This document shows positions 1 through 64,000 of a DNA stretch of 64,000 bases, one piece after another. Numbering within the stretch: the stretch's first letter is position 1; every line of letters begins with the position of its first letter. The notes beneath the pieces were generated by a model. The model was not told the origin of the DNA. It made no database searches and worked only from the letters and a program-made list of their open reading frames with translations. Origin of the DNA: Myroides phaeus (GTDB lineage: Bacteria; Bacteroidota; Bacteroidia; Flavobacteriales; Flavobacteriaceae); NCBI RefSeq assembly GCF_900099675.1, contig NZ_FNDQ01000015.1:1-64000 (forward strand), read 5' to 3'. Both the position numbers and the translations under genes were made by a program.

Positions 1-200
1 GCTTATCTGATAAGCTCCATTTCTTGTATTTCATAAGTCCAAAGTTATGTAATTAATTTATTAATTTAACTCCAGCTTATTTAGGGGCTAATATACTAAC
101 CAATACCCTTATAAAGTACATTTTCACTTTTAAACCTATTTTTATTGTAGTCCACAAAAAGTAATCACTGCTAAAAGTGCGATAATTACTAACTTTATGA

Positions 201-208
201 TACATTTG
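201..208 (+). promoter_or_regulatory. candidate -7 promoter element for pssA
   Basis: TACATTTG matches the Bacteroidetes TAnnTTTG -7 consensus and lies 57 bases before the pssA start. No clear TTG -33 element is seen at the expected distance, so this rests on one box only. Confidence 0.4.
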
Positions 209-265
209 CACCATATTAAATAGATAAACTAAGCGATTTGCTCAGTTTTTAAACTTTAGATATTT

Positions 266-1003
266 ATGAAAAAACATATTCCTAATATTATAACGCTACT
301 TAATTTATTATCTGGATTAATCGCGTGTGTTTATGCCTTTGACGACAATATTCATATGGCTTTCTTATGGGTGTGTATCGGAATATTTTTTGATTATTGG
401 GATGGATTTGTAGCGCGACTTTTAAATGTAAAAAGTGAATTAGGACTACAATTAGATTCTTTAGCAGATATGGTAACCAGTGGTGTAGTACCAGGTTTAG
501 TTGTTTACAAACAATTAGCGAATATTCAAGCTAACCAAGAATTATACAACCTAACACCTGAGACGTATTATATGGGAGTAGTTCCTTATTTAGGATTTAT
601 TATCACTTTAGGAGCAGCTTATAGATTGGCGAAGTTTAATATTGATACACGTCAAACTGATTCGTTTATTGGATTGCCAACACCAGGTAATGCTTTATTT
701 ATATTAAGTTTACCTATGATTATATCAACAACAGATAATGAAACTGTAATCTCTGTACTAAGTAATCCTTACTTATTAGTTATCTTGAGTATTTTGAGCG
801 CAATCATTATGAATGCAGAGTTACCTTTATTCTCATTAAAAATAAAACCGGGGAATATAGGTGCTTATAAACTACAGATTGGTTTTGTAATCGCATCAAT
901 TGTCTTATTAGTAGCATTACAATACTTAGCAATACCGATTATCATTTTGGTTTATATTCTCCTTTCAATTATAAAGAATATAACATCAAAACAAACAGCA
1001 TAA
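266..1003 (+). CDS. pssA: CDP-diacylglycerol--serine O-phosphatidyltransferase
   Basis: This integral membrane enzyme makes phosphatidylserine from CDP-diacylglycerol and serine, the precursor of phosphatidylethanolamine. The CDP-alcohol phosphatidyltransferase signature DG-x2-AR-x8-G-x3-D-x3-D is complete (D46, G47, A50, R51, G60, D64, D68), with D43 just before it. The rest of the 245-residue protein is a series of hydrophobic helices, the usual size for this family. The gene stands alone, and a perfect hairpin terminator follows within a few bases of the stop. The serine specificity is inferred from the family and length; a different CDP-alcohol acceptor is less likely. Confidence 0.88.
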   Translation: MKKHIPNIITLLNLLSGLIACVYAFDDNIHMAFLWVCIGIFFDYWDGFVARLLNVKSELGLQLDSLADMVTSGVVPGLVVYKQLANIQANQELYNLTPETYYMGVVPYLGFIITLGAAYRLAKFNIDTRQTDSFIGLPTPGNALFILSLPMIISTTDNETVISVLSNPYLLVILSILSAIIMNAELPLFSLKIKPGNIGAYKLQIGFVIASIVLLVALQYLAIPIIILVYILLSIIKNITSKQTA

Positions 1004-1004
1004 C

Positions 1005-1038
1005 AAAAGAGGATATGATAGACATCATATCCTCTTTT
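1005..1038 (+). terminator. terminator of pssA
   Basis: A perfect 15-bp stem (1005-1019 with 1024-1038), a 4-base AGAC loop and a T run, immediately after the pssA stop. Confidence 0.85.
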
Positions 1039-1113
1039 TCTTTTAAAAACCACTGGTTTACAAAGTAGTACATTTTGCAAACTATACTATTTATTCTTCA
1101 AAACAGCATTTAC

Positions 1114-1213
1114 AAAAAAGTTTTGGCATAGTAATTGAACTATACTTGAAAACTTTTTTTTCATACTACTTTTTTTTGCCCTATACTACTTACCCCAATT
1201 TGTATAGGGCTTT
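1114..1213 (+). ncRNA. possible small RNA: two hairpins ending in a terminator
   Basis: The first hairpin has an 11-bp outer stem (1114-1124 with 1149-1159) and an inner ATAGT/ACTAT pairing. The second has an 8-bp stem (1178-1185 with 1203-1210) and is followed by a T-rich run, as in an intrinsic terminator. pssA already has its own terminator, so a second one here suggests a separate short transcript. No strong promoter was found; TACATTTTG near 1068 has one base too many in its spacer. This is a weak candidate. Confidence 0.25.
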
Positions 1214-1362
1214 TATTTTTTTTAAGTGCGCTTCTACGCACAGAAATAGCGATCAAGGTACAAATAATAGACTCTTTCTATTTTCTTTTTTTGTACGTGC
1301 TTACCTCAAGAAGCTTCAATATAAAGCAAATCTTTTAAACACCATAGAGTACTCATTTGTAG

Positions 1363-1437
1363 GTTTTATTTTGAGTGTATGTATAGTGTATGTATACTCC
1401 TTGTATAGTCAATGTATAAAAACTATGTAAAATTATA
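1363..1437 (+). repeat. dispersed repeat, copy 1
   Basis: These 75 bases match the reverse complement of 35624-35698 with about 9 mismatches and no gaps. Weaker similarity continues on the 3' side to about 1485. Both copies are outside genes and rich in GTATAC-type palindromes. Confidence 0.75.
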
Positions 1438-1834
1438 CAAGCAATATACATAGCATTCAGATACAATATACATATACCTAAAATATGATTAATAAAACTC
1501 TACCATTATAGCTCTCTGATGTTCATTTATAAAATTTATTGATCAAGTGGTAATCTCTATTTTACTTCAAAAAAGTTGTTGTTCAAACAAATTGCCTTTT
1601 TTAAAAGCTTATCAAAAAATTAGCAAAAAATATAATGTCACTAATAATTTTAAAAAAACTTTTTCTTTCTTAAATTCAAACCGACAAAAATATAATCAAC
1701 TAAAAACCAACACCTAACAAATTATCAAAAAGGCAATTATTAATCAGAATAAGCGCCTTTTTTTAATTTTTTTCATTATTAACATTGAAATAAAAATTTT
1801 TTACATATTTTTAACAAAACATAATTTAAACAAC

Positions 1835-3337
1835 ATGCTAAATAATTTAGACCCAACTATTATTACCTTTTCAATCTATTTGGTTGCTGTTTTAGGTATT
1901 GGAATAATAGCTTACTTACGCACAAAAGACTTTTCTGATTACATTTTAGGAGGTAGAAGTTTTGGGCCATTAGTTACTGCTCTTTCTGCGGGAGCATCAG
2001 ATATGTCAGGATGGCTTTTGATGGGCTTACCTGGAGATATTTATAAATTTGGATTATCTCGTAGCTGGATTGCTATTGGATTACTAATTGGAGCTTATTA
2101 CAACTGGAAACTTGTAGCGGGGAGACTACGCGTTCACACAGAAGTAAACAATAATGCTTTAACATTACCTGACTTTTTTCACAACCGATTTGGTAGTGAT
2201 GGTAAAGTGGTAAAAACAGTAGCTGCTATCACTATTCTATTCTTTTTCACTATTTATTGTGCCTCTGGAATGGTAGCTGGTGCAAGGTTATTTGAAACCT
2301 TATTCCACATGGAATACATCAATGCTCTATACTTAGGAGCTTTAGCAACTATTGCATATACATTTATTGGTGGATTCTTAGCTGTAAGCTGGAGTGATAC
2401 AATTCAAGCCTCATTAATGTTATTCGCTTTAATCTTAACACCTGTTATGATTGTAATGCATATGGGAGGATGGGATTCTATTGTTACTTATACAGAACAA
2501 GCATCTTTATTGACATCAATTCCTTATAGAAGCTTCACGCATAATGTTGAATTTATTGCTATTATTAGTGCTGCTGCTTGGGGATTAGGATACTTTGGTC
2601 AGCCACACATTCTTGCTCGTTTTATGGCAGCTGATAGTGCTAAAACAATGCGTAATGCAAGAAAAATTGGGATGACTTGGATGGCATTATGTCTTGGAGG
2701 AGCTGTAACAATTGGTTACTTAGGAATTAGCTACTTCCAAAAAAATCCTGACCAAGCAAGTGTTGTAAGTGGTGACAATGAAATGATTTTTATTGAACTT
2801 ATCAAACACTTATTTAATCCTTGGGTAGTTGGTGTTTTACTTTCTGCTATTCTTGCTGCAGTAATGAGTACATTAAGTTCGCAACTTTTAATGTCTTCGA
2901 GTACACTAACACAAGATTTCTATAAAGCGTATTTTAGAAGAAGCGCAAGTCAAAAAGAATTAGTGTGGACAGGAAGACTTACTGTTCTTTTAATTTCTTT
3001 TGTTGCAATCTTAATTGCGTATGACCCAAATAGTAAAATATTAGCATTAGTAGCTCACGCGTGGGCAGGATTTGGTGCTGCTTTTGGACCAGCAATCTTA
3101 TTCATCTTATTCTGGAAAAGAACAACTGGAGTTGCAACTTTAGCAGGTATTACAGTTGGAGCATTAACTGTTGTCCTATGGCCAATTTTAGTTGGTACAA
3201 CAGTGTATGAAATCATTCCTGGATTTATATTTAGCTCAATCGCTATTTATTTAGTATCAAAATATGGAAAACAATCAAGTGAAGAAATGCAAAACAAATT
3301 TGTGGAAGCAGATGCAATTTATCACCGTGAAAAATAA
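1835..3337 (+). CDS. putP: sodium/proline symporter
   Basis: A 500-residue member of the solute:sodium symporter family that imports proline with Na+ across the inner membrane. The N-terminal part (residues 36-120) is nearly the same as I recall for E. coli PutP, including DYILGGRS, the SAGASDMSGW segment with Na+-site Asp56 (E. coli Asp55), and the WKLVAGRLRVHTE stretch. The length and about 13 hydrophobic segments fit the family. It is monocistronic, preceded by a long AT-rich leader and followed by a strong terminator. No putA is nearby, so whether proline serves as nutrient or osmolyte cannot be said. Confidence 0.92.
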   Translation: MLNNLDPTIITFSIYLVAVLGIGIIAYLRTKDFSDYILGGRSFGPLVTALSAGASDMSGWLLMGLPGDIYKFGLSRSWIAIGLLIGAYYNWKLVAGRLRVHTEVNNNALTLPDFFHNRFGSDGKVVKTVAAITILFFFTIYCASGMVAGARLFETLFHMEYINALYLGALATIAYTFIGGFLAVSWSDTIQASLMLFALILTPVMIVMHMGGWDSIVTYTEQASLLTSIPYRSFTHNVEFIAIISAAAWGLGYFGQPHILARFMAADSAKTMRNARKIGMTWMALCLGGAVTIGYLGISYFQKNPDQASVVSGDNEMIFIELIKHLFNPWVVGVLLSAILAAVMSTLSSQLLMSSSTLTQDFYKAYFRRSASQKELVWTGRLTVLLISFVAILIAYDPNSKILALVAHAWAGFGAAFGPAILFILFWKRTTGVATLAGITVGALTVVLWPILVGTTVYEIIPGFIFSSIAIYLVSKYGKQSSEEMQNKFVEADAIYHREK

Positions 3338-3366
3338 TTGTTAGAATTATATATATTTCTTTTTGT

Positions 3367-3400
3367 AAAATCCCAAAGGCGCTAATGTCTTTGGGATTTT
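3367..3400 (+). terminator. terminator of putP
   Basis: A 12-bp stem (3367-3378 with 3389-3400) followed by further T residues. Confidence 0.85.
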
Positions 3401-3444
3401 TTTATGTACTTATAAAATGAAATACAATTCATATAACTGAATAA

Positions 3445-3475
3445 TTGTCTAACCAAAACAAAACTGATAACTTTG
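3445..3475 (+). promoter_or_regulatory. promoter of the MFS gene at 3497
   Basis: TTG at 3445-3447, a 20-base spacer and TAACTTTG at 3468-3475 match the Bacteroidetes promoter consensus and give a very short leader before the ATG at 3497. Confidence 0.65.
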
Positions 3476-3496
3476 CTGACTCTTTTATAGACAATC

Positions 3497-4669
3497 ATGC
3501 AGACAACAAATCCAGTACATCCTATCTATAACTTACAGTTTATTTTAGTTTGTTTAAGTTCACTATTATTCTCGGCAAGTTTTAATATGCTTATTCCCGA
3601 ACTTCCGGATTACTTATCAGGATTGGGAGGAGCAGAATACAAGGGGTTAATCATTGGATTGTTTACCATTACAGCAGGAATTTCTCGTCCTTTCAGTGGA
3701 AAACTAACGGATAAAATTGGTCGTGTGCCTATTATGGCAATAGGTTCTGTGGTATGTTTTGTATGTAGTTTGCTATATCCAATCTTGACATCTGTATCTG
3801 GTTTTTTATTCCTGCGTTTACTACACGGTTTTTCTACTGGTTTTAAACCAACAGCAACAGCCGCTTATGTTGCAGACATTGTACCGAAAGAACGTTGGGG
3901 AGAAGCCTTGGGACTTCACGGAATATGCTTTAGTACAGGAATGGCAATTGGTCCTGCAATTGGTAGTACTATCAAAATATATACTTCTATAAATTTTTTG
4001 TTTTACACCTCTGCTCTATTTGCATTATTGTCTATTATCATCTTATTAAATATGAAAGAAACATTGAAAGACAAAGAGAAACTGTCTTTTAAAATGTTCA
4101 AGCTAACAAAGAAAGATATATTCGATATTGGTGTATTCCCTGCTGCTTTTGTAACGTTTATGTCATACATCGCTTATGGTGTAATCCTTACGTTAATACC
4201 CGATTGGACAGGACACTTGGGTTTAGAAAACAAAGGGATATTCTTTATGATTTTTACCATATCTTCACTACTGGTACGTTTTGTAGCAGGGAAAGTATCG
4301 GATAAATACGGCCGTGTATTAATTATCAATATTGGGTTAATCCTTTTATTTGCTTCTTTAATGATTATTGGTTTTTATGAATCAGTATCAGGACTATATA
4401 TGGGGGCGTTTATGTATGGGATTTCTTTAGGAATTTTATCTCCTGCTTTAAATGCGTGGACGATAGACTTTAGTAATCCAGATCAAAGAGGTAGAGCTAT
4501 TTCTACAATGTACATAGCTCTTGAAGCTGGTGTTGGTGGAGGAGCATTTATTGCGGGATGGTATTATAAAGACACTATTGCACACATACCAACGATTATG
4601 TACGCAAGTGCGGCTGTGATATTCATCAGTATATTATATATGTTTTATAGAAAAGTTTCTTTGAAATAA
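3497..4669 (+). CDS. MFS transporter
   Basis: A 390-residue major facilitator superfamily protein with about 12 membrane helices. The MFS motif A is seen twice, as GKLTDKIGRVPI after helix 2 and GKVSDKYGRVLI at the start of the second half, which shows the normal internal duplication. The N-terminal half resembles multidrug or sugar efflux members of the DHA1 type, but the substrate cannot be read from the sequence. The gene has its own promoter and lies convergent with the AraC-type regulator, so there is no direct sign that the regulator controls it. Confidence 0.8.
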   Translation: MQTTNPVHPIYNLQFILVCLSSLLFSASFNMLIPELPDYLSGLGGAEYKGLIIGLFTITAGISRPFSGKLTDKIGRVPIMAIGSVVCFVCSLLYPILTSVSGFLFLRLLHGFSTGFKPTATAAYVADIVPKERWGEALGLHGICFSTGMAIGPAIGSTIKIYTSINFLFYTSALFALLSIIILLNMKETLKDKEKLSFKMFKLTKKDIFDIGVFPAAFVTFMSYIAYGVILTLIPDWTGHLGLENKGIFFMIFTISSLLVRFVAGKVSDKYGRVLIINIGLILLFASLMIIGFYESVSGLYMGAFMYGISLGILSPALNAWTIDFSNPDQRGRAISTMYIALEAGVGGGAFIAGWYYKDTIAHIPTIMYASAAVIFISILYMFYRKVSLK

Positions 4670-4694
4670 CCTCTTATTCGATTAACATTATATA

Positions 4695-5474
4695 CTATTT
4701 CTCCTGCAAATATTTGTTAGGAGTTACACCTGTGTGTTTTTTAAAAAACTCAATAAAGGCACTGTCTGAAGAGAAACGTAATTCTATAGCAATTTCAGAA
4801 ATAGTTAATTTTTCTGCTAACAATTCTATAGCACGAAGTAAGTTCCACTGTAAACGCCAATCTTGATAAGACATTCCTGTTTCTTTTTGAAAAATACGCG
4901 AAATAGTTTTTTCGCTCGCCCCCACTTCTTTACTCAAATCCTTTAAAAAAGGAGGCATTTCTTTCTCAAAAACAAACGACTTTACTTTGTCTATTAATCG
5001 ATAATCAGTTGGAATTTTAAGCTCATAATTGCCTTTTTTGGCTATTGTTAGTTCATCCCAAAAAACAGTAAGAATGTGCTCCTGTTCTACCGAATATGAA
5101 GTAGTCCAGTCCCACCAGGCAATGCGCTCAATTAGTTGTTGCAATAAAGGATTCACAGATAATACAGTTAAATCTGTAGGCAAACTTTTTATCGCTACAC
5201 TATGAATATAAATAGATCGATAAGCTACTACATTTCTAAATGTTACTCTATGTTTAACCCCTGCCGGAATAAGCAATAACTTCCTTGGAGGAAGTATCAC
5301 TTGTCTATCCTCAGCAATCAAAGTCATACAACCAGACGGAGCATATAAAATTTGCAGATGACTATTGTGTATATGATAGCCAGAATCGTGTTGTACCAAA
5401 TCAGAAGCTAATCCTATTACAGGCAAACCAATCTGTTCTAAGTGAAAAATATCTTCTTTGTTCAAGTACGCCAT
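4695..5474 (-). CDS. AraC-family transcriptional regulator
   Basis: A 259-residue cytoplasmic regulator. The N-terminal half (about 1-100) has the cupin-like pattern of AraC sensor domains (HIHNSHLQILYAPSG, IPAGVKHRV). The C-terminal 100 residues hold the two helix-turn-helix motifs: LKDLSKEVGASEKTISRIFQKETG and ISEIAIELRFSSDSAFIEFFKKHTGVTPNKY. It is transcribed divergently from the Bcr-like transporter at 5561 with fewer than 90 bases between them, so that transporter is its most likely target. The inducer is unknown. Confidence 0.85.
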   Translation of the reverse strand: MAYLNKEDIFHLEQIGLPVIGLASDLVQHDSGYHIHNSHLQILYAPSGCMTLIAEDRQVILPPRKLLLIPAGVKHRVTFRNVVAYRSIYIHSVAIKSLPTDLTVLSVNPLLQQLIERIAWWDWTTSYSVEQEHILTVFWDELTIAKKGNYELKIPTDYRLIDKVKSFVFEKEMPPFLKDLSKEVGASEKTISRIFQKETGMSYQDWRLQWNLLRAIELLAEKLTISEIAIELRFSSDSAFIEFFKKHTGVTPNKYLQEK

Positions 5475-5560
5475 CTGACCTCTAATTGATGTTTTTTGTT
5501 TTTATAGTGTTATAAAGATAATCCAATTACGTCAGACCTTTGCACAAAATATCACTCTTT

Positions 5561-6712
5561 ATGCAAACAAAACTCAATATCACTTTGATGGTTCTACTAA
5601 TGATGTTCCCTCAATTTGTAGAAACAATTTACAGTCCAGCTTTACCATCTTTATCATTACACTTCAACATTCCTCCTGAAAAAACATACCTAACTATAAG
5701 TATCTATTTTAGTGCCTTTGCAATTGGCGTAATATTTTGGGGAATAATAAGCGATTATATTGGTAGGAGAAAAGCGATGTTAGTAGGACTACTTGTTTAT
5801 GCACTTGCTTCGTTGCTTGCCTTGATAGCCTCTACATTTGAAATAGTATTAGCTGCCAGATTTATTGCTGCTTTTGGAATAGCTGTAGGCTCTGTCATTA
5901 CGCAGACTATGATGCGAGATTTATATAGTGGTCAAGAATTAAATAAGGTATTCTCAATAATGGGTATAGCCCTTTCCATTAGTCCTGTGATCGGATTGTT
6001 TTTAGGCGGATTAATTGCATCATTATTAGGGTATGTAGGTGTCTTTTCAGTATTAGCATTATTAGCCAGCATTCTGCTGTTTATTACTTATAACAAGTTG
6101 CCAGAAACAAAACAAGGCGAAAGTAAAGTCACTTTTAAAACGATTATACAAGTAGCCCATTCCCTGTTTAGAAGCACAGATATTTGGCAATTTGCGCTGC
6201 TTATAATGTGCTTTAATGTGTTGCTTTTTAGTTACTTTACTTATGCTCCTTTTATATTTGAAAAAGCGGGACTAAATACAACAATATATGGCTATAGTGG
6301 TGTGCTACTTGCTTTGGGAACATTTATTGGAAGTTATTTTAACAAGCACTGCATTTCGAAGGGAGTTAGCACAACTATGCTTATTAAACTATCCACACTA
6401 TTAGCACTTATCAATTCCCTTTTGGTTTTCTTACTAAAGGATAGTTTGCTATTTTTACTACCTAACATATTAATCATAGCGTCATTTGGTATAGCAATTC
6501 CCAACATACTAAGTATAGCACTACACAACTATAAAACATCTATCGGTACTGCTGGAGCCCTATTTGGCTTACTTTATTACTCTTTAATTGGGTTAGGCTT
6601 ATTAATTAGTCAGTGGATTAACAACTATGCCTTAGTACTACAAACTTATAGTATTATAGCGCTGGTAATTTCTCTGTTTTTGAATAGTACAAAAGAGCAT
6701 AAAAAAGGTTAG
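5561..6712 (+). CDS. Bcr/CflA-type MFS drug efflux transporter
   Basis: A 12-helix drug:H+ antiporter-like protein of about 383 residues. Motif A (GIISDYIGRRKAMLVG) follows helix 2, and the SPALPSLSLHF and MMRDLYSG segments are typical of the Bcr/CflA group. The open frame could begin at a TTG at 5540, but that TTG is part of a CCTTTG box that looks like the promoter -7 element, so the ATG at 5561 is preferred. It is divergent from the AraC-type gene, which probably regulates it. The exported compound is not known. Confidence 0.82.
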   Translation: MQTKLNITLMVLLMMFPQFVETIYSPALPSLSLHFNIPPEKTYLTISIYFSAFAIGVIFWGIISDYIGRRKAMLVGLLVYALASLLALIASTFEIVLAARFIAAFGIAVGSVITQTMMRDLYSGQELNKVFSIMGIALSISPVIGLFLGGLIASLLGYVGVFSVLALLASILLFITYNKLPETKQGESKVTFKTIIQVAHSLFRSTDIWQFALLIMCFNVLLFSYFTYAPFIFEKAGLNTTIYGYSGVLLALGTFIGSYFNKHCISKGVSTTMLIKLSTLLALINSLLVFLLKDSLLFLLPNILIIASFGIAIPNILSIALHNYKTSIGTAGALFGLLYYSLIGLGLLISQWINNYALVLQTYSIIALVISLFLNSTKEHKKG

Positions 6713-6729
6713 CCAAATAGCTAACCTTT
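6704..6729 (+). terminator. terminator overlapping the MFS stop codon
   Basis: A 10-bp stem (6704-6713 with 6720-6729) that includes the TAG stop. T-rich and A-rich flanks let it serve both this gene and the convergent gene at 6749. Confidence 0.75.
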
Positions 6730-6748
6730 CTTTTATAATAAAAATATT

Positions 6749-8197
6749 TTAGTCTTCTTTTTTATCCTCCTCATCATTAGGAGTCTTTAATGATAACTGT
6801 ATTTTCTCAATTGAGTTTCTATACATTTTTAAGACTTTACCATTATAATTTTCTAAAGAAACTTCATCATTCACTTTATACTCATCAGCTGGGTAAACTT
6901 CACTGATTAAACCAGCAAGAGTATCATAGTGTTCACTTTCTACAAGACGTATTGGTAATAATCTATTAATGTCAGAAAGATTATAGTGTGCATTCACAAC
7001 ATAAACACCTTCCTCTATAGCTTCTACAATTGGTTCTTCATTATCATATTCATCTTGAATCTCACCTACAAGCTCTTCTAAGATATCCTCCATTGTTACA
7101 ATACCTGTAAACTCCCCTACTTCATTAGTAGCGATAGCCATCTGAAGGTGCTTAGCTTGAAACTGTTTAAGAACATTTTTAATTAAAGCATTCTCTGAAA
7201 TAAAGATTGGTTCACGAATTAAAGAAGCTAAATCAATATCTTGTTGTTCTTTAATCATTGCCTTCATCAAATCTTTAGTGTAGATGACACCTTTAATATC
7301 ATCTAAAGAATCCTCATATACAGGAAACCTTGAATATCCTTCGTTAATAGCATAGTCAATAGCCTCTTTAACAGTAGTAGACAACTCAATAGCAGAAACA
7401 TTCTTACGCAAAGTTTGAATATTATTTACACGACGATCGTCAAAATCAAACACGTTTTGAATTAAAAGGCGCTCAGTCTCTTCAATAGCTCCTCCTTCTT
7501 GACTTTCAGTAATAATCATTTTTAACTCTTCCTCAGTGTGGATATCAGACCCGTGAACAGGTGTAATACCAAACAAGCGAAGTAGTCCATTAGCTAATCC
7601 GTTCATCAACCAAATAATAGGTCTGAATACGAAATAAAATATACGCAAAGGTAACGCTACCGTAAAAGTAGTTTTCGTTGGAAAATGAATAGCTAATGAT
7701 TTTGGTGCTAATTCACCAAATACGATATGTAAAATTGTAATTATAGCAAATGCTACCGGGAATGAAATACTTTTAGCAAAAGAATACCACTCAGGACCAG
7801 TCAGTCCAAATACTTCAAATAAATACATTAATACAGGTGTTAGTGAGCTTTCTCCTACCCAACCTAATCCTAATGATGCTAAAGTAATACCTAACTGAGT
7901 TGCTGCTAAGTAAGCGTCTAAGTTAGCAACAATGCCCTTAGCTACACCAGCAACTTTTGAGTTTAACTCTTGATGTACTTCAATCTGAGAAGTACGGACT
8001 TTTACAATTGCAAATTCCGCTGCAACGAAAAATCCATTTAATAAAACAAGGAATAGCGTAAGTAACAACTTCGCTACAGAAATTTCTTCGTGTACAATGC
8101 CAGAATTAACCAACATTGTAACAATCTGGGGGTGTATATCCATTTTAAGAATTAATAAAAGACCAAGTTTAAGTTTTTTTAAAGGCCTTAAAATCAT
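6749..8197 (-). CDS. CorC/HlyC (CNNM)-family membrane protein
   Basis: A 482-residue protein with a DUF21 membrane domain (about residues 40-200, start NGFFVAAEFAIVKVR), a CBS pair (about 260-385) and a C-terminal CorC/HlyC domain (about 395-470, DINRLLPIRL...YDTLAGLISE). Members of this family are implicated in Mg2+ or Co2+ efflux and divalent ion balance at the inner membrane; the ion here is inference. An ATG at residue 19 (8143) gives an N-terminus closer to homologs and may be the true start. A TAATTTTG box at 8223-8230 on the minus strand could be the promoter, upstream of both starts. Confidence 0.82.
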   Translation of the reverse strand: MILRPLKKLKLGLLLILKMDIHPQIVTMLVNSGIVHEEISVAKLLLTLFLVLLNGFFVAAEFAIVKVRTSQIEVHQELNSKVAGVAKGIVANLDAYLAATQLGITLASLGLGWVGESSLTPVLMYLFEVFGLTGPEWYSFAKSISFPVAFAIITILHIVFGELAPKSLAIHFPTKTTFTVALPLRIFYFVFRPIIWLMNGLANGLLRLFGITPVHGSDIHTEEELKMIITESQEGGAIEETERLLIQNVFDFDDRRVNNIQTLRKNVSAIELSTTVKEAIDYAINEGYSRFPVYEDSLDDIKGVIYTKDLMKAMIKEQQDIDLASLIREPIFISENALIKNVLKQFQAKHLQMAIATNEVGEFTGIVTMEDILEELVGEIQDEYDNEEPIVEAIEEGVYVVNAHYNLSDINRLLPIRLVESEHYDTLAGLISEVYPADEYKVNDEVSLENYNGKVLKMYRNSIEKIQLSLKTPNDEEDKKED

Positions 8198-8403
8198 ATT
8201 ATAAGTAATATGAATCTTATGTCAAAATTACTAATTTAATTGATATTAAGCCTAAGTTAAAATACTAATTTTAAAAAATATATATTAATCTGTCTATCAT
8301 TCCAATATTAGACCTACTAATAACATAATATTGGACACAAGAACAACTACATCTTTTCTACATAAAAACCTAATCACATAACAATTTACTAAGACCTTTG
8401 CCT

Positions 8404-8886
8404 TTAAATTGAATCTTTCTCAAAGTGAAATGGCAATATATTAACCAAAGAAGGAGAATAGCAAACCTTACCCTCAGCACCCATAAAATACATTTCAATA
8501 GGTTGCTCTTGTTTTGTTTCATACTCCAAAATACTCTGTCTACAAGCACCACAAGGAGGTATTGGACTATTGGTAAGCTTCATATCAGATGAAGCTGTAA
8601 TTGCTATTTTTAATATTTTCTTTCCTGGATGAACTGCTCCTGCATAAAAAATTGCAGTGCGCTCTGCACATAAACCAGATGGAAATGCTGCATTTTCTTG
8701 ATTAGATCCAACTACAATTGTACCGTCTTCTAACAATAATGCCGCACCAACTCTAAACTTAGAATAGGGCGCATAAGCCTCTTTTCTAACTTGAATAGCT
8801 CTCTCCATTAACGCTTTATCTTGGGCTGCTAATTCAGCCATTGAATCATACTCGATAAAGGTTGTAACAATTTCAATTTTTTTCAT
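8404..8886 (-). CDS. cdd: cytidine deaminase
   Basis: A 160-residue pyrimidine salvage enzyme that converts cytidine and deoxycytidine to uridine and deoxyuridine. The zinc site is complete: C73-A-E75, where Glu is the catalytic base, and P-C112-G-A-C115. The FRVGAALL and NAAFPSGLCAERTA segments bind the nucleoside. Its length fits the tetrameric, one-domain family, with a slightly long N-terminus. It lies downstream of porV but a terminator separates them, so co-transcription is probably partial. Confidence 0.92.
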   Translation of the reverse strand: MKKIEIVTTFIEYDSMAELAAQDKALMERAIQVRKEAYAPYSKFRVGAALLLEDGTIVVGSNQENAAFPSGLCAERTAIFYAGAVHPGKKILKIAITASSDMKLTNSPIPPCGACRQSILEYETKQEQPIEMYFMGAEGKVCYSPSLVNILPFHFEKDSI

Positions 8887-8910
8887 AATATTTCATTATT
8901 AGAGACAAAA

Positions 8911-8943
8911 AATCCAAACTCACGGTTTAATGTGGTTTGGATT
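8911..8943 (-). terminator. terminator of porV
   Basis: A 9-bp stem (8911-8919 with 8935-8943); on the minus strand it is followed by a T run. Confidence 0.7.
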
Positions 8944-8969
8944 AGTTATACAAATATACTTATTTTTTC

Positions 8970-10121
8970 TTATCCTTTGTATCTTTTATTACCGATATCA
9001 AAAGTTAGAGAAAAACGTAAAGTATTTTCCATTGGATTATTAATTTTAGATGTTGAGAACAGATAAGCCAAATCAATAGACACTACGTTATATTTAAATC
9101 CAGCACCAACAGTAGCATATTGTCTTGCACCTTTTTCTACACTTTCGTGAAAGTATCCTGTTCTAAAAGCAAATTTATTATCGAATAAATACTCAGCTCC
9201 TAAAGACCAAGTGATTTCTTTCATTTCTTCACTAAACCCTCCTGGTGCATCACCAAATGATTTAAACACTCCTTTAAACCATCCCATATCACCATATTTC
9301 TGTAATTCCATTTGGTAATCATCTTGGTTGTTTCTATTAAATTTAGGAGGAGTTGGAACTAACAATTTATTCAATTCTCCAGAAACGGTAATCGTATTTT
9401 GTTGGTCAATAATGAAATCAAAACTACCACCCAATTTTAAATTAGCTGGCAAAAATGATCCGTATTGATCTTCATCATACTTTATTTTAGGACCTAAGTT
9501 TTGTACGTTAAACCCTGCTCTCCACTTACCGTCAAAATTTGAAAAAGCTATTTTATCTGATTCATAAAATCCAGAAATATCAACAGCAAAAGAACTCGCA
9601 CTTGTACTTGTTCCATCAACTTCAGGCATTTTTAAATTTGAATTTATAAATCTACCAGTAACAGCCATAGCAAATCTTTCACTTAATTTTAATGAATAAG
9701 AAACATCAATTGCAAACTCATTAGGTTTCTTTGTTACTACACCACCATTCAAGTCTTCTCGCAAATCAATCTCTCCCATTCCAAAATAACGTAAGCTTGC
9801 ACCAATAGCACTTCTCTCATTATATTTATTGTAATAGTTAAGTTGTCCTAAAGACATATCACTTGTTATTTTTGACATATACGGTGTATAACTAACAGCA
9901 AAACCTTGACTCTGATCAGCAAATGCATATTTTGCAGCATTGTGTTGTTGAGAAAATGCATCTGTAGTAGTTGCTACTCCAATATCTCCCATTCCTGCCG
10001 AACGAGCATCTCCTGCTATCAATAAAAAGGGTACTCCTGTAGTAATTGGGCGATTTTCTTTTTGTGCGAACAAAGATTGTCCTACTAAAACACTAACAAG
10101 TAAAGCTGTTACTTTTTTCAT
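8970..10121 (-). CDS. porV: type IX secretion outer-membrane protein PorV (LptO)
   Basis: A 383-residue outer-membrane beta-barrel of the FadL-like PorV family. In the type IX secretion system it shuttles cargo from the translocon to the attachment complex. A signal peptide ends at about SLFAQ, then comes the hallmark segment TTGVPFLLIAGDARSAGMGDIG (residues 27-48), followed by alternating beta-strand sequence to the C-terminal LTFDIG. It sits divergent from gldJ, as in Flavobacterium, but the porU gene recalled between them there is absent here. Confidence 0.88.
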   Translation of the reverse strand: MKKVTALLVSVLVGQSLFAQKENRPITTGVPFLLIAGDARSAGMGDIGVATTTDAFSQQHNAAKYAFADQSQGFAVSYTPYMSKITSDMSLGQLNYYNKYNERSAIGASLRYFGMGEIDLREDLNGGVVTKKPNEFAIDVSYSLKLSERFAMAVTGRFINSNLKMPEVDGTSTSASSFAVDISGFYESDKIAFSNFDGKWRAGFNVQNLGPKIKYDEDQYGSFLPANLKLGGSFDFIIDQQNTITVSGELNKLLVPTPPKFNRNNQDDYQMELQKYGDMGWFKGVFKSFGDAPGGFSEEMKEITWSLGAEYLFDNKFAFRTGYFHESVEKGARQYATVGAGFKYNVVSIDLAYLFSTSKINNPMENTLRFSLTFDIGNKRYKG

Positions 10122-10754
10122 TTATCTTTTATTTAAATTCAATATTCTTTTAACGAGCATTAAAATTGTTTGACTCTATAGTTGGGTAAATATATACTTT
10201 TAAAATTTCTCATAAAGAAAAAAGCCCAATTAATATTACAATAGTATTAACAATTAAAACGAAAAGTCAATATTACTATTTCCTAATTAGAAATACAAAT
10301 ATTATATCAAAAAACTAAATAGGTATACTTTTACTCATTATTTTTAGCTAAAAACAAATTTTATTAAAAATAATAGTAATAAAAAAACACCCCATTATGT
10401 TAAAATTAATAATAAATATTCTCATTCATTACTAAACTCATCTTGTTCTTTGTGTTTTAAAAATGAAAATGATTAAGACTAAAATAATAACTCGTAAATT
10501 ATTTATCTATATGCTACTTCAAAAACTAAATAAGTACATTTTTAATATATCTTTGTATTTAATTTTTTAGCAATATTTGATTACCGAATATTCCTCATCT
10601 ATACAATAGACGATTTAAATAAGCGTTATATAGTAGATAGATTTATAAAAAATAACAAAATACTGATAATTTGTATTTATAATAGAGGTAATATTATTGC
10701 TAATTAAACGTTAATTACTAAATTGCGTACAATTTCATATCCATTATAATAAAG
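10122..10754. other. porV-gldJ intergenic region, no gene seen
   Basis: About 630 very AT-rich bases with no credible open frame on either strand. It must hold the two divergent promoters; TATCTTTG at 10548-10555 is a -7 candidate for gldJ. It is where porU would be expected from the Flavobacterium gene order, but no remnant of its long reading frame is visible. Confidence 0.7.
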
Positions 10755-12275
10755 ATGAGAATTAAAAGACTTTTTAACTTTCGAGTACTTAGCGGTATAC
10801 TAATTGCTGCAAGTATCACGAGTTGTGGTAATTCAAATAGCAACGTTTCAACTGCTACGGGTTGGAAAATTAATGATAGTAAAGGAGGATTCCAATATAA
10901 CACAAAATACGAACAAAAAACTCCAAATGGAATGGTTGCCGTTGAAGGCGGAACATTTACAATGGGGCAAGTACAAGATGATATTATGTCTGATTGGAAT
11001 AATAGTCCAAAACAGATGTATGTACAATCTTTTTATATGGATGAAACAGAAACAACAAATATAATGTACAACGAGTACTTATATTGGTTGCGTACTGTAT
11101 TCCCTCAAAACAATGAGATATACAAAGAAATCTATAATAGTGCTCTTCCTGATACAACAGTTTGGAGAAGTGCTTCTGGCTTTAATGAAGCTTTAATCAC
11201 AACTTATTTAAGACACCCAGCATATGCAAATTATCCGGTAGTTGGTGTTTCATGGCTACAAGCAACAGATTTTGCTAAATGGCGTACTGACCGTGTTAAT
11301 GAGTTAGCACTTGAAAAAGCAGGTTATTTAAAAAAAGATGCTAAAATTGTTGAAGCATATGCTGATGCACATTTCAGTACAGATACTTATTTAATGACTC
11401 CTTCTCAGGTTTATGGAGGTAATAGCGATATTGTTTATAGAGGTAAAGACAACAAGGCTGCTGAAGGCGACAGAAACCTTTACGCAACTCAAAATTATGG
11501 ACTTTTCACATCTCAATTTAGACTTCCTACTGAAGCAGAATGGGAATATGCTGCAATTGGTTTAATTGGAAACCGAGAGTATAATAATTATAAAGGGCGT
11601 AAAACTTATCCTTGGGATAAATCAGGAAAAAGAAAGAAAGGCAAGCCTGTTCCTCAAAATACTAAATACGCGAACTTTAAACAAGGACGTGGGGACTACG
11701 GAGGGATTGCTGGATGGTCAACAGATAATGGAGATATCACAAATGCCGTAAAATCGTATCCTCCAAATGACTTTGGTTTATATGATATGGCCGGTAACGT
11801 TGCTGAGTGGGTTGCAGACGTATATGATCCTGCAGTAGATCAAAACGATACTGACTTCAATTTCTATAAAGGAAATGTTTACTACAAAAACAAAATAGGT
11901 CCTGATGGAAAACTTGAGATTGTAACAGATCAATCTGTACAATTTGACACGCTTTCTACAGGAAAATTAAGAGTTAGAAACTTACCTGGTCAAATAGCAC
12001 AAGAGGTATACGACCCAGCAATTATTGATGAAATTGTTCAAACTGGTTTAGGAGGTAGATCTCCTGAAGACAAACCAAAAACAAAAGAGAGAACTGCTTT
12101 ATATGACAGTAAGTCAAGAGTTATTAAAGGAGGTTCTTGGAAAGATAGAGCTTATTGGTTAGATCCTGCAACAAGAAGATTCTATGCAGAAGATCAATCG
12201 ACAGACTACATCGGATTTAGATTAATTATGACTAAAGTTGGTCCAAAATCAGATAAACGAAAAACGAAAAATTAG
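10755..12275 (+). CDS. gldJ: gliding motility / T9SS lipoprotein GldJ
   Basis: A 506-residue lipoprotein of the gliding and type IX secretion machinery. The N-terminus has a lipobox ending at Cys24. The body is a formylglycine-generating-enzyme (FGE/SUMF1)-like fold: VEGGTFTMGQ near residue 65, FYMDETETTN, YPVVGVSWLQATDFAKWR, RLPTEAEWEYAA, GLYDMAGNVAEWVADVY and VIKGGSWKDRAYWL near the end. In this family the fold is structural rather than catalytic. It is followed by a terminator and then murF in the same direction, which is the conserved flavobacterial order. It is needed for stability of GldK in Flavobacterium johnsoniae (known for that species, not shown here). Confidence 0.92.
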   Translation: MRIKRLFNFRVLSGILIAASITSCGNSNSNVSTATGWKINDSKGGFQYNTKYEQKTPNGMVAVEGGTFTMGQVQDDIMSDWNNSPKQMYVQSFYMDETETTNIMYNEYLYWLRTVFPQNNEIYKEIYNSALPDTTVWRSASGFNEALITTYLRHPAYANYPVVGVSWLQATDFAKWRTDRVNELALEKAGYLKKDAKIVEAYADAHFSTDTYLMTPSQVYGGNSDIVYRGKDNKAAEGDRNLYATQNYGLFTSQFRLPTEAEWEYAAIGLIGNREYNNYKGRKTYPWDKSGKRKKGKPVPQNTKYANFKQGRGDYGGIAGWSTDNGDITNAVKSYPPNDFGLYDMAGNVAEWVADVYDPAVDQNDTDFNFYKGNVYYKNKIGPDGKLEIVTDQSVQFDTLSTGKLRVRNLPGQIAQEVYDPAIIDEIVQTGLGGRSPEDKPKTKERTALYDSKSRVIKGGSWKDRAYWLDPATRRFYAEDQSTDYIGFRLIMTKVGPKSDKRKTKN

Positions 12276-12298
12276 TATTTTTTATAATATTCTTTTAC

Positions 12299-12324
12299 AA
12301 AGCCCTAATTCAAATTAGGGCTTT
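12299..12324 (+). terminator. terminator of gldJ
   Basis: A 12-base inverted repeat (12299-12310 with 12313-12324) followed by T residues, between gldJ and murF. Confidence 0.8.
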
Positions 12325-12331
12325 TTTTTAT

Positions 12332-12339
12332 ACTTTTGA
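12332..12339 (+). promoter_or_regulatory. candidate -7 promoter element for murF
   Basis: TACTTTTG ends 3 bases before the murF ATG, so a transcript from here would start at or very near the start codon (leaderless). No good -33 box is seen. Confidence 0.4.
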
Positions 12340-12342
12340 CGC

Positions 12343-13641
12343 ATGGATATAACAGAACTTTACCAATGTTTTTTACAGTGTGACGGAGTTTCTACAGATA
12401 CAAGAAACATACGCCCAAACTCTCTTTTCTTTGCTTTAAAAGGAGATAACTTTGATGCAAATGAATTTGCACAAGAAGCTTTAAATAAAGGAGCTGCTTA
12501 TGTTGTAATGGATAATAAAAAATTAATAACTGATGCAACTAAAATGCTTCATGTTCCTAATGTTTTAGGCACTTTACAACAATTAGCTAAATACCATAGA
12601 CAACAATTAGGTTTACCTGTTTTAGCATTAACTGGTAGTAATGGGAAAACAACTACAAAGGAATTAATAACAGCTGTTTTAAGTCAAAAATATAACGTTA
12701 AGGCTACTATTGGAAACCTTAACAATCATATTGGAGTACCATTAACATTATTATCATTTGATGAGGAAACTGATATTGGTATTGTTGAAATGGGAGCTAA
12801 TCACAAGCAAGAAATAGCTCAACTTTGTGAAATAACTGATCCTGACTTTGGCTATATTACAAACTTTGGAAAAGCCCACTTAGAGGGTTTTGGTGGCTTT
12901 GAAGGGGTTATCAAAGCTAAAAGTGAAATGTATGATTATTTAGAAGATCATTATAAAACAGCTTTTGTAAACATAGATGACCCAAGACAAGATGCTAAAA
13001 CAATTACATTTAATAGATATACTTTTGGAACTGAAGAAACAGCTGATGTAACTATACAAGGTTATAATGCTCAACCAAATGCTACTGTGATATTTGAAAA
13101 CATAACTTTCAACTCTAATCTGACTGGAATATACAATACCACTAATATAGCTGCTGCAATTTCAATTGGTAAATTCTTTAATGTACCTACAGAAGATATT
13201 AAAGAAGCTATTTCTAATTACAATCCTACCAATAATCGCTCACAATGGATTACAAAAAATTCAAATAGTATTTTACTTGATGCGTACAATGCTAATCCAA
13301 GTAGTATGCAAGCAGTTTTAGAAAACTTTGTTCTATTAGATGATAAAAGAGAAAAAGTCTATGTATTGGGAGATATGAGGGAATTAGGAAAAGAAAGTAA
13401 CAAAGAACACAAAGCTATTGTTGGGCGCTTTTCAGAGGATTCAACAAATACTATTTACTTTATCGGAACTGAATTCTACAAGACTTCAAATACAGTCAAA
13501 AATCAAAATATAAAATTCTTTGAAACTTTTGATAAATTCAAAGAATTCATAAATGAAAATAAAATAAGTTTTCAAGAAAAACTTTTCTTGATTAAAGGTT
13601 CAAGGGGAATTGCTTTAGAAAGAGTATTAGATTTAATTTAA
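12343..13641 (+). CDS. murF: UDP-N-acetylmuramoyl-tripeptide--D-alanyl-D-alanine ligase
   Basis: Adds D-Ala-D-Ala to the UDP-MurNAc-tripeptide in the last cytoplasmic step of peptidoglycan precursor synthesis. At 432 residues it has the three Mur-ligase domains: the N-terminal substrate domain (CDGVSTDTRNIRPNSLFFALKG), the ATP-binding domain with the P-loop TGSNGKTTTKE at about residue 97, NLNNHIGVPLTLL and EMGANHKQEI, and the C-terminal domain with DAYNANPSSM and LGDMRELG. It follows gldJ, as in other flavobacteria, but has its own transcription signals. Confidence 0.93.
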   Translation: MDITELYQCFLQCDGVSTDTRNIRPNSLFFALKGDNFDANEFAQEALNKGAAYVVMDNKKLITDATKMLHVPNVLGTLQQLAKYHRQQLGLPVLALTGSNGKTTTKELITAVLSQKYNVKATIGNLNNHIGVPLTLLSFDEETDIGIVEMGANHKQEIAQLCEITDPDFGYITNFGKAHLEGFGGFEGVIKAKSEMYDYLEDHYKTAFVNIDDPRQDAKTITFNRYTFGTEETADVTIQGYNAQPNATVIFENITFNSNLTGIYNTTNIAAAISIGKFFNVPTEDIKEAISNYNPTNNRSQWITKNSNSILLDAYNANPSSMQAVLENFVLLDDKREKVYVLGDMRELGKESNKEHKAIVGRFSEDSTNTIYFIGTEFYKTSNTVKNQNIKFFETFDKFKEFINENKISFQEKLFLIKGSRGIALERVLDLI

Positions 13642-13646
13642 TCACA

Positions 13647-13692
13647 TAAAAAAGGGGAAGTTCATTCTTTATATGAACCTCCCCCTTTTTTA
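13647..13692. terminator. bidirectional terminator between murF and the EEP gene
   Basis: A hairpin with paired segments AAAAAGGGG/CCCCCTTTTT and GTTCAT/ATGAAC between two convergent genes, with T runs on both strands. Confidence 0.75.
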
Positions 13693-13714
13693 TATACATG
13701 AGGAAACACTATCA

Positions 13715-14758
13715 TTACTTTTCCTCTTCTTTCTTAATCTCTAACCTGGTAATTAATGGAAAATGGTCTGAATTTTTAAACTTATCAAAAGTTTCAAACG
13801 ACTTAACGTAAATTCTTTTATCTACAAATACATAATCTATACGCATAGGATAATACGAAAAATCATAACTTTTACCAAAACCTTTACCTGCCTCAACAAA
13901 GGCATCATTTAAATCTCCTTTTATATTGCGATATACATATGAAAAAGCACTATTATTCATATCTCCACAAATAATTTTAGGAATTGACACATCATTCATA
14001 TGAGAACGTACTAATTCAGATTGAACCTGTTGCTCTTTAAATGCTTTTGCAATTCTATTAATTATCATTTTTGACTTTGCCTCATCTATTTTCTCATGAA
14101 TATCAGGACTTATACTTATAGATTGAAGATGTATACTGTAAACCCTAATAGTATCTTGACCTTTCAAAATATCCGCAAACACAACATTGTTATTAGAACT
14201 TGGAAGATTTATTTCTCCCTTATCTATTATTCTGTATTTTGAATAGATTGCTTGTCCTGTCTTTATCTTATTACCATGTGATGTGATAAACTTATATGGA
14301 TATTGTTTAAATCGAAGGTTAGTATTTTTAGAAAACTCCTGAAAACAAAGCACATCAGGATCGTGTAAATCAACAAACTCTTTTATCTTTGACGATACAT
14401 CAACTCCTGGAATCCAATCAAAAAGATTAAACAACCTAACATTATAACTCATTAATGTAAACTCCTCCTTTGTAACAATTTCATTTCGTCCAGAAAACTT
14501 ATAAAACTTAGTTATAAAAGTTATCCCCAAAATCAAGATCATTACTGATAACCAAATTTGACGTTTCATTTGGACCAACCAATAAAATAAAAAAACCAAA
14601 TTGATTATTAAGAACATCGGTAAAATCAAGGTAAAAACAGACAGTAAAGGGAATAGTTTTGGTGCTAAAAAAGGCAAAAAATAACCTACAAGAGACAAAA
14701 TTGCCACCAGTATATTTCCTCCATAAACTATTTTATTAAACCACGAAAGATCCTTCAT
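13715..14758 (-). CDS. membrane-anchored endonuclease/exonuclease/phosphatase family protein
   Basis: A 347-residue protein with three N-terminal membrane helices (about residues 10-85) and an EEP catalytic domain outside them. The metal and catalytic motifs are SYNVR (Asn), CFQEF (Glu), the IHLQS His, GDMNN and the final SDHFPL. Family members cleave phosphodiesters of nucleic acids, lipids or sugars, so the substrate is open. Fewer than 10 bases separate it from the rhomboid gene upstream, so it is the last gene of the mutL-rhomboid-rhomboid-EEP unit. Confidence 0.82.
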   Translation of the reverse strand: MKDLSWFNKIVYGGNILVAILSLVGYFLPFLAPKLFPLLSVFTLILPMFLIINLVFLFYWLVQMKRQIWLSVMILILGITFITKFYKFSGRNEIVTKEEFTLMSYNVRLFNLFDWIPGVDVSSKIKEFVDLHDPDVLCFQEFSKNTNLRFKQYPYKFITSHGNKIKTGQAIYSKYRIIDKGEINLPSSNNNVVFADILKGQDTIRVYSIHLQSISISPDIHEKIDEAKSKMIINRIAKAFKEQQVQSELVRSHMNDVSIPKIICGDMNNSAFSYVYRNIKGDLNDAFVEAGKGFGKSYDFSYYPMRIDYVFVDKRIYVKSFETFDKFKNSDHFPLITRLEIKKEEEK

Positions 14759-14764
14759 AACCTG

Positions 14765-15613
14765 TTATTTTCCAGCTCTAAATAAAAAGTCTTTTTCTTC
14801 TTTAGTTAAACTTTCATATCCAGACTTACTGATTTTATCTAATATCGAGTCTATTTTTTCTTGTTTGCTACCCTCTTGAGTAAAAGATTGCTTATTCTTT
14901 TTTGGGTCTTTATTTACATATACTTTTTTAAAATTAGTGCCTTTTTTGGGCTTAAACAAGTTAGCGATCCTATCAAATATAATACTTAAATCTAAACCAC
15001 TTTGCAATAATTTAATATACAATACTCCAGATATTGCTCCTCCTAAATGTGCTAAATGTCCTCCTACATTCGAAGTAGACAACTGAATCACATCAAGTAC
15101 AATAATAAACAAAGCTATGTGCCACAATTGAACATTCCCTATTAGAGCCAATCTAACATTCATCCTTGGCGAAAATACAGCTAAGCCAATTAATGGAGCC
15201 ATTACAGCAGCAGAAGCTCCTACCAAAACACTACTTGTATTTAAAAACTGTGTACCTATTATAAAAAATAGTCCTCCAAAAACAGCACCTAATAAATAAA
15301 CAGTTAAAAACTGTTTACTTGTAAAATATGTATTGAATAGCTGTCCCACAAAAAATAAAACAATCAGATTAAAAATCAAATGAATTACTCCTGCATGTAC
15401 AAAAGCATAAGTAAGCAATGTCCACGGTTTTAAAACAGTAGAAGACAAATTCCCTGACAAAACAAACCATGGAAACACAATACTATACAGCGATGAAAAC
15501 AAAAATTCAAGTACAAACATTAGCACAGAAACACCTATATTCCAAAATATAAGTTTCTGTACAACACCTCCATTCTTATAATTACTAACTAAATCTTTAA
15601 ATACTTTATTCAT
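14765..15613 (-). CDS. rhomboid family intramembrane serine protease
   Basis: A polytopic membrane protease of about 282 residues that cleaves substrates within the membrane. Catalytic Ser lies in LVGASAAVMAP and catalytic His in GGHLAHLGGAISG; a HAGVIHLIFNLIVLF segment matches rhomboid helix 2. It carries a charged C-terminal tail (about residues 220-282) rich in Lys and Gln. The frame extends to a TTG at 15625, but the ATG at 15613 makes a TAATG overlap with the stop of the preceding rhomboid gene, which argues for translational coupling. Confidence 0.85.
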   Translation of the reverse strand: MNKVFKDLVSNYKNGGVVQKLIFWNIGVSVLMFVLEFLFSSLYSIVFPWFVLSGNLSSTVLKPWTLLTYAFVHAGVIHLIFNLIVLFFVGQLFNTYFTSKQFLTVYLLGAVFGGLFFIIGTQFLNTSSVLVGASAAVMAPLIGLAVFSPRMNVRLALIGNVQLWHIALFIIVLDVIQLSTSNVGGHLAHLGGAISGVLYIKLLQSGLDLSIIFDRIANLFKPKKGTNFKKVYVNKDPKKNKQSFTQEGSKQEKIDSILDKISKSGYESLTKEEKDFLFRAGK

Positions 15614-16365
15614 TATAAATCCCAACGATTGTGTCTAAACTGTCTTTTCTTCCAATAATACATTAAAATAAAGCCCATAAGCGCTCCTCCAATGTGAGCA
15701 AAATGCGCAATACCAGAACCGCCACCAAATAGACTAAATCCACCACTTACACCTCCGTATAAGTCTAACAATAAAATACCTGGTACAAAATACTTAGCTT
15801 TCACTGGAACAGGAATAAACATCATCATCAATTCCGCATTTGGAAACATAAATGCAAACGCAACAAGTAAACCATAAATTGCCCCTGAAGCTCCTACTAC
15901 AGGAGTATTAAAAGCTGATAAAAAATTCATAAGATGTCCTTCTCCTAAAATACCTCCCCATCTTAAATCATACTTTCCTTCACTTAGTAAACTTAATATA
16001 TCTCCTTTATTAAAACCACTATCAACTAAAGTAGATATTGCTGATTCTATTGTTATATAATTCACTCCTGTATGTACGATTGCTGCACCAAAGCCGCAAA
16101 GCAAATAGAAAGTCAAGAATTTCTTACCTCCCCACATAGCCTCTAATGTACTACCAAAAGAGAACAAAGCAAACATATTGAAAAAAATATGCATCATGCC
16201 CCCGTGCATAAACATATGTGTTAAAGGCTGCCAAATATAAAAATTAGGGTTTTCTACAAAATACATAGCAAATAATCCTTGCATAGCTGGTACTAAAAAA
16301 CTGGCTACAAAAAAGATAATATTAACTATTATTAAATGTTTTACTGTCTCTGTTATTCTCATCAT
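15613..16365 (-). CDS. rhomboid family intramembrane serine protease
   Basis: A 250-residue rhomboid with about six helices. The catalytic dyad is the Ser in VVGASGAIYGLL and the His in IAHFAHIGGALMG; WQPLTHMFMHGGMMHIFFNMF is the typical helix 1-2 region. A 50-residue insertion with IESAISTLVDSGF precedes the serine motif. Its start overlaps the mutL stop by 4 bases and its stop overlaps the next rhomboid start, so the three genes are tightly coupled. Physiological substrates are unknown. Confidence 0.87.
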   Translation of the reverse strand: MMRITETVKHLIIVNIIFFVASFLVPAMQGLFAMYFVENPNFYIWQPLTHMFMHGGMMHIFFNMFALFSFGSTLEAMWGGKKFLTFYLLCGFGAAIVHTGVNYITIESAISTLVDSGFNKGDILSLLSEGKYDLRWGGILGEGHLMNFLSAFNTPVVGASGAIYGLLVAFAFMFPNAELMMMFIPVPVKAKYFVPGILLLDLYGGVSGGFSLFGGGSGIAHFAHIGGALMGFILMYYWKKRQFRHNRWDL

Positions 16366-18548
16366 AATGCGAATTTTTTTTCTATATCCTCTACCTTCAT
16401 TGTTATAAAAGTAGGTTTCATAAATGGTGAAATATTAGGCTCTTTACAGGCAAATAAAGAATTTACAATTTCTTCTTGTTCTTCCTCATTTAACACTGTA
16501 CCATTTTTAACTGCCAAACTATGTGCCAAAGATTTAGCAATGCGATCACTTTGTCCTAAAGTTGTGGTTGGAACACCATCTTGAAAATCTGCAATTAAAT
16601 CTTCTAAAACAATTGATGCTTCACTTTCAGCAACATTGACTGGTAATCCAGAAATTACAACAAACTCTTGAGCAATATCTTCAAAACCAAACCCCGTTTG
16701 TTTCAATAAAGGTTGTAATTCTCGCAACATCTCTATCTCAAAAGGTGCATAGTATAAAGTCAAAGGAAATAACAGTTGTTGTGAAGACGCTTGCTGCACT
16801 CTAATATTTTCCATAAACTTTTCATACAAGATACGCTGATGTGCCCTTCCTTGGTCTATAACAACCATACCAGACTTAATAGGACTTACAATGTATTTTC
16901 TGTTTATTTGAAAACGTTTAACACCACTATTTTCGTCTTTGCTATTTTCAAATAAATTTCCTGTAACAAAATCACTTTCTAATTTAATATTAGAAACATC
17001 TAAGTCGTTTGCAGAAGACTTTAAGCCCTCATACATACTTTCCCATCCAGCTACATTACTTTTAGACGATAATGTACCACTATCTCTTTTTGTAAAGTTT
17101 GAAGACGATGACCCTTTACTTAGTTTTGATTCAAACGCAATACTATCATTCCCCTTTGAAGCAATAACAAAGCCGTCATTAAAATCGTCTACCGTACTAC
17201 TTGCAAAAGCTTCATCATTGCTCTTACTTTCAATTGCATCAATAAATCGCTCATGTTCTACGACATTCTTTGATCCTTCAAGACTCTCTAAGTAATTAGC
17301 TTCTGATAAATTCCCTTTACTTTCAATTGTATCGATAAAAGGACTTGACTCAATATTGCTAATATTTGATTTAATAAACCCTTCCGCACCATGCTCAAAA
17401 GGATTATACTCAAATCTGTCTGTTTCATTAGTAATTTCTCTATGAAAAGGGTTGAAGTTTCTATCAACTTCTATTGTTGGCGTCGTTGCCTCTGTTCCTT
17501 CATAATCATACGGCGTATCCAACGTTGAATCTCTTTGAAAATCTAACAAAGGAGCAACATTAAACTGTCCCAAACTATGTTTTATTATAGATCTTAAAAT
17601 ACTATACAACGCTTGCTCATCATCAAACTTTACTTCTGTCTTTGTAGGATGAATATTAATATCAATTGAATCAGGAGGAACATTAAAATAAATGAAATAG
17701 CTTGGATGCGTACCCTCTTTCAACAATCCTTCATATGCAGCTAAAATAGCATGATGTAAATAACCGCTTTTTACAAAACGATCATTAACAAAGAAAAATT
17801 GTTCTCCTCTACTCTTCTTTGCAAATTCAGGCTTTCCAACAAAACCCGTCACTTCAACAATGTCAGTAGTTTCATTAATAGGAACTAACTTTTCATTAGT
17901 TCTTACCCCAAAAACACTTACAATTCGTTGTCGTAAATTTGTAGGAACTAAATTAAAAACCTCACTTCCGTTGTGAATCAACGAAAAATGGATGTTATTA
18001 TGAACTAGTACTATGCGTTCAAACTCATCTATAATATTTCTTAACTCTACATTGTCTGATTTAAGAAAATTACGACGTGCTGGTATATTAAAAAATAAAT
18101 TCTTTACTGAAAATGATGTACCACAAGGAACAACTGCTACCTCTTGACTAATAAGCTTAGTTCCTTCTATGACAAGATGTGTACCTAACTCAGCTGAATG
18201 TAAACGAGTCTTTAGTTCAACATGAGCAATAGCGGCAATTGAAGCTAATGCCTCTCCTCTAAACCCTTTAGTACTCAATGCAAACAAATCCTCTGCTTTA
18301 GAAATCTTTGATGTAGCATGTCGTTCAAACGCCATTCTTGCATCTACATCACTCATTCCTTTTCCATTATCTATAACCTGTATTAAGGTTTTTCCTGCCT
18401 CCTTTAAAATTAATTTAATTTCTGTCGCACCAGCATCAACTGCATTCTCAATCAGTTCTTTCACAACAGAAGCTGGTCGTTGAACAACTTCTCCTGCGGC
18501 AATCTGATTCGCTACATGGTCCGGCAGTAAACGAATTATATCTGACAT
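16362..18548 (-). CDS. mutL: DNA mismatch repair protein MutL
   Basis: The MutL ATPase that links MutS mismatch recognition to strand removal. The N-terminal GHKL ATPase is canonical: RLPDHVANQIAAGEVVQRPASVVKELIENA, DNGKGM, FERHATSKI and TKGFRGEAL, followed by the transducer domain to about residue 330. A long acidic, Ser-rich linker (about 340-550) carries two similar FIDxIESK segments. In the C-terminal domain the nuclease motif DQHA-x2-E-x4-E appears only as D565-Q-G-R-x2-Q-x4-E576, and the usual CPHGRP metal motif is not seen. At 728 residues it is longer than I expect for bacterial MutL, because of the linker. Confidence 0.93.
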   Translation of the reverse strand: MSDIIRLLPDHVANQIAAGEVVQRPASVVKELIENAVDAGATEIKLILKEAGKTLIQVIDNGKGMSDVDARMAFERHATSKISKAEDLFALSTKGFRGEALASIAAIAHVELKTRLHSAELGTHLVIEGTKLISQEVAVVPCGTSFSVKNLFFNIPARRNFLKSDNVELRNIIDEFERIVLVHNNIHFSLIHNGSEVFNLVPTNLRQRIVSVFGVRTNEKLVPINETTDIVEVTGFVGKPEFAKKSRGEQFFFVNDRFVKSGYLHHAILAAYEGLLKEGTHPSYFIYFNVPPDSIDINIHPTKTEVKFDDEQALYSILRSIIKHSLGQFNVAPLLDFQRDSTLDTPYDYEGTEATTPTIEVDRNFNPFHREITNETDRFEYNPFEHGAEGFIKSNISNIESSPFIDTIESKGNLSEANYLESLEGSKNVVEHERFIDAIESKSNDEAFASSTVDDFNDGFVIASKGNDSIAFESKLSKGSSSSNFTKRDSGTLSSKSNVAGWESMYEGLKSSANDLDVSNIKLESDFVTGNLFENSKDENSGVKRFQINRKYIVSPIKSGMVVIDQGRAHQRILYEKFMENIRVQQASSQQLLFPLTLYYAPFEIEMLRELQPLLKQTGFGFEDIAQEFVVISGLPVNVAESEASIVLEDLIADFQDGVPTTTLGQSDRIAKSLAHSLAVKNGTVLNEEEQEEIVNSLFACKEPNISPFMKPTFITMKVEDIEKKFAL

Positions 18549-18660
18549 TTATTTGCTTAAGCTTTTTTAGTGTTTATTACGAAATATTTTATCCGAAAAA
18601 CAAATTTAAAGAAATATAATCGCCTTTACTATTTCTCAATTGTAATTTATTCTAAAATAA

Positions 18661-18692
18661 AAAAACCTGTAAAATTTCTTTTACAGGTTTTT
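18661..18692. terminator. terminator downstream of ribH
   Basis: A 14-bp stem (18661-18674 with 18679-18692) with T runs on both strands. Confidence 0.8.
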
Positions 18693-18719
18693 TTTATTTT
18701 CAATAGAATGTACTTCTAT

Positions 18720-19208
18720 TTATCTTCTATTCAATTCTATCATTTTCAATGCAGCAACGGCAGCTTCAGTACCTTTATTACCATGCTCACCACCACTTCT
18801 TGCTAATGATTGTTCAATTTTATTATCTGTTAGAACACAGAAAATAACTGGAATTGCAGAAATTAAATTCAAATCTTTAATTCCATGAGTAACTCCTTCA
18901 CAAACAAACTCAAAGTGCATTGTTTCCCCTTTAATAACGCATCCCATTACGATAACTGCGTCAAGTTCATCATCCACTTCAATCATCTTTTTTGCTCCGA
19001 AAATCAACTCAAAACTTCCTGGCACGTTCCATCGAACTATATTTTCTTGAAGCATTCCACAATCTAATAATGCTGCTTCTGCTCCTTTGTATAATCCGTT
19101 TGTAATTTCATCATTCCATTCTGATACTACGATACCTACTTTAAAATCCTTTGCATTAGGTAAAGTAGCTTTATCATACTCAGATAAGTTTTTATTTGCT
19201 GTTGCCAT
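18720..19208 (-). CDS. ribH: 6,7-dimethyl-8-ribityllumazine synthase
   Basis: Penultimate enzyme of riboflavin synthesis, condensing the ribitylaminopyrimidinedione with 3,4-dihydroxy-2-butanone 4-phosphate. The 162-residue protein shows the family motifs VVSEWNDEIT, VPGSFELIFGAK, MGCVIKGETMHFEFV, the IPVIFCVLT strand and the GGEHGNKGTEAA phosphate-binding end. It starts 1 base after the stop of the TPR gene, so the two form an operon. No FMN riboswitch was seen ahead of it. Confidence 0.94.
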   Translation of the reverse strand: MATANKNLSEYDKATLPNAKDFKVGIVVSEWNDEITNGLYKGAEAALLDCGMLQENIVRWNVPGSFELIFGAKKMIEVDDELDAVIVMGCVIKGETMHFEFVCEGVTHGIKDLNLISAIPVIFCVLTDNKIEQSLARSGGEHGNKGTEAAVAALKMIELNRR

Positions 19209-19209
19209 T

Positions 19210-19995
19210 TTATTGTGCTAATCCGATCAAAGCTTCAACTCCATTTGCTTCAGCTGAACCTTGATAGTTATTTTTAATATCAGTAAAAATCTTTACTGCT
19301 TCTTCTTTCTTTCCTAATTCTAAAGCTACTAATCCAGCTTTATTTAAAAATCTTGGAACAGTAAAATCATTCTTTTGTGAAGCAGCTGCTTTTTTGTAAT
19401 AATCAAAAGCATCTTCTTTTTGTCCTAATTCAGAAAAAGCATCACCAATAGCACCTAAAGCTAAAGCACCTAATAATTGGTCTTTACTTTTAAATTTCTC
19501 TAAATGCTCAATTGCTTTCTGATATTCTCCTTTGTTTAAGTAAGAAGTTCCAGCATAGTAATGTGCTAAATTTGCAGATTCAGTACCTTTATAGTTTTCA
19601 ATAATACCTAAGAATCCTAATTTTCCTTCTCCACCCTCTAAAGCAAGATTAAACATAGATTCTCTCTCTTCCGTATTCATTAAAGCATTGTTGTAGTATG
19701 ACTGAGCTTGGAACATTTCATTTGCAGCATCGTCATTTTTAGGCTCAACAACAAATTTATCATATCCAATATATCCCATAGTTGCTAATGCAATTGCACC
19801 AACAATACCAAAAATTGCTTTTTGATTACGTACTGCCCAATTTTCAACTTTATTAGCACGCTCGTCTAAAGTGTTAAATACTTCAGCCGTAGTACTATTT
19901 GTAGTATCTACATTGTTATATTGATCGAACTCATTAGCTTCTTGTTCTTGTTCTGGTTTAGGAGCTTTATAACCTCTTTTATTATAAGTTGCCAT
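19210..19995 (-). CDS. membrane-anchored tetratricopeptide repeat protein
   Basis: A 261-residue protein: a charged cytoplasmic N-terminus (1-58), one membrane helix (about 59-80, AIFGIVGAIALATMGYIGY) and a periplasmic part with TPR-like helices (about 130-261, such as AHYYAGTSYLNKGEYQKAIEHLEKF and LLGALALGAIGDAFSELGQKEDAFDYYKKA). The layout resembles the YfgM group, which assists secreted proteins near the Sec translocon; that assignment is inference. It is co-transcribed with ribH and divergent from recF. Confidence 0.75.
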   Translation of the reverse strand: MATYNKRGYKAPKPEQEQEANEFDQYNNVDTTNSTTAEVFNTLDERANKVENWAVRNQKAIFGIVGAIALATMGYIGYDKFVVEPKNDDAANEMFQAQSYYNNALMNTEERESMFNLALEGGEGKLGFLGIIENYKGTESANLAHYYAGTSYLNKGEYQKAIEHLEKFKSKDQLLGALALGAIGDAFSELGQKEDAFDYYKKAAASQKNDFTVPRFLNKAGLVALELGKKEEAVKIFTDIKNNYQGSAEANGVEALIGLAQ

Positions 19996-20129
19996 GTATA
20001 CAAAGTTTAATGAGTCGCAAAAATAGGATTTTTATTGTAATATAAAAGTGCTTTCTATTTATATTTTTGATAATTTGCACCGAAATTTCATAAAGCACTC
20101 TTGAAAACGTTAAAAAACCTAATAACTAC

Positions 20130-21224
20130 GTGTATTTAAAAAAATTAAACCTCTTAAATTTTAAAAATATTAGTGACAAAACCTTCACTTTTAACCAGCG
20201 AATTAACTGTTTTGTTGGCTTAAATGGTGTAGGGAAAACTAATATCTTGGACGCGATATATTATATGGCATATGGGAAGAGTTATTTCAACCCAATTGCT
20301 TTACAAAATATCAAACACAATGAAGACTTTTTTGTAATTGATGGAACTTTTGTCAAAGACGATAAAGACGAACATATTGTTTGTAGTTTAAAAAAAGGGC
20401 AAAAGAAAATTCTTAAAAGAAACAGCAAAAACTACGAACGCTTTTCTGACCATTTTGGATTTATTCCATTGGTTATTATTTCTCCTTCTGATAGTGATTT
20501 AATTACGGAAGGAAGTGAAACACGCAGAAAATTTATCGATAGTGTTATCTCACAAATGGATAATGCCTATTTGCAATATTTGATACAATACCAAAAACTC
20601 ATTACTCAACGAAATGCACTACTAAAAAGCTTTGCTCAAAATCAATATTTTGACAGAGAAACTCTTGAAGTGTACAACGAACAAATAGCTGAATTAGCTC
20701 ATCCTATTCACATTAAAAGGAAAGAGTTTATTAATCAATTTACTCCTATTTTTAATCGCTATCACAAGTTAATTACTGAGGATAAAGATGAAGTTACTCT
20801 TTCTTACGAAACACAATTAGACAATATGTCTATGATGGAGCTATTCAACGAGTTTTTAGCTAAAGATAGAATTTTACAATATACCTCAGTTGGAGTTCAT
20901 AAAGATGACTTGTCATTTGAATTAAAAGGTCATCCTATAAAGAAATTCGGATCGCAAGGACAACAGAAATCTTTCTTGATTGCTTTAAAATTAGCACAAT
21001 TTGACTTTTTAAAAGAATACAGAGGGGTTGCTCCTATTCTTCTTTTTGATGATATTTTTGACAAATTAGACGAAAATAGAGTTCGAAAAATATTAGAATT
21101 AGTAAATTTAGACACTTTTGGTCAACTATTCATTTCAGATACCCACGTAGAAAGAACTGAAAGCTTATTGAATAGTATACATCAAGATTTTGAAATTTTC
21201 AAAATACAACAAAACGAAGAATAA
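20130..21224 (+). CDS. recF: DNA replication and repair protein RecF
   Basis: An SMC-like ATPase that helps load RecA at gaps through RecFOR. At 364 residues it has the Walker A motif [14 protein letters not shown] (about 28-41), the ABC signature region [19 protein letters not shown] and Walker [13 protein letters not shown]. The start is a GTG; there is no nearby ATG and the [11 protein letters not shown] beginning is the conserved N-terminus. It is divergent from the TPR-ribH pair and 17 bases ahead of murB. Confidence 0.93.
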
Positions 21225-21241
21225 ATTAAACCAATTACCCC

Positions 21242-22255
21242 ATGAAAATCCTTGAAAATATATCATTAAAACCCTATAATACTTTTGGTTTAGACGTAAA
21301 AGCGAAATACTTCGTTGAAGTTAACAACCTAACCGACTTAAAAGAAATAGTAAAGGCTAATGATAGTCAAAAGCTATTTATTTTAGGTGGAGGAAGTAAT
21401 ATGTTACTTACTACTGATATAAACAAAATAGTCGTTAAGTTAAATTTAAAAGGCATTGAGGTAGTTGAAAACGACGAAGACTATGTACTTGTAGAAGCTC
21501 AAGCTGGTGAAAACTGGCACGAATTTGTTTTATGGGCTTTAGCACAAGACTTTGGAGGAATTGAAAATCTTTCCTTAATTCCAGGTAATGTTGGTACTAC
21601 TCCTATTCAAAATATAGGTGCTTATGGAGTTGAAGTTAAGGACACCCTACACAGTTGCAAAGCTTTAAACGTAAAAACTTTAGCTGTAGAAGAGTTTTCC
21701 AATAAAGATTGTGAATTTGCCTATAGAGAAAGTATTTTTAAAAATAGTCTAAAAGACCAGTATATCATCACGTCTGTAACATTTAAATTGACGAAACACA
21801 ACCACAATTTAAAAGTCGAATACGGCGCTATTCAAAAAGAATTAGATTTAGAAAATATTACAGTACCAACTATCCAAGACATAAGCAAAGCTGTCATTCG
21901 CATTAGACAAAGTAAATTACCTGACCCTAAAGAAATAGGAAATAGCGGAAGTTTTTTTAAAAACCCTATAGTGTCTACAGAAACATTTAATCACCTACAC
22001 AGCATTTATCCAACAATGCCTCATTATATTTTGAATGATGCTGAAGTTAAAATACCTGCTGGATGGTTAATTGAGAAAGTAGGATTCAAAGGTTATCGCA
22101 TTGGTGATGCTGGTGTACATAATCTACAAGCTCTTGTTTTGGTTAACTATGGAAAAGCGACTGGTGAGCAAATTAAAAAGCTTTCTCAAACCGTTCAAAA
22201 TGAAGTAAAAAAAGTATTCAACATCAGCATATCTGCAGAGGTTAACATCTTTTAA
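21242..22255 (+). CDS. murB: UDP-N-acetylmuramate dehydrogenase
   Basis: FAD-dependent reduction of UDP-GlcNAc-enolpyruvate to UDP-MurNAc in peptidoglycan synthesis. The 337-residue protein is a type I (E. coli-like) MurB: FILGGGSNML and IPGNVGTTPIQNIGAYG bind FAD, FAYRESIFK holds the catalytic Arg, GNSGSFFKNPIV the catalytic Ser, and the C-terminal part has AGWLIEKVGFKGYRIGDAGVH. It is closely spaced after recF and probably shares its transcript. Confidence 0.93.
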   Translation: MKILENISLKPYNTFGLDVKAKYFVEVNNLTDLKEIVKANDSQKLFILGGGSNMLLTTDINKIVVKLNLKGIEVVENDEDYVLVEAQAGENWHEFVLWALAQDFGGIENLSLIPGNVGTTPIQNIGAYGVEVKDTLHSCKALNVKTLAVEEFSNKDCEFAYRESIFKNSLKDQYIITSVTFKLTKHNHNLKVEYGAIQKELDLENITVPTIQDISKAVIRIRQSKLPDPKEIGNSGSFFKNPIVSTETFNHLHSIYPTMPHYILNDAEVKIPAGWLIEKVGFKGYRIGDAGVHNLQALVLVNYGKATGEQIKKLSQTVQNEVKKVFNISISAEVNIF

Positions 22256-22284
22256 AAAACTTATTTAATTCTTATAGAAAATTG

Positions 22285-22292
22285 TACATTTG
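22285..22292 (+). promoter_or_regulatory. candidate -7 promoter element for the glycosyltransferase/sigma operon
   Basis: TACATTTG, 29 bases before the ATG at 22322, fits the TAnnTTTG consensus. A good -33 TTG is not evident. Confidence 0.45.
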
Positions 22293-22321
22293 CATACCTC
22301 TATTTAGAAGGGATTTTTACT

Positions 22322-23428
22322 ATGCTAACAATATTATTTTACCTATTTATTACAGTCTTAATAATTGAATTTTTACAATATATTATTGTTTATAGTCGTT
22401 TGGCATTTTCGTCTCAAACTTCTAACAAAAAATCAATTGATTACGAACCTGTATCTGTTATTGTTTACATTAAAGACCAAGAAGAAAAACTTACTAATTT
22501 CTTAACTTCTTTAATCAATCAAAATTACCCACAATTTGAAATTATCTTAGTAAATAATGCCTCTGAAGATAACAGCTTAGATATACTTGAATCGTTTGAA
22601 AGACAATTCCCAAATGCCAAATTAGTTAATGTAGCCAATAACGAGGCATTCTGGGGCAACAAAAAGTATGCACTGACTTTAGGAATAAAAGTTACTTCTT
22701 ATGATCGTTATATTTTTATCGACCCTACTGTTATGCCTGCAAATTTAAATTGGCTAGCAAGCTTAGCAAGTAATTTTTCTACCAAAAAGAAAGTGATTAT
22801 TGGACATACAAGCATATTAAAAAAGAAAAAGTCTTTTCTTAATAAATTAATGCGCTATCAAAATATGTTTAAATCAATAAACTTATTTTCTTGGGTTGCT
22901 TTGGGCAAACCTTTTCACGGTAACGCACAAAATCAAGCTTACGAAAAAGAATTATTCTTTAAAGTAAACGGCTTTATTGAACAAATGAAGATACCTTTTG
23001 GTGACGAATATGCTTTTATAAACCAAATCGGAACGAGTAGAAATACAGCAACAGCACTACATCCCGATAGTTTTGTAATCACCGAAAGTGACAATAAATT
23101 CTCAACTTGGAAAAAGCAACTTAAAAATAACGACTTACTACTTAAGAATTCGAAAACTATAAACAATATAAAAGTTCGATTCTTTAACTTTTGCCGTGTC
23201 TTATTTTTCATATCGTTTGCAGTATTAGTTTCTTTTTTACATCAAATAGAAATAGTTGTAGGTCTTTTTATTTTCAGATATATCTTAATTTATATCTTCA
23301 ATGCAAAGCTTTTTAAGTTATTTGCAAACAAAGATCTACTGTGGACACTTCCTATATTAGAAATAATTCATATTTTTATGTCTACTTACTATAGTGTTAC
23401 ACATTTTATATCAAGAAAAAAGATTTGA
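22322..23428 (+). CDS. membrane-bound family 2 glycosyltransferase
   Basis: A 368-residue GT-A fold enzyme. One N-terminal helix (about 2-22) precedes the catalytic domain, which begins VSVIVYIKDQEEKL and continues LINQNYPQFEIILVNNASEDNS; the metal-binding DXD position reads FIDPTVMP, so the usual second Asp is not obvious. Two helices near the C-terminus (about 295-365) anchor it. The donor and acceptor are unknown. The sigma factor gene overlaps its last bases. Confidence 0.78.
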   Translation: MLTILFYLFITVLIIEFLQYIIVYSRLAFSSQTSNKKSIDYEPVSVIVYIKDQEEKLTNFLTSLINQNYPQFEIILVNNASEDNSLDILESFERQFPNAKLVNVANNEAFWGNKKYALTLGIKVTSYDRYIFIDPTVMPANLNWLASLASNFSTKKKVIIGHTSILKKKKSFLNKLMRYQNMFKSINLFSWVALGKPFHGNAQNQAYEKELFFKVNGFIEQMKIPFGDEYAFINQIGTSRNTATALHPDSFVITESDNKFSTWKKQLKNNDLLLKNSKTINNIKVRFFNFCRVLFFISFAVLVSFLHQIEIVVGLFIFRYILIYIFNAKLFKLFANKDLLWTLPILEIIHIFMSTYYSVTHFISRKKI

Positions 23429-24000
23429 AAGACTTAGTACCACAAAATATCGAAGCAGCACGAAAAGGAGATCAAACTGCCTTCACTTTCTTACTAAATT
23501 TTTATTGGTCTGAAGTATACAACTATATCCTTAAAAGATCCGCTAATGAAGCCGATAGTGAGGATATTACGATTGAAACTTTTTCTAAAGCATTTTCCAG
23601 TATCAATAGTTATAAACCTGAATTTGCATTTAACACTTGGCTTATATCAATCGCAAAGAACGTACATATTGATATGATTCGCAGGCGAAAAAACATGTCT
23701 TTTGTAGATCTTAATGATGAATATAATTCTGAATACAGCAACATCGTTGATGACACATCAAATATAGAAGACAAATTAATAAAAGAACAGAGCTTAGCTA
23801 TTTTTAAGAACTACATAAAGCTACTAAAGCCACACTATCAGGAGGTGATTGAACTACGCTTCTTTCAAGAGCTTTCTTACAACGAAATTTCTGAAGTTCT
23901 AAACGAACCCCTTAACAATGTTAAAGTCAAAATAATGCGTGCTAAAAAGCTTTTAGCAGAGATTATTTTAAAACAAATTGACCACAATTTCAATTTATAA
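23425..24000 (+). CDS. sigma-70 family RNA polymerase sigma factor (ECF-like)
   Basis: A 191-residue sigma factor with region 2 (about 20-90, FYWSEVYNYILKRSANEADSED then FNTWLISIAKNVHIDMIRRRK) and region 4 (about 130-180, YQEVIELRFFQELSYNEISEVL...VKVKIMRAKKLL). The start is a TTG within a TTGA overlap with the glycosyltransferase stop; no upstream ATG is available, so coupling is likely. No anti-sigma gene follows, which is unusual for classical ECF factors. Its regulon cannot be inferred. Confidence 0.86.
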   Translation: MKDLVPQNIEAARKGDQTAFTFLLNFYWSEVYNYILKRSANEADSEDITIETFSKAFSSINSYKPEFAFNTWLISIAKNVHIDMIRRRKNMSFVDLNDEYNSEYSNIVDDTSNIEDKLIKEQSLAIFKNYIKLLKPHYQEVIELRFFQELSYNEISEVLNEPLNNVKVKIMRAKKLLAEIILKQIDHNFNL

Positions 24001-24091
24001 ATCTAATGACTGCAAAAGATTTTCTTTTCTAACATATAAAACAACTACTCTTTTAAGAATTAATAATTCAAAAAGATTACCAATATAAAAC

Positions 24092-24124
24092 AAAAAACGT
24101 CTGTAATTTTTACAGACGTTTTTT
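24092..24124. terminator. bidirectional terminator between sigma factor and DUF721 genes
   Basis: A perfect 15-bp stem (24092-24106 with 24110-24124) flanked by A and T runs between convergent genes. Confidence 0.85.
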
Positions 24125-24138
24125 GTTTTATATAAGCA

Positions 24139-24450
24139 CTAACGAAAAATTATATCGCGTATTACATCACGTCTTAATTCTTCATTAATCATTTTTATAA
24201 TTTTACTTTTACCATATGTCAACTCCTCCCTTACAATTGGAGACGATAAAGCCACATATAATACATCCCGTTTCAAAATAATATCTAAAGTATAATTCGC
24301 AATACCAGGCCCTAATAAATTACGCCAAGCCTCGCGAACATCAAGAGAATTGATACCATAATCCAACTTATTCTCTTTGATTATAATCTTCAGAATATCT
24401 TGAATACTACTTTCTTCTCTAAGTCGCTTTTGCGCTTCAAATTTTTTCAC
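24139..24450 (-). CDS. DUF721 (DciA-like) domain protein
   Basis: A 103-residue basic protein. The segment DVREAWRNLLGPGIANYTLDIILKRDVLYVALSSPIVREELTYGKSKIIKMINEEL is typical of DUF721, the family that includes the helicase loader DciA. Flavobacterial members are short, single-domain forms like this one. A role in replicative helicase loading is therefore possible but not shown. It ends the ftsY-lipoprotein-DUF721 unit. Confidence 0.75.
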   Translation of the reverse strand: MKKFEAQKRLREESSIQDILKIIIKENKLDYGINSLDVREAWRNLLGPGIANYTLDIILKRDVLYVALSSPIVREELTYGKSKIIKMINEELRRDVIRDIIFR

Positions 24451-24455
24451 GATAA

Positions 24456-24887
24456 TTATTTTTTTACACTTACCGGATCTGCTTTCTTATAATAGTAAAT
24501 GATATTATTCTCATTTTTAACCACTAATTCCTTTTCATTTAATTTAACTAATTCCTCTTTCCATTCAGAAAAATCAGTCTTATATGAAAATAGTGTTTTT
24601 CCTCCTTCATTTAAAATAACCAATTGCTCAGGAACATCATTAGTCAAGAACTCTCCACTAAACTGAGGCATTACCTTTTGACGAAATCCAACTCCTAAAC
24701 TATCAACCTCAAAGTAATCGATCGTTCCATTTACGGTATAATCTTTCTCAGCACCATCTGGCAACTTAGCTTTCTCGATTTCCCAGTAACCATTAACCAT
24801 TACAAAATCAGCCTGTTTGATCTCTTTACCACACCCTACCAATAGTAATAATGCACTAAAAATAACACTAAATAATATCTTACGCAT
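24456..24887 (-). CDS. lipoprotein of unknown function (lipocalin-like pattern)
   Basis: A 143-residue secreted lipoprotein: a hydrophobic signal ends in the lipobox LLVGCG with Cys19. The mature part reads like a small beta-sheet domain (NGYWEIEKAKLPDG...YFEVDSLGVGFRQKVMPQF...ENNIIYYYKKAD), reminiscent of lipocalin-like domains in Bacteroidetes. I do not recognise a specific function. It sits 5 bases after ftsY and 5 bases before DUF721, so it is co-transcribed with them. Confidence 0.7.
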   Translation of the reverse strand: MRKILFSVIFSALLLLVGCGKEIKQADFVMVNGYWEIEKAKLPDGAEKDYTVNGTIDYFEVDSLGVGFRQKVMPQFSGEFLTNDVPEQLVILNEGGKTLFSYKTDFSEWKEELVKLNEKELVVKNENNIIYYYKKADPVSVKK

Positions 24888-24892
24888 ATCTA

Positions 24893-25846
24893 TTATTTAA
24901 AAAATGAATCAACAAACTCATACTTATTGAACACTTGCAAATCTTCAATTCCTTCTCCAACCCCAATATATTTTACTGGAATTTGAAATTGATCAGAAAT
25001 ACCGATTACAACACCACCTTTTGCTGTCCCATCTAATTTAGTAACCGCTAATGAAGTCACTTCAGTTGCAGCAGTAAACTGTTTTGCTTGTTCAAACGCA
25101 TTTTGCCCTGTAGATCCATCTAAAACCAACATTACATCGTGAGGTGCATCACCAACTACTTTTTGCATAACACGTTTAACTTTTGTCAACTCGTTCATCA
25201 AGTTTACTTTATTGTGTAAACGCCCAGCTGTATCAATAATTACAACATCCGCACCTTGATTAACTGCAGACTGTAACGTATCAAACGCAACAGAAGCAGG
25301 ATCACTTCCCATTTGCTGTTTCACAATTGGAACGTCAACCCTATCAGCCCAAACTTGTAACTGATCTATTGCTGCTGCTCTAAACGTATCAGCTGCCCCA
25401 AGAACAACCTTTAAACCAGCCTTTTTAAATTGGTAAGCAAGTTTTCCAATAGTAGTTGTTTTACCAACACCATTAACCCCTACTACCATTAAAACATAAG
25501 GTTTTTTATCTTTAGGTACTTCAAACTCCGTAGATTCACCTGATTTTGTTTCAGATAACAAACTTGCGATCTCTTCTCTCAGAATTTTATTTAATTCATC
25601 TGTTCCAACATATTTATCACGTGAAACACGCTCTTCAATACGTTCTATAACCTTTAAAGTTGTATTAACTCCAACATCAGATGAAACAAGTATCTCTTCT
25701 AAATTATCAAGTACATCATCGTCAACTTTTGACTTACCCGCAACTGCTTTAGTAAGCTTTGAAAAAAAAGAAGATTTAGACTTTTCTAAACCTTTATCTA
25801 ATGTTTCCTTCTTCTCAGAAGAAAATAGCTTTTTGAAAAAACCCAT
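24893..25846 (-). CDS. ftsY: signal recognition particle receptor FtsY
   Basis: The SRP-type GTPase receptor that delivers ribosome-nascent chains to the Sec translocon. At 317 residues it lacks the long acidic A domain of E. coli FtsY and begins MGFFKKLF. The NG domain is complete: GVNGVGKTTTIGKLAY (G1), DTFRAAAIDQLQVW (G2 region), DTAGRLHNK (G3), TKLDGTAKGG (G4) and the closing GVGEGIEDLQVF. It is separated from the rpmB-rpmG-DUF4295 genes upstream by a terminator. Confidence 0.95.
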   Translation of the reverse strand: MGFFKKLFSSEKKETLDKGLEKSKSSFFSKLTKAVAGKSKVDDDVLDNLEEILVSSDVGVNTTLKVIERIEERVSRDKYVGTDELNKILREEIASLLSETKSGESTEFEVPKDKKPYVLMVVGVNGVGKTTTIGKLAYQFKKAGLKVVLGAADTFRAAAIDQLQVWADRVDVPIVKQQMGSDPASVAFDTLQSAVNQGADVVIIDTAGRLHNKVNLMNELTKVKRVMQKVVGDAPHDVMLVLDGSTGQNAFEQAKQFTAATEVTSLAVTKLDGTAKGGVVIGISDQFQIPVKYIGVGEGIEDLQVFNKYEFVDSFFK

Positions 25847-25927
25847 AATTACGTTATTAACTTACACAAATATAAAGAATAATTACCATCCTTAAAATAG
25901 GTGCAAAAACAAAATAGATATAATAAA

Positions 25928-25956
25928 AAAAAAGCTGTCGAATAGACAGCTTTTTT
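25928..25956. terminator. terminator after the DUF4295 gene
   Basis: A 12-bp stem (25928-25939 with 25945-25956) between the DUF4295 gene and ftsY, with T runs on both strands. Confidence 0.8.
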
Positions 25957-25977
25957 CAAGATTTTATAATGGTAAAA

Positions 25978-26130
25978 TTATTTCTTGTTTAAGAAATCAT
26001 CTACGAAATCAGGAGCCATAACAGCCTCAACGAATGTGTAAGCACCTGTCTTTGGAGATTTAACCATTTTGATTGCTTTAGTCAACTTTTTAGAAGATGT
26101 TCTTAAAGTTGCTACGGTTTTCTTTGCCAT
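25978..26130 (-). CDS. DUF4295 small basic protein
   Basis: A 50-codon gene. The product starts MAKKTVATLRTSSKKL and ends DFVDDFLNKK. It is Lys-rich and matches the short DUF4295 proteins that follow rpmB and rpmG in Bacteroidetes, so a ribosome-linked role is likely but unproven. It lies 9 bases after rpmG and is followed by a terminator, as the last gene of the ribosomal-protein unit. Confidence 0.85.
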   Translation of the reverse strand: MAKKTVATLRTSSKKLTKAIKMVKSPKTGAYTFVEAVMAPDFVDDFLNKK

Positions 26131-26139
26131 GACTACTAA

Positions 26140-26322
26140 TTATTTAATTTCTTTGTGTAATGTTACTTTCTTCATGATAGGATTGAATTTTTTGATTTCC
26201 AATCTATCTGGAGTATTCTTCTTATTCTTAGTCGTGATGTATCTTGAAGTCCCTGGTAAACCAGATGCTTTATGTTCTGTACACTCTAAGATTACTTGAA
26301 TTCTGTTACCTTTCTTTGCCAT
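26140..26322 (-). CDS. rpmG: 50S ribosomal protein L33
   Basis: A 60-residue L33 beginning [21 protein letters not shown] with the conserved [23 protein letters not shown] core. Only one Cys (C14) is present, so the paired CxxC zinc motifs of the C+ form are missing and this is a zinc-free type. It stands between rpmB and the DUF4295 gene. Confidence 0.95.
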
Positions 26323-26348
26323 CGTATTCTATTTTTTATGGTCTCAGA

Positions 26349-26585
26349 TTATTTTACTAATCCCTTTACTTTTGCATCTTTCAACACAGCAGTAATACCT
26401 TTTTTATTAATTGTTTTTAATGCAGACGTTGATAATTTCAATGTTACCCATCTGTCTTCTTCAGCAATGTAGAAACGTTTTTTAACTAAGTTTACAGAAA
26501 ACTTTCTCTTAGTTTTATTCATCGCGTGAGAAACGTTGTTTCCAACCATTGCTCTTTTACCAGTAATTTCACAAACTCTTGACAT
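26349..26585 (-). CDS. rpmB: 50S ribosomal protein L28
   Basis: A 78-residue L28 with the typical start [21 protein letters not shown], then [16 protein letters not shown] and the [18 protein letters not shown] end. It is the first gene of the rpmB-rpmG-DUF4295 unit, which ends at the terminator at 25928. Confidence 0.96.
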
Positions 26586-26667
26586 TATTTCTTATCTTTT
26601 ATTTCAATATTCAAAATCAGGGTGCAAAGTAACGAAAAAGAAAATTATTTTACAAAAACTTTTTACG

Positions 26668-27912
26668 TTATTTTTCTAATATTTCATTATATATCAAGTC
26701 TAAACCTTTGGAAACGGCACTATTTATGACTTTCTCCCTTGGTTGACCGAACTGATATTTCTTTGCAAAAACTTTTTCAGGTGTTGCTATACCTATATAA
26801 ACTGTTCCTATTTCCGCAGGAGAGTCTCCTTTTGTTGGTCCAGCATTACCAGTTGTAGCAATCGCATAGTCAGATTTAAATCTTTCTTTTGCTTTCATCG
26901 CCATTTCTATAGCTACCTTTTCACTTACTACACTATATTTATCTATTGTCGCTTGGTTTACTCCTAACAAGTCTATCTTACTTTGAGTAGAATAGGTTAC
27001 TATCCCTCCTTTAAAATAACTTGAAGAACCTGGCTTCTCATTAAACATTGTAGAAAGTTTCCCCCCTGTACAACTTTCTGCAAAGGAAATAGTTTTTTCT
27101 CTATTTTCCAATTCTCTGATAACAATTTCTCCTAAACTTAAATCCTCATATGCTCTCACATAGGGAATTACAGTCTGAGGCAACATTTTTAATTGATTAT
27201 CAACAACTTGCTCCAAAAATTCCTTAGAATCACCTTGAATAGATAAACGCAATCTAACACTTCCTGCACTTGGTAAATAGGCCAACTTAATATTTTGTGG
27301 TAAATTATCTTCCCATTCTTCCAATAATTCTGCTAATAAACTTTCTCCTAAACCATACGTAATTATAGTCTTATGAAGATTAAATGACTTTTGAAATGTC
27401 TTTTCTATGAAAGGAACAACCTCATCTTTAAAGATTGTTTTCATTTCAAATGGAACACCAGGTAAAGATATAAATGCTGTATTCTCTTTACACATTAACA
27501 TTCCTGGAGCTGTACCCACTTTATTAAATAGCACGTTAGCTTTCGAAGGAACTAATGCTTGCTGTCTATTTATTGGAGAAAGAGGTCTTTTAAATAAACG
27601 TTCCAACATTTCTGAAACGTGATTTAAAACTCTTTCATCCTCAACTAAGGTATCGCCGAAAAAATCACAAAAAACGTTTTTAGTAACATCGTCTTTGGTA
27701 GGACCTAAACCTCCTGTGATAATAACTAAATCAACAATACTTAACTGTTTTTGTAAAACTGCTTCTATCGTCTCTCTTTTATCTGAAACTGTAATAATTT
27801 CTATAACATCAAAACCGAGCTTGTCTAATTCTTTTGCAAGATAAGCCGAATTTGTATCAACTATTTGACCTATCAGAATTTCATCACCTATTGTTACTAT
27901 ACTCGCTTTCAT
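26668..27912 (-). CDS. cinA: CinA family protein (NMN amidohydrolase / ADP-ribose pyrophosphatase type)
   Basis: A 414-residue two-domain protein. The N-terminal MoCF-like domain (MKASIVTIGDEILIGQIVDTNSAYLAKEL, VIITGGLGPTKDDVTK, ISLPGVPFEMK) and the C-terminal PncC-like amidase domain (FAESCTGGKLSTMFNEKPGSSSYFKGGIVTYS and YAIATTGNAGPTKGDSPAEIGTVYIGI) are both complete. Known members recycle nicotinamide mononucleotide in NAD metabolism. The start overlaps the HPt-like gene stop by 4 bases, so the two are coupled. Confidence 0.92.
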   Translation of the reverse strand: MKASIVTIGDEILIGQIVDTNSAYLAKELDKLGFDVIEIITVSDKRETIEAVLQKQLSIVDLVIITGGLGPTKDDVTKNVFCDFFGDTLVEDERVLNHVSEMLERLFKRPLSPINRQQALVPSKANVLFNKVGTAPGMLMCKENTAFISLPGVPFEMKTIFKDEVVPFIEKTFQKSFNLHKTIITYGLGESLLAELLEEWEDNLPQNIKLAYLPSAGSVRLRLSIQGDSKEFLEQVVDNQLKMLPQTVIPYVRAYEDLSLGEIVIRELENREKTISFAESCTGGKLSTMFNEKPGSSSYFKGGIVTYSTQSKIDLLGVNQATIDKYSVVSEKVAIEMAMKAKERFKSDYAIATTGNAGPTKGDSPAEIGTVYIGIATPEKVFAKKYQFGQPREKVINSAVSKGLDLIYNEILEK

Positions 27913-28259
27913 ACTTGTAAATCGAAATCTTTCTTCAACTCTTTTACAGCATTTTTCACGTGTGTTTTAAAAGACTTGAATATCTCTTTAACTTCTTTAG
28001 TCTTCCCTTCTTCTTTTGTCCATTTCTCAATTAAAGAAAGTTCTTCTAAAGCTTGATCCATACCTAAAAAATCTAATGAAGGCAATAAAGCTTGTGTATG
28101 CTTGTTAACTTTTACATACGCCTTTTCATCTATCCCTGTCTTCATTTTTTTCAAACGACGACGTGAATCCTCTATAAAAGCAACCAATCTCTCTTTGACA
28201 AGTTCTTGATCGTCATTATATTTTTTAAACAACGGACCTAAGTCATAATAAAGTGCCAT
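27909..28259 (-). CDS. HPt-like helical protein
   Basis: A 116-residue, highly charged, all-helical protein. The segment KVNKHTQALLPSLDFLGMDQALEELSLIEKW resembles the phospho-accepting helix pair of histidine phosphotransfer domains, with His54 in the phosphorylation position. No sensor kinase or response regulator is nearby, and the gene is embedded between an FAH-family enzyme and cinA, so a phosphorelay role is only inference. It may be a helical bundle without that function. Confidence 0.55.
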   Translation of the reverse strand: MALYYDLGPLFKKYNDDQELVKERLVAFIEDSRRRLKKMKTGIDEKAYVKVNKHTQALLPSLDFLGMDQALEELSLIEKWTKEEGKTKEVKEIFKSFKTHVKNAVKELKKDFDLQV

Positions 28260-28263
28260 AAAA

Positions 28264-28875
28264 CTATTTTACATTTAAACGGAATATCGGTCTTCCTGCA
28301 ATTTCACCTTCTAAAACATCGCCTTCATTTACTTTACCTACTCCTGCTGGAGTTCCTGTATAAATTAAATCGCCTGTTTTTAAAGTGAAATATTTTGAAA
28401 CTTCTGCAATAATCTCATCTATATTCCAAATCATTTGCGCCGTTGAAGCTTTCTGAACTACATTCCCATTTTGTTTCAACAAAAACTCTGTATCAAACAA
28501 ATTAGGTAATTCATCCTTTGAAAAAAAGGTTCCAACATTTGCCGAACCATCAAAGCCTTTTGCTTTTTCCCAAGGAAGTCCTTTTTCTTTCAATTTGCTT
28601 TGAAGATCTCTTGCGGTAAAATCAATTCCTAACGAAATTTGATCATAATACTTATGAGCAAATTTAACATCAATATATTTTCCTACTTTACACACTTTCA
28701 ACACAAGCTCTACTTCATAATGAATGTCCTCTGAAAACTCAGGAATTACAAAAGGTATTTCTTTTCCCAACAAAGCGGTATCCGGTTTTATAAACAAAAC
28801 AGGTTCACTTGGTCTTTCATTATTAAGCTCAGCTATATGATCTACATAATTTCTACCAACACAAATAATCTTCAT
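28264..28875 (-). CDS. fumarylacetoacetate hydrolase (FAH) family protein
   Basis: A 203-residue member of the FAH superfamily (one-domain form). The sequence opens MKIICVGRNYVDHIAEL, then has the metal ligands in IHYEVELVLKV (Glu pair), the GIDFTARDLQ segment and the TGTPAGVGKVNEGD end that closes the active site. Related enzymes are acylpyruvases or oxaloacetate decarboxylases and tautomerases; the substrate is not readable. It is the second gene of the unit exonuclease-FAH-HPt-cinA. Confidence 0.85.
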   Translation of the reverse strand: MKIICVGRNYVDHIAELNNERPSEPVLFIKPDTALLGKEIPFVIPEFSEDIHYEVELVLKVCKVGKYIDVKFAHKYYDQISLGIDFTARDLQSKLKEKGLPWEKAKGFDGSANVGTFFSKDELPNLFDTEFLLKQNGNVVQKASTAQMIWNIDEIIAEVSKYFTLKTGDLIYTGTPAGVGKVNEGDVLEGEIAGRPIFRLNVK

Positions 28876-28892
28876 TTTCTTATGTTATTAGA

Positions 28893-29666
28893 TTAAAACT
28901 TATTGTTTAATTTTCTCAATTTAATTCCTGTCAACACTTTTTTAGTATATAAAGGAAAATCAGCATTTTGAATCCAACCATAATAACCTGGTTCCTTTTC
29001 TAATACCTCAGACACTAATGCTCCTTTATTTTTTCCGAAAGTAAAAATCTCTTCTCCATCTTCATTTAATGCAATAAAGCCTGCAAAATCTACACTTCTC
29101 TTTCTGGTTGTGAATTCAGACAATGCTTTCATATCATTCTCCAAATCTTCATAACGATCTAATTGTGCTTTTAAAATTTCATAAGTAGCATTTGTATCTG
29201 CTGCTGCTGAATGCGCATTTTCAAGAGTTTCGTTACAATAAAAACGATAAGCTGCACTTAAAGTACGCTCTTCTTTTTTATGAAAAATAGTTTGAACATC
29301 AACCGACACTCTATTTCCCATTTCAAAATCAACTCCAGCGCGCAACAATTCTTCTGCTAATAAAGGAATATCAAATCGATCTGAATTAAACCCAGCTAAA
29401 TCAGCATCTTTAATCATATTGTAGACTTGTGAAGCCAACTCTTTAAACGTTGGTTCATTAGCTACTTTCTCATCTGTAATCCCATGTATCTTTGAAGACT
29501 GCTCTGGTATTGGCATTCCTGGATTTACCAACCAAGTTCTACTTTCTTTGTTTCCGTTTGGATATACCTTTAAAATTGCAATTTCTACAATTCTGTCCTT
29601 CGCTACATCAATACCTGTTGTTTCTAAATCGAAAAAGCAAATCGGTCTATGTAATTTTAATTCCAT
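28893..29666 (-). CDS. DnaQ-like 3'-5' exonuclease
   Basis: A 257-residue DEDDh exonuclease. The three exo motifs are visible: FFDLETTGID at residue 12 (Asp, Glu), AGFNSDRFDIPLL near 93 (Asp) and NAHSAAADTNAT near 151 (His, Asp). The C-terminal 60 residues (FGKNKGALVSEVL...YYGWIQNADFPLYTKKVL) form a small DUF3820-like tail. It could act as a proofreading subunit or an RNase T-like nuclease; without the polymerase partner nearby I leave it unnamed. Confidence 0.85.
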   Translation of the reverse strand: MELKLHRPICFFDLETTGIDVAKDRIVEIAILKVYPNGNKESRTWLVNPGMPIPEQSSKIHGITDEKVANEPTFKELASQVYNMIKDADLAGFNSDRFDIPLLAEELLRAGVDFEMGNRVSVDVQTIFHKKEERTLSAAYRFYCNETLENAHSAAADTNATYEILKAQLDRYEDLENDMKALSEFTTRKRSVDFAGFIALNEDGEEIFTFGKNKGALVSEVLEKEPGYYGWIQNADFPLYTKKVLTGIKLRKLNNKF

Positions 29667-29785
29667 TATTCAGATTTTGTTTACTACAAATATATAAAAT
29701 GTAAAACACTCATTCAGGTTATAACGTCCTAAGTTTAAAAAACAATTAACGTTAAGATTTAAATTCTACTTATTTTTTAAACAAA

Positions 29786-29816
29786 AGAAGCCACTTGCGA
29801 ATAAGTGACTTCCTTC
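29786..29816 (-). terminator. terminator of the di-haem peroxidase gene
   Basis: An imperfect stem pairs GAAG and ACTT with AAGT and CTTC, with T runs on both sides of the hairpin. It lies just past the gene end at 29851 on the minus strand. Confidence 0.55.
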
Positions 29817-29850
29817 TTTAAAAACAATTATAACATTAACATTATCCCTT

Positions 29851-30876
29851 TTAGAAAGGTGATTTTTTTACACTATCTGGTAAATCAGAAGATAAACTAC
29901 CTAAGAAAGCAGCAATATCGTCTAATTGTTGTGCATCAAGTGTTATATTATTTTGTACAATACCCATAATTTCAATTGCTTGTTTTAAATCTGATACCGA
30001 ACCATCGTGAAAATATGGTGCTGTGTTTGTTACGTTTCTTAATCCTGGTACTTTAAACAAATACTTCTGAACTTCCTCTTTTGTTAAATCATACAACCCA
30101 TTGTCTATTTTTTCAGATTCAGTCAATTCCCAGTAATTTTTGTACACTCCGAATTTCTGGAACATTTGCCCCCCTAATGCTACGCCATTGTGACAAGTAA
30201 TACACCCTACACTCATAAAAGTTTCTAATCCTTTTTGTTCTTGTGCAGTTAAAGCTTTTTCATCTCCATCCAAAAACTTATCAAATCTACTTTCTGGATT
30301 TAATGTTCTCTCAAAAGCACCAATGGCATTGGTAATATTACCAAAACTAATAGGCTGTTTTTCGTCTTTATATACCTGAGCAAATAAATCCTTATATAAA
30401 TCAATCTTCTGAATTCTCTCTTCTAATTCTTTTTCATTTTTAATATTGTGTTCTACAGGATTCAAAATAGGTCCCCCTGCTTGTTCCTCTACATCTTTTG
30501 CACGTCCGTCCCAAAACTGCATACTATGCAATGAAGCGTGTAATACCGTTGGTGAATTTCTTGCTCCTAATGAACCATCGTCTCCAGGAGAAAGCCTTTT
30601 GTTATCTACTCCAAACGTATTCAAATCGTGACATGAATTACAACTAATATTCCCTTCCCCTGATAACCTCGTGTCAAAATATAAATACTTCCCTAATTCT
30701 ACTTTTTTAGGATCCAACTTCTCAAACTCTACAGTTGATAGCGATTTAAAATAAGTACTCGCTTTACTTAATAATTCTGATTTCTCATTTGAATTAACGT
30801 CCGTAGTTTTTTCTTTCTCGTTTTTACAAGCTACAAATGACATTAAAACAGCTAATAAAACAACTTTTTTAAACAT
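29851..30876 (-). CDS. di-haem cytochrome c peroxidase (CcpA/MauG family) lipoprotein
   Basis: A 341-residue periplasmic lipoprotein with a lipobox at Cys17. Two c-type haem sites are present: C79-x2-C82-H83 (ISCNSCHDL) and C225-x2-C228-H229 (VGCITCHNG). Other conserved features are the SPTVLHASLHSMQFWDGRAKDVEEQ segment and the LRNVTNTAPYFHDGSV loop near the C-terminus. It reduces hydrogen peroxide with electrons from small cytochromes. A MauG-like modifying role cannot be excluded, but no partner gene is nearby. Confidence 0.9.
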   Translation of the reverse strand: MFKKVVLLAVLMSFVACKNEKEKTTDVNSNEKSELLSKASTYFKSLSTVEFEKLDPKKVELGKYLYFDTRLSGEGNISCNSCHDLNTFGVDNKRLSPGDDGSLGARNSPTVLHASLHSMQFWDGRAKDVEEQAGGPILNPVEHNIKNEKELEERIQKIDLYKDLFAQVYKDEKQPISFGNITNAIGAFERTLNPESRFDKFLDGDEKALTAQEQKGLETFMSVGCITCHNGVALGGQMFQKFGVYKNYWELTESEKIDNGLYDLTKEEVQKYLFKVPGLRNVTNTAPYFHDGSVSDLKQAIEIMGIVQNNITLDAQQLDDIAAFLGSLSSDLPDSVKKSPF

Positions 30877-31106
30877 AGGTTTTTGATATTTATTTGATTC
30901 TAAATGTACCTTATCACGCTAACATTACATATGATAAATGTCAGCAGAACAGAAGTATTTCAAATTAAATAATTCTCAAAAACTTCATCTACAAACAATA
31001 CTTTTAAGCAACAAAAAACACATTAAAAAACACTTACTATAAATTTAATTTTGTTTTATTAATTAATTATTATATTTTGGTGTCAACCAAACAAAAACAA
31101 TAAGCA

Positions 31107-31556
31107 ATGAAATCTTCTTTTTACTTACTAATGCTAACTTTTTCTGGGTTACTTCTTCAAAGTTGCCAAACAACAGAAACTATTGTTTCGGCTCCTTATA
31201 AATTAAACAAATCTGAAACAACTGTATATTCTGCCAAAACATTTATGTTTAAAAATTATTTCTTTACATATAAAGATGGAGAAGCTACACTTGTATATCA
31301 ACAAGACGATAAGCTAAATAAAAAGTCAGAACCCATTTTCTTGAAACTTCAAGAGAATAACTCTAATGGTAGATACCAAGAGTTTATAGATTCAAGTAAG
31401 CAGATAAGTGTAAAGATTATTAATCAATATGAAGTAAGACTACAATTAGATAAAGCAAGATACACGCTGTACACTTCAAATCATTTAAAAGAAGTGAATG
31501 CTGACACTGATAAAATATTAGCCGATATGGCTATTTGGAAAAATGTTCGTTTTTAA
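31107..31556 (+). CDS. small lipoprotein of unknown function
   Basis: A 149-residue lipoprotein: a signal with the lipobox LLLQSCQT (Cys20), then a mostly beta-patterned domain (TVYSAKTFMFKNYFFTYKDGEATLVYQQDD, SVKIINQYEVRLQLDKARYTLYTS). I do not recognise a family. It is a single gene between the divergent peroxidase and the convergent thioesterase, with a very strong terminator whose stem begins in the stop codon. Confidence 0.65.
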   Translation: MKSSFYLLMLTFSGLLLQSCQTTETIVSAPYKLNKSETTVYSAKTFMFKNYFFTYKDGEATLVYQQDDKLNKKSEPIFLKLQENNSNGRYQEFIDSSKQISVKIINQYEVRLQLDKARYTLYTSNHLKEVNADTDKILADMAIWKNVRF

Positions 31557-31596
31557 ACAAGAAGAGGTTTCTAATAATAGAAACCTCTTCTTGTTT
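31555..31596. terminator. strong bidirectional terminator
   Basis: A perfect 19-bp stem (31555-31573 with 31578-31596) with a 4-base loop, between convergent genes. Confidence 0.85.
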
Positions 31597-31614
31597 AATG
31601 TTATTGTATTTTTT

Positions 31615-32052
31615 TTACAAAGCTGGTTCGTATGTAGCAATTTCATTTCTTAACCACTCAGGTATTTCTATTGACCTTTTCTCTTTCATATCAATCATCA
31701 CTTGGGTACTTGTTCCAATAGCGTGTACTACTACTTCTCTCTCAGCACCATCACTTAAAACTGCATATTCAATTTCAAAACTCTTTCCTCCCATTTTTGA
31801 AACCCGAACCCCTACCCGTGGATTTTGTACTGTTAAATTTATTTCTTTTAAATAATTACACGAAATATTTGCAATCACAAACATATCTTTATACCAATCC
31901 CACGTCTTACTGGCTTCCTTCATATAATACCCTCTTCCTATTTGAAAATAGTCGATAAACACAACATTATTAACATGTCCTAAAGGGTCTAAATCACTCC
32001 ATCTAACTTCTAAAGGGTGATAAAATCTAAAATCACTTATATTAAATTCCAT
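31615..32052 (-). CDS. acyl-CoA thioesterase (hotdog / 4HBT family)
   Basis: A 145-residue hotdog-fold thioesterase. The active-site segment VRWSDLDPLGHVNNVVFIDYFQIGR (about residues 15-39) contains the Asp and the HVNN turn typical of YbgC/FadM-like enzymes. It hydrolyses acyl-CoA; chain preference is unknown. It is a single gene with terminators on both sides. Confidence 0.83.
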   Translation of the reverse strand: MEFNISDFRFYHPLEVRWSDLDPLGHVNNVVFIDYFQIGRGYYMKEASKTWDWYKDMFVIANISCNYLKEINLTVQNPRVGVRVSKMGGKSFEIEYAVLSDGAEREVVVHAIGTSTQVMIDMKEKRSIEIPEWLRNEIATYEPAL

Positions 32053-32139
32053 TTTTTTCTAATTTATATGTCAATATATAAATTCTAAAAGTGATTTCAA
32101 TTTTTTTTAACAAATAGTACTTCCTTTTAAAACAATAAA

Positions 32140-32172
32140 AAAAAGCCTTTAGCAAAATACTAAAGGCTTTTT
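32140..32172. terminator. terminator of the gene at 32199
   Basis: A 13-bp stem (32140-32152 with 32160-32172) with A and T runs on both sides. Confidence 0.8.
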
Positions 32173-32198
32173 CAATCTCAGAAAGTATTTACTATATA

Positions 32199-32603
32199 CT
32201 AGTAAATATCATAATGCTCTACTTGATGGAAGTCTTCATACGCCACTTCCTCATCGCATTCTAAAGACGGATAATGATTTTCTCCCGCATCAAACAACAT
32301 AACATTAATACGCTTAAATAATAACTCAAGCATCGTTTTTTGTCCCTCCACATCTAAACTCACATTCATCTTTACAATGTGCTCTTTTAATGGTGAACTT
32401 TTTTCATTGTCCACACATATTAAAGTAAGATTAAAGCTTGTAATTCCCGACATAGAAATTCCTACTACTTTAAACCTTTCTTTATCTATACCAAAGTATT
32501 CCCCAATACTACTGATATAATTACCTTTGTTTGCAGCGATTCTGTCAGATATATCAGCTGCGATACTTCCTGTGAAGTCATTGTAATGTACTTCTGCTTT
32601 CAT
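32199..32603 (-). CDS. conserved hypothetical protein, function unknown
   Basis: A 134-residue acidic cytoplasmic protein with no signal peptide or membrane helix. The pattern (MKAEVHYNDFTGSIAADISD, FKVVGISMSGITSFNLTLICVDN, an acidic end ECDEEVAYEDFHQVEHYDIY) suggests an alpha/beta domain. I do not recognise the family. It is monocistronic with a strong terminator. Confidence 0.6.
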   Translation of the reverse strand: MKAEVHYNDFTGSIAADISDRIAANKGNYISSIGEYFGIDKERFKVVGISMSGITSFNLTLICVDNEKSSPLKEHIVKMNVSLDVEGQKTMLELLFKRINVMLFDAGENHYPSLECDEEVAYEDFHQVEHYDIY

Positions 32604-33066
32604 AAAACAACAAATTTAATTTTCACAGATAAATATACTAATTCATTAATGATCAAAAGAATAAAAAAACATTATTCAGAATTTCTATCCTTAGAAACAC
32701 TTAACAATAATTAAAAGACAACTTTTTATTAAAAACAAACACATAAATCAATTTTTACAATAAATAATTCTCAATATATGTATTTTTTAACACATGTATT
32801 AAAATGTAAATAAGTCAAATGAAAATTATTCAAGGATCAATAAACTTTACGCTTAAAACAAATAAATAATACTAAATTATACTATTTTTAAAATAAAATT
32901 ATCAAATAATAAAGATTTAAAACATTAATACATATAAAAATAGACTAAATTACTCCCAAATACTGTTATAATACTATTGTAAAAAAGTCAACTTATCACT
33001 TTTTGTGATTATTTCCGTTTTATAATTACTCTAAATAACCTTATTTTCACTATTTAAAAACAAAAA
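32604..33066. other. AT-rich intergenic region, nothing recognised
   Basis: About 460 bases of extremely AT-rich sequence between two minus-strand genes. I see no open frame, no convincing hairpin terminator and no repeat; the promoter for the gene at 32199 must lie in its left part. Confidence 0.6.
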
Positions 33067-33858
33067 TCACACATTTCTTGTCCCTTTTTTGACGATGTAA
33101 GCTGTTTCTTTACTATCATTTCCCTTCATCCATTCCTTACAAACTTCTTGTACAAAAATAGGATTATCCTTAGCTGCATCATTTAACCAATTTCCCACAC
33201 TGTCTCTAACGTATTTTGAAGAGTCTGCTTTTAATGCTTCTAATATCGGAAAAGCAAGGCTGGGATTAGCTTTCAACTCTGTAATATGTGTTGCCCATAC
33301 TCCTCTTGGACGTGTAGCTTCTGATGCAAATCTTCTGATATTCTCATTTTTATCCTTCGTCCATTCTTTTAATAAAATCAAACTTTCTTCTAAATTTTCA
33401 ATAATATCCTGTCGAACTGCCATCCAAGAAATCTCTCGTACTCCAAAATGTTTATCACCCGCAAAGTCTCTTATAGCACTAATTTTGTCACTTATCGTCA
33501 TTTCTTGATTGTTTTGTATGAAATATGTAGCCCAACAACGTACAGAATCACTTTTGTGATTTTTTAGTAATCCAAATAACTCCTTATCTCCTTTTTCTTC
33601 TGATAATTGATATAATGTGTATCCGACACTTTGATTAATCGTATTTGCTGTAACTTTTTTAAGACCTGCTATTCCATCTAACACAATAGGTATATATGCT
33701 GTACGTTTTAAATCTGTCAAAACGTTTTCTACCAATAACAACTTATCAATTGCTAACCATTCTGTAAGATTAGCACTTTCTATTTTTCCTCTATTCAATT
33801 GTTTTAAGATAGTAGTCGGTATATCTTTCATTGAACGAGCTCCTTTGCGCTTTTCCAT
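33067..33858 (-). CDS. AlkD-like DNA alkylation repeat protein
   Basis: A 263-residue protein made of HEAT-like helical repeats. The signature segment RRFASEATRPRGVWATHI (about residues 175-192) and KADSSKYVRDSVGNWLNDAAKDNP (about 212-235) match the DNA alkylation repeat family related to AlkC/AlkD glycosylases, which remove alkylated bases. The catalytic Asp cannot be assigned with confidence. It begins 4 bases after the peroxiredoxin-like gene and so is in its operon. The second Met, at residue 10, is another possible start. Confidence 0.78.
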   Translation of the reverse strand: MEKRKGARSMKDIPTTILKQLNRGKIESANLTEWLAIDKLLLVENVLTDLKRTAYIPIVLDGIAGLKKVTANTINQSVGYTLYQLSEEKGDKELFGLLKNHKSDSVRCWATYFIQNNQEMTISDKISAIRDFAGDKHFGVREISWMAVRQDIIENLEESLILLKEWTKDKNENIRRFASEATRPRGVWATHITELKANPSLAFPILEALKADSSKYVRDSVGNWLNDAAKDNPIFVQEVCKEWMKGNDSKETAYIVKKGTRNV

Positions 33859-33861
33859 CTC

Positions 33862-34500
33862 TTAAATATTTATAAGTAGTTCTGTAACCTCTACGCGATT
33901 CATATAATCCTTGTCTTCATATTTATAAACTACAATTCCCTTTTCGTTTACAATATAAGTAACTGGAATTGGCAACTTATAAGCCTCATTTCCATTAATC
34001 AAAGTTAAATCAATTCCCAATGCTTTATAGTATGGTATTACATTTTCTTGTAGCGCAAAACTTATTCCTAATAAATTACTCAGTGCATTGTCTTTGTCTT
34101 GTAGTACGCGGAAAGGAAAACTTGCTTCTGTACTCCACGCTGCATTAAAACTACTTTTTTGGGGAGTAATAACAACTACTTCCCCTCCTTTTTGTTTGAT
34201 TTCTGCATAATTTTTGGCAAGAAAACTGACCTCAACAGAACAAAAAGGACACCAATTACCTCTTACAAAAGAAACAATCAACTTACTTGAGCCATATAAT
34301 TCTTTTAAATCAATCCTTTCTCCTTCTACTGTCAACAAACAGGCATCGGGAAATAAATCGCCTACCTCAACAACAGATTTTAACTCATCTTGGCTCTTTA
34401 AATCTTCTATTGAATAATTAAATGCTTCTACTACTTCAGCAGGTAATTGCTTTGCCATTACCTGCTTTATTTCTTCTAACGCTTGCTTAACTTCATTCAT
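33862..34500 (-). CDS. peroxiredoxin-like (AhpC/TSA) protein
   Basis: A 212-residue thioredoxin-fold protein. The active-site loop FVRGNWCPFCSVEVSFL has a CxxC like thiol-peroxidase and resa-type members; FPDACLLTVEGERIDLKELYG precedes it and PFRVLQDKDNALSNLLGISFA follows. The first ~45 residues are helical and extra to the core fold. It probably reduces peroxides or disulfides. It is divergent from the HxlR regulator, 92 bases apart, which suggests that HxlR controls it, and it is coupled to the AlkD-like gene. Confidence 0.82.
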   Translation of the reverse strand: MNEVKQALEEIKQVMAKQLPAEVVEAFNYSIEDLKSQDELKSVVEVGDLFPDACLLTVEGERIDLKELYGSSKLIVSFVRGNWCPFCSVEVSFLAKNYAEIKQKGGEVVVITPQKSSFNAAWSTEASFPFRVLQDKDNALSNLLGISFALQENVIPYYKALGIDLTLINGNEAYKLPIPVTYIVNEKGIVVYKYEDKDYMNRVEVTELLINI

Positions 34501-34592
34501 TATAAAAACCTTATTTTTACAAAGATTATAAAGAGTAGCGGTCTGTACAATACCGCATAAAATTACCTCATAGGGATAAAAAAGTCACTTTT

Positions 34593-34934
34593 ATGAATAG
34601 CAAGCAACCAACGATAGAAGAAAAAATATGCCCTCTTGAATTTGCAGTTAATGCAATCAGTGGAAAATGGAAAATTCCTATTGTTTGGCAAATCAATAAT
34701 GGACATAAGCGCCCAAGTGAAATGCTTAGAGGAATAATGAAAGTTGACCGACGTGTTCTCAACCAACAGCTAAAAGAGTTGGAACAAGATGGCATATTGC
34801 TGAAAACAAGTTTTAATGAACTGCCACCACGAGTAGAATATTCATTAACTCCGCTTGGAGAAAAGTTAGTTGCCGTACTTTGGAACCTAAATGCTTGGGG
34901 AGAACTATTGCTAAAAGAAAAAACGGAATTATAA
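34593..34934 (+). CDS. HxlR-family winged-helix regulator
   Basis: A 113-residue MarR-like regulator of the HxlR family. The core is CPLEFAVNAISGKWKIPIVWQI, the recognition helix region RPSEMLRGIMKVDRRVLNQQLKELEQDGI, and the wing ELPPRVEYSLTPLGEKL. Cys13 near the N-terminus corresponds to the redox-sensing Cys known in some HxlR proteins such as HypR. Its divergent placement opposite a peroxiredoxin-like gene supports thiol or oxidant sensing; this is inference. Confidence 0.87.
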   Translation: MNSKQPTIEEKICPLEFAVNAISGKWKIPIVWQINNGHKRPSEMLRGIMKVDRRVLNQQLKELEQDGILLKTSFNELPPRVEYSLTPLGEKLVAVLWNLNAWGELLLKEKTEL

Positions 34935-34953
34935 TTCCTTATAATCCCGTTTT
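34921..34953. terminator. terminator of the HxlR gene
   Basis: A stem pairing AAACGGAATTAT with ATAATCCCGTTT (one mismatch) across the stop codon, with a T run. Confidence 0.65.
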
Positions 34954-34962
34954 TATTTACTA

Positions 34963-35493
34963 TTAACCATCAAACTCACCACAGTCGTGAATACTAAAAG
35001 TTTTCAACTTACTATGTGTAGTGTAAAATGCTCCTATTCTAAAAAATTCTTTGTCTAACGACTGTCCTGTTACCGTAACTTTATAAACCGGCACCTCATC
35101 AATTTGTTCGAATATAAACTCATTAACAGGTGTCTTTACAGTAATTGTATTATCCTTCTCTTCAATTCCTGTTACTTTAAACGATATTTGATTTTCTAAA
35201 TCACACGCATTCATTAAAGTAATCATTTCACCATCTATCAATATGTTAGCAATATCACAAGCATAACAATTACCTGAAAAGTCAAGTCCATATCGCTCTG
35301 TAGCAATTGTACTTCCTTCCTCTACTATTTCCAAAGGAACCATTAATTCTGAAGTCAACTTGTGAATAGCTTCACTTTGTGTAGCTGTAACTTCTGATTT
35401 TACTTCACTTACTCCTGCTGTTTCTTCGGTTTCACCTTGCTTACAAGCAAACAATGCAAAACAAGCAATTAGTGTTACAACAATTTTTTTCAT
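34963..35493 (-). CDS. lipoprotein of unknown function
   Basis: A lipoprotein of about 176 residues: MKKIVVTLIACFALFACK has a lipobox at its end, followed by an acidic stretch rich in Glu and Thr and a beta-patterned domain with Cys residues (GNCYACDIANIL, MNACDLEN, HDCGEFDG). The open frame extends to a TTG at 35511, but that codon lies in the promoter -7 element, so the ATG at 35493 is chosen. No family recognised. Confidence 0.72.
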   Translation of the reverse strand: MKKIVVTLIACFALFACKQGETEETAGVSEVKSEVTATQSEAIHKLTSELMVPLEIVEEGSTIATERYGLDFSGNCYACDIANILIDGEMITLMNACDLENQISFKVTGIEEKDNTITVKTPVNEFIFEQIDEVPVYKVTVTGQSLDKEFFRIGAFYTTHSKLKTFSIHDCGEFDG

Positions 35494-35508
35494 ATTGATG
35501 ATTTTTGA

Positions 35509-35539
35509 CAAATGTATAGGATAGAATAATTTCTTACAA
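35509..35539 (-). promoter_or_regulatory. promoter of the lipoprotein gene
   Basis: On the minus strand TTG (35539-35537), a 20-base spacer and TACATTTG (35516-35509) match the Bacteroidetes consensus. Confidence 0.7.
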
Positions 35540-35623
35540 TAGGTTACGAAAGTATTAATATTATTATTTGAATGCTATTCACCTTGTATGTATATTTTTT
35601 ATATGGTACTTGTAATATGCTTC

Positions 35624-35698
35624 TATACTTTTACATAGTTTTTATACATTGGGTATACATAGAGTATACATACACTATACAAGCACTCTGAATAAAAC
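35624..35698 (-). repeat. dispersed repeat, copy 2 (inverted relative to copy 1)
   Basis: Reverse complement of this stretch matches 1363-1437 with about 9 mismatches in 75 bases. Several GTATAC-type palindromes lie within. It sits in the intergenic space between the lipoprotein promoter and the DUF6428 gene. Confidence 0.75.
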
Positions 35699-35776
35699 TC
35701 CTTTAAAAGAGTTGCAAAAACATAGTAAATACAACATACTATTCTTTATTTAGGACTTAATTAATCTCCATACATT

Positions 35777-36229
35777 CTAACAACAGCCTGACCCCGGACT
35801 ACATTCGCTCTTATTATCTGCTACTTGTTCTGGTGTTATACCACAAGCATCTTCTGCTAAACAAGCGGTTAATGTATTGATTAACACAAAATGTGTACCG
35901 TTAAAATCTAATGTATATTTTCCTATTGTTGCTGCTCCTTGATACTCAACCTCAACTTCTGCATCTTCTATCCCTAATTTATTCTCTGACAAGCGAATTA
36001 TATTAAGCAACTTTCGAGCTTTTAATCGATGCTCAAAGTCGTTGGCATTCCACAACTGAAAACTAACTTTGATTTCGCGTCGAATTACACCTCCACAATC
36101 AATATATTTTTTATCAACTTGTCCCACTTCTGTTACGTGAAAATGTGCTGGAACAAACGAACCATCTTCAAACTGAAAATCTACTTTTTCTAAACTTTCT
36201 AATGCAGCTTTAACCTCTGATAATTTCAT
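35777..36229 (-). CDS. DUF6428 family protein
   Basis: A 150-residue cytoplasmic protein matching the DUF6428 proteins that neighbour ArsR regulators in Bacteroidetes. Its core reads FVPAHFHVTEVGQVDKKYIDCGG...SFQLWNANDFEHRLKARKLL and the C-terminus is Cys-rich (ACLAEDACGIT, SECSPGSGCC), which suggests metal or metalloid binding. Its own copy of the ArsR-type operator lies at 36257-36272 just upstream. The biochemical role is unknown. Confidence 0.75.
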   Translation of the reverse strand: MKLSEVKAALESLEKVDFQFEDGSFVPAHFHVTEVGQVDKKYIDCGGVIRREIKVSFQLWNANDFEHRLKARKLLNIIRLSENKLGIEDAEVEVEYQGAATIGKYTLDFNGTHFVLINTLTACLAEDACGITPEQVADNKSECSPGSGCC

Positions 36230-36256
36230 ATTCTTTTATTTATTGTTTTACTTATA

Positions 36257-36272
36257 ATCGTATTATTACGAT
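36257..36272. promoter_or_regulatory. ArsR-type operator in front of the DUF6428 gene
   Basis: A 16-base palindrome ATCGTATTATTACGAT in the gap between arsR and the DUF6428 gene. It is nearly the same as the palindrome ahead of the regulator gene. Confidence 0.65.
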
Positions 36273-36293
36273 ACGTTTATTTAAAAAAATGCT

Positions 36294-36623
36294 TTAACAG
36301 CATTTATCTACTTTTATATCTTGCGCAAAGAAAAGTCCAAACTCAACAGCAAATTCTTGCCACACTTGTTCGTCAATACAATAGCATACTGATTTCCCTT
36401 CAATATTCCCTTTGATAATCCCTGCATTTTTTAATTCTTTCAAGTGCTGAGAAATTGTAGCTTGTGCTAAGCCAAGTTCTTCTACTAAATCATTGCATAT
36501 ACAAGCGTGTTGGTTGATTATATACTGTAAAATCGCTAATCTGGCAGGATGTGCCAACACCTTAAACATTGCTGCTAACTTATTCTTCTTATCGCTAAAC
36601 AATTCTGACTTTGTAATTCCCAT
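36294..36623 (-). CDS. ArsR-family transcriptional regulator
   Basis: A 109-residue winged-helix repressor. The recognition part is CICNDLVEELGLAQATISQHLKELKNAGIIKG; the CIC at the start of the first DNA-binding helix resembles the metalloid site of ArsR, and the protein ends VDKCC, a possible extra pair of ligands. It probably represses itself and the DUF6428 gene through the two palindromes. No arsenic pump or reductase is present nearby, so the effector could be arsenite, antimonite or another thiophilic ion. Confidence 0.87.
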   Translation of the reverse strand: MGITKSELFSDKKNKLAAMFKVLAHPARLAILQYIINQHACICNDLVEELGLAQATISQHLKELKNAGIIKGNIEGKSVCYCIDEQVWQEFAVEFGLFFAQDIKVDKCC

Positions 36624-36647
36624 AACTTTTAATGCTTATAATATCAT

Positions 36648-36663
36648 ATCGCAATATTACGAT
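36648..36663. promoter_or_regulatory. ArsR-type operator in front of the arsR gene
   Basis: The palindrome ATCGCAATATTACGAT differs from the copy at 36257 in only a few bases and lies 25 bases before the regulator start. Confidence 0.65.
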
Positions 36664-36779
36664 ATATATACAATGTAAAAAAAGAAGTTTCTGTTAAATA
36701 GTAAACAACCTTCCTTTTCAGATTCTCCCAAGTAATAAATCACAGCTTTTGTATTTCACTAAAATTGTAATCAAAAAAA

Positions 36780-36808
36780 GAGTTACTTCTTTTTACAAAA
36801 AGTAACTC
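36780..36808 (-). terminator. terminator of rtcB
   Basis: A 9-bp stem (36780-36788 with 36800-36808); on the minus strand it is followed by a run of T. Confidence 0.75.
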
Positions 36809-36835
36809 TCTTAATTTATAAAACTTTTATCCCCT

Positions 36836-38269
36836 TTAATCTTCTCTACTTCCATCATCAGCCATACGAACAATTTTAGGAGTAAACTTCGCTAATACAT
36901 CAACTAACTCTCCTTGTGCTGCCATTACTTCATAAATATCTTTATAAGCCATTGGCGCTTCGTCTTTTCCGGCTCCAATTAACTGTACACCACAATCTGC
37001 TAAAACGGCTTTGATATCTTCTGCCTTCAAGTTCTTGATAGCTTGTGTACGACTCATTTGTCGTCCTGCTCCGTGAGATGCTGAATTTAATGCAGTTGCT
37101 TCTCCTTTTCCGCGAACTAAAAACCCAGGGGCAGTCATAGATCCTGGAATAATTCCCATAACACCTTCACTCGCTGGTGTTGCCCCTTTTCTGTGTACAA
37201 TAACTTCTTTTCCTTGATACATCTCTTTCCACGCAAAGTTGTGGTGATTTTCAATCTTTGCTAATACCTCTGCACCTATAGCTTTGGTCAACTTATCGTG
37301 AATTACCTCGTGACAAGCAGAGGCGTAATCTCCAGCTAAGTTCATCATCATCCAATATTCTTGTCCTTCTTGTGAATTCAAATCTAAGTAAGCAAGGTTA
37401 GCCGCTTCTTGTGGTAACTTACAAACCTCTTTTGCAATTTTAGTGTAATGCCCTGCAATTGTTGCTCCCATTCCACGAGAACCTGAGTGTGTCAATAAGG
37501 CTAAGTAAGTTCCTTTATCAATATTCAACACCTCATCGCGGTCTGTAAACTCCATAATCCCCCATTCCACAAAGTGGTTTCCACCTCCTGATGAACCTAA
37601 CTGTGACCAAGCTTTATCTTGTAAATTCTTGATAAACGGATTTAAGTTAAACTCTCCTCTATCTAATATAGCGTGATTGGCTTTATGTTGTCCTAAAAAA
37701 CCGTGTCCTGCTCCAAACTTAGTGTGTTTCACTAATTCCTCTTTTAGCAAACCTTCCATTCCATAAAACTCTACTCCTTTAATATCAAAAATAGAAAGGG
37801 CCATTCTACACCCAATATCTACTCCTACACCATACGGAATGACCGCATTTTCGGTAGCCAACACGCCTCCAATAGGTAATCCGTATCCTTGGTGAGCATC
37901 TGGCATTAACGCCCCAGCTACTGCAACGGGTAATTTCACAGCAGTTTGCATTTGTTTAATTGCTCCTTCTTCAATATAATCTGCTCCGTAAATACTGTAA
38001 GCAACTGCTGCTTCTCTTAATGGGATTACTTCTGTTTCCTCTCTTTGTCCTACGCCATCAATTATCGCTTTAGCCAACTTTCCAAATACCTTGTGATTTA
38101 GATAATCTTCTGCATTATCTAACACCATTTTATAATGTGCTAACATCTCTGTTTTGGTAAACCCTGTACGCTTCTTATTTGCTTTTAAGGCAACACCCAA
38201 CAAAGCGTTCTCTGGATAACCTATCGCAATCAAATCATTTCCGTTTATAACTGTATTTTCCTTTTTCAT
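36836..38269 (-). CDS. rtcB: RtcB family RNA-splicing ligase
   Basis: A 477-residue GTP- and Mn2+-dependent RNA ligase that joins 2',3'-cyclic phosphate (or 3'-phosphate) ends to 5'-OH ends, as left by tRNA anticodon nucleases. Conserved elements are in order: PDAHQGYG (D124, H126), GVDIGC (D151, metal Cys C154), GGGNHF (N231, H232), THSGSRG (H261), HRKGATPA (359-366) and SASHGAGRQMSR (396-407). No archease is beside it. The leader upstream holds a tRNA-like element (38314-38493), and a slipin gene and WYL regulator complete the locus, so it is probably a damage-induced RNA repair enzyme. Confidence 0.95.
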   Translation of the reverse strand: MKKENTVINGNDLIAIGYPENALLGVALKANKKRTGFTKTEMLAHYKMVLDNAEDYLNHKVFGKLAKAIIDGVGQREETEVIPLREAAVAYSIYGADYIEEGAIKQMQTAVKLPVAVAGALMPDAHQGYGLPIGGVLATENAVIPYGVGVDIGCRMALSIFDIKGVEFYGMEGLLKEELVKHTKFGAGHGFLGQHKANHAILDRGEFNLNPFIKNLQDKAWSQLGSSGGGNHFVEWGIMEFTDRDEVLNIDKGTYLALLTHSGSRGMGATIAGHYTKIAKEVCKLPQEAANLAYLDLNSQEGQEYWMMMNLAGDYASACHEVIHDKLTKAIGAEVLAKIENHHNFAWKEMYQGKEVIVHRKGATPASEGVMGIIPGSMTAPGFLVRGKGEATALNSASHGAGRQMSRTQAIKNLKAEDIKAVLADCGVQLIGAGKDEAPMAYKDIYEVMAAQGELVDVLAKFTPKIVRMADDGSRED

Positions 38270-38313
38270 TTTGTATTATCTTTTTTCTCAGAAGAACAAT
38301 TCTCTTTATTTGT

Positions 38314-38493
38314 AACTCTGGTGGGATTCGAACCCACATTCCATATTGGCAGTACGGCTGTTAATACGCTTCCCTACTAACTTCGGTGCCTCTGTAAACT
38401 CTACCAACTTGTCCGCGCAGGTCAAGCCGGGATATCCGTACACTCTACGTTAGCAAATTTAACCGTAGGCTTTTCCTTTTAAGCTACAGAGTC
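38314..38493 (-). ncRNA. tRNA-like RNA B with a ~105-nt insertion in the anticodon loop, in the rtcB leader
   Basis: On the minus strand a class II tRNA fold is seen. Acceptor GACTCTG (38493-38487) pairs with CAGAGTT (38320-38314) in all seven positions, one a G-U. Then TA, D stem GCTT/AAGC with loop AAAAGGAA, anticodon stem TACGG (38467-38463) with CCGTA (38357-38353), a 15-nt variable arm (38352-38338), T stem GTGGG/CCCAC and T loop TTCGAAT. In place of a 7-nt anticodon loop there are 105 nt (38462-38358). The insert has its own pairings, including GTACGG/CCGTAC that competes with the anticodon stem. The 3' side reads ACAA, so CCA is not encoded. It ends about 45 nt before the rtcB start. 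Not an ordinary tRNA gene. Confidence 0.8.
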
Positions 38494-38509
38494 ATTTGAC
38501 TATTAATTA

Positions 38510-38538
38510 CAAAGAATGTGTTCTTCTAAATTATACAA
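38510..38538 (-). promoter_or_regulatory. possible promoter of RNA B / rtcB
   Basis: On the minus strand TTG (38538-38536), 18 bases, then ATTCTTTG (38517-38510), which matches TTTG but not the leading TA of the -7 consensus. A start from here would fall just before the tRNA-like 5' end. Confidence 0.35.
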
Positions 38539-38580
38539 TGCCTTCTTATAAGCAAACTGCTTGGGTTAACGCCATAAAAA

Positions 38581-38607
38581 AAGGCAATTACGATGTGTAA
38601 TTGCCTT
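38581..38607 (-). terminator. terminator of the slipin gene
   Basis: A perfect 11-bp stem (38581-38591 with 38597-38607), on the minus strand followed by seven T residues. It separates the slipin transcript from RNA B and rtcB. Confidence 0.85.
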
Positions 38608-38650
38608 GATATCTATAGCAGGTAGTGTGTTACTACAGCAAAACGATGCA

Positions 38651-39745
38651 TTATTTTCCAAATACCTCTTTCAACTGTTGTAATACATTACCACCACCAG
38701 ATAAGCTGATTTCACCAACTTTCTCGGCAATTTTCTCGATGTATTCCATCTCTTTTAACTTCAGCAACATTTCATTCTCTTCCATTAGTTTGGCAGTATT
38801 CAACAAACTTCTTGTTGCTGCTGTCTCTTCACGGCGAGTAATCATATTGGCTTGTGCTTTCTTTTCAGCAACTAACACTTGGTTCATAATTTCACGGATT
38901 TCTCCTGGCAAGATAATATCTTTGATACCACAAGCTGTTAAATCAATACCTAATGCTGCAATTGAAGCCTTCACTTCTTGCAATAAATCGCCTGATAAGT
39001 TCTCTTTATTTTCCATTAATTCGTCAAAAGACATTCTTCCGATTTTCTCTCTCAACATTAATTGGATAATAGTGTACACTTGTCTTTCAACGTCTTTATT
39101 ATCAACATAAGCTACAAGTAGGTCTTTCACTTGATACGTCAAGCTAAAGTTTACTCTTAATTGCACTTTGTCTTTTGTCAATATCTCTTGCCCATTCATC
39201 TCCATATTCTGTTGACGAATATCAATATACTGTGTTTCAATAATAGAATCGTTGTTCCAGAAACGGTATTCACCTGCTTCTAAAATACGTTCAAACTTAC
39301 CGTTTATTATTAATAACGCTCTCTCATTTGCAGACACAACAACCTTGCGGATGAATTGTCCCATATTACCTTTGTTTGTCAATACACGAGGAATTGTTTC
39401 GTCAACCTCTATTGTATCGATATTGTAACGCTCAAAAGTAAACTCAATAGCGTCTTTCCAAAAGATATGTCTTCCCGCCCCAAGAGCAGTCATAAATACC
39501 TTGTTCTTGAACACTAAAACAACTTCATTGTCTAATACGTCAATTACATTCAACATCGCTTGTAATGTACTATTTTGCAATAGTGCATCTACGTCTTCGC
39601 GAACTGGAAACATATCCGCTTTGTTGAATTGCACAATTTCTTTATTACCCCAAATGATATATTGTCCTGTTTGATATACTTTAGTCAATTCACCTTGGTT
39701 AAAAACTAAGGCAACGTGATTTGTTTTTACTTGTAACTTTTTCAT
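38651..39745 (-). CDS. slipin-like SPFH (band 7) protein, no membrane anchor
   Basis: A 364-residue SPFH-domain protein of the slipin type. Before the SPFH core the sequence holds three similar strand-turn-strand repeats: residues 8-33 (VALVFNQGELTKVYQTGQYIIW), 74-97 (VVLVFKNKVFMTALGAGRHIFW) and 138-163 (ALLIINGKFERILEAGEYRFW). The SPFH core follows (YIDIRQQNMEMNGQEILTKDKVQLRVNFSLTYQV) and then a coiled-coil-like tail (about 290-345, with AEKKAQANMITRREETAATRSLLNTAKL). No N-terminal membrane helix is seen, unlike stomatins. Slipins of this kind are known neighbours of RtcB in bacteria; the role is unknown, perhaps a scaffold. Confidence 0.87.
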   Translation of the reverse strand: MKKLQVKTNHVALVFNQGELTKVYQTGQYIIWGNKEIVQFNKADMFPVREDVDALLQNSTLQAMLNVIDVLDNEVVLVFKNKVFMTALGAGRHIFWKDAIEFTFERYNIDTIEVDETIPRVLTNKGNMGQFIRKVVVSANERALLIINGKFERILEAGEYRFWNNDSIIETQYIDIRQQNMEMNGQEILTKDKVQLRVNFSLTYQVKDLLVAYVDNKDVERQVYTIIQLMLREKIGRMSFDELMENKENLSGDLLQEVKASIAALGIDLTACGIKDIILPGEIREIMNQVLVAEKKAQANMITRREETAATRSLLNTAKLMEENEMLLKLKEMEYIEKIAEKVGEISLSGGGNVLQQLKEVFGK

Positions 39746-39854
39746 TGTACTATTTTTTTAATCTTTTAAATCTTTTGTTGAAAAAGGAGCGATAAATAGG
39801 CTTCCCTTTTTTATAAACGGAAAAACGAGTTAAGTATTCGTTAGTATAGCTTGT

Positions 39855-39898
39855 GTAGTGTCCAAGTTACCTCAGCAAGCAAAGTAAATTCTCACTAC
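39855..39898 (-). other. structured leader element of the slipin gene
   Basis: On the minus strand GTAGTG (39898-39893) pairs with CACTAC (39860-39855), enclosing about 32 bases; an overlapping GCTTG/CAAGC pairing is also possible. It lies between the RNA A terminator and the slipin start. It has no T-loop, so it is not an obvious third tRNA-like unit. Confidence 0.3.
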
Positions 39899-39942
39899 AT
39901 CCCATATACCTCACCAAAACTTATACTTGTTTTTTCAGGTTT

Positions 39943-39982
39943 AAAAAAAGGTGTTCTTTGTCGAAACAAAAAACAGAAACAC
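39943..39982 (-). terminator. terminator of RNA A
   Basis: On the minus strand GTGTT pairs with AACAC, with an inner TTG/CAA closing a TTTCGA loop and a bulge on the 5' side, followed by CTTTTTTT. It lies upstream of the slipin gene, so it ends a separate transcript. Confidence 0.6.
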
Positions 39983-40062
39983 TATTTATCAGAACCTTTT
40001 ATGATGAGAGGTTTTTATAGAAGTCCTCTGCTTCATCCATAAATGCCCGAAGGCTGCGTGAA

Positions 40063-40131
40063 TATTCTGCTTTACCAATTAAGCTATTTTGCCTTTTGAC
40101 AATAGCAGGATTCGAACCTACATCTTGAATA
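40063..40131 (-). ncRNA. circularly permuted tRNA cloverleaf within RNA A
   Basis: Minus-strand order: anticodon 3' strand TATTC (40131-40127), variable loop AAGAT, T stem GTAGG/CCTGC with loop TTCGAAT, acceptor 3' strand TATTGTC (40104-40098), linker AAAA, acceptor 5' strand GGCAAAA (40093-40087), TA, D stem GCTT/AAGC with loop AATTGGTA, A26, anticodon 5' strand GAATA (40067-40063). The pairings make a full cloverleaf: acceptor 6 of 7 (one G-U, one A-A), D stem 4 of 4, anticodon stem 5 of 5, T stem 5 of 5. The 3' half precedes the 5' half and the free ends lie in the anticodon loop. An upstream GACAATA (40191-40185) can also pair perfectly with TATTGTC. Confidence 0.8.
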
Positions 40132-40252
40132 TGGAAACGAGCATTGCCCGTTTGTTCTACGTCCACAAGCAGTATAAGGTAAACTATTGTCCCTCACTTC
40201 CGTGCTATTCAGAAACACTTCCAAGGCTTGCGTCTTTCGAACAGTACAAAGA

Positions 40253-40283
40253 TGCGCATTTATATGCGCAATAGACTTGCGCA
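40253..40283. promoter_or_regulatory. three TGCGCA boxes (candidate WYL operator)
   Basis: TGCGCA occurs at 40253-40258, 40265-40270 and 40278-40283, the first two as an inverted pair around TTTAT. They lie just downstream of the predicted RNA A start, where a bound protein would block transcription. Confidence 0.5.
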
Positions 40284-40297
40284 GATTAAAAAAAGTT

Positions 40298-40327
40298 CAA
40301 AATTATTCACTAACCTTTGTTTTACAA
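40298..40327 (-). promoter_or_regulatory. promoter of RNA A
   Basis: On the minus strand TTG (40327-40325), a 19-base spacer and TAATTTTG (40305-40298) match the Bacteroidetes promoter consensus exactly. Transcription should begin near 40291. Confidence 0.65.
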
Positions 40328-40364
40328 CACTTTACAAACAATAACTTTTTAAACAAAAAACAAC

Positions 40365-40383
40365 TGCGCAAATACATTGCGTA
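40365..40383. promoter_or_regulatory. TGCGCA and TTGCGTA boxes near the WYL promoter
   Basis: TGCGCA at 40365-40370 and TTGCGTA at 40377-40383. The second overlaps the candidate -33 element of the WYL gene, which suggests autoregulation. Confidence 0.45.
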
Positions 40384-40408
40384 CATAAGAAGTTTTTGTG
40401 TACTTTTA
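40377..40408 (+). promoter_or_regulatory. promoter of the WYL regulator gene
   Basis: TTG (40377-40379), a 21-base spacer and TACTTTTA (40401-40408), one base off the TAnnTTTG consensus, 26 bases before the ATG. Confidence 0.5.
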
Positions 40409-40434
40409 TCTCCTATTATTAATCGACAAAAGGA

Positions 40435-41463
40435 ATGGCTACAAATAAATTGGCATTATTACGCTACAAAATCATTGACGAATGCTTACAAAATAGGTTT
40501 AGAAAATGGACATTAGATGACTTGATTGAAAAAGTCTCTGATTCGTTGTATGAATTTGAAGGAATTGATAGTGGTGTGAGTAAACGCACTATTCAACTGG
40601 ATATTCAAACAATGCGCAGTGATAGCTTAGGATATAATGCCCCTATTGTTGTTGTAGACCGAAAGTACTATACTTACGAAGATCCTGATTTTAGCATTAA
40701 AAATTCTCCTATTAACGATACTGATATGGAGAAACTAAAAGAGGTAGTCAATATTTTAAAACACCTCAACGGTTTTAGTCAAGTGGATGAGATGAGTGAG
40801 ATGATTGCTAAACTTGATAATAACTTGCTTAAGCGTAGTTCTAAAGCTCCTGACTATATACAGATGGAAAACAATAATCGCTTGAAGGGAATTCAATTTA
40901 TCAATCCTTTGTATGAAGCGATAAAAAATAAACAGCCTATTTTGATTGAATACAAATCTTTCAAATCGCAACAGGCAAGTAAAGAAATATACCATCCTTA
41001 TTTATTGAAAGAATATAGAAATCGTTGGTTCTTGATTACAAGAAATAATAAGTTTCCTCATTTACTCACGCTGGCTTTGGACAGAATTGTAAATATACAC
41101 ACCTTAGCAAACGAACCTTTTAAACAATATGAGGGCATTGATTTCAACCGTTATTTTGAGGATACAATAGGCGTTACTAAAACTGAAAAAGACAGAGCGA
41201 AAAAAGTTGTTCTTTGGATTGATGCCAAAAATGCTCCTTATGTAAAGACAAAACCAATTCACCCTTCACAACAGATGATTTCCGAAACGAAAGAAGGAAC
41301 AACTTTTCGCTTAGACGTGGTTCTAAACTTTGAATTGGAACGTGAAATACTTGGTTTTGGGGAAAATATGATAGTTCTTGAACCAAAAGAATTAAAAAAG
41401 AGAATAGGTAAACGCTTAAGTAAAATGATTGAAAATTATAATATTACGCCTAAAAATGATTGA
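40435..41463 (+). CDS. WYL-domain transcriptional regulator
   Basis: A 342-residue regulator. The N-terminal part (about 1-75) is a winged helix (LLRYKIIDECLQNRFRKWTLDDLIEKVSD, SKRTIQLDIQTMRSD). The WYL domain (about 155-235) includes ILIEYKSFKSQQASKEIYHPYLLKEYRNRWFLI, and a WCX-like C-terminal extension follows. WYL domains are thought to sense nucleic-acid ligands or nucleotides. It is divergent from RNA A, the slipin gene and rtcB and is their likely regulator, perhaps in response to broken tRNA. It may also regulate itself. Confidence 0.9.
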   Translation: MATNKLALLRYKIIDECLQNRFRKWTLDDLIEKVSDSLYEFEGIDSGVSKRTIQLDIQTMRSDSLGYNAPIVVVDRKYYTYEDPDFSIKNSPINDTDMEKLKEVVNILKHLNGFSQVDEMSEMIAKLDNNLLKRSSKAPDYIQMENNNRLKGIQFINPLYEAIKNKQPILIEYKSFKSQQASKEIYHPYLLKEYRNRWFLITRNNKFPHLLTLALDRIVNIHTLANEPFKQYEGIDFNRYFEDTIGVTKTEKDRAKKVVLWIDAKNAPYVKTKPIHPSQQMISETKEGTTFRLDVVLNFELEREILGFGENMIVLEPKELKKRIGKRLSKMIENYNITPKND

Positions 41464-41535
41464 TTATCTAAATCATAATATTGTTTTTTAAAACAAAACT
41501 GCCTTTAATCATATAATTATTTCTCAAAGCTTGCG

Positions 41536-41543
41536 TACCTTTG
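41536..41543 (+). promoter_or_regulatory. -7 promoter element of the copper-type operon
   Basis: TACCTTTG lies 5 bases before the ATG at 41549, giving a nearly leaderless transcript. It also lies inside the longer open frame that starts at 41531, which supports the ATG start. Confidence 0.55.
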
Positions 41544-41548
41544 CAGTT

Positions 41549-41911
41549 ATGAAACACTTTATAGTAGTCATAGTAATGTTATTCTTTATGAAGCCAGTAT
41601 TCCCAATATTGGACTTCGTGGTTAACTATGATGCTATTCAAGAACTGTGTATCAATAAAGATAAGCCTGAATTAGAATGTAATGGTAGCTGTCACTTAAA
41701 AAGTGAATTAGCTAAAACAGCTCAGGACGATAATCCTTTCTCAGCTAAGAAGACATTTCAATTGCAATTAGAGGTACTTTTCTTTAATCCCTACGAATGG
41801 GATAGTCCTGTAATCCCCACAATTCCCTTTGCTACGAAAGTAACTGATAGTTACCAAATAGCTTATACTTACTTACCTACGTTTGATTTCATCAAACCAC
41901 CACACGCTTAA
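41549..41911 (+). CDS. small secreted or membrane Cys-containing protein
   Basis: A protein of about 120 residues. The N-terminus (MKHFIVVIVMLFFMKPVFPILDFVV) is a signal peptide or membrane anchor. A Cys cluster follows in NYDAIQELCINKDKPELECNGSCHLKSEL, which could bind a thiophilic metal. The frame could begin at a TTG at 41531 but the ATG at 41549 follows the -7 element. It heads the operon with the FixH-like lipoprotein and the OprC-like receptor, so it probably takes part in copper handling. The family is not recognised. Confidence 0.68.
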   Translation: MKHFIVVIVMLFFMKPVFPILDFVVNYDAIQELCINKDKPELECNGSCHLKSELAKTAQDDNPFSAKKTFQLQLEVLFFNPYEWDSPVIPTIPFATKVTDSYQIAYTYLPTFDFIKPPHA

Positions 41912-42005
41912 ATCTTATTTTATTACCGTTTTATATACTGACTTTGTGCTATTTAGCGCATAAGCCACTATGTACCTATAATTATAATTTTAAGATTTAA
42001 ACAAA

Positions 42006-42971
42006 ATGAAAAAAATACTATACTTCGCTTTTACTGCAATTGCAATCGCTTTTACAACAACTTCTTGTTCTTCTGATGATAATTCAATGTTAAAGGGACC
42101 AACTACAAGACCTGTTGAAATCATTACAGACCCCCTAAAAATACAAACAGAAGGTGATTATTCTATTAAAGTATTTACTAATACTAAAGAGTTTTACGCT
42201 CCTTCTACAGCTCCAATTATCATAGAAATTACAGATAATAAAGATGAGACTAATAAAGTGTTTACAAACACAAAAATGGCTATCACAATGCATATGACAA
42301 TGCAAGATGGTCATCAAATGTCTCACTCTGCTCCTATTACACAACTTAGACCTGTAGCTGGAACTACTAATAAGTTTGAAGGGGAAATTATGTTTTCTAT
42401 GGCAGGAATGGAGTTAGATAAAAACTATTGGACAATTACTGTTGAATCAGAAAACAAAGGAAATAAGATTAAAACAGATATCAATACAACTGTTAGACCA
42501 GGCAATTTCTTTGACAGAGAAAATATTATAAATTCTATTGCAAAAGGAGATAACAAAACATTAGAAATGTTCACTTATAATGGTAAAAATCATTTCATCG
42601 CTTTTCATCAAATACCAAATCTAAAGGTTGGAAGAAATAAAATGCAGGTATCGGTTTTTAGATCAGAAAAAATGGGAATGGAATTTCCTGTTGTAGAAAA
42701 CTTATCTATAGAAATTGATCCAAGAATGCCAGATATGGCAAACCATGGTGTTAGTGCAGCTATAAACCCTTTAAAATACAATAGTAATATTGGAATGTAT
42801 GATGGTACTATTGTATTCAATATGCCTGGATATTGGTATATCAATTTAGTAGTGAAAGACGAAGCTGGGAATATTGTTGCTGGTAAGCCTGTATATACTC
42901 CTGTTAGAGTTAATAAAGACACTGATACAACTCCTGTTCTTGGTGACAAATTCCTTGATGTATTCATATAA
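42006..42971 (+). CDS. FixH/YtkA-like lipoprotein with Met/His-rich copper-type motifs
   Basis: A 321-residue lipoprotein with a lipobox at Cys21 (TTTSCSS). Two similar beta-sandwich domains follow. The first (about 40-155) contains MAITMHMTMQDGHQMSHSAP, a run of Met and His suited to Cu binding; the second (about 205-305) has IEIDPRMPDMANHGVSAAINP and the strand NMPGYWYINLVVKDEAG, typical of YtkA-like domains. It lies 46 bases before the receptor gene. Delivery of copper to or from the outer-membrane receptor is inference from context. Confidence 0.78.
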   Translation: MKKILYFAFTAIAIAFTTTSCSSDDNSMLKGPTTRPVEIITDPLKIQTEGDYSIKVFTNTKEFYAPSTAPIIIEITDNKDETNKVFTNTKMAITMHMTMQDGHQMSHSAPITQLRPVAGTTNKFEGEIMFSMAGMELDKNYWTITVESENKGNKIKTDINTTVRPGNFFDRENIINSIAKGDNKTLEMFTYNGKNHFIAFHQIPNLKVGRNKMQVSVFRSEKMGMEFPVVENLSIEIDPRMPDMANHGVSAAINPLKYNSNIGMYDGTIVFNMPGYWYINLVVKDEAGNIVAGKPVYTPVRVNKDTDTTPVLGDKFLDVFI

Positions 42972-43017
42972 TTTATACTTGCCTAACCTAAAGTCATCCA
43001 CTTTTTAATAAAAGACT

Positions 43018-45027
43018 ATGTTTAAACATATATATATAACTGGTGTATTAACTGCCCTAAGTGCTACAACAGCAATAGGGCAAAATACATCGGCAAATGA
43101 CACGCTTAAGAATAGCAATTTGAAAGAGGTTGTTCTAACTTACTCAAAAGAAAAAGAGCTTGTTGATAAAAAACCATTGACAACTATTGATGATTATCTT
43201 GCTAAAAAAGAAAACATCACTTTAGTTAGACGTGGTGCTTATGCTTGGGAGCCATTAATCAACAATATGACGATTGAGCGTACAAGACAAACTATTGATG
43301 GAATGCAAATATTCCACGCTTGTACAGATAAAATGGATCCTATTACTTCTTATGTCGAAATCAACAACCTTGACCAAATAGATGTTACTTCTGGTTCACA
43401 AGGCTCTATTTTTGGTCCTACTTTAGGAGGTAGCATCGACTTGAGAACAAAGAAACTTGCTTTTACTGAAGACAAACAATTTAGCGGACAAGTGCAAACT
43501 GGTTTTGAGAGTATCAACAAACAAAAGATTGTAGGCGGAAACTTCGACTTCACTTCTAAAAAATTCTATGCGAGTGGTTCTATTATGTTTAGAGATGCAG
43601 ACAATTATAAAGCTGGTGGAAATAAAGAGGTTTTATACTCTCAATTTAGAAAACTGAATACATCTGGTATTTTAGGTTACTCAATCAACAAAAGCAATAG
43701 CGTTGAAGCTGCTATTATCTATGATAAAGCAACAGACATTGGTTACCCTGCCCTACCAATGGATGTATCGTTGGCAGAAGCGATTATCACTTCTGTGAAA
43801 CACACTTACATTCCTACTGATTCTTGGGTAACAAAATGGGAAACTAAATTGTACTACAATACAATTACACATAGAATGGATGATACCAATCGCCCAGATG
43901 TAGCTATCCGTATGGATATGCCAGGATGGAGCGATACTTTTGGTGCATATTCTACTATATCAGCAACAGCTAAAGAAAACCACCATTTAAGTGCTACAGT
44001 GAACACTTACCACAATAAGTCTATTGCGGAAATGACAATGTTCTCAACTCTTACTAACGCCGTTAACATGTCTGTTTACACTTGGCCTAACGTTAAAACT
44101 ACTTATGTTGGAGGGACTTTTAAAGACCATTGGCAAATAGACGACAGTCAGAGTTTAATGCTAACAGCAAGTATCGGATCTCATAATAATACAGTTAGTG
44201 AAGCTGGTGTAAATCAATTGAGAATTTTCTTAGTAGATGATTCATTTAAAAAAGATAAAACAAGAGTAGTTGGTAATTTTGCTGCTAACTATGAAAAACT
44301 ACAAGACAATTGGGTTTATGGAGTTGGTATAGGATACGGTAACAGAGCTCCTTCTGTTTCTGAAGGGTATGGATATTACCTTTTCAACAGTGGAGATAAG
44401 TATGACTATATTGGTAACCCAGGTATGAAAAACGAGTCTTCTTACGAAGCTAACTTATTTGTAAAATATGTTACTCCTGCTTTCTCAACTAAATTATCTG
44501 GTAATTTCTTCTATTTAGACAATTATATCATTGGGGTAATTACTCCTCCATTCAACGCAATGACTCCGGGAGGAAATGGGCTGAAGATTTACCAAAATAT
44601 TGATCATGCTATTCAAGCGACAATTGATTGGAATTTCAAATACAATGTAGATACTCATTGGACTGTATCTGGAGGTGTTGGATATAGCTACGGAAAAGAT
44701 AAAGACGAAAATACATTGCCTTTTATTAGTCCTATTGCTTACCGCGCTGCAGTAGATTATAAATATAATTCGTTTAATACGCAGTTAGGCGTTACTGGTA
44801 ATGCAGTAAAAAGCAATGCTGCTGAAGCGTATGGAGAAACTACTACTCCTGCTTATGCAACATTAAACTATAATGCAAACTACAAGTTTAATTTTGGTAC
44901 ACAAATGTTAAGTATTGGTGCTGGTGTTGAAAATATCTTAGATACTAATTACACAACATATTCTGATTGGAACAAAATTCCAAATCCTGGAAGAAACTTC
45001 TTTGTAAACTTATCTTACAAATTATAA
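43018..45027 (+). CDS. TonB-dependent receptor of the OprC/NosA copper type
   Basis: A 669-residue outer-membrane receptor. The signal peptide ends near residue 21, the plug follows (about 40-150), then a 22-strand barrel ending in FVNLSYKL. Two motifs agree with the copper site I recall for Pseudomonas OprC: C102-x3-M106 (FHACTDKMDP) in the plug and H285-x-M287 (ITHRMDD) in the barrel. Position and spacing of the two motifs fit. It is the last gene of the operon with the two metal-handling proteins and has a strong terminator. Confidence 0.86.
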   Translation: MFKHIYITGVLTALSATTAIGQNTSANDTLKNSNLKEVVLTYSKEKELVDKKPLTTIDDYLAKKENITLVRRGAYAWEPLINNMTIERTRQTIDGMQIFHACTDKMDPITSYVEINNLDQIDVTSGSQGSIFGPTLGGSIDLRTKKLAFTEDKQFSGQVQTGFESINKQKIVGGNFDFTSKKFYASGSIMFRDADNYKAGGNKEVLYSQFRKLNTSGILGYSINKSNSVEAAIIYDKATDIGYPALPMDVSLAEAIITSVKHTYIPTDSWVTKWETKLYYNTITHRMDDTNRPDVAIRMDMPGWSDTFGAYSTISATAKENHHLSATVNTYHNKSIAEMTMFSTLTNAVNMSVYTWPNVKTTYVGGTFKDHWQIDDSQSLMLTASIGSHNNTVSEAGVNQLRIFLVDDSFKKDKTRVVGNFAANYEKLQDNWVYGVGIGYGNRAPSVSEGYGYYLFNSGDKYDYIGNPGMKNESSYEANLFVKYVTPAFSTKLSGNFFYLDNYIIGVITPPFNAMTPGGNGLKIYQNIDHAIQATIDWNFKYNVDTHWTVSGGVGYSYGKDKDENTLPFISPIAYRAAVDYKYNSFNTQLGVTGNAVKSNAAEAYGETTTPAYATLNYNANYKFNFGTQMLSIGAGVENILDTNYTTYSDWNKIPNPGRNFFVNLSYKL

Positions 45028-45033
45028 TATCTT

Positions 45034-45062
45034 AAAAACCGGTAATTATCTCACCGGTTTTT
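45034..45062 (+). terminator. terminator of the copper-type operon
   Basis: A 10-bp stem (45034-45043 with 45053-45062) followed by T residues. Confidence 0.8.
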
Positions 45063-45215
45063 TTATTTTTTGTTAGTGTGATCGCTATTTATAAATTGAT
45101 GTATTATCTTTAACTATTTCGCATTCTTAATATAAACAGTGATTAGCTATAGAAATAAAGAAATTTCTTATAACAATTACTTATTTTTAAACACATTACA
45201 CACAACCAATTTACA

Positions 45216-45641
45216 ATGGCGCGTATTAAACTAAACTTACCAAGCGAATATATCTTCTCAACAACAATACCCGTGAGAATTACAGACCTCAATTATGGTA
45301 ATCACTTAGCAAATGACAAACTCTTATCTATCCTTCACGAGGCAAGAGTGCTGTTTTTAGCTAACTTTGGATATACAGAGTTAGATTGTGCGGGTAAAGG
45401 CTTAATAATGGGTGATGTGGCCATAGAATACAAGAATGAAGCTTTCTATGGTGATATCTTAACGATACAAATAGTTGCCGGAGATTTTACAAGAGTAGGT
45501 TTTGACTTGTACTACCTTGTTCAAACAGAAACGAAACTAATAGCAAAAGCAAAAACAGGTATGGTTACTTTTGATTACAATAAGAAAGCTGTAGTAGAAG
45601 TACCTGAAGTATTGAAAACACAATTCGTTTTGCAAAAATAA
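45216..45641 (+). CDS. thioesterase (hotdog fold)
   Basis: A 141-residue 4HBT-type protein. The VRITDLNYGNHLANDKLLSILHEARVLFL segment (about 21-49) is the active-site helix of the hotdog fold, with Asp in the usual base position and the NHL turn. The sheet continues IEYKNEAFYGDILTIQIVAGDFTRVGFDLYYLV. It likely hydrolyses an acyl thioester of unknown chain. It is not clearly in an operon and converges with the Dph6-like gene. Confidence 0.82.
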   Translation: MARIKLNLPSEYIFSTTIPVRITDLNYGNHLANDKLLSILHEARVLFLANFGYTELDCAGKGLIMGDVAIEYKNEAFYGDILTIQIVAGDFTRVGFDLYYLVQTETKLIAKAKTGMVTFDYNKKAVVEVPEVLKTQFVLQK

Positions 45642-45645
45642 TAAC

Positions 45646-46356
45646 TTATAAGATATCTAAAAACCAGAATCCGTAGTGATGTATTTCTTCCTGATTACAT
45701 TGCTTCGGAGCATCATAGGTTTTATAAACTATTTCACCTATTTCAAAAGGTACACGCTTTTGAAACATAGGACCATCAAAAACAAAGGTGTGAAACTCTC
45801 CATTCTCCCCACAAGGATCGACTCCCTCTGGTAAGTCTGCAATAAATTGATGGTCTACTATCCTCCCTACAAAACTCTTATCAAGGAATTGCTCATTCAC
45901 ACACACAACAATAGCTTTTATTCCCACATTAACCATCTCTTCTACCAATAGCTTTGTATTCATATTCCACAAAGGAAAAACTCCTTGAATAGCTAATCTT
46001 TGTAATTGTTGTTCTCTGAAGATTTTTAAGTCCTCTAATAAAATATCCCCATACACACTATTACATATCCCCTCAGACTTATACACGATTAGTTGTTTCG
46101 TTATAATTGTCTCATACTCGTGTAAAGACAATGTTTCTGTTAAATACACAATATCTATTGGTAGTCCTAAACTTGCAGCTTGTCTATATAACACTTCTTC
46201 ACGAATTCCGTGCATCGACACTCTTCCAAAAGATTTGTTTACTGTTGTCATAAGTCTAATTACATTGTATTCCTTTGTACTTTGCAGGGTATATAATGCA
46301 TAAGCTGCATCTTTTCCTGTACTCCAATTTAAAAATGCCTTAGAATCCATAATCAT
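45646..46356 (-). CDS. Dph6-like ATP pyrophosphatase (adenine nucleotide alpha hydrolase superfamily)
   Basis: A 236-residue PP-loop ATPase. The loop FLNWSTGKDAAYALYTL lies at the N-terminus. RVSMHGIREEVLYRQAASLGLP, the CNSVYGDILLEDLKIFRE segment, PLWNMNTKLLVEEM and PCGENGEFHTFVFDGPMF match the archaeal/eukaryotic diphthine-ammonia ligase family. Bacteria lack diphthamide, so its substrate is unknown. The start used is Met1; Met3 is equally possible. Confidence 0.83.
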   Translation of the reverse strand: MIMDSKAFLNWSTGKDAAYALYTLQSTKEYNVIRLMTTVNKSFGRVSMHGIREEVLYRQAASLGLPIDIVYLTETLSLHEYETIITKQLIVYKSEGICNSVYGDILLEDLKIFREQQLQRLAIQGVFPLWNMNTKLLVEEMVNVGIKAIVVCVNEQFLDKSFVGRIVDHQFIADLPEGVDPCGENGEFHTFVFDGPMFQKRVPFEIGEIVYKTYDAPKQCNQEEIHHYGFWFLDIL

Positions 46357-46383
46357 CTAATATTTGTAATCACAAGGTATAAA

Positions 46384-46415
46384 AAAAACGGCTTGACAAA
46401 AGCCAAGCCGTTTTT
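46384..46415. terminator. terminator of the E2 acyltransferase gene
   Basis: A 12-bp stem (46384-46395 with 46404-46415) with an A run on one side and a T run on the other, just past the gene end at 46436. Confidence 0.75.
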
Positions 46416-46435
46416 AAATATATTAATCGAATAGA

Positions 46436-47746
46436 TTATACTTCTCTATTTGGGTCAAACGCCTCTAAGATTTGAGCAACACGCTGTACGAATTGTCCTC
46501 CTAAAGCTCCATCTACAACACGGTGATCATAACTGTGAGATAAGAACATTTTTTGACGAATACCGATGAAATCTCCTTCTGGTGTTTCAATAACAGCAGG
46601 AACCTTGCGAATAGCTCCTAAAGCTAAAATACCTACTTGTGGTTGGTTGATAATTGGTGTACCAAATACACTTCCAAAAGTACCAACGTTAGTTACTGTA
46701 TAAGTTCCTCCTTGTGTGTCATCTGGTTTTAATTTACCTGCTTTTGCACGATTTCCTAAGTCATTAACAGCTTTTGCCATTCCAACTAAGTTCAATTGGT
46801 CTGCATTTTTAATTACAGGAACAATTAAATTACCATTTGGAAGAGCCGCTGCCATACCAAGATTAATATTTTTCTTTTTAATGATATAATCACCATCAAC
46901 AGAAATATTCATTCCAGGGAAATCTTTTAATGCTTTTGCAACCGCTTCCATAAAGATTGGTGTAAACGTTAATTTCTCACCTTCTCTCTTCTCGAAAGAA
47001 CTCTTAACTTTATTTCTCCAGTTTACAATATTAGTTACGTCAACCTCAATAAAAGATTGGACGTGAGCTGAAGTCTGTACAGATTGTACCATATACCCAG
47101 AAATAAGCTTACGCATACGATCCATCTCTACAATCTCATCTGCACCATTAACTGATACAGGAGCTGCTTTACTTGCTGTTTGAGCTACAGGAGTCGCTTT
47201 TGGTGCAACTGCTTGTGCAGGGGCAGCAACTTGAGTAGGTTGTGAACCTCTATTTTTAACGTAATCTAAAATATCATTCTTAGTTACACGTCCATCTTTA
47301 CCAGTACCAACAATAGCTTCTAATTCAACAAGAGATATTCCCTCCTCTTTAGCGATATTTTTCACTAATGGAGAGAAAAACTTTTCTGAATCAGAAAAAT
47401 CAACAGGAGCTACCGCTTCTTGAGCAGCTGCAACATTGTTTTCTACTACTTTAACTTCTGGTGCTACAGTGTTATTTACTGCTGGAGCAGGTGCAGCACT
47501 TCCTCCTTCAGTTTCAATTATTGCAATTGTTTGTCCTACTTGAACAACATCATCTACTTGAAATAATATCTCAACCAAAGTTCCTTCCACTTCTGACGGA
47601 ACTTCGCTATCAACTTTATCAGTTGCTATTTCTAAAACTGTCTCATCTGCCTCTATGTGATCTCCTACATTTTTCAACCAGTTTGTAATTGTTGCCTCAG
47701 CAACACTCTCACCCATTTTGGGTAATTTTAATTCGAACTTTGCCAT
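46436..47746 (-). CDS. dihydrolipoamide acyltransferase (E2) of a 2-oxo acid dehydrogenase complex
   Basis: A 436-residue E2 with one lipoyl domain (1-80; the lipoyl-Lys lies in EIATDKVDSEV), a Pro/Ala-rich linker (about 85-130), an E1/E3-binding domain (about 132-170, FSPLVKNIAKEEGISLVELEAIVGTGKDGRVTKNDIL), a second Ala/Pro linker and the catalytic domain from about 205 to the end. The catalytic HSYDHRVVDG is present. It lies alone, so whether it belongs to the pyruvate, 2-oxoglutarate or branched-chain complex cannot be decided; the single lipoyl domain fits the branched-chain or mixed type. Confidence 0.9.
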   Translation of the reverse strand: MAKFELKLPKMGESVAEATITNWLKNVGDHIEADETVLEIATDKVDSEVPSEVEGTLVEILFQVDDVVQVGQTIAIIETEGGSAAPAPAVNNTVAPEVKVVENNVAAAQEAVAPVDFSDSEKFFSPLVKNIAKEEGISLVELEAIVGTGKDGRVTKNDILDYVKNRGSQPTQVAAPAQAVAPKATPVAQTASKAAPVSVNGADEIVEMDRMRKLISGYMVQSVQTSAHVQSFIEVDVTNIVNWRNKVKSSFEKREGEKLTFTPIFMEAVAKALKDFPGMNISVDGDYIIKKKNINLGMAAALPNGNLIVPVIKNADQLNLVGMAKAVNDLGNRAKAGKLKPDDTQGGTYTVTNVGTFGSVFGTPIINQPQVGILALGAIRKVPAVIETPEGDFIGIRQKMFLSHSYDHRVVDGALGGQFVQRVAQILEAFDPNREV

Positions 47747-48128
47747 ATTTATAACCTAAGGTTGTGATTTTTGATTCAAATTACAAATTTAATAATATTT
47801 CGGACTTTTTATAATAGATTATAAAATTATCATTCTTACAAAAAGTAATCTCTATCTCCTTAATTCCTATCATTACTTCGATTTAAAAATTGTTTTTTTA
47901 CTTATTTTCTTTAGAAATTTATTCAAAAGAATACATTCTATTATTATAAAGTATTTCACCAAATTACATCTAAAAAGATAGATAAAACCGATAGATGCAG
48001 AAATATACAAAAAAAGAACCTATCATAAATTAAAAAACTACTGTAGATTTCTCTAAATATTGAAGTAAAATAAATCCCAAAAAAAAGTCGACCAATACTG
48101 GTCGACTTTTATATATAATAAAGTATTA
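47747..48128. other. intergenic region, only a terminator recognised
   Basis: About 380 AT-rich bases between typA and the E2 gene. Apart from the hairpin at 48083-48110 I see no open frame, repeat or clear promoter box. Confidence 0.6.
48083..48110. terminator. terminator of typA
   Basis: A perfect 12-bp stem (48083-48094 with 48099-48110) with a 4-base loop. Confidence 0.85.
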
Positions 48129-49928
48129 TTATTTAATTACGTTACGTTTACGATCTGTTTCTTTTAAGAAGATCTTTCTAATACGTAAAGATTTTGGAGT
48201 TACCTCAACATACTCATCTTTTTGAATATACTCTAAAGCTTCTTCTAAAGAGAAAATGATTGGTGGAACGATTCTAGCTTTTTCATCATTACCAGAAGAA
48301 CGAACGTTAGACTGTTTTTTAGCCTTAGTTACGTTAATACACATATCATCACTACGTGTATTCTCTCCAATTACTTGTCCCTCGTAAATTTCGTCATTCG
48401 CATTAACGAAGAATTTACCACGGTCTTGTAATTTATCAATTGAATAAGGAATAGCTTTACCATTCTCCATAGAAATTAATGAACCATTATTACGTCCAGC
48501 AATTTCTCCTTTGTATGGTTGGTATTCTAAGAAACGGTGAGACATAATAGCTTCACCTGCAGTAGCTGTTAATAACTGATTTCTTAAACCAATAATACCT
48601 CTTGAAGGAATATTAAATTTAATGATCATACGCTCTCCTTTAGGTTCCATACTTAACATTTCACCTTTTCTTAAAGAAACGTATTCAACAGCACGTCCTG
48701 ATAAATTCTCAGGAATATCAATTGTTAACTCCTCAATTGGTTCACATTTAACACCATCAACTTCTTTGATGATAACTTGTGGTTGTCCAATTTGTAATTC
48801 GTATCCTTCACGACGCATTGTCTCAATCAATACAGATAAGTGCAATACACCACGTCCAAATACCATAAACTTATCAGCACTGTCAGTCTCTTTAACACGT
48901 AAAGCTAAGTTTTTCTCAAGCTCTTTGCTTAAACGATCCTTAATGTGACGAGAAGTTACATACTTACCTTCTTTTCCGAAGAAAGGAGAATCATTAATTG
49001 TAAACAACATACTCATTGTTGGCTCATCAATAGTGATAGTAGCTAATGCTTCTGGATTTTCGAAGTCAGCGATAACATCTCCAATTTCAAAACCTTCAAT
49101 TCCTACAACAGCACAAATATCACCAGCGTGAACTTCGCTTACTTTCTTACGTCCTAAACCTTCGAAAGTTTGCAATTCTTTAATTTTACTTTTAACGATT
49201 TTTCCATCGCGTTTAACTAAAGAAATATTCATTCCTTCTTTTAAAATACCTCTGTGAAGACGACCGATAGCAACACGACCTGTAAAAGTAGAGTAATCTA
49301 AAGATGTAATCAACATCTGTGGCGTACCTTCGTTAGCTTTAGCTTCTGGAATATGTTTCAAAACCATATCTAATAAAGGCTCAAATGAATCTGTTGGTTG
49401 TTTCCAATCATCAGACATCCAATTGTTCTTAGCAGACCCGTAAACAGCAGGGAAATCCATTTGCCATTCTTCAGCACCAAGTTCGAACATTAAATCGAAT
49501 ACTTTCTCGTGAACTTCTTCTGGAGTACAGTTTTCTTTATCAACTTTATTTACAACTACACACGGCTTTAATCCAAGACTAATAGCTTTTTGTAGTACGA
49601 AACGAGTTTGTGGCATTGGTCCTTCAAAAGCATCTACAATTAAAAGAACACCATCAGCCATGTTCAATACACGCTCTACCTCCCCACCGAAATCGGCGTG
49701 GCCTGGAGTATCAATAATGTTGATTTTTGTTCCTTTATAACTTACTGAAACGTTTTTTGAAGTAATAGTAATACCTCTTTCTCTTTCGATATCCTCATTA
49801 TCCAAAATTAATTCTCCCGTGCTCTCATTGTCACGAAACAATTGACAGTGGTGTAAGATTTTATCAACCATAGTTGTTTTACCGTGGTCAACGTGTGCAA
49901 TAATCGCAATATTCCTAATTGGTGTCAT
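48129..49928 (-). CDS. typA: ribosome-associated GTPase TypA/BipA
   Basis: A 599-residue translational GTPase involved in ribosome assembly and stress adaptation. The G domain is complete: [13 protein letters not shown] (G1), the [11 protein letters not shown] switch I (G2), [14 protein letters not shown] (G3) and NKVDKENC (G4). EF-G-like domains follow (domain II near 205-295), and the BipA-specific C-terminal domain is seen in [16 protein letters not shown] and [20 protein letters not shown]. It lies downstream of rpsT with a hairpin between the two. Confidence 0.95.
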
Positions 49929-49997
49929 ATAAGGATTTTAAAATTTAAATTTTTAATTTAATAACTTCGTTTATAAAACGAATAAGAAAAACAAGAA

Positions 49998-50020
49998 AAG
50001 CCCTCAGATATTGAGAGCTT
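49998..50020 (-). terminator. terminator of rpsT
   Basis: A stem pairing AAGCCCTCA (49998-50006) with TGAGAGCTT (50012-50020), one mismatch; the minus strand continues into T-rich sequence. Confidence 0.6.
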
Positions 50021-50067
50021 GATATTTTTTTCTTCTTAACAAACTAAATCGTCTTTCTGTATTATTA

Positions 50068-50319
50068 TTATAATGCAGCAACGTGTTTAGTTAATTTTGA
50101 TTTCAAGTTAGAAGCTTTATTCGAGTGAATGATATTTTTCTTTGCTAATTTATCAATCATAGAAACAACTACAGGTAATTTAACACCAGCCTCAGTTTTA
50201 TCCTCGATCATACGTAATGCTTTGATTGCGTTACGAGTTGTTTTGTGTTGGTATCTATTTAATACTCTTTTCTTTTCGTTACTTCTAATTCTTTTTAAAG
50301 CTGACTTATGATTTGCCAT
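50068..50319 (-). CDS. rpsT: 30S ribosomal protein S20
   Basis: An 83-residue S20, with the normal start MANHKSALKRIRSNEKKRVLN and the helical end NIIHSNKASNLKSKLTKHVAAL. It lies between the tRNA-Glu array and typA on the same strand. Confidence 0.96.
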   Translation of the reverse strand: MANHKSALKRIRSNEKKRVLNRYQHKTTRNAIKALRMIEDKTEAGVKLPVVVSMIDKLAKKNIIHSNKASNLKSKLTKHVAAL

Positions 50320-50360
50320 TTTCTAAATATTTTATTAAGTCTATACTATTTTTTCTCTTG

Positions 50361-50432
50361 TAGTCCGTAGGGGAATCGAACCCCTGTTACCAGGATGAAA
50401 ACCTGGCGTCCTAACCCCTAGACGAACGGACC
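50361..50432 (-). tRNA. tRNA-Glu (TTC), copy 1 of 6
   Basis: A full cloverleaf on the minus strand: acceptor GGTCCGT/ACGGACT, D arm GTCT/GGAC, anticodon stem CCAGG/CCTGG with loop TTTTCAT (anticodon TTC), T stem AGGGG/CCCCT with loop TTCGATT, discriminator A. 72 nt, CCA not encoded. Confidence 0.96.
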
Positions 50433-50469
50433 AAAAAAATCTCAATGTGTAAGTTCTAAATGAACTAAG

Positions 50470-50541
50470 TAGTCCGTAGGGGAATCGAACCCCTGTTACC
50501 AGGATGAAAACCTGGCGTCCTAACCCCTAGACGAACGGACC
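50470..50541 (-). tRNA. tRNA-Glu (TTC), copy 2 of 6
   Basis: Same 72-base sequence as copy 1 on reading; spacer of 37 bases. Confidence 0.96.
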
Positions 50542-50575
50542 AAAATCTCAATATATTAAGTTTCAAAAAAACTTG

Positions 50576-50647
50576 TAGTCCGTAGGGGAATCGAACCCCT
50601 GTTACCAGGATGAAAACCTGGCGTCCTAACCCCTAGACGAACGGACC
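50576..50647 (-). tRNA. tRNA-Glu (TTC), copy 3 of 6
   Basis: Same 72-base sequence as copy 1; the AT-rich spacer resembles the one next to it. Confidence 0.96.
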
Positions 50648-50680
50648 AAAATCTCAATATATTAAGTTTTAAAAAACTTG

Positions 50681-50752
50681 TAGTCCGTAGGGGAATCGAA
50701 CCCCTGTTACCAGGATGAAAACCTGGCGTCCTAACCCCTAGACGAACGGACC
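50681..50752 (-). tRNA. tRNA-Glu (TTC), copy 4 of 6
   Basis: Same 72-base sequence as copy 1; the spacer to copy 3 is almost the same as that between copies 2 and 3. Confidence 0.96.
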
Positions 50753-50786
50753 AATAATATCAATATATAAGTTTTAAAAAAACCTG

Positions 50787-50858
50787 TAGTCCGTAGGGGA
50801 ATCGAACCCCTGTTACCAGGATGAAAACCTGGCGTCCTAACCCCTAGACGAACGGACC
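50787..50858 (-). tRNA. tRNA-Glu (TTC), copy 5 of 6
   Basis: Same 72-base sequence as copy 1. Confidence 0.96.
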
Positions 50859-50892
50859 ATTAATATCAATATTTACATTTAAAAGAACTTTG

Positions 50893-50964
50893 TAGTCCGT
50901 AGGGGAATCGAACCCCTGTTACCAGGATGAAAACCTGGCGTCCTAACCCCTAGACGAACGGACC
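50893..50964 (-). tRNA. tRNA-Glu (TTC), copy 6 of 6
   Basis: Same 72-base sequence as copy 1; as the minus-strand copy farthest upstream, it is probably transcribed first. Confidence 0.96.
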
Positions 50965-51040
50965 ATTTGTTTCTCTAATGCGGATGCAAAACTACAATAA
51001 TTTTTTTATCCTACAAGAGAAAAACAAAAAAAATTAAAAA

Positions 51041-52516
51041 TTAATATGCTTTTGCAAAAAGAACTCTACCCTTAGATGGTTGGCCTGTTAGTACACAAAC
51101 ACCCTCTTCCTCTTTTCTATCAATTGGAATACAACGAATTGTAGCTTTAGTAAGGTCTTTTATCTTCTCTTCTGTCTCCGCAGTACCATCCCAGTGAGCT
51201 GAAATAAATCCTGCTTTATTTTCTAACACATCTTTAAACTCTTCAAAAGAATTTACTTCTGTGATGTGTTCATCTCTATATTTTAATGCCTTATTGAATA
51301 GGCTTGATTGAATCTCTTCTAACAAATCTTGGATATACTCCACAATTCCATCTTTAGAAACAACCTCTTTTGTCAATGTATCACGACGTGCAACTTCAAA
51401 AGTTCCGTTTTCAAGATCTTTTGGCCCCACTGCAACACGTACAGGCACTCCTTTCAACTCATACTCATTAAATTTCCATCCTGGTTTGAAAGTCGTACGA
51501 TCATCAAATTTGAATGAAATATTTAATTTTTTAAAACTATCTGTGATTTTCTTAACCTCAGCACGAATAGTTTCTAATTGCTCATCCGTTTTGTGAATTG
51601 GAACAATTACCACTTGTATAGGTGCTAAGTTTGGAGGCAATACTAAACCATTATCATCAGAGTGTGTCATAATCAACGCTCCCATTAAACGAGTTGATGT
51701 ACCCCATGATGTAGCCCATACATATTCTTGCTTACCTTCTTGGCTTGTAAACTTAACATCAAATGCTTTTGCAAAGTTCTGACCTAAAAAGTGAGATGTA
51801 CCCGCTTGTAATGCTTTTCCATCTTGCATTAAAGCTTCAATACAATAAGTTTCATTTGCACCAGCAAAACGCTCTGTCTCGGTTTTAAATCCTTTTACAA
51901 CAGGGATAGCCATAAAGTTCTCTGCAAAATCTGCATACACTTCAAGCATTTGTTCCGCCTCTGCAATTGCTTCATCTTTTGTTGCGTGAGCTGTATGCCC
52001 TTCTTGCCATAAAAACTCAGCAGTTCTCAAGAACAATCTCGTTCTCATTTCCCAACGAACAACGTTTGCCCATTGATTAACTAAAATAGGTAAATCTCTA
52101 TAAGATTCAATCCATTTTCTATATGTATCCCAAATAATCGTTTCAGAAGTTGGACGTACGATTAATTCTTCTTCAAGTTTTGCATCCGGGTCAACCTCAA
52201 TTGTTTTCCCATCTTCACTTGTTTTCAAACGATAATGCGTTACTACCGCACACTCTTTTGCGAAACCATCTACGTGACTTGCCTCTTTACTAAAATAAGA
52301 TTTGGGGATGAACAAGGGGAAATAAGCGTTTTGATGTCCAGTTTCCTTGAACCTCTTATCCATTTCTGCTTGCATCTTTTCCCATATAGCATAACCATAC
52401 GGTTTGATTACCATACACCCGCGTACACCTGAGTTTTCAGCTAAATCAGCCTTCACTACAAGTTCATTGTACCACTTTGAATAATCCTCTTCTCTTTTAG
52501 TAATATTCTTGCTCAT
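51041..52516 (-). CDS. proS: prolyl-tRNA synthetase (archaeal/eukaryotic-type)
   Basis: A 491-residue class II synthetase that charges tRNA-Pro. It lacks the editing insertion of the long bacterial form and matches the short archaeal/eukaryotic-type ProS. Motifs visible are the [24 protein letters not shown] stretch (with the class II motif 2 [16 protein letters not shown] after it), the [31 protein letters not shown] substrate region, the [21 protein letters not shown] motif 3 region and the anticodon-binding domain from about residue 290. It lies directly upstream of the tRNA-Glu array on the same strand. Confidence 0.94.
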
Positions 52517-52618
52517 CTTTTAAATTTGGCACTAATTAGTGTTTAACTCTTAATTAACTATAATAATTCCACAAAACTAACTAAATTTGTTTTGACCGAC
52601 AATTAAAAAAACAATGAA

Positions 52619-53641
52619 ATGAAAACAATTACGAAAACTTCTAAGTTAATAAGCAGATTCTGTGCGTTTCTGTTTATCGGAGGATTAGCGGTTTCTTGTG
52701 GTTCTTATTACAACACCTCATATTATGATGATGGTGTTTATTCTCAAGGGAATAGCCCACAACAAAATAGCAGTAATCAAAATGACAACTACTATGAAAA
52801 TTATTTTCAATCATTAAACAATGATTTAGAATATTTCACAGATATTAATCAATATACTTCGCCTATCAATGATAGCGTAGTTAAACATAAACCAACTAAA
52901 GCTGTTTCTTACGGATCTTGGGGTAGTGAACCATCAAGTATCCAAGTGAATGTTTATAACAGAGGTTACTATGGGTATCCTTACTACGGATATAATGGTT
53001 ATTACAACAGCTATTGGGGTGGATATTATGCCCCATTTTATAGCCCTTATTATTGGGGCAGTGGTATTAGTTTAGGCTTCGGATGGGGATGGGGTAATGG
53101 ATACTACAATCGTCCTTGGGGTGGTTATTACGGCTATCCTTATTACGGAGGTGGCTACTACTACTCGCCTTATTACAACAATTACTATGTAAGAACTACT
53201 CGTCCTTATGGTGATCGATCAAGCTATAGTGGTAATCGTTCTTCTTACAACAGTATAAATAATACCAGATCAAGTAATTCTTATTACAACAGAGGCAACT
53301 CTTCAAGTAATCGCGGTAATTATGGAAACACAAGATCTTCTTATTCAAGATCGAGCTATCAAAGTACAGGACGTCCTACAAATGTAAATTCGTCTAACAG
53401 TACAAATACTTATTACAACAACACAAGAAGTTCTAATTCAAGATCATCTTATAGAAATAGTTCTTCTTCATATGATAATTCGAGATATAACAATAACAAT
53501 TCTTCTAACAATATAAATACAAGAAGCAGTAATAGCAGAAGCAGCTACTCTACATCATCATCAAGAAGTAGTTACTCTGCTCCTTCTTCATCGTCAAGAA
53601 GTAGCTCAAGTGGATCATCTCGCAGCAGTTATCGCCGTTAA
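52619..53641 (+). CDS. Gly/Tyr/Ser/Asn-rich surface lipoprotein
   Basis: A 340-residue lipoprotein with lipobox GGLAVSCG (Cys27). The middle (about 115-190) is rich in Gly, Tyr and Trp (YGYPYYGYNGYYNSYWGGYYAPFYSPYYWG style), the C-terminal 130 residues are nearly all Ser, Asn, Arg and Tyr repeats such as SSNSRSSYRNSSSS. Such low-complexity lipoproteins are common in flavobacteria; function is unknown, perhaps surface or biofilm related. It is divergent from proS and lies 30 bases before an outer-membrane protein gene in the same operon. Confidence 0.75.
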   Translation: MKTITKTSKLISRFCAFLFIGGLAVSCGSYYNTSYYDDGVYSQGNSPQQNSSNQNDNYYENYFQSLNNDLEYFTDINQYTSPINDSVVKHKPTKAVSYGSWGSEPSSIQVNVYNRGYYGYPYYGYNGYYNSYWGGYYAPFYSPYYWGSGISLGFGWGWGNGYYNRPWGGYYGYPYYGGGYYYSPYYNNYYVRTTRPYGDRSSYSGNRSSYNSINNTRSSNSYYNRGNSSSNRGNYGNTRSSYSRSSYQSTGRPTNVNSSNSTNTYYNNTRSSNSRSSYRNSSSSYDNSRYNNNNSSNNINTRSSNSRSSYSTSSSRSSYSAPSSSSRSSSSGSSRSSYRR

Positions 53642-53671
53642 TTAAGCCAAAGACCATAAAACACAACTATT

Positions 53672-55210
53672 ATGAATAAATATTTTTATAGCTTACTTTC
53701 TGCTATATTGTTAACCGGAGCTACTTATGCGCAAGAAGCATCTCCTGGTGATGTAATGAAATTTAACCAAACCGACCTAAATGGTACAGCTCGTTTTAGA
53801 GGAATGAGTGGTGCTTTTGGAGCCGTAGGAGGAGATTTATCTGCATTGAGTATAAACCCTGCAGGGGGAGCTATTTTCAATTATAATACTGCTGCTTTCA
53901 CAGTATCATACGTTGCTAAAAACAATAAATCAGATTACTTTGGCAACAAAGAATCTAAAAACTACAACGGACTTGATGTTGGCCAAATGGGAGCTTTATT
54001 TGTATTTAACAGCTATGACAAAGATGCTGTTATGAAAAAGTTTACTATTGGGCTTAATTATGAGAGCACAAAAAATTTAAGAAACGACTATTTGTTTAGA
54101 GGATTGAGCAATGGCAATAGTTTAGGTGATTATTTTTTTAACATTGCTAATAACAATCATATTCCTTATGATGTTGCAGATCCTAAAACAAATGATGGTA
54201 CAGATGCTTATATACAAGCTGGTAATATGGCTGGTTATGATGGGCAACAAACTTTCTTAGCACACGAAACGGGTGTAATCTTATCCGATAAACAAGATGG
54301 TGTTTACTCAGCAAATTACGCTACTAACAGTGCTTATCATCAAGCCAGAGTATTTACTACTTCTGGTTTTTCAAGTAAATTTGCTGGTACTTTTGCAGCT
54401 CAATTAGGTGATCGATTTTATGTGGGAGGAAACTTAAATATTCATGTAGTTGATTATACACAAACATCACGCGCTATTGAAAGAGCACAAACACCTGGAG
54501 AAGATGGAACTATTGATATTATGAATTTTTACAATAGTACTTATACTTATGGTACTGGGTTCTCTTTCAACTTAGGAGCAATTGCTCAAGTTACTGATGA
54601 ACTTAGAGCAGGTATATCTTATGAATCTCCAACTTGGTATTCTTTAAAAGACGAATTAGCACAAGGATTAGAAACTATAGCTGTAGGAAAAGAAGAATCT
54701 GAATATATCTATCCACAAGTAGTAAACTTATATGATCGTTACCGTTTGAGAACTCCTTCTAAATACACAGGGAGTTTAGCTTACATTTTTGGTGAAAAAG
54801 GACTTATTAGTGTTGACTATACTTATAAAGATTATAGCAACAACGAATTCCGTCCAAAAGGAAATAATGCTTACAAAACTTTAAACAATTCTATTGCAAA
54901 TACAACACAAGGTACAAGCCATATACGTATTGGAGGTGAATATAGAATTAAAGACTTTAGCATCAGAGGTGGTTATAGATTTGAACAAAGTCCTTATAAA
55001 AAGGATTTTAAAGCTTATGGTGATTTGAATAGTTTTTCAACAGGTATTGGTTATTCATTTGGAAACTCAAGATTAGACCTTTCTTACACAAGAACTGCTC
55101 AATCGTTTCAAACCAGCTTAGTTGATATGACTGTAAACAACTTATATTCAGCTGCAAATATTAAAACACGTGATAATTTTGTCAACTTAACATACAATAT
55201 AAGTTTCTAA
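53672..55210 (+). CDS. FadL-like (OmpP1) outer-membrane transport protein
   Basis: A 512-residue outer-membrane barrel of the OmpP1/FadL family, which lets hydrophobic compounds cross the outer membrane. The signal peptide ends TYAQ, then comes the family start with the GTARFRGMSGAFGAVGGDLSALSINPAGGAIFN segment (residues 36-68). The remainder alternates strands and loops and ends in VNLTYNISF, a typical OMP C-terminus. Its substrate is unknown. It follows the Ser-rich lipoprotein in one operon. Confidence 0.85.
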   Translation: MNKYFYSLLSAILLTGATYAQEASPGDVMKFNQTDLNGTARFRGMSGAFGAVGGDLSALSINPAGGAIFNYNTAAFTVSYVAKNNKSDYFGNKESKNYNGLDVGQMGALFVFNSYDKDAVMKKFTIGLNYESTKNLRNDYLFRGLSNGNSLGDYFFNIANNNHIPYDVADPKTNDGTDAYIQAGNMAGYDGQQTFLAHETGVILSDKQDGVYSANYATNSAYHQARVFTTSGFSSKFAGTFAAQLGDRFYVGGNLNIHVVDYTQTSRAIERAQTPGEDGTIDIMNFYNSTYTYGTGFSFNLGAIAQVTDELRAGISYESPTWYSLKDELAQGLETIAVGKEESEYIYPQVVNLYDRYRLRTPSKYTGSLAYIFGEKGLISVDYTYKDYSNNEFRPKGNNAYKTLNNSIANTTQGTSHIRIGGEYRIKDFSIRGGYRFEQSPYKKDFKAYGDLNSFSTGIGYSFGNSRLDLSYTRTAQSFQTSLVDMTVNNLYSAANIKTRDNFVNLTYNISF

Positions 55211-55276
55211 TATTTTTAGAACTTTTTATACTAAATCTCTTTAATGGTTAAACTATTAAAGAGATTTTTTTTATTG

Positions 55277-55284
55277 TACCTTTG
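55277..55284 (+). promoter_or_regulatory. -7 promoter element of the outer-membrane protein at 55320
   Basis: TACCTTTG, 35 bases before the ATG, matches the TAnnTTTG consensus. A good -33 TTG is not seen. Confidence 0.5.
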
Positions 55285-55319
55285 CAGTTCGTTTTTAGTA
55301 AATAAAAAGATTAGAAGAA

Positions 55320-56177
55320 ATGAAGAATATTTTCAAACTATTTGTAGCTCTTTGCTTATTTGCAACTGCTTCTGGTTTTGCACAAGATGCTGTTACAACG
55401 CCATTGCGCTATACTGATTCAAACAAAGGTAAATTTTATATTTACTGGGGAGGTAACCGTGGATATTATACAAACTCAGATATCCGTTTTAGAGGTGCTG
55501 ATTACGACTTTACATTGGAAAATGTACAGGCAAGTGACAAACCAAAAGGATGGCATGTTGATTATATCAACCCAGGTCGTATGACTATTCCACAAACAAA
55601 CTTAAGAGTTGGTTATTTTATTAGTGATAAATACAATATCTCTTTAGGTGTTGACCATATGAAATATGTAATGGATCAAAACAAAACAGTAAATATTAAA
55701 GGTTATTACCCTGGACAAGGAGATAATCTATATGGTGAAGCTGTTACTGGAAATCCAGACCAAGTATTACTTACTGATGACTTTTTAACTTTTGAACATA
55801 CAGATGGTTTAAACTACCTTAACTTTGAAGTAAACAGAGTTGATGATATTTCTAAATTATTCGGTGTTTGGAATACAGATAAAGTACAAATAAACTTAAC
55901 TGAAGGTGTTGGTTTTGGTCTTGTTTATCCAAAAACAAACACAAAATTGTTAGGAAAAGAAAGATATGATGAATTCCACGTTGCTGGTTTAGGAGTTTCT
56001 GCTAAAGCTGGTTTAAACGTAACTTTCTTCAAACACTTCTTTATTCAAGCAGAATTAAAAGGTGGTTTCATCAATATGTATGATGTACGTACTACTGCTG
56101 ATAAAGCTGATAAAGCAATGCACGATTTCTGGTTTGGAGAAACTGTTATTGCCTTTGGTGGTATCTTTAGATTATAA
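55320..56177 (+). CDS. outer-membrane beta-barrel protein of unknown function
   Basis: A 285-residue protein with a signal peptide (LFATASGFAQ) and beta-barrel sequence ending VIAFGGIFRL, a C-terminal Leu after alternating hydrophobics. Strands are clear in FYIYWGGNRGYYTNSDIRF, TNLRVGYFISDKYNISLGVDHM and AGLNVTFFKHFFIQAELKGGF. I do not recognise a specific family. It has its own promoter and a strong terminator, so it is probably a single, well-expressed gene. Confidence 0.72.
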   Translation: MKNIFKLFVALCLFATASGFAQDAVTTPLRYTDSNKGKFYIYWGGNRGYYTNSDIRFRGADYDFTLENVQASDKPKGWHVDYINPGRMTIPQTNLRVGYFISDKYNISLGVDHMKYVMDQNKTVNIKGYYPGQGDNLYGEAVTGNPDQVLLTDDFLTFEHTDGLNYLNFEVNRVDDISKLFGVWNTDKVQINLTEGVGFGLVYPKTNTKLLGKERYDEFHVAGLGVSAKAGLNVTFFKHFFIQAELKGGFINMYDVRTTADKADKAMHDFWFGETVIAFGGIFRL

Positions 56178-56203
56178 TACTCTTTTAAGAGTTCAATATA
56201 ACG

Positions 56204-56236
56204 AGAGTCCGTTTTCAATTGAAAACGGACTCTTTT
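56204..56236 (+). terminator. terminator of the outer-membrane protein gene
   Basis: A perfect palindromic stem centred on CAATTG, from AGAGTCCGTTTTCAA to TTGAAAACGGACTCT, followed by eight T residues. Confidence 0.85.
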
Positions 56237-56346
56237 TTTTAATTATCCTAATTTCTTTCTTGGTAAACTTTTAAAGCAGAAAGCCAATAACTCTATGACT
56301 TACTTAGGCTCAAATTCATATTTGTTTTCAGTTTATCCAAGACATA

Positions 56347-56432
56347 TACCACACATACACCACATTTCTCCCAGACATGTTCGAAAAAAAAGCTTTTTTC
56401 CGAACTTCTGTGGTACTTGAGTGGTACATGTC
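56347..56432. repeat. nested inverted repeat / long hairpin
   Basis: The centre is GTTCG (56379-56383) pairing with CGAAC (56401-56405), around an A8/T6 stretch. Outside, CCAC-containing ACCACACATACACCAC pairs imperfectly with GTGGTACTTGAGTGGT, and ACATGT occurs in both arms. No adjacent repeat of this element is present in the window, so its nature is unknown. Confidence 0.5.
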
Positions 56433-56709
56433 TCGAACAAGATACCTCTAAAACTATAATAAACAATCACTAACACTGCTATTCAGTAAATCGAGGAACT
56501 CTCATTAGCAATATAAGTTTCATAAATAATGTCTCCTCTTTCTTTTTATTCCTCAACCTAAAAGATTATCCTAAATTCATATTATGTGTATCTAAAACAA
56601 AATAAATCAAACAATATCAATCATTTAAGAATTAACAGGAATGAATATAATTTACTACACACAATATTATAATTATACTAAAGCTGATGCTTTCTATAGA
56701 AAAAAAATG

Positions 56710-56717
56710 TACTTTTG
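56710..56717 (+). promoter_or_regulatory. -7 promoter element of rimO
   Basis: TACTTTTG, 21 bases before the preferred rimO ATG and inside the longer open frame. Confidence 0.5.
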
Positions 56718-56737
56718 CAGTCCAATTTTTTAAATCA

Positions 56738-58051
56738 ATGAGAACCAAAACTTTAAAAACAAATAAAATCAACGTAGTAACTTTAGGTTGTTCAAAAAAC
56801 GTTTACGATAGTGAAGTGTTGATGGGACAACTAAAAGCAAGTGGTAAAGAAGTAACGCATGAAGCAGCTAATGATGAAGCAAATATTGTAGTAATTAATA
56901 CCTGTGGATTTATCAATAATGCAAAAGCTGAATCTGTAAACACTATTTTAGAATACGTAGATAAAAAAGAACAAGGTATTGTTGATAAAATTTTCGTGAC
57001 TGGATGTTTATCTGAACGTTATAAACCAGACTTAGAAGCAGAAATTCCAAACGTAGATCAATACTTCGGTACAACTGATTTACCTTTATTATTAAAAGCT
57101 TTAGGAGCTGACTATAAACACGAATTATTAGGAGAACGTATGACTACTACTCCTAAAAACTACGCATACTTAAAAATTGCTGAAGGATGTGATCGTCCTT
57201 GTAGTTTTTGTGCTATTCCAATTATGCGAGGAAAACACGTTTCTCAACCAATTGAAAAATTAGTAAAAGAAGCTGAAGGACTTGCAAAAGATGGTGTAAA
57301 AGAACTTATATTAATTGCACAAGATCTTACTTACTACGGATTAGATTTATATAAAAAGAGAAACTTAGCTGAACTATTAGAAAACTTAGCTAAAATTGAA
57401 GGTATTGAGTGGATTCGTCTTCACTATGCATTCCCTACAGGATTCCCTATGGATGTATTGGAATTGATGAAACGTGAGCCTAAAATCTGTAATTACATAG
57501 ATATTCCTTTACAGCATATTTCTGATAATATCTTGAAGTCAATGCGCCGTGGTACTACACAGGCAAAAACTACTAAGTTATTAAACGAATTTAGAGAAGC
57601 AGTTCCTGGAATGGCTATCAGAACTACATTAATTGTAGGATATCCTGGAGAAACAGAAGAAGATTTCCAAATCTTAAAAGACTGGGTTCAGGAAATGCGT
57701 TTTGAACGTTTAGGTTGTTTCGCTTATTCTCACGAGGAAAACACACACGCTTATTTACTTGAAGATGATGTTCCGGAAGAAGTAAAACAAGAAAGAGCAA
57801 ACGAAATTATGGAAATTCAAGCTCAAATTTCTTGGGAATTAAATCAAGAGAAAATTGGTAATACATACCGTTGTATTATCGACAGAAAAGAAGGTAATCA
57901 CTTTGTAGGTCGTACTGAATTTGATAGTCCTGATGTTGATAATGAGGTATTAATTGATGCAACAAAACACTATTTAAAAATTGGTGAATTTGCAAATATT
58001 ACAATTGATGAAGCAACGGAGTTTGACCTTTACGGTACTCCAACAAAATAA
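56738..58051 (+). CDS. rimO: ribosomal protein S12 methylthiotransferase RimO
   Basis: A radical SAM enzyme with two 4Fe-4S clusters that adds a methylthio group to an Asp of ribosomal protein S12. In order: the N-terminal MTTase domain with Cys in TLGCSKNVYDSE, VINTCGF and VTGCLSER; the radical SAM motif GCDRPCSFCAIPIMRG (CxxxCxxC); and a C-terminal TRAM domain (IDRKEGNHFVGRTEFDSPDVDNEVLI). The frame runs up to an ATG at 56687, but the promoter box at 56710-56717 lies inside that extension, so the ATG at 56738 (MRTKTLK) is chosen, giving 437 residues. Confidence 0.93.
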   Translation: MRTKTLKTNKINVVTLGCSKNVYDSEVLMGQLKASGKEVTHEAANDEANIVVINTCGFINNAKAESVNTILEYVDKKEQGIVDKIFVTGCLSERYKPDLEAEIPNVDQYFGTTDLPLLLKALGADYKHELLGERMTTTPKNYAYLKIAEGCDRPCSFCAIPIMRGKHVSQPIEKLVKEAEGLAKDGVKELILIAQDLTYYGLDLYKKRNLAELLENLAKIEGIEWIRLHYAFPTGFPMDVLELMKREPKICNYIDIPLQHISDNILKSMRRGTTQAKTTKLLNEFREAVPGMAIRTTLIVGYPGETEEDFQILKDWVQEMRFERLGCFAYSHEENTHAYLLEDDVPEEVKQERANEIMEIQAQISWELNQEKIGNTYRCIIDRKEGNHFVGRTEFDSPDVDNEVLIDATKHYLKIGEFANITIDEATEFDLYGTPTK

Positions 58052-58058
58052 TTTACTA

Positions 58059-58089
58059 AAAGCTGTTCGAAGTAGAACAGCTTTTTTTG
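58059..58089 (+). terminator. terminator of rimO
   Basis: AAAAGCTGTTC pairs with GAACAGCTTTT around GAAGTA, with a T run. Confidence 0.8.
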
Positions 58090-58215
58090 TGTCCAAATTT
58101 TTCCAACTTTCCTCCTATTCTATTTTTATTGTATTACTTTACACAAACATAACATTGAGATAATCTCTGAATAAAACAAAACAATCATCTTTGTTTAAAC
58201 CAATCATTAAACAAG

Positions 58216-58962
58216 ATGAAAACAATTAACAAACTCTTACTAATCTTCCTTACTATGAGTAGTACCTCTTTTGCTCAAGAGCATAACATATTAAGAATAG
58301 GACATCGTGGTGCAATGGGACATGTTACTGAAAACACAGTTGAATCTATTCAAAAAGCAATAGACTTAAATTGTGATGTAATTGAAATTGATGTCTTCAA
58401 AATTAAAAGTGGCGAATTAATGGTTTTTCACGATGACAAACTTAATAGACTTACAAACGCTACAGGAAACATTGAAGACTATACCTACAATGAATTACAA
58501 ACAGTAAAAGTAAATGGAGTTTATCAAATTCCTACTTTAGAAAAAATAATCGAAGTTATTAATCGCAAAGCTGTTTTAAACATTGAACTAAAAGGCAATA
58601 ATACAGCAGAAGATACACACCAACTTATTCAATTATTTATAAACAAAGGGTGGACTAATACCGACTTTATAATCTCAAGTTTTAAGTGGAATGAGTTAGA
58701 AAAAATGCGAAGCCTTAATAATACAATTGACATTGCAGTATTAACAGAGGATGAACCAGCTGATGCTATAGCTTTTGCGAAACAAATAAATGCTGTGGCT
58801 ATAAATCCTTACCACAAAAAATTGAATGTCTTAAATGCCTCTAAAATACGAGAAGCTAATTTAAAAATATATCCATGGACCGTAAACGATCAAGAGGATA
58901 TAAACAGAATGAAAGAACTAAAAGTAGATGGAATAATAACTAATTATCCTGAACGTATATAA
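58216..58962 (+). CDS. secreted glycerophosphodiester phosphodiesterase
   Basis: A 248-residue GDPD-family enzyme with a signal peptide (MKTINKLLLIFLTMSSTSFAQ), so it acts in the periplasm. It hydrolyses glycerophosphodiesters to sn-glycerol-3-phosphate. The active-site motifs are IGHRGAMGHVTENTVESI, VIEIDVFKIKSGELMVFHDDKLNR, and IELKGN; the final VDGIITNYPERI closes the TIM barrel. It is a single gene with its own terminator. Confidence 0.9.
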   Translation: MKTINKLLLIFLTMSSTSFAQEHNILRIGHRGAMGHVTENTVESIQKAIDLNCDVIEIDVFKIKSGELMVFHDDKLNRLTNATGNIEDYTYNELQTVKVNGVYQIPTLEKIIEVINRKAVLNIELKGNNTAEDTHQLIQLFINKGWTNTDFIISSFKWNELEKMRSLNNTIDIAVLTEDEPADAIAFAKQINAVAINPYHKKLNVLNASKIREANLKIYPWTVNDQEDINRMKELKVDGIITNYPERI

Positions 58963-58966
58963 AAGC

Positions 58967-58999
58967 ACAAAGGCGTAATAGTAATTATTACGCCTTTGT
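58967..58999. terminator. terminator between the GDPD and SLC13 genes
   Basis: A 14-bp stem (58967-58980 with 58986-58999) between convergent genes. Confidence 0.8.
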
Positions 59000-59017
59000 T
59001 ATATCTTAAAAAATTGA

Positions 59018-60487
59018 TTACAAATAATCAAAGAATGTTGTAAAATGTTGTAATAACAATACCCATAAAATAATAATCGTAGTACCGATTACAGCTCCAA
59101 AAATTCCTCCAAGTCTAAAGTCTTTTTGTTTTAATAATCCTGTACCAAATACAATGGCATTGGGAGGTGTAGAAACAGGCAAGAATAAACCACAAGAAGC
59201 ACAAAGCCCCACAACCAAACCTACCGGTAATAATTGCTCTGGTGGTAGCACAATTGCAGCTACGTTAATTACAATAGTTGCTGTAGCTGTACTACTCATA
59301 ATATTTGAAAATAACACAGTAACAATAGCAAAAATAATCATCATAGCAATCATATTAAACTCCATATCTGCTAAGAACTGGGAGTAATATGGTGCCAATA
59401 ACTCTTTAATTGCCATACCTAAGGCTAAACCACCCGCTACTAACATCAGCGTATCCCAAGGTAATTTTCTAACGTCTTCAGCTGTAATAATTCCCATCAT
59501 CGGTAAAAACATAATAGGAACCATTGCCGCACCGGCAGTTGGGATATGTAATGTACTTCCAAACATCCACATTCCTACTGTAATAATTAATATAACAATT
59601 ACTGTAAGTCGTTGTAAACGCATACTATTAGTTAGATCTAATGCCTTATTGGCAAATGATACGTCTAATCCTTTTACTTTAGAAGTATATTTCTTTACCA
59701 CTGCTAACCAGAAACCAACTAACAAGATAGTTGCCGGTACAAAACCTAAAAAGAACCATTGCATAAAACTAACAGAATATCCTTTTGATTTCAATACGTT
59801 TACTACAATTAAGTTAGGTGGTGTAGATACCATACTCATCATCCCTGCAAATGTAGCTGCAGCTGGAATACTGATTAAAATAGCTTTAGACATCATTGAG
59901 TCTTTCCCTTCTCTATCAATCAATGGCATCACTGATGCTAATACCATTGCGGCAGTAGCTGTATTTGATATAATAAGAGATAGAACTGAAGTTACAATGA
60001 TAATACCTAAAACTAAGGTATTAGGATTTGAACCAAATATTGAAAGTGTCTTTTTAAATAATGATAAGTCGAGGTTGGTTTTTCGCATTCCTTCACTCAA
60101 GAAAAAACCTCCTAAGAATATCCAAATAACACTGTCAGACCAGGTGGCGGAAATCTCTTGAGGAGATAAGGTAGCTCCTTCCATATTCCCCATTGTATAG
60201 ACTAAGAACCCAATAATCATTATCCCTACTGCAAAAGGAGGAATAGCTTCAGTAGCCCATAATAAAATAGAGAAAATTAAGATAAACAGCGTATAACTTT
60301 GAGCTTCAGAAAAGGCTTCGGGTGCTAAAAAATAAGTACCTGCAAATGCTGCAACTAACGAAAAAAAGAAAATTCCTACTCTCGTTTTGATATTCCACAT
60401 ATTCCAAGAAGCCTCGATTAACAACTCACTATAAAAGCGAATTCCCGTTCTAATCTTTCGAATCTTATCAAAATAATCAAATTCCAT
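59018..60487 (-). CDS. SLC13/DASS-family anion symporter
   Basis: A 489-residue transporter of the divalent anion:Na+ symporter family, which carries dicarboxylates, citrate, sulfate or phosphate with Na+. The two SNT signatures of the family are both present: LIISNTATAAMVLASVMPL and NIMSSTATATIVINVAAI. STPPNLIVVNVL and STPPNAIVFGTGLL mark the two substrate-site hairpins. The substrate is not predictable, dicarboxylate being commonest. It is monocistronic. Confidence 0.88.
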   Translation of the reverse strand: MEFDYFDKIRKIRTGIRFYSELLIEASWNMWNIKTRVGIFFFSLVAAFAGTYFLAPEAFSEAQSYTLFILIFSILLWATEAIPPFAVGIMIIGFLVYTMGNMEGATLSPQEISATWSDSVIWIFLGGFFLSEGMRKTNLDLSLFKKTLSIFGSNPNTLVLGIIIVTSVLSLIISNTATAAMVLASVMPLIDREGKDSMMSKAILISIPAAATFAGMMSMVSTPPNLIVVNVLKSKGYSVSFMQWFFLGFVPATILLVGFWLAVVKKYTSKVKGLDVSFANKALDLTNSMRLQRLTVIVILIITVGMWMFGSTLHIPTAGAAMVPIMFLPMMGIITAEDVRKLPWDTLMLVAGGLALGMAIKELLAPYYSQFLADMEFNMIAMMIIFAIVTVLFSNIMSSTATATIVINVAAIVLPPEQLLPVGLVVGLCASCGLFLPVSTPPNAIVFGTGLLKQKDFRLGGIFGAVIGTTIIILWVLLLQHFTTFFDYL

Positions 60488-60869
60488 ATTCTAATATTTA
60501 ACTGTTAAAATTACAACATATAAAGTCATAAAGCCACCAAAAATACGACATTCACCACAAATAAAGGAATGCTATTTACAACACCCCTTTAGTTCATTTA
60601 TAATCAACCTTTTAATTACATACAATTTTAATACTCAGCAAACATTGATAGCAAATAAAAAAGAATATAACGAGATTACTTTACTTCTTTCAATAATATA
60701 CTTTGAACTTCTAAATGAAAAAAGCAAAAATATTCTATTTAATTTTAATTAAAAAGTACCCAAATCACAAGTAAAGTCAAGGAATTATAATAAAATAACA
60801 AATGTATTTTCTCATATTAAACGTAACTTTGCATAAACACATTTTAAATTTTAATTAAAAAATTAGCAT
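60488..60869. other. intergenic region with the promoter of the MFS gene
   Basis: About 380 AT-rich bases between divergent genes, without an open frame. TAACTTTG at 60824-60831 is a -7 candidate for the MFS gene at 60870; nothing else was recognised. Confidence 0.6.
60824..60831 (+). promoter_or_regulatory. -7 promoter element of the MFS gene at 60870
   Basis: TAACTTTG, 38 bases before the start, matches TAnnTTTG. No TTG is seen at the -33 distance. Confidence 0.5.
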
Positions 60870-62144
60870 ATGCAAGATTCAAAATTAGACAACAAAGTAA
60901 AAGCTTTTTTAGTCGCCTGGTTCTTTTGTCTAATATTCTACTTCTGTAGTTATGTTGTACGATCAGTACCTTCAGTAATGACTGTTCTTTTAGAGAACAA
61001 TTTTCAAACTGACCAAACAGCTATTGGTTTAATGACTGGTAGATTTTATTATACTTATGCTCTTTTTGCTCTTGTAGCTGGGGTAGCTTTAGACAAACTT
61101 GGAGCTAAATATTCAATTACGACTGGAGTAGTTTTATTGGTTTTAGGTTCTGCTCTTTTCTTAACTTCAAGCTTTGTAGCTGGAAACATAGGACGCCTTT
61201 TACAAGGAATTGGTTGTGCTTTTGCATTTCCTGGTTGTGTTTATTTAGCAACAAAAGCATTCCCTGCAAAACATTTAGCAACAGCAATTGGTATTACTCA
61301 ATGTATTGGTATGTTCGGTGGATATGTAGGAATACATTCAATGGGATCTCTTTTTAAAAATTATGATTATTCAGCTGAAATTTATTCTAACTTTTGGATA
61401 GTAATTTCAATCATCTTGTTAGTAACTGCAATCATTCTTTGGTTTGTTGTTCCGTTACCTACAAGAATAAAAGAAAGAAGAGCAATTGCTAAAGCAGAAA
61501 GAAAACCAAGAGTAAGTATTTTTGCTCCTTTCAAAATAGTTTTTGGAAATGCACAATCGTGGATTTGTGGTTTGATTTCAGGACTATTATTTGCTCCAAC
61601 AACAATTTTTGTAATGATATGGGGAGTTAAATATTTCAACTTAGCAGGAATTAAGTATGAACAAGCTGTAGTTGTAAGTTCAATGGCAGCTTTAGGATGG
61701 GTATTTGGTAGTCCGATTTTAGGTGTTGTAACAGATAAATTAGGTCGTAGAAAACCCGTTCTTCTTGTATCTTGTATAGCAATGATGATATGTTTATTAC
61801 AATTAATCTTCGCTCCAAACCTACTAAATCCAAGTGTACTAATGTTTGTCTTCGGATTCTTCTCAGGGGGAACTATGATTACTTACTCAGTTATTAAAGA
61901 AGCTAATCCTGACAATGTGAAGGGAAGTGCTACTGGTGCAATGAACTTTATTACATTTGGTGTAAGTACCCTAATTGGTCCTATCTTTATTTACCTTTTT
62001 GGTGAAAGCTTGAAAAATATAGATTTATATCAATCTGCTCAAAACAATATTGTATTATTCTGGGTAGGAAGTATTGCTATTGCAACTTTATTAGTTTTCA
62101 CTTTAAAAGAAACTGGTAGTGCAGTTAAAAAAACAATAGAATAA
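60870..62144 (+). CDS. MFS transporter (organophosphate/anion antiporter-like)
   Basis: A 424-residue MFS protein with about 12 helices. The start (FFCLIFYFCSYVVRSVPSVMTVLLENNF), GLMTGRFYYTYALFALVAGVALDKLGAKYSITTG and FPAKHLATAIGITQCIGMFGGYVG resemble the GlpT/NarK-like anion transporters, as does the second motif A (GVVTDKLGRRKPVLL). The substrate is unknown. It has its own promoter and ends in a strong terminator shared with the TPR gene. Confidence 0.83.
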   Translation: MQDSKLDNKVKAFLVAWFFCLIFYFCSYVVRSVPSVMTVLLENNFQTDQTAIGLMTGRFYYTYALFALVAGVALDKLGAKYSITTGVVLLVLGSALFLTSSFVAGNIGRLLQGIGCAFAFPGCVYLATKAFPAKHLATAIGITQCIGMFGGYVGIHSMGSLFKNYDYSAEIYSNFWIVISIILLVTAIILWFVVPLPTRIKERRAIAKAERKPRVSIFAPFKIVFGNAQSWICGLISGLLFAPTTIFVMIWGVKYFNLAGIKYEQAVVVSSMAALGWVFGSPILGVVTDKLGRRKPVLLVSCIAMMICLLQLIFAPNLLNPSVLMFVFGFFSGGTMITYSVIKEANPDNVKGSATGAMNFITFGVSTLIGPIFIYLFGESLKNIDLYQSAQNNIVLFWVGSIAIATLLVFTLKETGSAVKKTIE

Positions 62145-62182
62145 GTTAAGCTTAAAGCAAACTGCTTTAATAATTATACTAT

Positions 62183-62224
62183 AAAAAAGCCTGCTAATCT
62201 TAAAAAGATCAGCAGGCTTTTTTT
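62183..62224. terminator. bidirectional terminator
   Basis: A long stem (62183-62201 with 62205-62224, one mismatch) between the convergent MFS and TPR genes. Confidence 0.8.
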
Positions 62225-62236
62225 ATCATCCTATTT

Positions 62237-63076
62237 TTAATCTGTGTAATCAAACATCTCTAAATAGCTTTTACGAAGTTTGTCTTTAGCTTTTATACGT
62301 TCAAATGCAGTCTTACTTACTTCTTTCCACTTTTCATCTTGTGACTCCTGATATAGCTTATAACTTGCTAATGCATAGTTCGCATTAAAATCATCAAGAT
62401 CATTAAACACTTCACTACAATGATCAAATGCATTAATTGCCTCTTGATACTGCTTGTCCATAGTAAAAAGAATTCCACGCATTAAAAAAACCTCACTTTT
62501 TCTTATGGTATCCCAAGTACCTTCCAACAAATACTTTTCCTCTGCAATTAAAAGATTGTTCAACCCATTTTTGACATCACCAATACTCGTAGCAGTTAAT
62601 CCCATTCCATAATAAGCATCTGGATCATTAGGAAAATCTTTAATTAGCTCTTCATATTTCTTACGAGCTAACCCAACATTACCAACTCTTACTGCTGCTT
62701 CAGCTAATGCTTGTTTAAAATCAGCGTTACTATTGGTAGCAAGACTATCCGCATAGTAATAATAATTCAACGCAGCTTGATGCTTATCTTGTTTCGTTAA
62801 AGATATCCCTGCATAAAAATAAGCATCACATAAACTTTTGTCTTCTTGTATAATATTAAAAAATATCTTACCAGCTGTATTCGCAAGACGTGGATAATTT
62901 AGTGCTTCAAATCCAGACTTGTAATAATCAATTAGTTTATTATTATCTGTTGGACATTCAAGTTTAACTAATGAAAAGTTATATTCTTTTTTTACTTTTT
63001 GAGCAAATAGCTGGTAACTTGTAAGTATCACTAAAAAAACGAATATATGCCTATTCCACTTATTCAAACTTAGCAT
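62237..63076 (-). CDS. periplasmic tetratricopeptide repeat protein
   Basis: A 279-residue secreted protein. A signal peptide (HIFVFLVILTSYQLFAQ) is followed by several TPR units, such as LCDAYFYAGISLTKQDKHQAALNYYYYADSLA, LAEAAVRVGNVGLARKKYEELIKDFPNDPDAYYGMGLTATSIGDVKNGL and LMRGILFTMDKQYQEAINAFDHCSEVF. TPRs bind other proteins; the partner is unknown. The ATG follows the def stop with no gap (TAAATG), so it is translationally coupled to def. Confidence 0.8.
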   Translation of the reverse strand: MLSLNKWNRHIFVFLVILTSYQLFAQKVKKEYNFSLVKLECPTDNNKLIDYYKSGFEALNYPRLANTAGKIFFNIIQEDKSLCDAYFYAGISLTKQDKHQAALNYYYYADSLATNSNADFKQALAEAAVRVGNVGLARKKYEELIKDFPNDPDAYYGMGLTATSIGDVKNGLNNLLIAEEKYLLEGTWDTIRKSEVFLMRGILFTMDKQYQEAINAFDHCSEVFNDLDDFNANYALASYKLYQESQDEKWKEVSKTAFERIKAKDKLRKSYLEMFDYTD

Positions 63077-63667
63077 TTAACGAGGATAAACAATTTCTCC
63101 TGTTGGAGAAGCATTATAATACTCTATTTCAGCTTGCTCTTCCATGCGATCAGTGAATAACACTCCATTCAAATGATCCATTTCATGTTGCATTATCACA
63201 GCTGTAAAACCTTCTACTACCTCTTGAAAATGAGTACCACTCATATCGTAATATGTTATTTGAATAGTTAAACTTCTATATACATCTCCATAAGCATCAG
63301 GAATTGACAAACATCCTTCTTCTCCTCTTCTTTTTATATTCGAAAACCAAACAATCTCAGGGTTAATAAAAAATTCAAAAGGGTTGTCTTTTTTATCCAT
63401 TCGTTGTGCTATAAATAAGCGTCTTGCAATTCCAACTTGAGGAGCTGCGATACCAACACCTGGTTTATTCTCATCACGTACCGTTTGATACATTCGCGAA
63501 ATTAGTAGTTTCAAATTTTCATCTTCTGGAATAAGTTCCTTACAATTCACTCGTAGAAGCTTTAAGTCCGACTCCTCTGTTGTCTGAAGTACACGCATTG
63601 GTTCTTCAATTATTCCACAGTTTATAATCTGTAATTCTGATTCACTAAGTTTTGTTCTATTTTGCAT
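63077..63667 (-). CDS. def: peptide deformylase
   Basis: A 196-residue metal enzyme that removes the formyl group from N-terminal Met of new proteins. All three deformylase motifs are present: GVGIAAPQVG (motif 1), EEGCLSIP with the metal Cys (motif 2) and QHEMDHLNGVLF with the HExxH pair (motif 3). The N-terminus is about 25 residues longer than the usual form. It is followed without a gap by the TPR gene. Confidence 0.9.
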   Translation of the reverse strand: MQNRTKLSESELQIINCGIIEEPMRVLQTTEESDLKLLRVNCKELIPEDENLKLLISRMYQTVRDENKPGVGIAAPQVGIARRLFIAQRMDKKDNPFEFFINPEIVWFSNIKRRGEEGCLSIPDAYGDVYRSLTIQITYYDMSGTHFQEVVEGFTAVIMQHEMDHLNGVLFTDRMEEQAEIEYYNASPTGEIVYPR

Positions 63668-63721
63668 AGCCTATTTTTTGAGAAAACAAAATTAGGAAAT
63701 ATATCACGCATGGATATAAAA

Positions 63722-63747
63722 AAAGCTCGAATAAAAATTCGAGCTTT
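63722..63747. terminator. terminator of the AsmA-like gene
   Basis: An 11-bp stem (63722-63732 with 63737-63747) with A and T flanks, just past the gene end at 63751. Confidence 0.8.
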
Positions 63748-63750
63748 AAT

Positions 63751-64000
63751 TTATGCAGCATTTTGTGGTATTTCTACCGTTTTATTTTCATTTTGATCCT
63801 CAGGTATTTCAGGTAGAGGATCATTTACTGATTTAATCTCATATCCCTCTTCTTCCTCATCTTCATCACTTTCTTGCCCTAATACCTCACTTGCCTTATA
63901 ACGGCCTAATTTAATATCAAAATCTTCAGCATTACCAGTAATCCTCATCGGAATACCTATTAGTCCCATAGGGGGTAAACCTAAGCGAAAACCAATATTC
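63751..64000 (-). CDS. C-terminal end of an AsmA-like protein (partial)
   Basis: The frame is open past 63969 to the edge of the window, so the N-terminal part lies outside. The visible C-terminus reads NIGFRLGLPPMGLIGIPMRI, then TGNAEDFDIKLGRYKASEVLG, then a very acidic tail (EDEEEEGYEIKS) ending NENKTVEIPQNAA. The GLPPMGLIGIP pattern is that of the AsmA-like C-terminal region of outer-membrane biogenesis proteins. This is a cautious assignment from about 80 residues. Confidence 0.6.
   Translation of the reverse strand, partial: NIGFRLGLPPMGLIGIPMRITGNAEDFDIKLGRYKASEVLGQESDEDEEEEGYEIKSVNDPLPEIPEDQNENKTVEIPQNAA

What the first reader, a model, noticed from the sequence alone, without database searches (positions are those of the whole stretch)
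36836..41463. RtcB ligase, slipin, WYL regulator and two tRNA-like RNAs form one candidate RNA-repair or damage-sensing locus
Genes in order on the minus strand are RNA A, slipin-like protein, RNA B and rtcB, with a WYL regulator divergent from RNA A. The two RNAs each hold a tRNA fold that is interrupted at the anticodon loop, which is the bond that anticodon nucleases cut and that RtcB seals. RtcB is known to join 2',3'-cyclic phosphate to 5'-OH, and RtcB-slipin pairs and RtcB-tRNA-like RNA pairs are known in other bacteria. The arrangement here, with two different tRNA mimics inside the locus, is not one I recall. I infer they sense, compete for, or are substrates of the ligase.
Basis: partly seen in the sequence, partly recalled or inferred. 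Interest (0 to 1): 0.9.

Follow-up and report, generated by a model that had tools for sequence, protein, structure and literature searches.

The report
Two tRNA-like RNAs beside RtcB
A Myroides-like bacterium carries, next to an RNA-repair enzyme and a scaffold-type protein, two different RNAs that imitate transfer RNA; base-pair changes across relatives show both are real, and the gene partners suggest they are pieces of an RNA-damage repair machine.

Summary
The window encodes rtcB, an SPFH/Band-7 "slipin" and a divergent WYL regulator, with one tRNA-like RNA before slipin (RNA A) and one before rtcB (RNA B). RNA A is a circularly permuted tRNA: T arm, acceptor stem closed by a short loop, D arm, with the anticodon stem open. 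It covaries strongly (98.2% of cells paired, 153 double changes) and lies upstream of 27 of 28 slipin genes not used for training. The closest Rfam model is YrlA (35.4 bits; gathering score 69), but this genome has no Ro/TROVE protein. RNA A looks like a slipin-dedicated counterpart of Y RNAs. RNA B is a separate 180-nt family: a canonical tRNA core with about 100 nt inserted before the T arm. It has no Rfam family and covaries strongly; 10 of 11 carriers have TROVE or slipin. The exact WYL-type operator occurs at two places in the genome, both here. RtcB-SPFH systems with a tRNA-like RNA are already described (recalled, Burroughs & Aravind 2016); RNA B and the permuted form may be new. Docking, sensing or decoy roles are inferred.

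The parts
36836..38269 (-). rtcB, RNA ligase (477 aa)
   Evidence: PF01139 E 1.9e-80; GCR, GGGNH, HSGSR, HN, HRKGA motifs present (their role is recalled)
36776..36812 (-). intrinsic-terminator-like hairpin after rtcB
38314..38493 (-). RNA B: tRNA-like RNA with ~100-nt insert before the T arm
   Evidence: model R1 207.5 bits; 11 sequences: 97.2% of cells paired, 73 double changes vs 18 in shuffles
38321..38337 (-). RNA B T arm
38352..38441 (-). RNA B insert domain, closed by a covarying 6-bp stem (38436-38441 with 38352-38357)
   Evidence: helix 3 98.5% paired; coordinates counted by hand
38445..38468 (-). RNA B hairpin at the anticodon-arm position, 14-nt loop
   Evidence: left out of the pair count
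38469..38484 (-). RNA B D arm
   Evidence: helix 2 100% paired
38581..38607 (-). intrinsic-terminator-like hairpin between slipin and RNA B
38651..39745 (-). slipin / SPFH-Band 7 protein (364 aa): two five-strand N-terminal repeats, SPFH domain, long helix
   Evidence: PF01145; AlphaFold2 model pLDDT 81.3
39984..40242 (-). RNA A, approximate extent (5' domain, permuted tRNA module, 3' domain)
   Evidence: block aligned over 7 Myroides-type sequences incl. the window, mean column identity 78%; ends not mapped
40202..40218 (-). RNA A S-hairpin GTG[TTTCTGAATAG]CAC in the 5' domain
   Evidence: such a hairpin upstream of 49 of 61 slipin genes, stem changes in step; antisense control 1 hit in 77,465 nt
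40057..40135 (-). RNA A permuted tRNA module incl. anticodon-stem strands
   Evidence: R2 65.5 bits; Rfam YrlA 35.4 bits, E 1.8e-5, sub-gathering
40105..40121 (-). RNA A T arm
40087..40104 (-). RNA A acceptor stem closed by a 4-nt loop
   Evidence: the helix covaries in relatives
40069..40084 (-). RNA A D arm
40265..40283 (.). inverted repeat, proposed WYL operator, upstream of RNA A
   Evidence: one of two exact matches in the 2.97-Mb genome, reversed-pattern control 0
40365..40383 (.). inverted repeat, proposed WYL operator, upstream of the WYL gene
   Evidence: motif in 45 of 48 WYL upstream regions
40435..41463 (+). WYL/WCX transcriptional regulator (342 aa)
   Evidence: PF13280, PF25583

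Best explanation
This is an RtcB RNA-repair island with two structural RNAs. RNA A is the slipin's partner RNA, a Y-RNA-like molecule. Its 5' domain with the S-hairpin is the likely tether to the slipin assembly. Its permuted, acceptor-closed tRNA elbow is the likely docking face for proteins that recognise tRNA (RtcB, PNPase-type nucleases or other damaged-tRNA enzymes). RNA B is a second tRNA-like RNA found in both Ro-type and slipin-type islands; here it precedes rtcB and is probably transcribed with it. A WYL regulator whose operator is found only at this locus switches RNA A and slipin, presumably under RNA damage or translational stress. Shown: the genes, both RNA folds, the near-constant RNA A-slipin pairing, the linkage of RNA B to such islands, and the two operator sites. 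Inferred: that WYL binds them, that RNA A binds slipin, recruitment of RtcB, the signal, and any function of RNA B.
For: A T arm lies on the sense strand within 1.3 kb of 61 of 62 slipin genes, none antisense; the miss, L020, has only 79 nt upstream. Permuted module parsed in 58 of 61. In genomes drawn without regard to the RNA, R2 hits upstream of 27 of 28 slipin genes. Module covariation: 98.2% of cells paired vs 72.0% shuffled and 39-51% with slid partners; all five anticodon-stem pairs covary. RNAs of six TROVE loci match the same module (best 48-57 bits each) but carry another hairpin: 11 of 11 TROVE loci vs 5 of 36 slipin-only and 4 of 42 other loci. RNA B: covariation; 8 strong carriers in 396 genomes, all 8 with TROVE or slipin, which together mark 46 of the 396; with G222, L066 and L105 added, 10 of 11. 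Operator: 45 of 48 WYL upstream regions, two sites genome-wide. Literature: YrlA's basal stem tethers Rsr and its tRNA-like domain binds PNPase (PMC8394870, passages). In Anabaena, loss of the repressor TrcR raises rtcB, a slipin gene and a 26-tRNA operon, as does antibiotic stress (PMC10272220, abstract and passages).
Against: No expression or binding data. A terminator-like hairpin separates slipin from RNA B and no operator lies before RNA B in the window, so RNA B and rtcB may not share the WYL switch. One RNA B carrier, the genome of L066, has neither TROVE nor a slipin of this kind. Of 80 rtcB loci, 40 show neither slipin nor TROVE in the stretch held, so RtcB does not need them. One slipin locus (L164) has no R2 hit, and the weakest hit of the 27 (36.1 bits, L161) is only a little above tandem tRNA genes (up to 32 bits).
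Confidence: 0.57

Rival explanations
1. Bait or decoy: RNA A presents tRNA-like parts to anticodon nucleases; it is cut in place of tRNA and resealed by RtcB, or it blocks the nuclease.
For: 48 of 73 slipin loci follow the last D arm with a 7-nt-loop hairpin with U in the second loop position (1.2% in shuffles); the triplet in anticodon position takes 18 values, e.g. Lys, Leu, Phe, Tyr, Asn, Asp. The authors of PMC7790460 themselves suggest that YrlA's tRNA-like domain may act as a competitive inhibitor of the nuclease (passages).
Against: The window's own RNA A lacks this hairpin, as do 25 of 73 loci. Fragments of YrlA were not detected when tRNAs were cut in Salmonella (PMC7790460, passages), against the cut-and-reseal form. 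The varying hairpin could be copied from local tRNA genes.
Confidence: 0.2
2. RNA B is a cis-acting leader of rtcB: its tRNA-like fold is cut by RNase P/Z or bound by RtcB to set rtcB expression.
For: RNA B ends 44 nt before the rtcB start codon with no terminator-like site in between. It directly precedes rtcB in L066, whose genome has neither TROVE nor such a slipin, and a distant rtcB (28% identity) in L115.
Against: Elsewhere RNA B precedes RNA A and slipin (L105, L131), Y-type RNAs (L132, L133) or an unrelated 227-aa ORF (L114), so it is not tied to rtcB.
Confidence: 0.28
3. RNA A is a tRNA precursor: RtcB joins its open anticodon ends and RNase P/Z open the acceptor, as for circularly permuted tRNA genes of archaea and algae.
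For: Same part order as permuted tRNA genes (recalled; PMC3978253 seen as search listing only); RtcB is beside it.
Against: The acceptor is closed by loops of 3-10 nt, many of stable tetraloop type, with no room for processed ends. The window's copy lacks an anticodon arm.
Confidence: 0.04
4. Decayed tRNA genes or chance resemblance.
For: Real tRNA arrays occur in sister loci; ARAGORN and Rfam gathering call neither RNA.
Against: Covariation far above shuffled and slid controls; independent recurrence upstream of slipin.
Confidence: 0.01

Closest known systems
RtcB RNA-repair systems with SPFH/Band-7 or TROVE scaffolds and partner RNAs (Burroughs & Aravind 2016, NAR 44:8525; not held, recalled from its abstract)
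   Same: RtcB, Band-7 protein, a tRNA-like RNA and, in sister loci, RlaP and TROVE occur together.
Bacterial Y RNA YrlA (Rfam RF02553) with Ro60/Rsr
   Same: Permuted T-acceptor-D tRNA mimic in a modular RNA; RNA A scores 35.4 bits, like RNAs of three TROVE loci searched (30-41 bits).
   Different: No Ro protein in the genome; slipin instead; S-hairpin instead of the hairpin of TROVE-locus RNAs; below the gathering score.
tmRNA (RF00023)
   Same: A tRNA core with a long insertion (RNA B).
   Different: Only the T arm matches (14.3 bits, gathering 47); RNA B has a D stem. A tag reading frame was not sought.
Vault particle (MVP, TEP1, vault RNA)
   Same: Slipin model shares the order beta repeats - SPFH-like shoulder - long helix (rat vault 4v60_A Z 11.7, rmsd 4.5, 255 residues aligned, model 2-353).
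   Different: The N-terminal repeats alone match MVP only at Z 2.4 and SPFH proteins such as erlin better (Z 5.0, 51 residues); one of 19 slipins has a weak MVP_shoulder hit (E 0.0079).

Membership tests
Bacterial Y RNA (YrlA, RF02553) - RNA A | permuted tRNA-like domain (T, acceptor, D arms) | tested here: met
Bacterial Y RNA (YrlA, RF02553) - RNA A | score at or above Rfam gathering threshold | tested here: not met
   35.4 vs 69 bits
Bacterial Y RNA (YrlA, RF02553) - RNA A | Ro/TROVE partner in the genome | tested here: not met
   PF05731 not found in the 99.98% complete genome
Bacterial Y RNA (YrlA, RF02553) - RNA A | hairpin shared by RNAs of TROVE loci (G[CT]CGT..ACTTC) | tested here: not met
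   none in the window; 11 of 11 TROVE loci have it; that it binds Ro is inference
Bacterial Y RNA (YrlA, RF02553) - RNA A | basal stem pairing the 5' and 3' ends | tested here: inconclusive
   alignment of 7 sequences inspected by eye only
RtcB-SPFH RNA-repair system | RtcB ligase with family motifs | tested here: met
RtcB-SPFH RNA-repair system | SPFH/Band-7 protein beside it | tested here: met
RtcB-SPFH RNA-repair system | tRNA-like partner RNA | tested here: met
RtcB-SPFH RNA-repair system | RlaP nucleotidyltransferase in the locus (frequent, not constant) | tested here: not met
   no such ORF between slipin and rtcB in the window; RlaP in 20 of 80 rtcB loci
RtcB-SPFH RNA-repair system | RNA ligation activity | not testable with these tools
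   needs biochemistry
tmRNA - RNA B | match to the tmRNA model | tested here: not met
   14.3 bits, T arm only, gathering 47
Vault major protein (MVP) - slipin | tandem vault repeats before an SPFH-like shoulder | tested here: inconclusive
   whole-model alignment to 4v60_A Z 11.7, repeats alone Z 2.4

The most novel reading that the evidence does not exclude
RNA B is an undescribed class of structured RNA that serves both Ro-type and slipin-type repair machines. RNA A is the slipin's own Y-RNA counterpart, in many species carrying an exchangeable anticodon arm. The slipin is a vault-like shell, so that Ro/Y RNA, slipin/RNA A and the eukaryotic vault (MVP, TROVE-bearing TEP1, vault RNA) would be variants of one ancient RNA-handling particle. 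The vault part rests on domain order and on recall about TEP1 only.
Probability: 0.2. Interest if true: 0.85.

Novelty: new variant of a known kind. Interest (0 to 1): 0.62.

Why it matters
Bacterial RtcB has a known chemistry but its partners and natural substrates in the cell are poorly known. The locus offers two conserved, testable RNAs, one tied in evolution to a scaffold protein of unknown function. If slipin and Ro are interchangeable scaffolds, each with its own tRNA mimic, that would explain why SPFH proteins sit in RNA-repair operons and give a route to the signal that turns these operons on.

Tried and rejected
Rejected: (1) two tandem canonical tRNA genes mimicking a permuted one: the acceptor strands pair across a 3-10 nt loop and covary. 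(2) Insert of RNA B in the anticodon loop: the 5- and 11-sequence alignments place a hairpin at the anticodon arm and the insert after it. MAFFT shifts that hairpin by one column in some rows, so it and the small hairpin before the T arm were left out of the pair count. (3) RNA B as a Ro-only RNA: 0 of 11 RNA B sequences carry the hairpin of TROVE-locus RNAs, and 3 of the 8 strong carriers in the class sample, G000, G154 and G160, have no TROVE, nor do G222 and the genomes of L066 and L105. (4) Mobile or phage origin of RNA B: no match in the phage and plasmid collections (blastn) or, as an exact core pattern, in viral contigs. (5) Defence-system membership: PADLOC matches only the WYL protein (two WYL models and Cas3c), not RtcB or slipin. 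(6) Vault membership of slipin: inconclusive; MVP rows do not stand out once the repeats are searched alone.

Weak, failed or left out: the alignment A2 held five rows whose coordinates I had guessed; it was dropped for A3, which uses 24 of the 33 first modules listed (nine near-duplicates or differently shaped ones left out) plus the window, L031 and L033. A1 uses 34 of the 58 last modules. A first D-arm parser found a module in 1 of 62 through a coding fault and was rewritten. One search left out G160 and G516 (L131, L132, L155, L160) and identical upstream stretches. Five further R1 hits at 28-37 bits (G535, G568, G596, G606, G778) are not in the 'strong' count; L136-L138 show no slipin, rtcB or TROVE by tblastn and L139 has part of an rtcB. 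The 12 slipin loci without the S-hairpin pattern are L062, L069, L020, L071, L023, L022, L026, L104, L105, L025, L110, L027. A late check showed that the genome of L066 carries RNA B without TROVE or this slipin; I lowered the best explanation from 0.60 to 0.57 and raised the leader rival from 0.25 to 0.28.

Literature: searches with RtcB+slipin, RtcB+tRNA-like+Y RNA, YrlA+Y RNA+tRNA, Band-7+RtcB+tRNA-like, 'RNA damage in biological'+RtcB+SPFH, permuted tRNA+RtcB, Ro60 terms, RlaP+RtcB, vault+SPFH+TROVE, and a mixed query listed no paper whose title, abstract start or opened passages describe RNA B or a permuted slipin RNA. The key papers (Burroughs & Aravind 2016; Chen et al. 2014; Sim et al. 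2020) are not held, so absence from print is not claimed.
Full report
What is there. The window (a Myroides-like chromosome; the eight best-ranked rtcB relatives are Myroides at 87-89% identity) encodes on the minus strand, in order of transcription, RNA A, slipin, RNA B and rtcB, with a WYL regulator divergent from RNA A. RtcB keeps its family motifs (their meaning is recalled). Slipin is a Band-7 protein; NCBIfam gives nothing above its cut-offs.

RNA A. Reading the strand shows T arm, acceptor 3' strand, a 4-base loop, acceptor 5' strand, D arm: a tRNA whose halves are swapped and whose acceptor end is closed. Rfam's YrlA model finds it at 35.4 bits, E 1.8e-5, below its 69-bit gathering score. 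Among 62 slipin matches (the window counted twice through L001) 61 have a perfect T arm on the sense strand within 1.3 kb upstream and none has one on the antisense strand; the one miss has 79 nt of upstream DNA. Some of these T arms belong to true tRNA genes further upstream. A permuted module was parsed in 58 of 61 loci. In 27 modules (24 of 33 first modules, plus the window, L031 and L033) 98.2% of cells pair, against 72.0% in shuffles and 39-51% with slid partners; 153 cells carry changes on both sides against 42. The five anticodon-stem pairs, formed by the bases just before the T arm and just after the D arm, all covary. Thirty-four last modules give 90.8% paired and 138 double changes. 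These counts are on MAFFT alignments, not model-fitted ones; shuffles do not correct for relatedness.

Independent check of RNA A. Slipin (E below 1e-60) occurs in 30 of 396 genomes of the class. Two of the 30 had been seen before, the window and L012. In the other 28 loci the module model finds a copy upstream on the sense strand in 27 (best hits 36-82 bits); the miss is L164. Tandem canonical tRNA genes reach at most 32 bits in the 11 sources, so the weakest of the 27 (36.1 bits) is close to that background. Many loci carry two or three modules in a chain. In 48 of 73 loci the last D arm is followed by a hairpin with a 7-base loop and U in its second place, against 1.2% in shuffles; 18 different triplets stand in the anticodon position. 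The window is one of the 25 without it.

RNA A's 5' domain. Roughly 80-120 nt before the first T arm lies a hairpin with loop [CT]TTC-N3-A-[CT]-[AG]-G and a stem that changes in step (GTG/CAC 22, GCG/CGC 12, GGG/CCC 12, three others once each). 49 of 61 loci have it, against one antisense hit in 77,465 nt. RNAs of TROVE loci carry instead a G[CT]CGT..ACTTC hairpin: 11 of 11 TROVE loci, 5 of 36 slipin-only loci, 4 of 42 others. So RNA A and the Ro-linked RNAs share the permuted module (six TROVE loci, best 48-57 bits each) but differ in the neighbouring domain, which in YrlA is the part that holds Rsr. The window genome has no TROVE gene.

RNA B. The first homologues came from blastn within the fetched loci and from a core pattern found in 3 of 395 genomes of the order, with no hit to the reversed control in those genomes. 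The family model, trained on five sequences of which two (G000, G154) lie in the sample, gives 8 strong hits (above 90 bits) in 396 genomes of the class and five weak ones. On 11 sequences 97.2% of cells in 29 pairs are paired (72.2% in shuffles, 34-46% slid), with 73 double changes against 18. All seven acceptor pairs and all seven pairs of the inner hairpin show changes on both sides, though one inner pair is unpaired in 6 of 11. Much of the insert core is invariant or nearly so, L135 departing most. No Rfam family covers it: at E up to 5 the region has only two hits on the T arm, tmRNA (14.3 bits) and a plastid 3'UTR model on the other strand (16.6 bits).

Company of RNA B. In five of the eight strong carriers, G152, G516, G557, G675 and G824, TROVE lies 0.04-2.1 kb upstream. 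The other three, G000, G154 and G160, have slipin and no TROVE. TROVE occurs in 19 and slipin in 30 of the 396, three shared, so 46 have either. Of the three carriers known outside that sample, G222 and the genome of L105 have slipin, but the genome of L066 has neither. It does have WYL, RNA B and rtcB in a row. So RNA B belongs to these islands without depending strictly on either scaffold.

Regulation. An inverted repeat [TG][AG]CGCA-N5..9-TGCG[CT][AC] stands within 900 nt upstream of 45 of 48 WYL genes. The 80 loci (1.30 Mb) hold 72 matches, against 3 in shuffled sequence; the WYL upstream regions, counting the two of this window, hold 58. In the whole 2.97-Mb genome the strict form occurs at two places only, both between WYL and RNA A. 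RNA B in the window has no such site and is preceded by a terminator-like hairpin after slipin, so rtcB may be expressed apart from slipin. In L066, L114 and L115 similar sites do precede RNA B (by eye). That WYL binds these repeats is inferred.

The island. Of 80 rtcB loci, 47 have this WYL, 34 slipin, 20 RlaP and 6 TROVE. Slipin and TROVE do not share a locus there, though both occur in L132. Ten of 78 rtcB loci scanned with ARAGORN list three or more tRNA genes, up to 20 (L099 and L103 not scanned). This recalls Anabaena, where loss of the repressor TrcR, or antibiotic stress, raises rtcB, a slipin gene and a 26-tRNA operon (PMC10272220, abstract and passages). An SPFH gene lies in the rtc locus of Pseudomonas aeruginosa (PMC13086221, one passage).

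Slipin structure. The AlphaFold2 model (mean pLDDT 81.3, pTM 0.57) has two N-terminal five-strand repeats, the SPFH domain and a long helix. Stomatin, prohibitin and HflK/C match from about residue 121 on; the rat vault protein aligns from residue 2 to 353 (Z 11.7, rmsd 4.5, 255 residues). The N-terminal part alone matches erlin best (Z 5.0) and MVP only at Z 2.4. The vault likeness is a lead, not a finding.

Mechanism. In the best-known relative the basal stem of YrlA holds Rsr and its tRNA-like domain holds PNPase (PMC8394870, passages). By analogy I propose that RNA A's 5' domain holds slipin and its permuted elbow docks tRNA-binding enzymes, RtcB among them. Binding, signal and target are inferred. 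A bait or decoy role fits the variable anticodon hairpins of many relatives but not the window's own copy; the authors of PMC7790460 found no YrlA fragments yet suggest a competitive inhibitor role (passages). RNA B's role is open: a cis leader of rtcB is possible here and in L066, but not in loci where it precedes other genes.

Known or new. Systems of RtcB with SPFH or TROVE scaffolds, RlaP and cognate RNAs, including a tRNA-like one, are recalled from the abstract of Burroughs & Aravind 2016, which is not held. I therefore rate the locus a new variant of a known kind.

Noticed in passing
L040, L104, L110, L043, L044, L048, L071, L075, L101, L102: Arrays of 3-20 tRNA genes lie in these rtcB loci, some with slipin, possibly spare tRNAs switched on with repair.
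   Followed up: partly
L040:10100-10700: Two tRNA-like genes (Leu- and Tyr-like by eye, not called by ARAGORN) carry the same 18-bp palindromic insert inside the T loop.
   Followed up: no
L039, L130, L132, L133: TROVE genes with arrays of 3-6 copies of a shared hairpin (G[CT]CGT..ACTTC), several followed by permuted tRNA modules; YrlA hits in L039, L130 and L133 stay below Rfam's gathering score.
   Followed up: partly
L115:7819-11901 and L115:6202-7668: RNA B lies between a distant RtcB (28% identity) with RlaP and a divergent 1360-aa DUF4011/AAA/REase_MTES_1575 protein.
   Followed up: no
window 50360-50964 (-): Six tandem tRNA-Glu(TTC) genes, each 61.8 bits to the Rfam model.
   Followed up: no
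L031:7600-8003, L004 spacer: The slipin-rtcB spacers of these Myroides-type loci are long low-complexity tracts instead of RNA B.
   Followed up: no
L038:1630-1755: A canonical-order tRNA-like element with an enlarged anticodon stem follows slipin; it is not an R1 match.
   Followed up: partly
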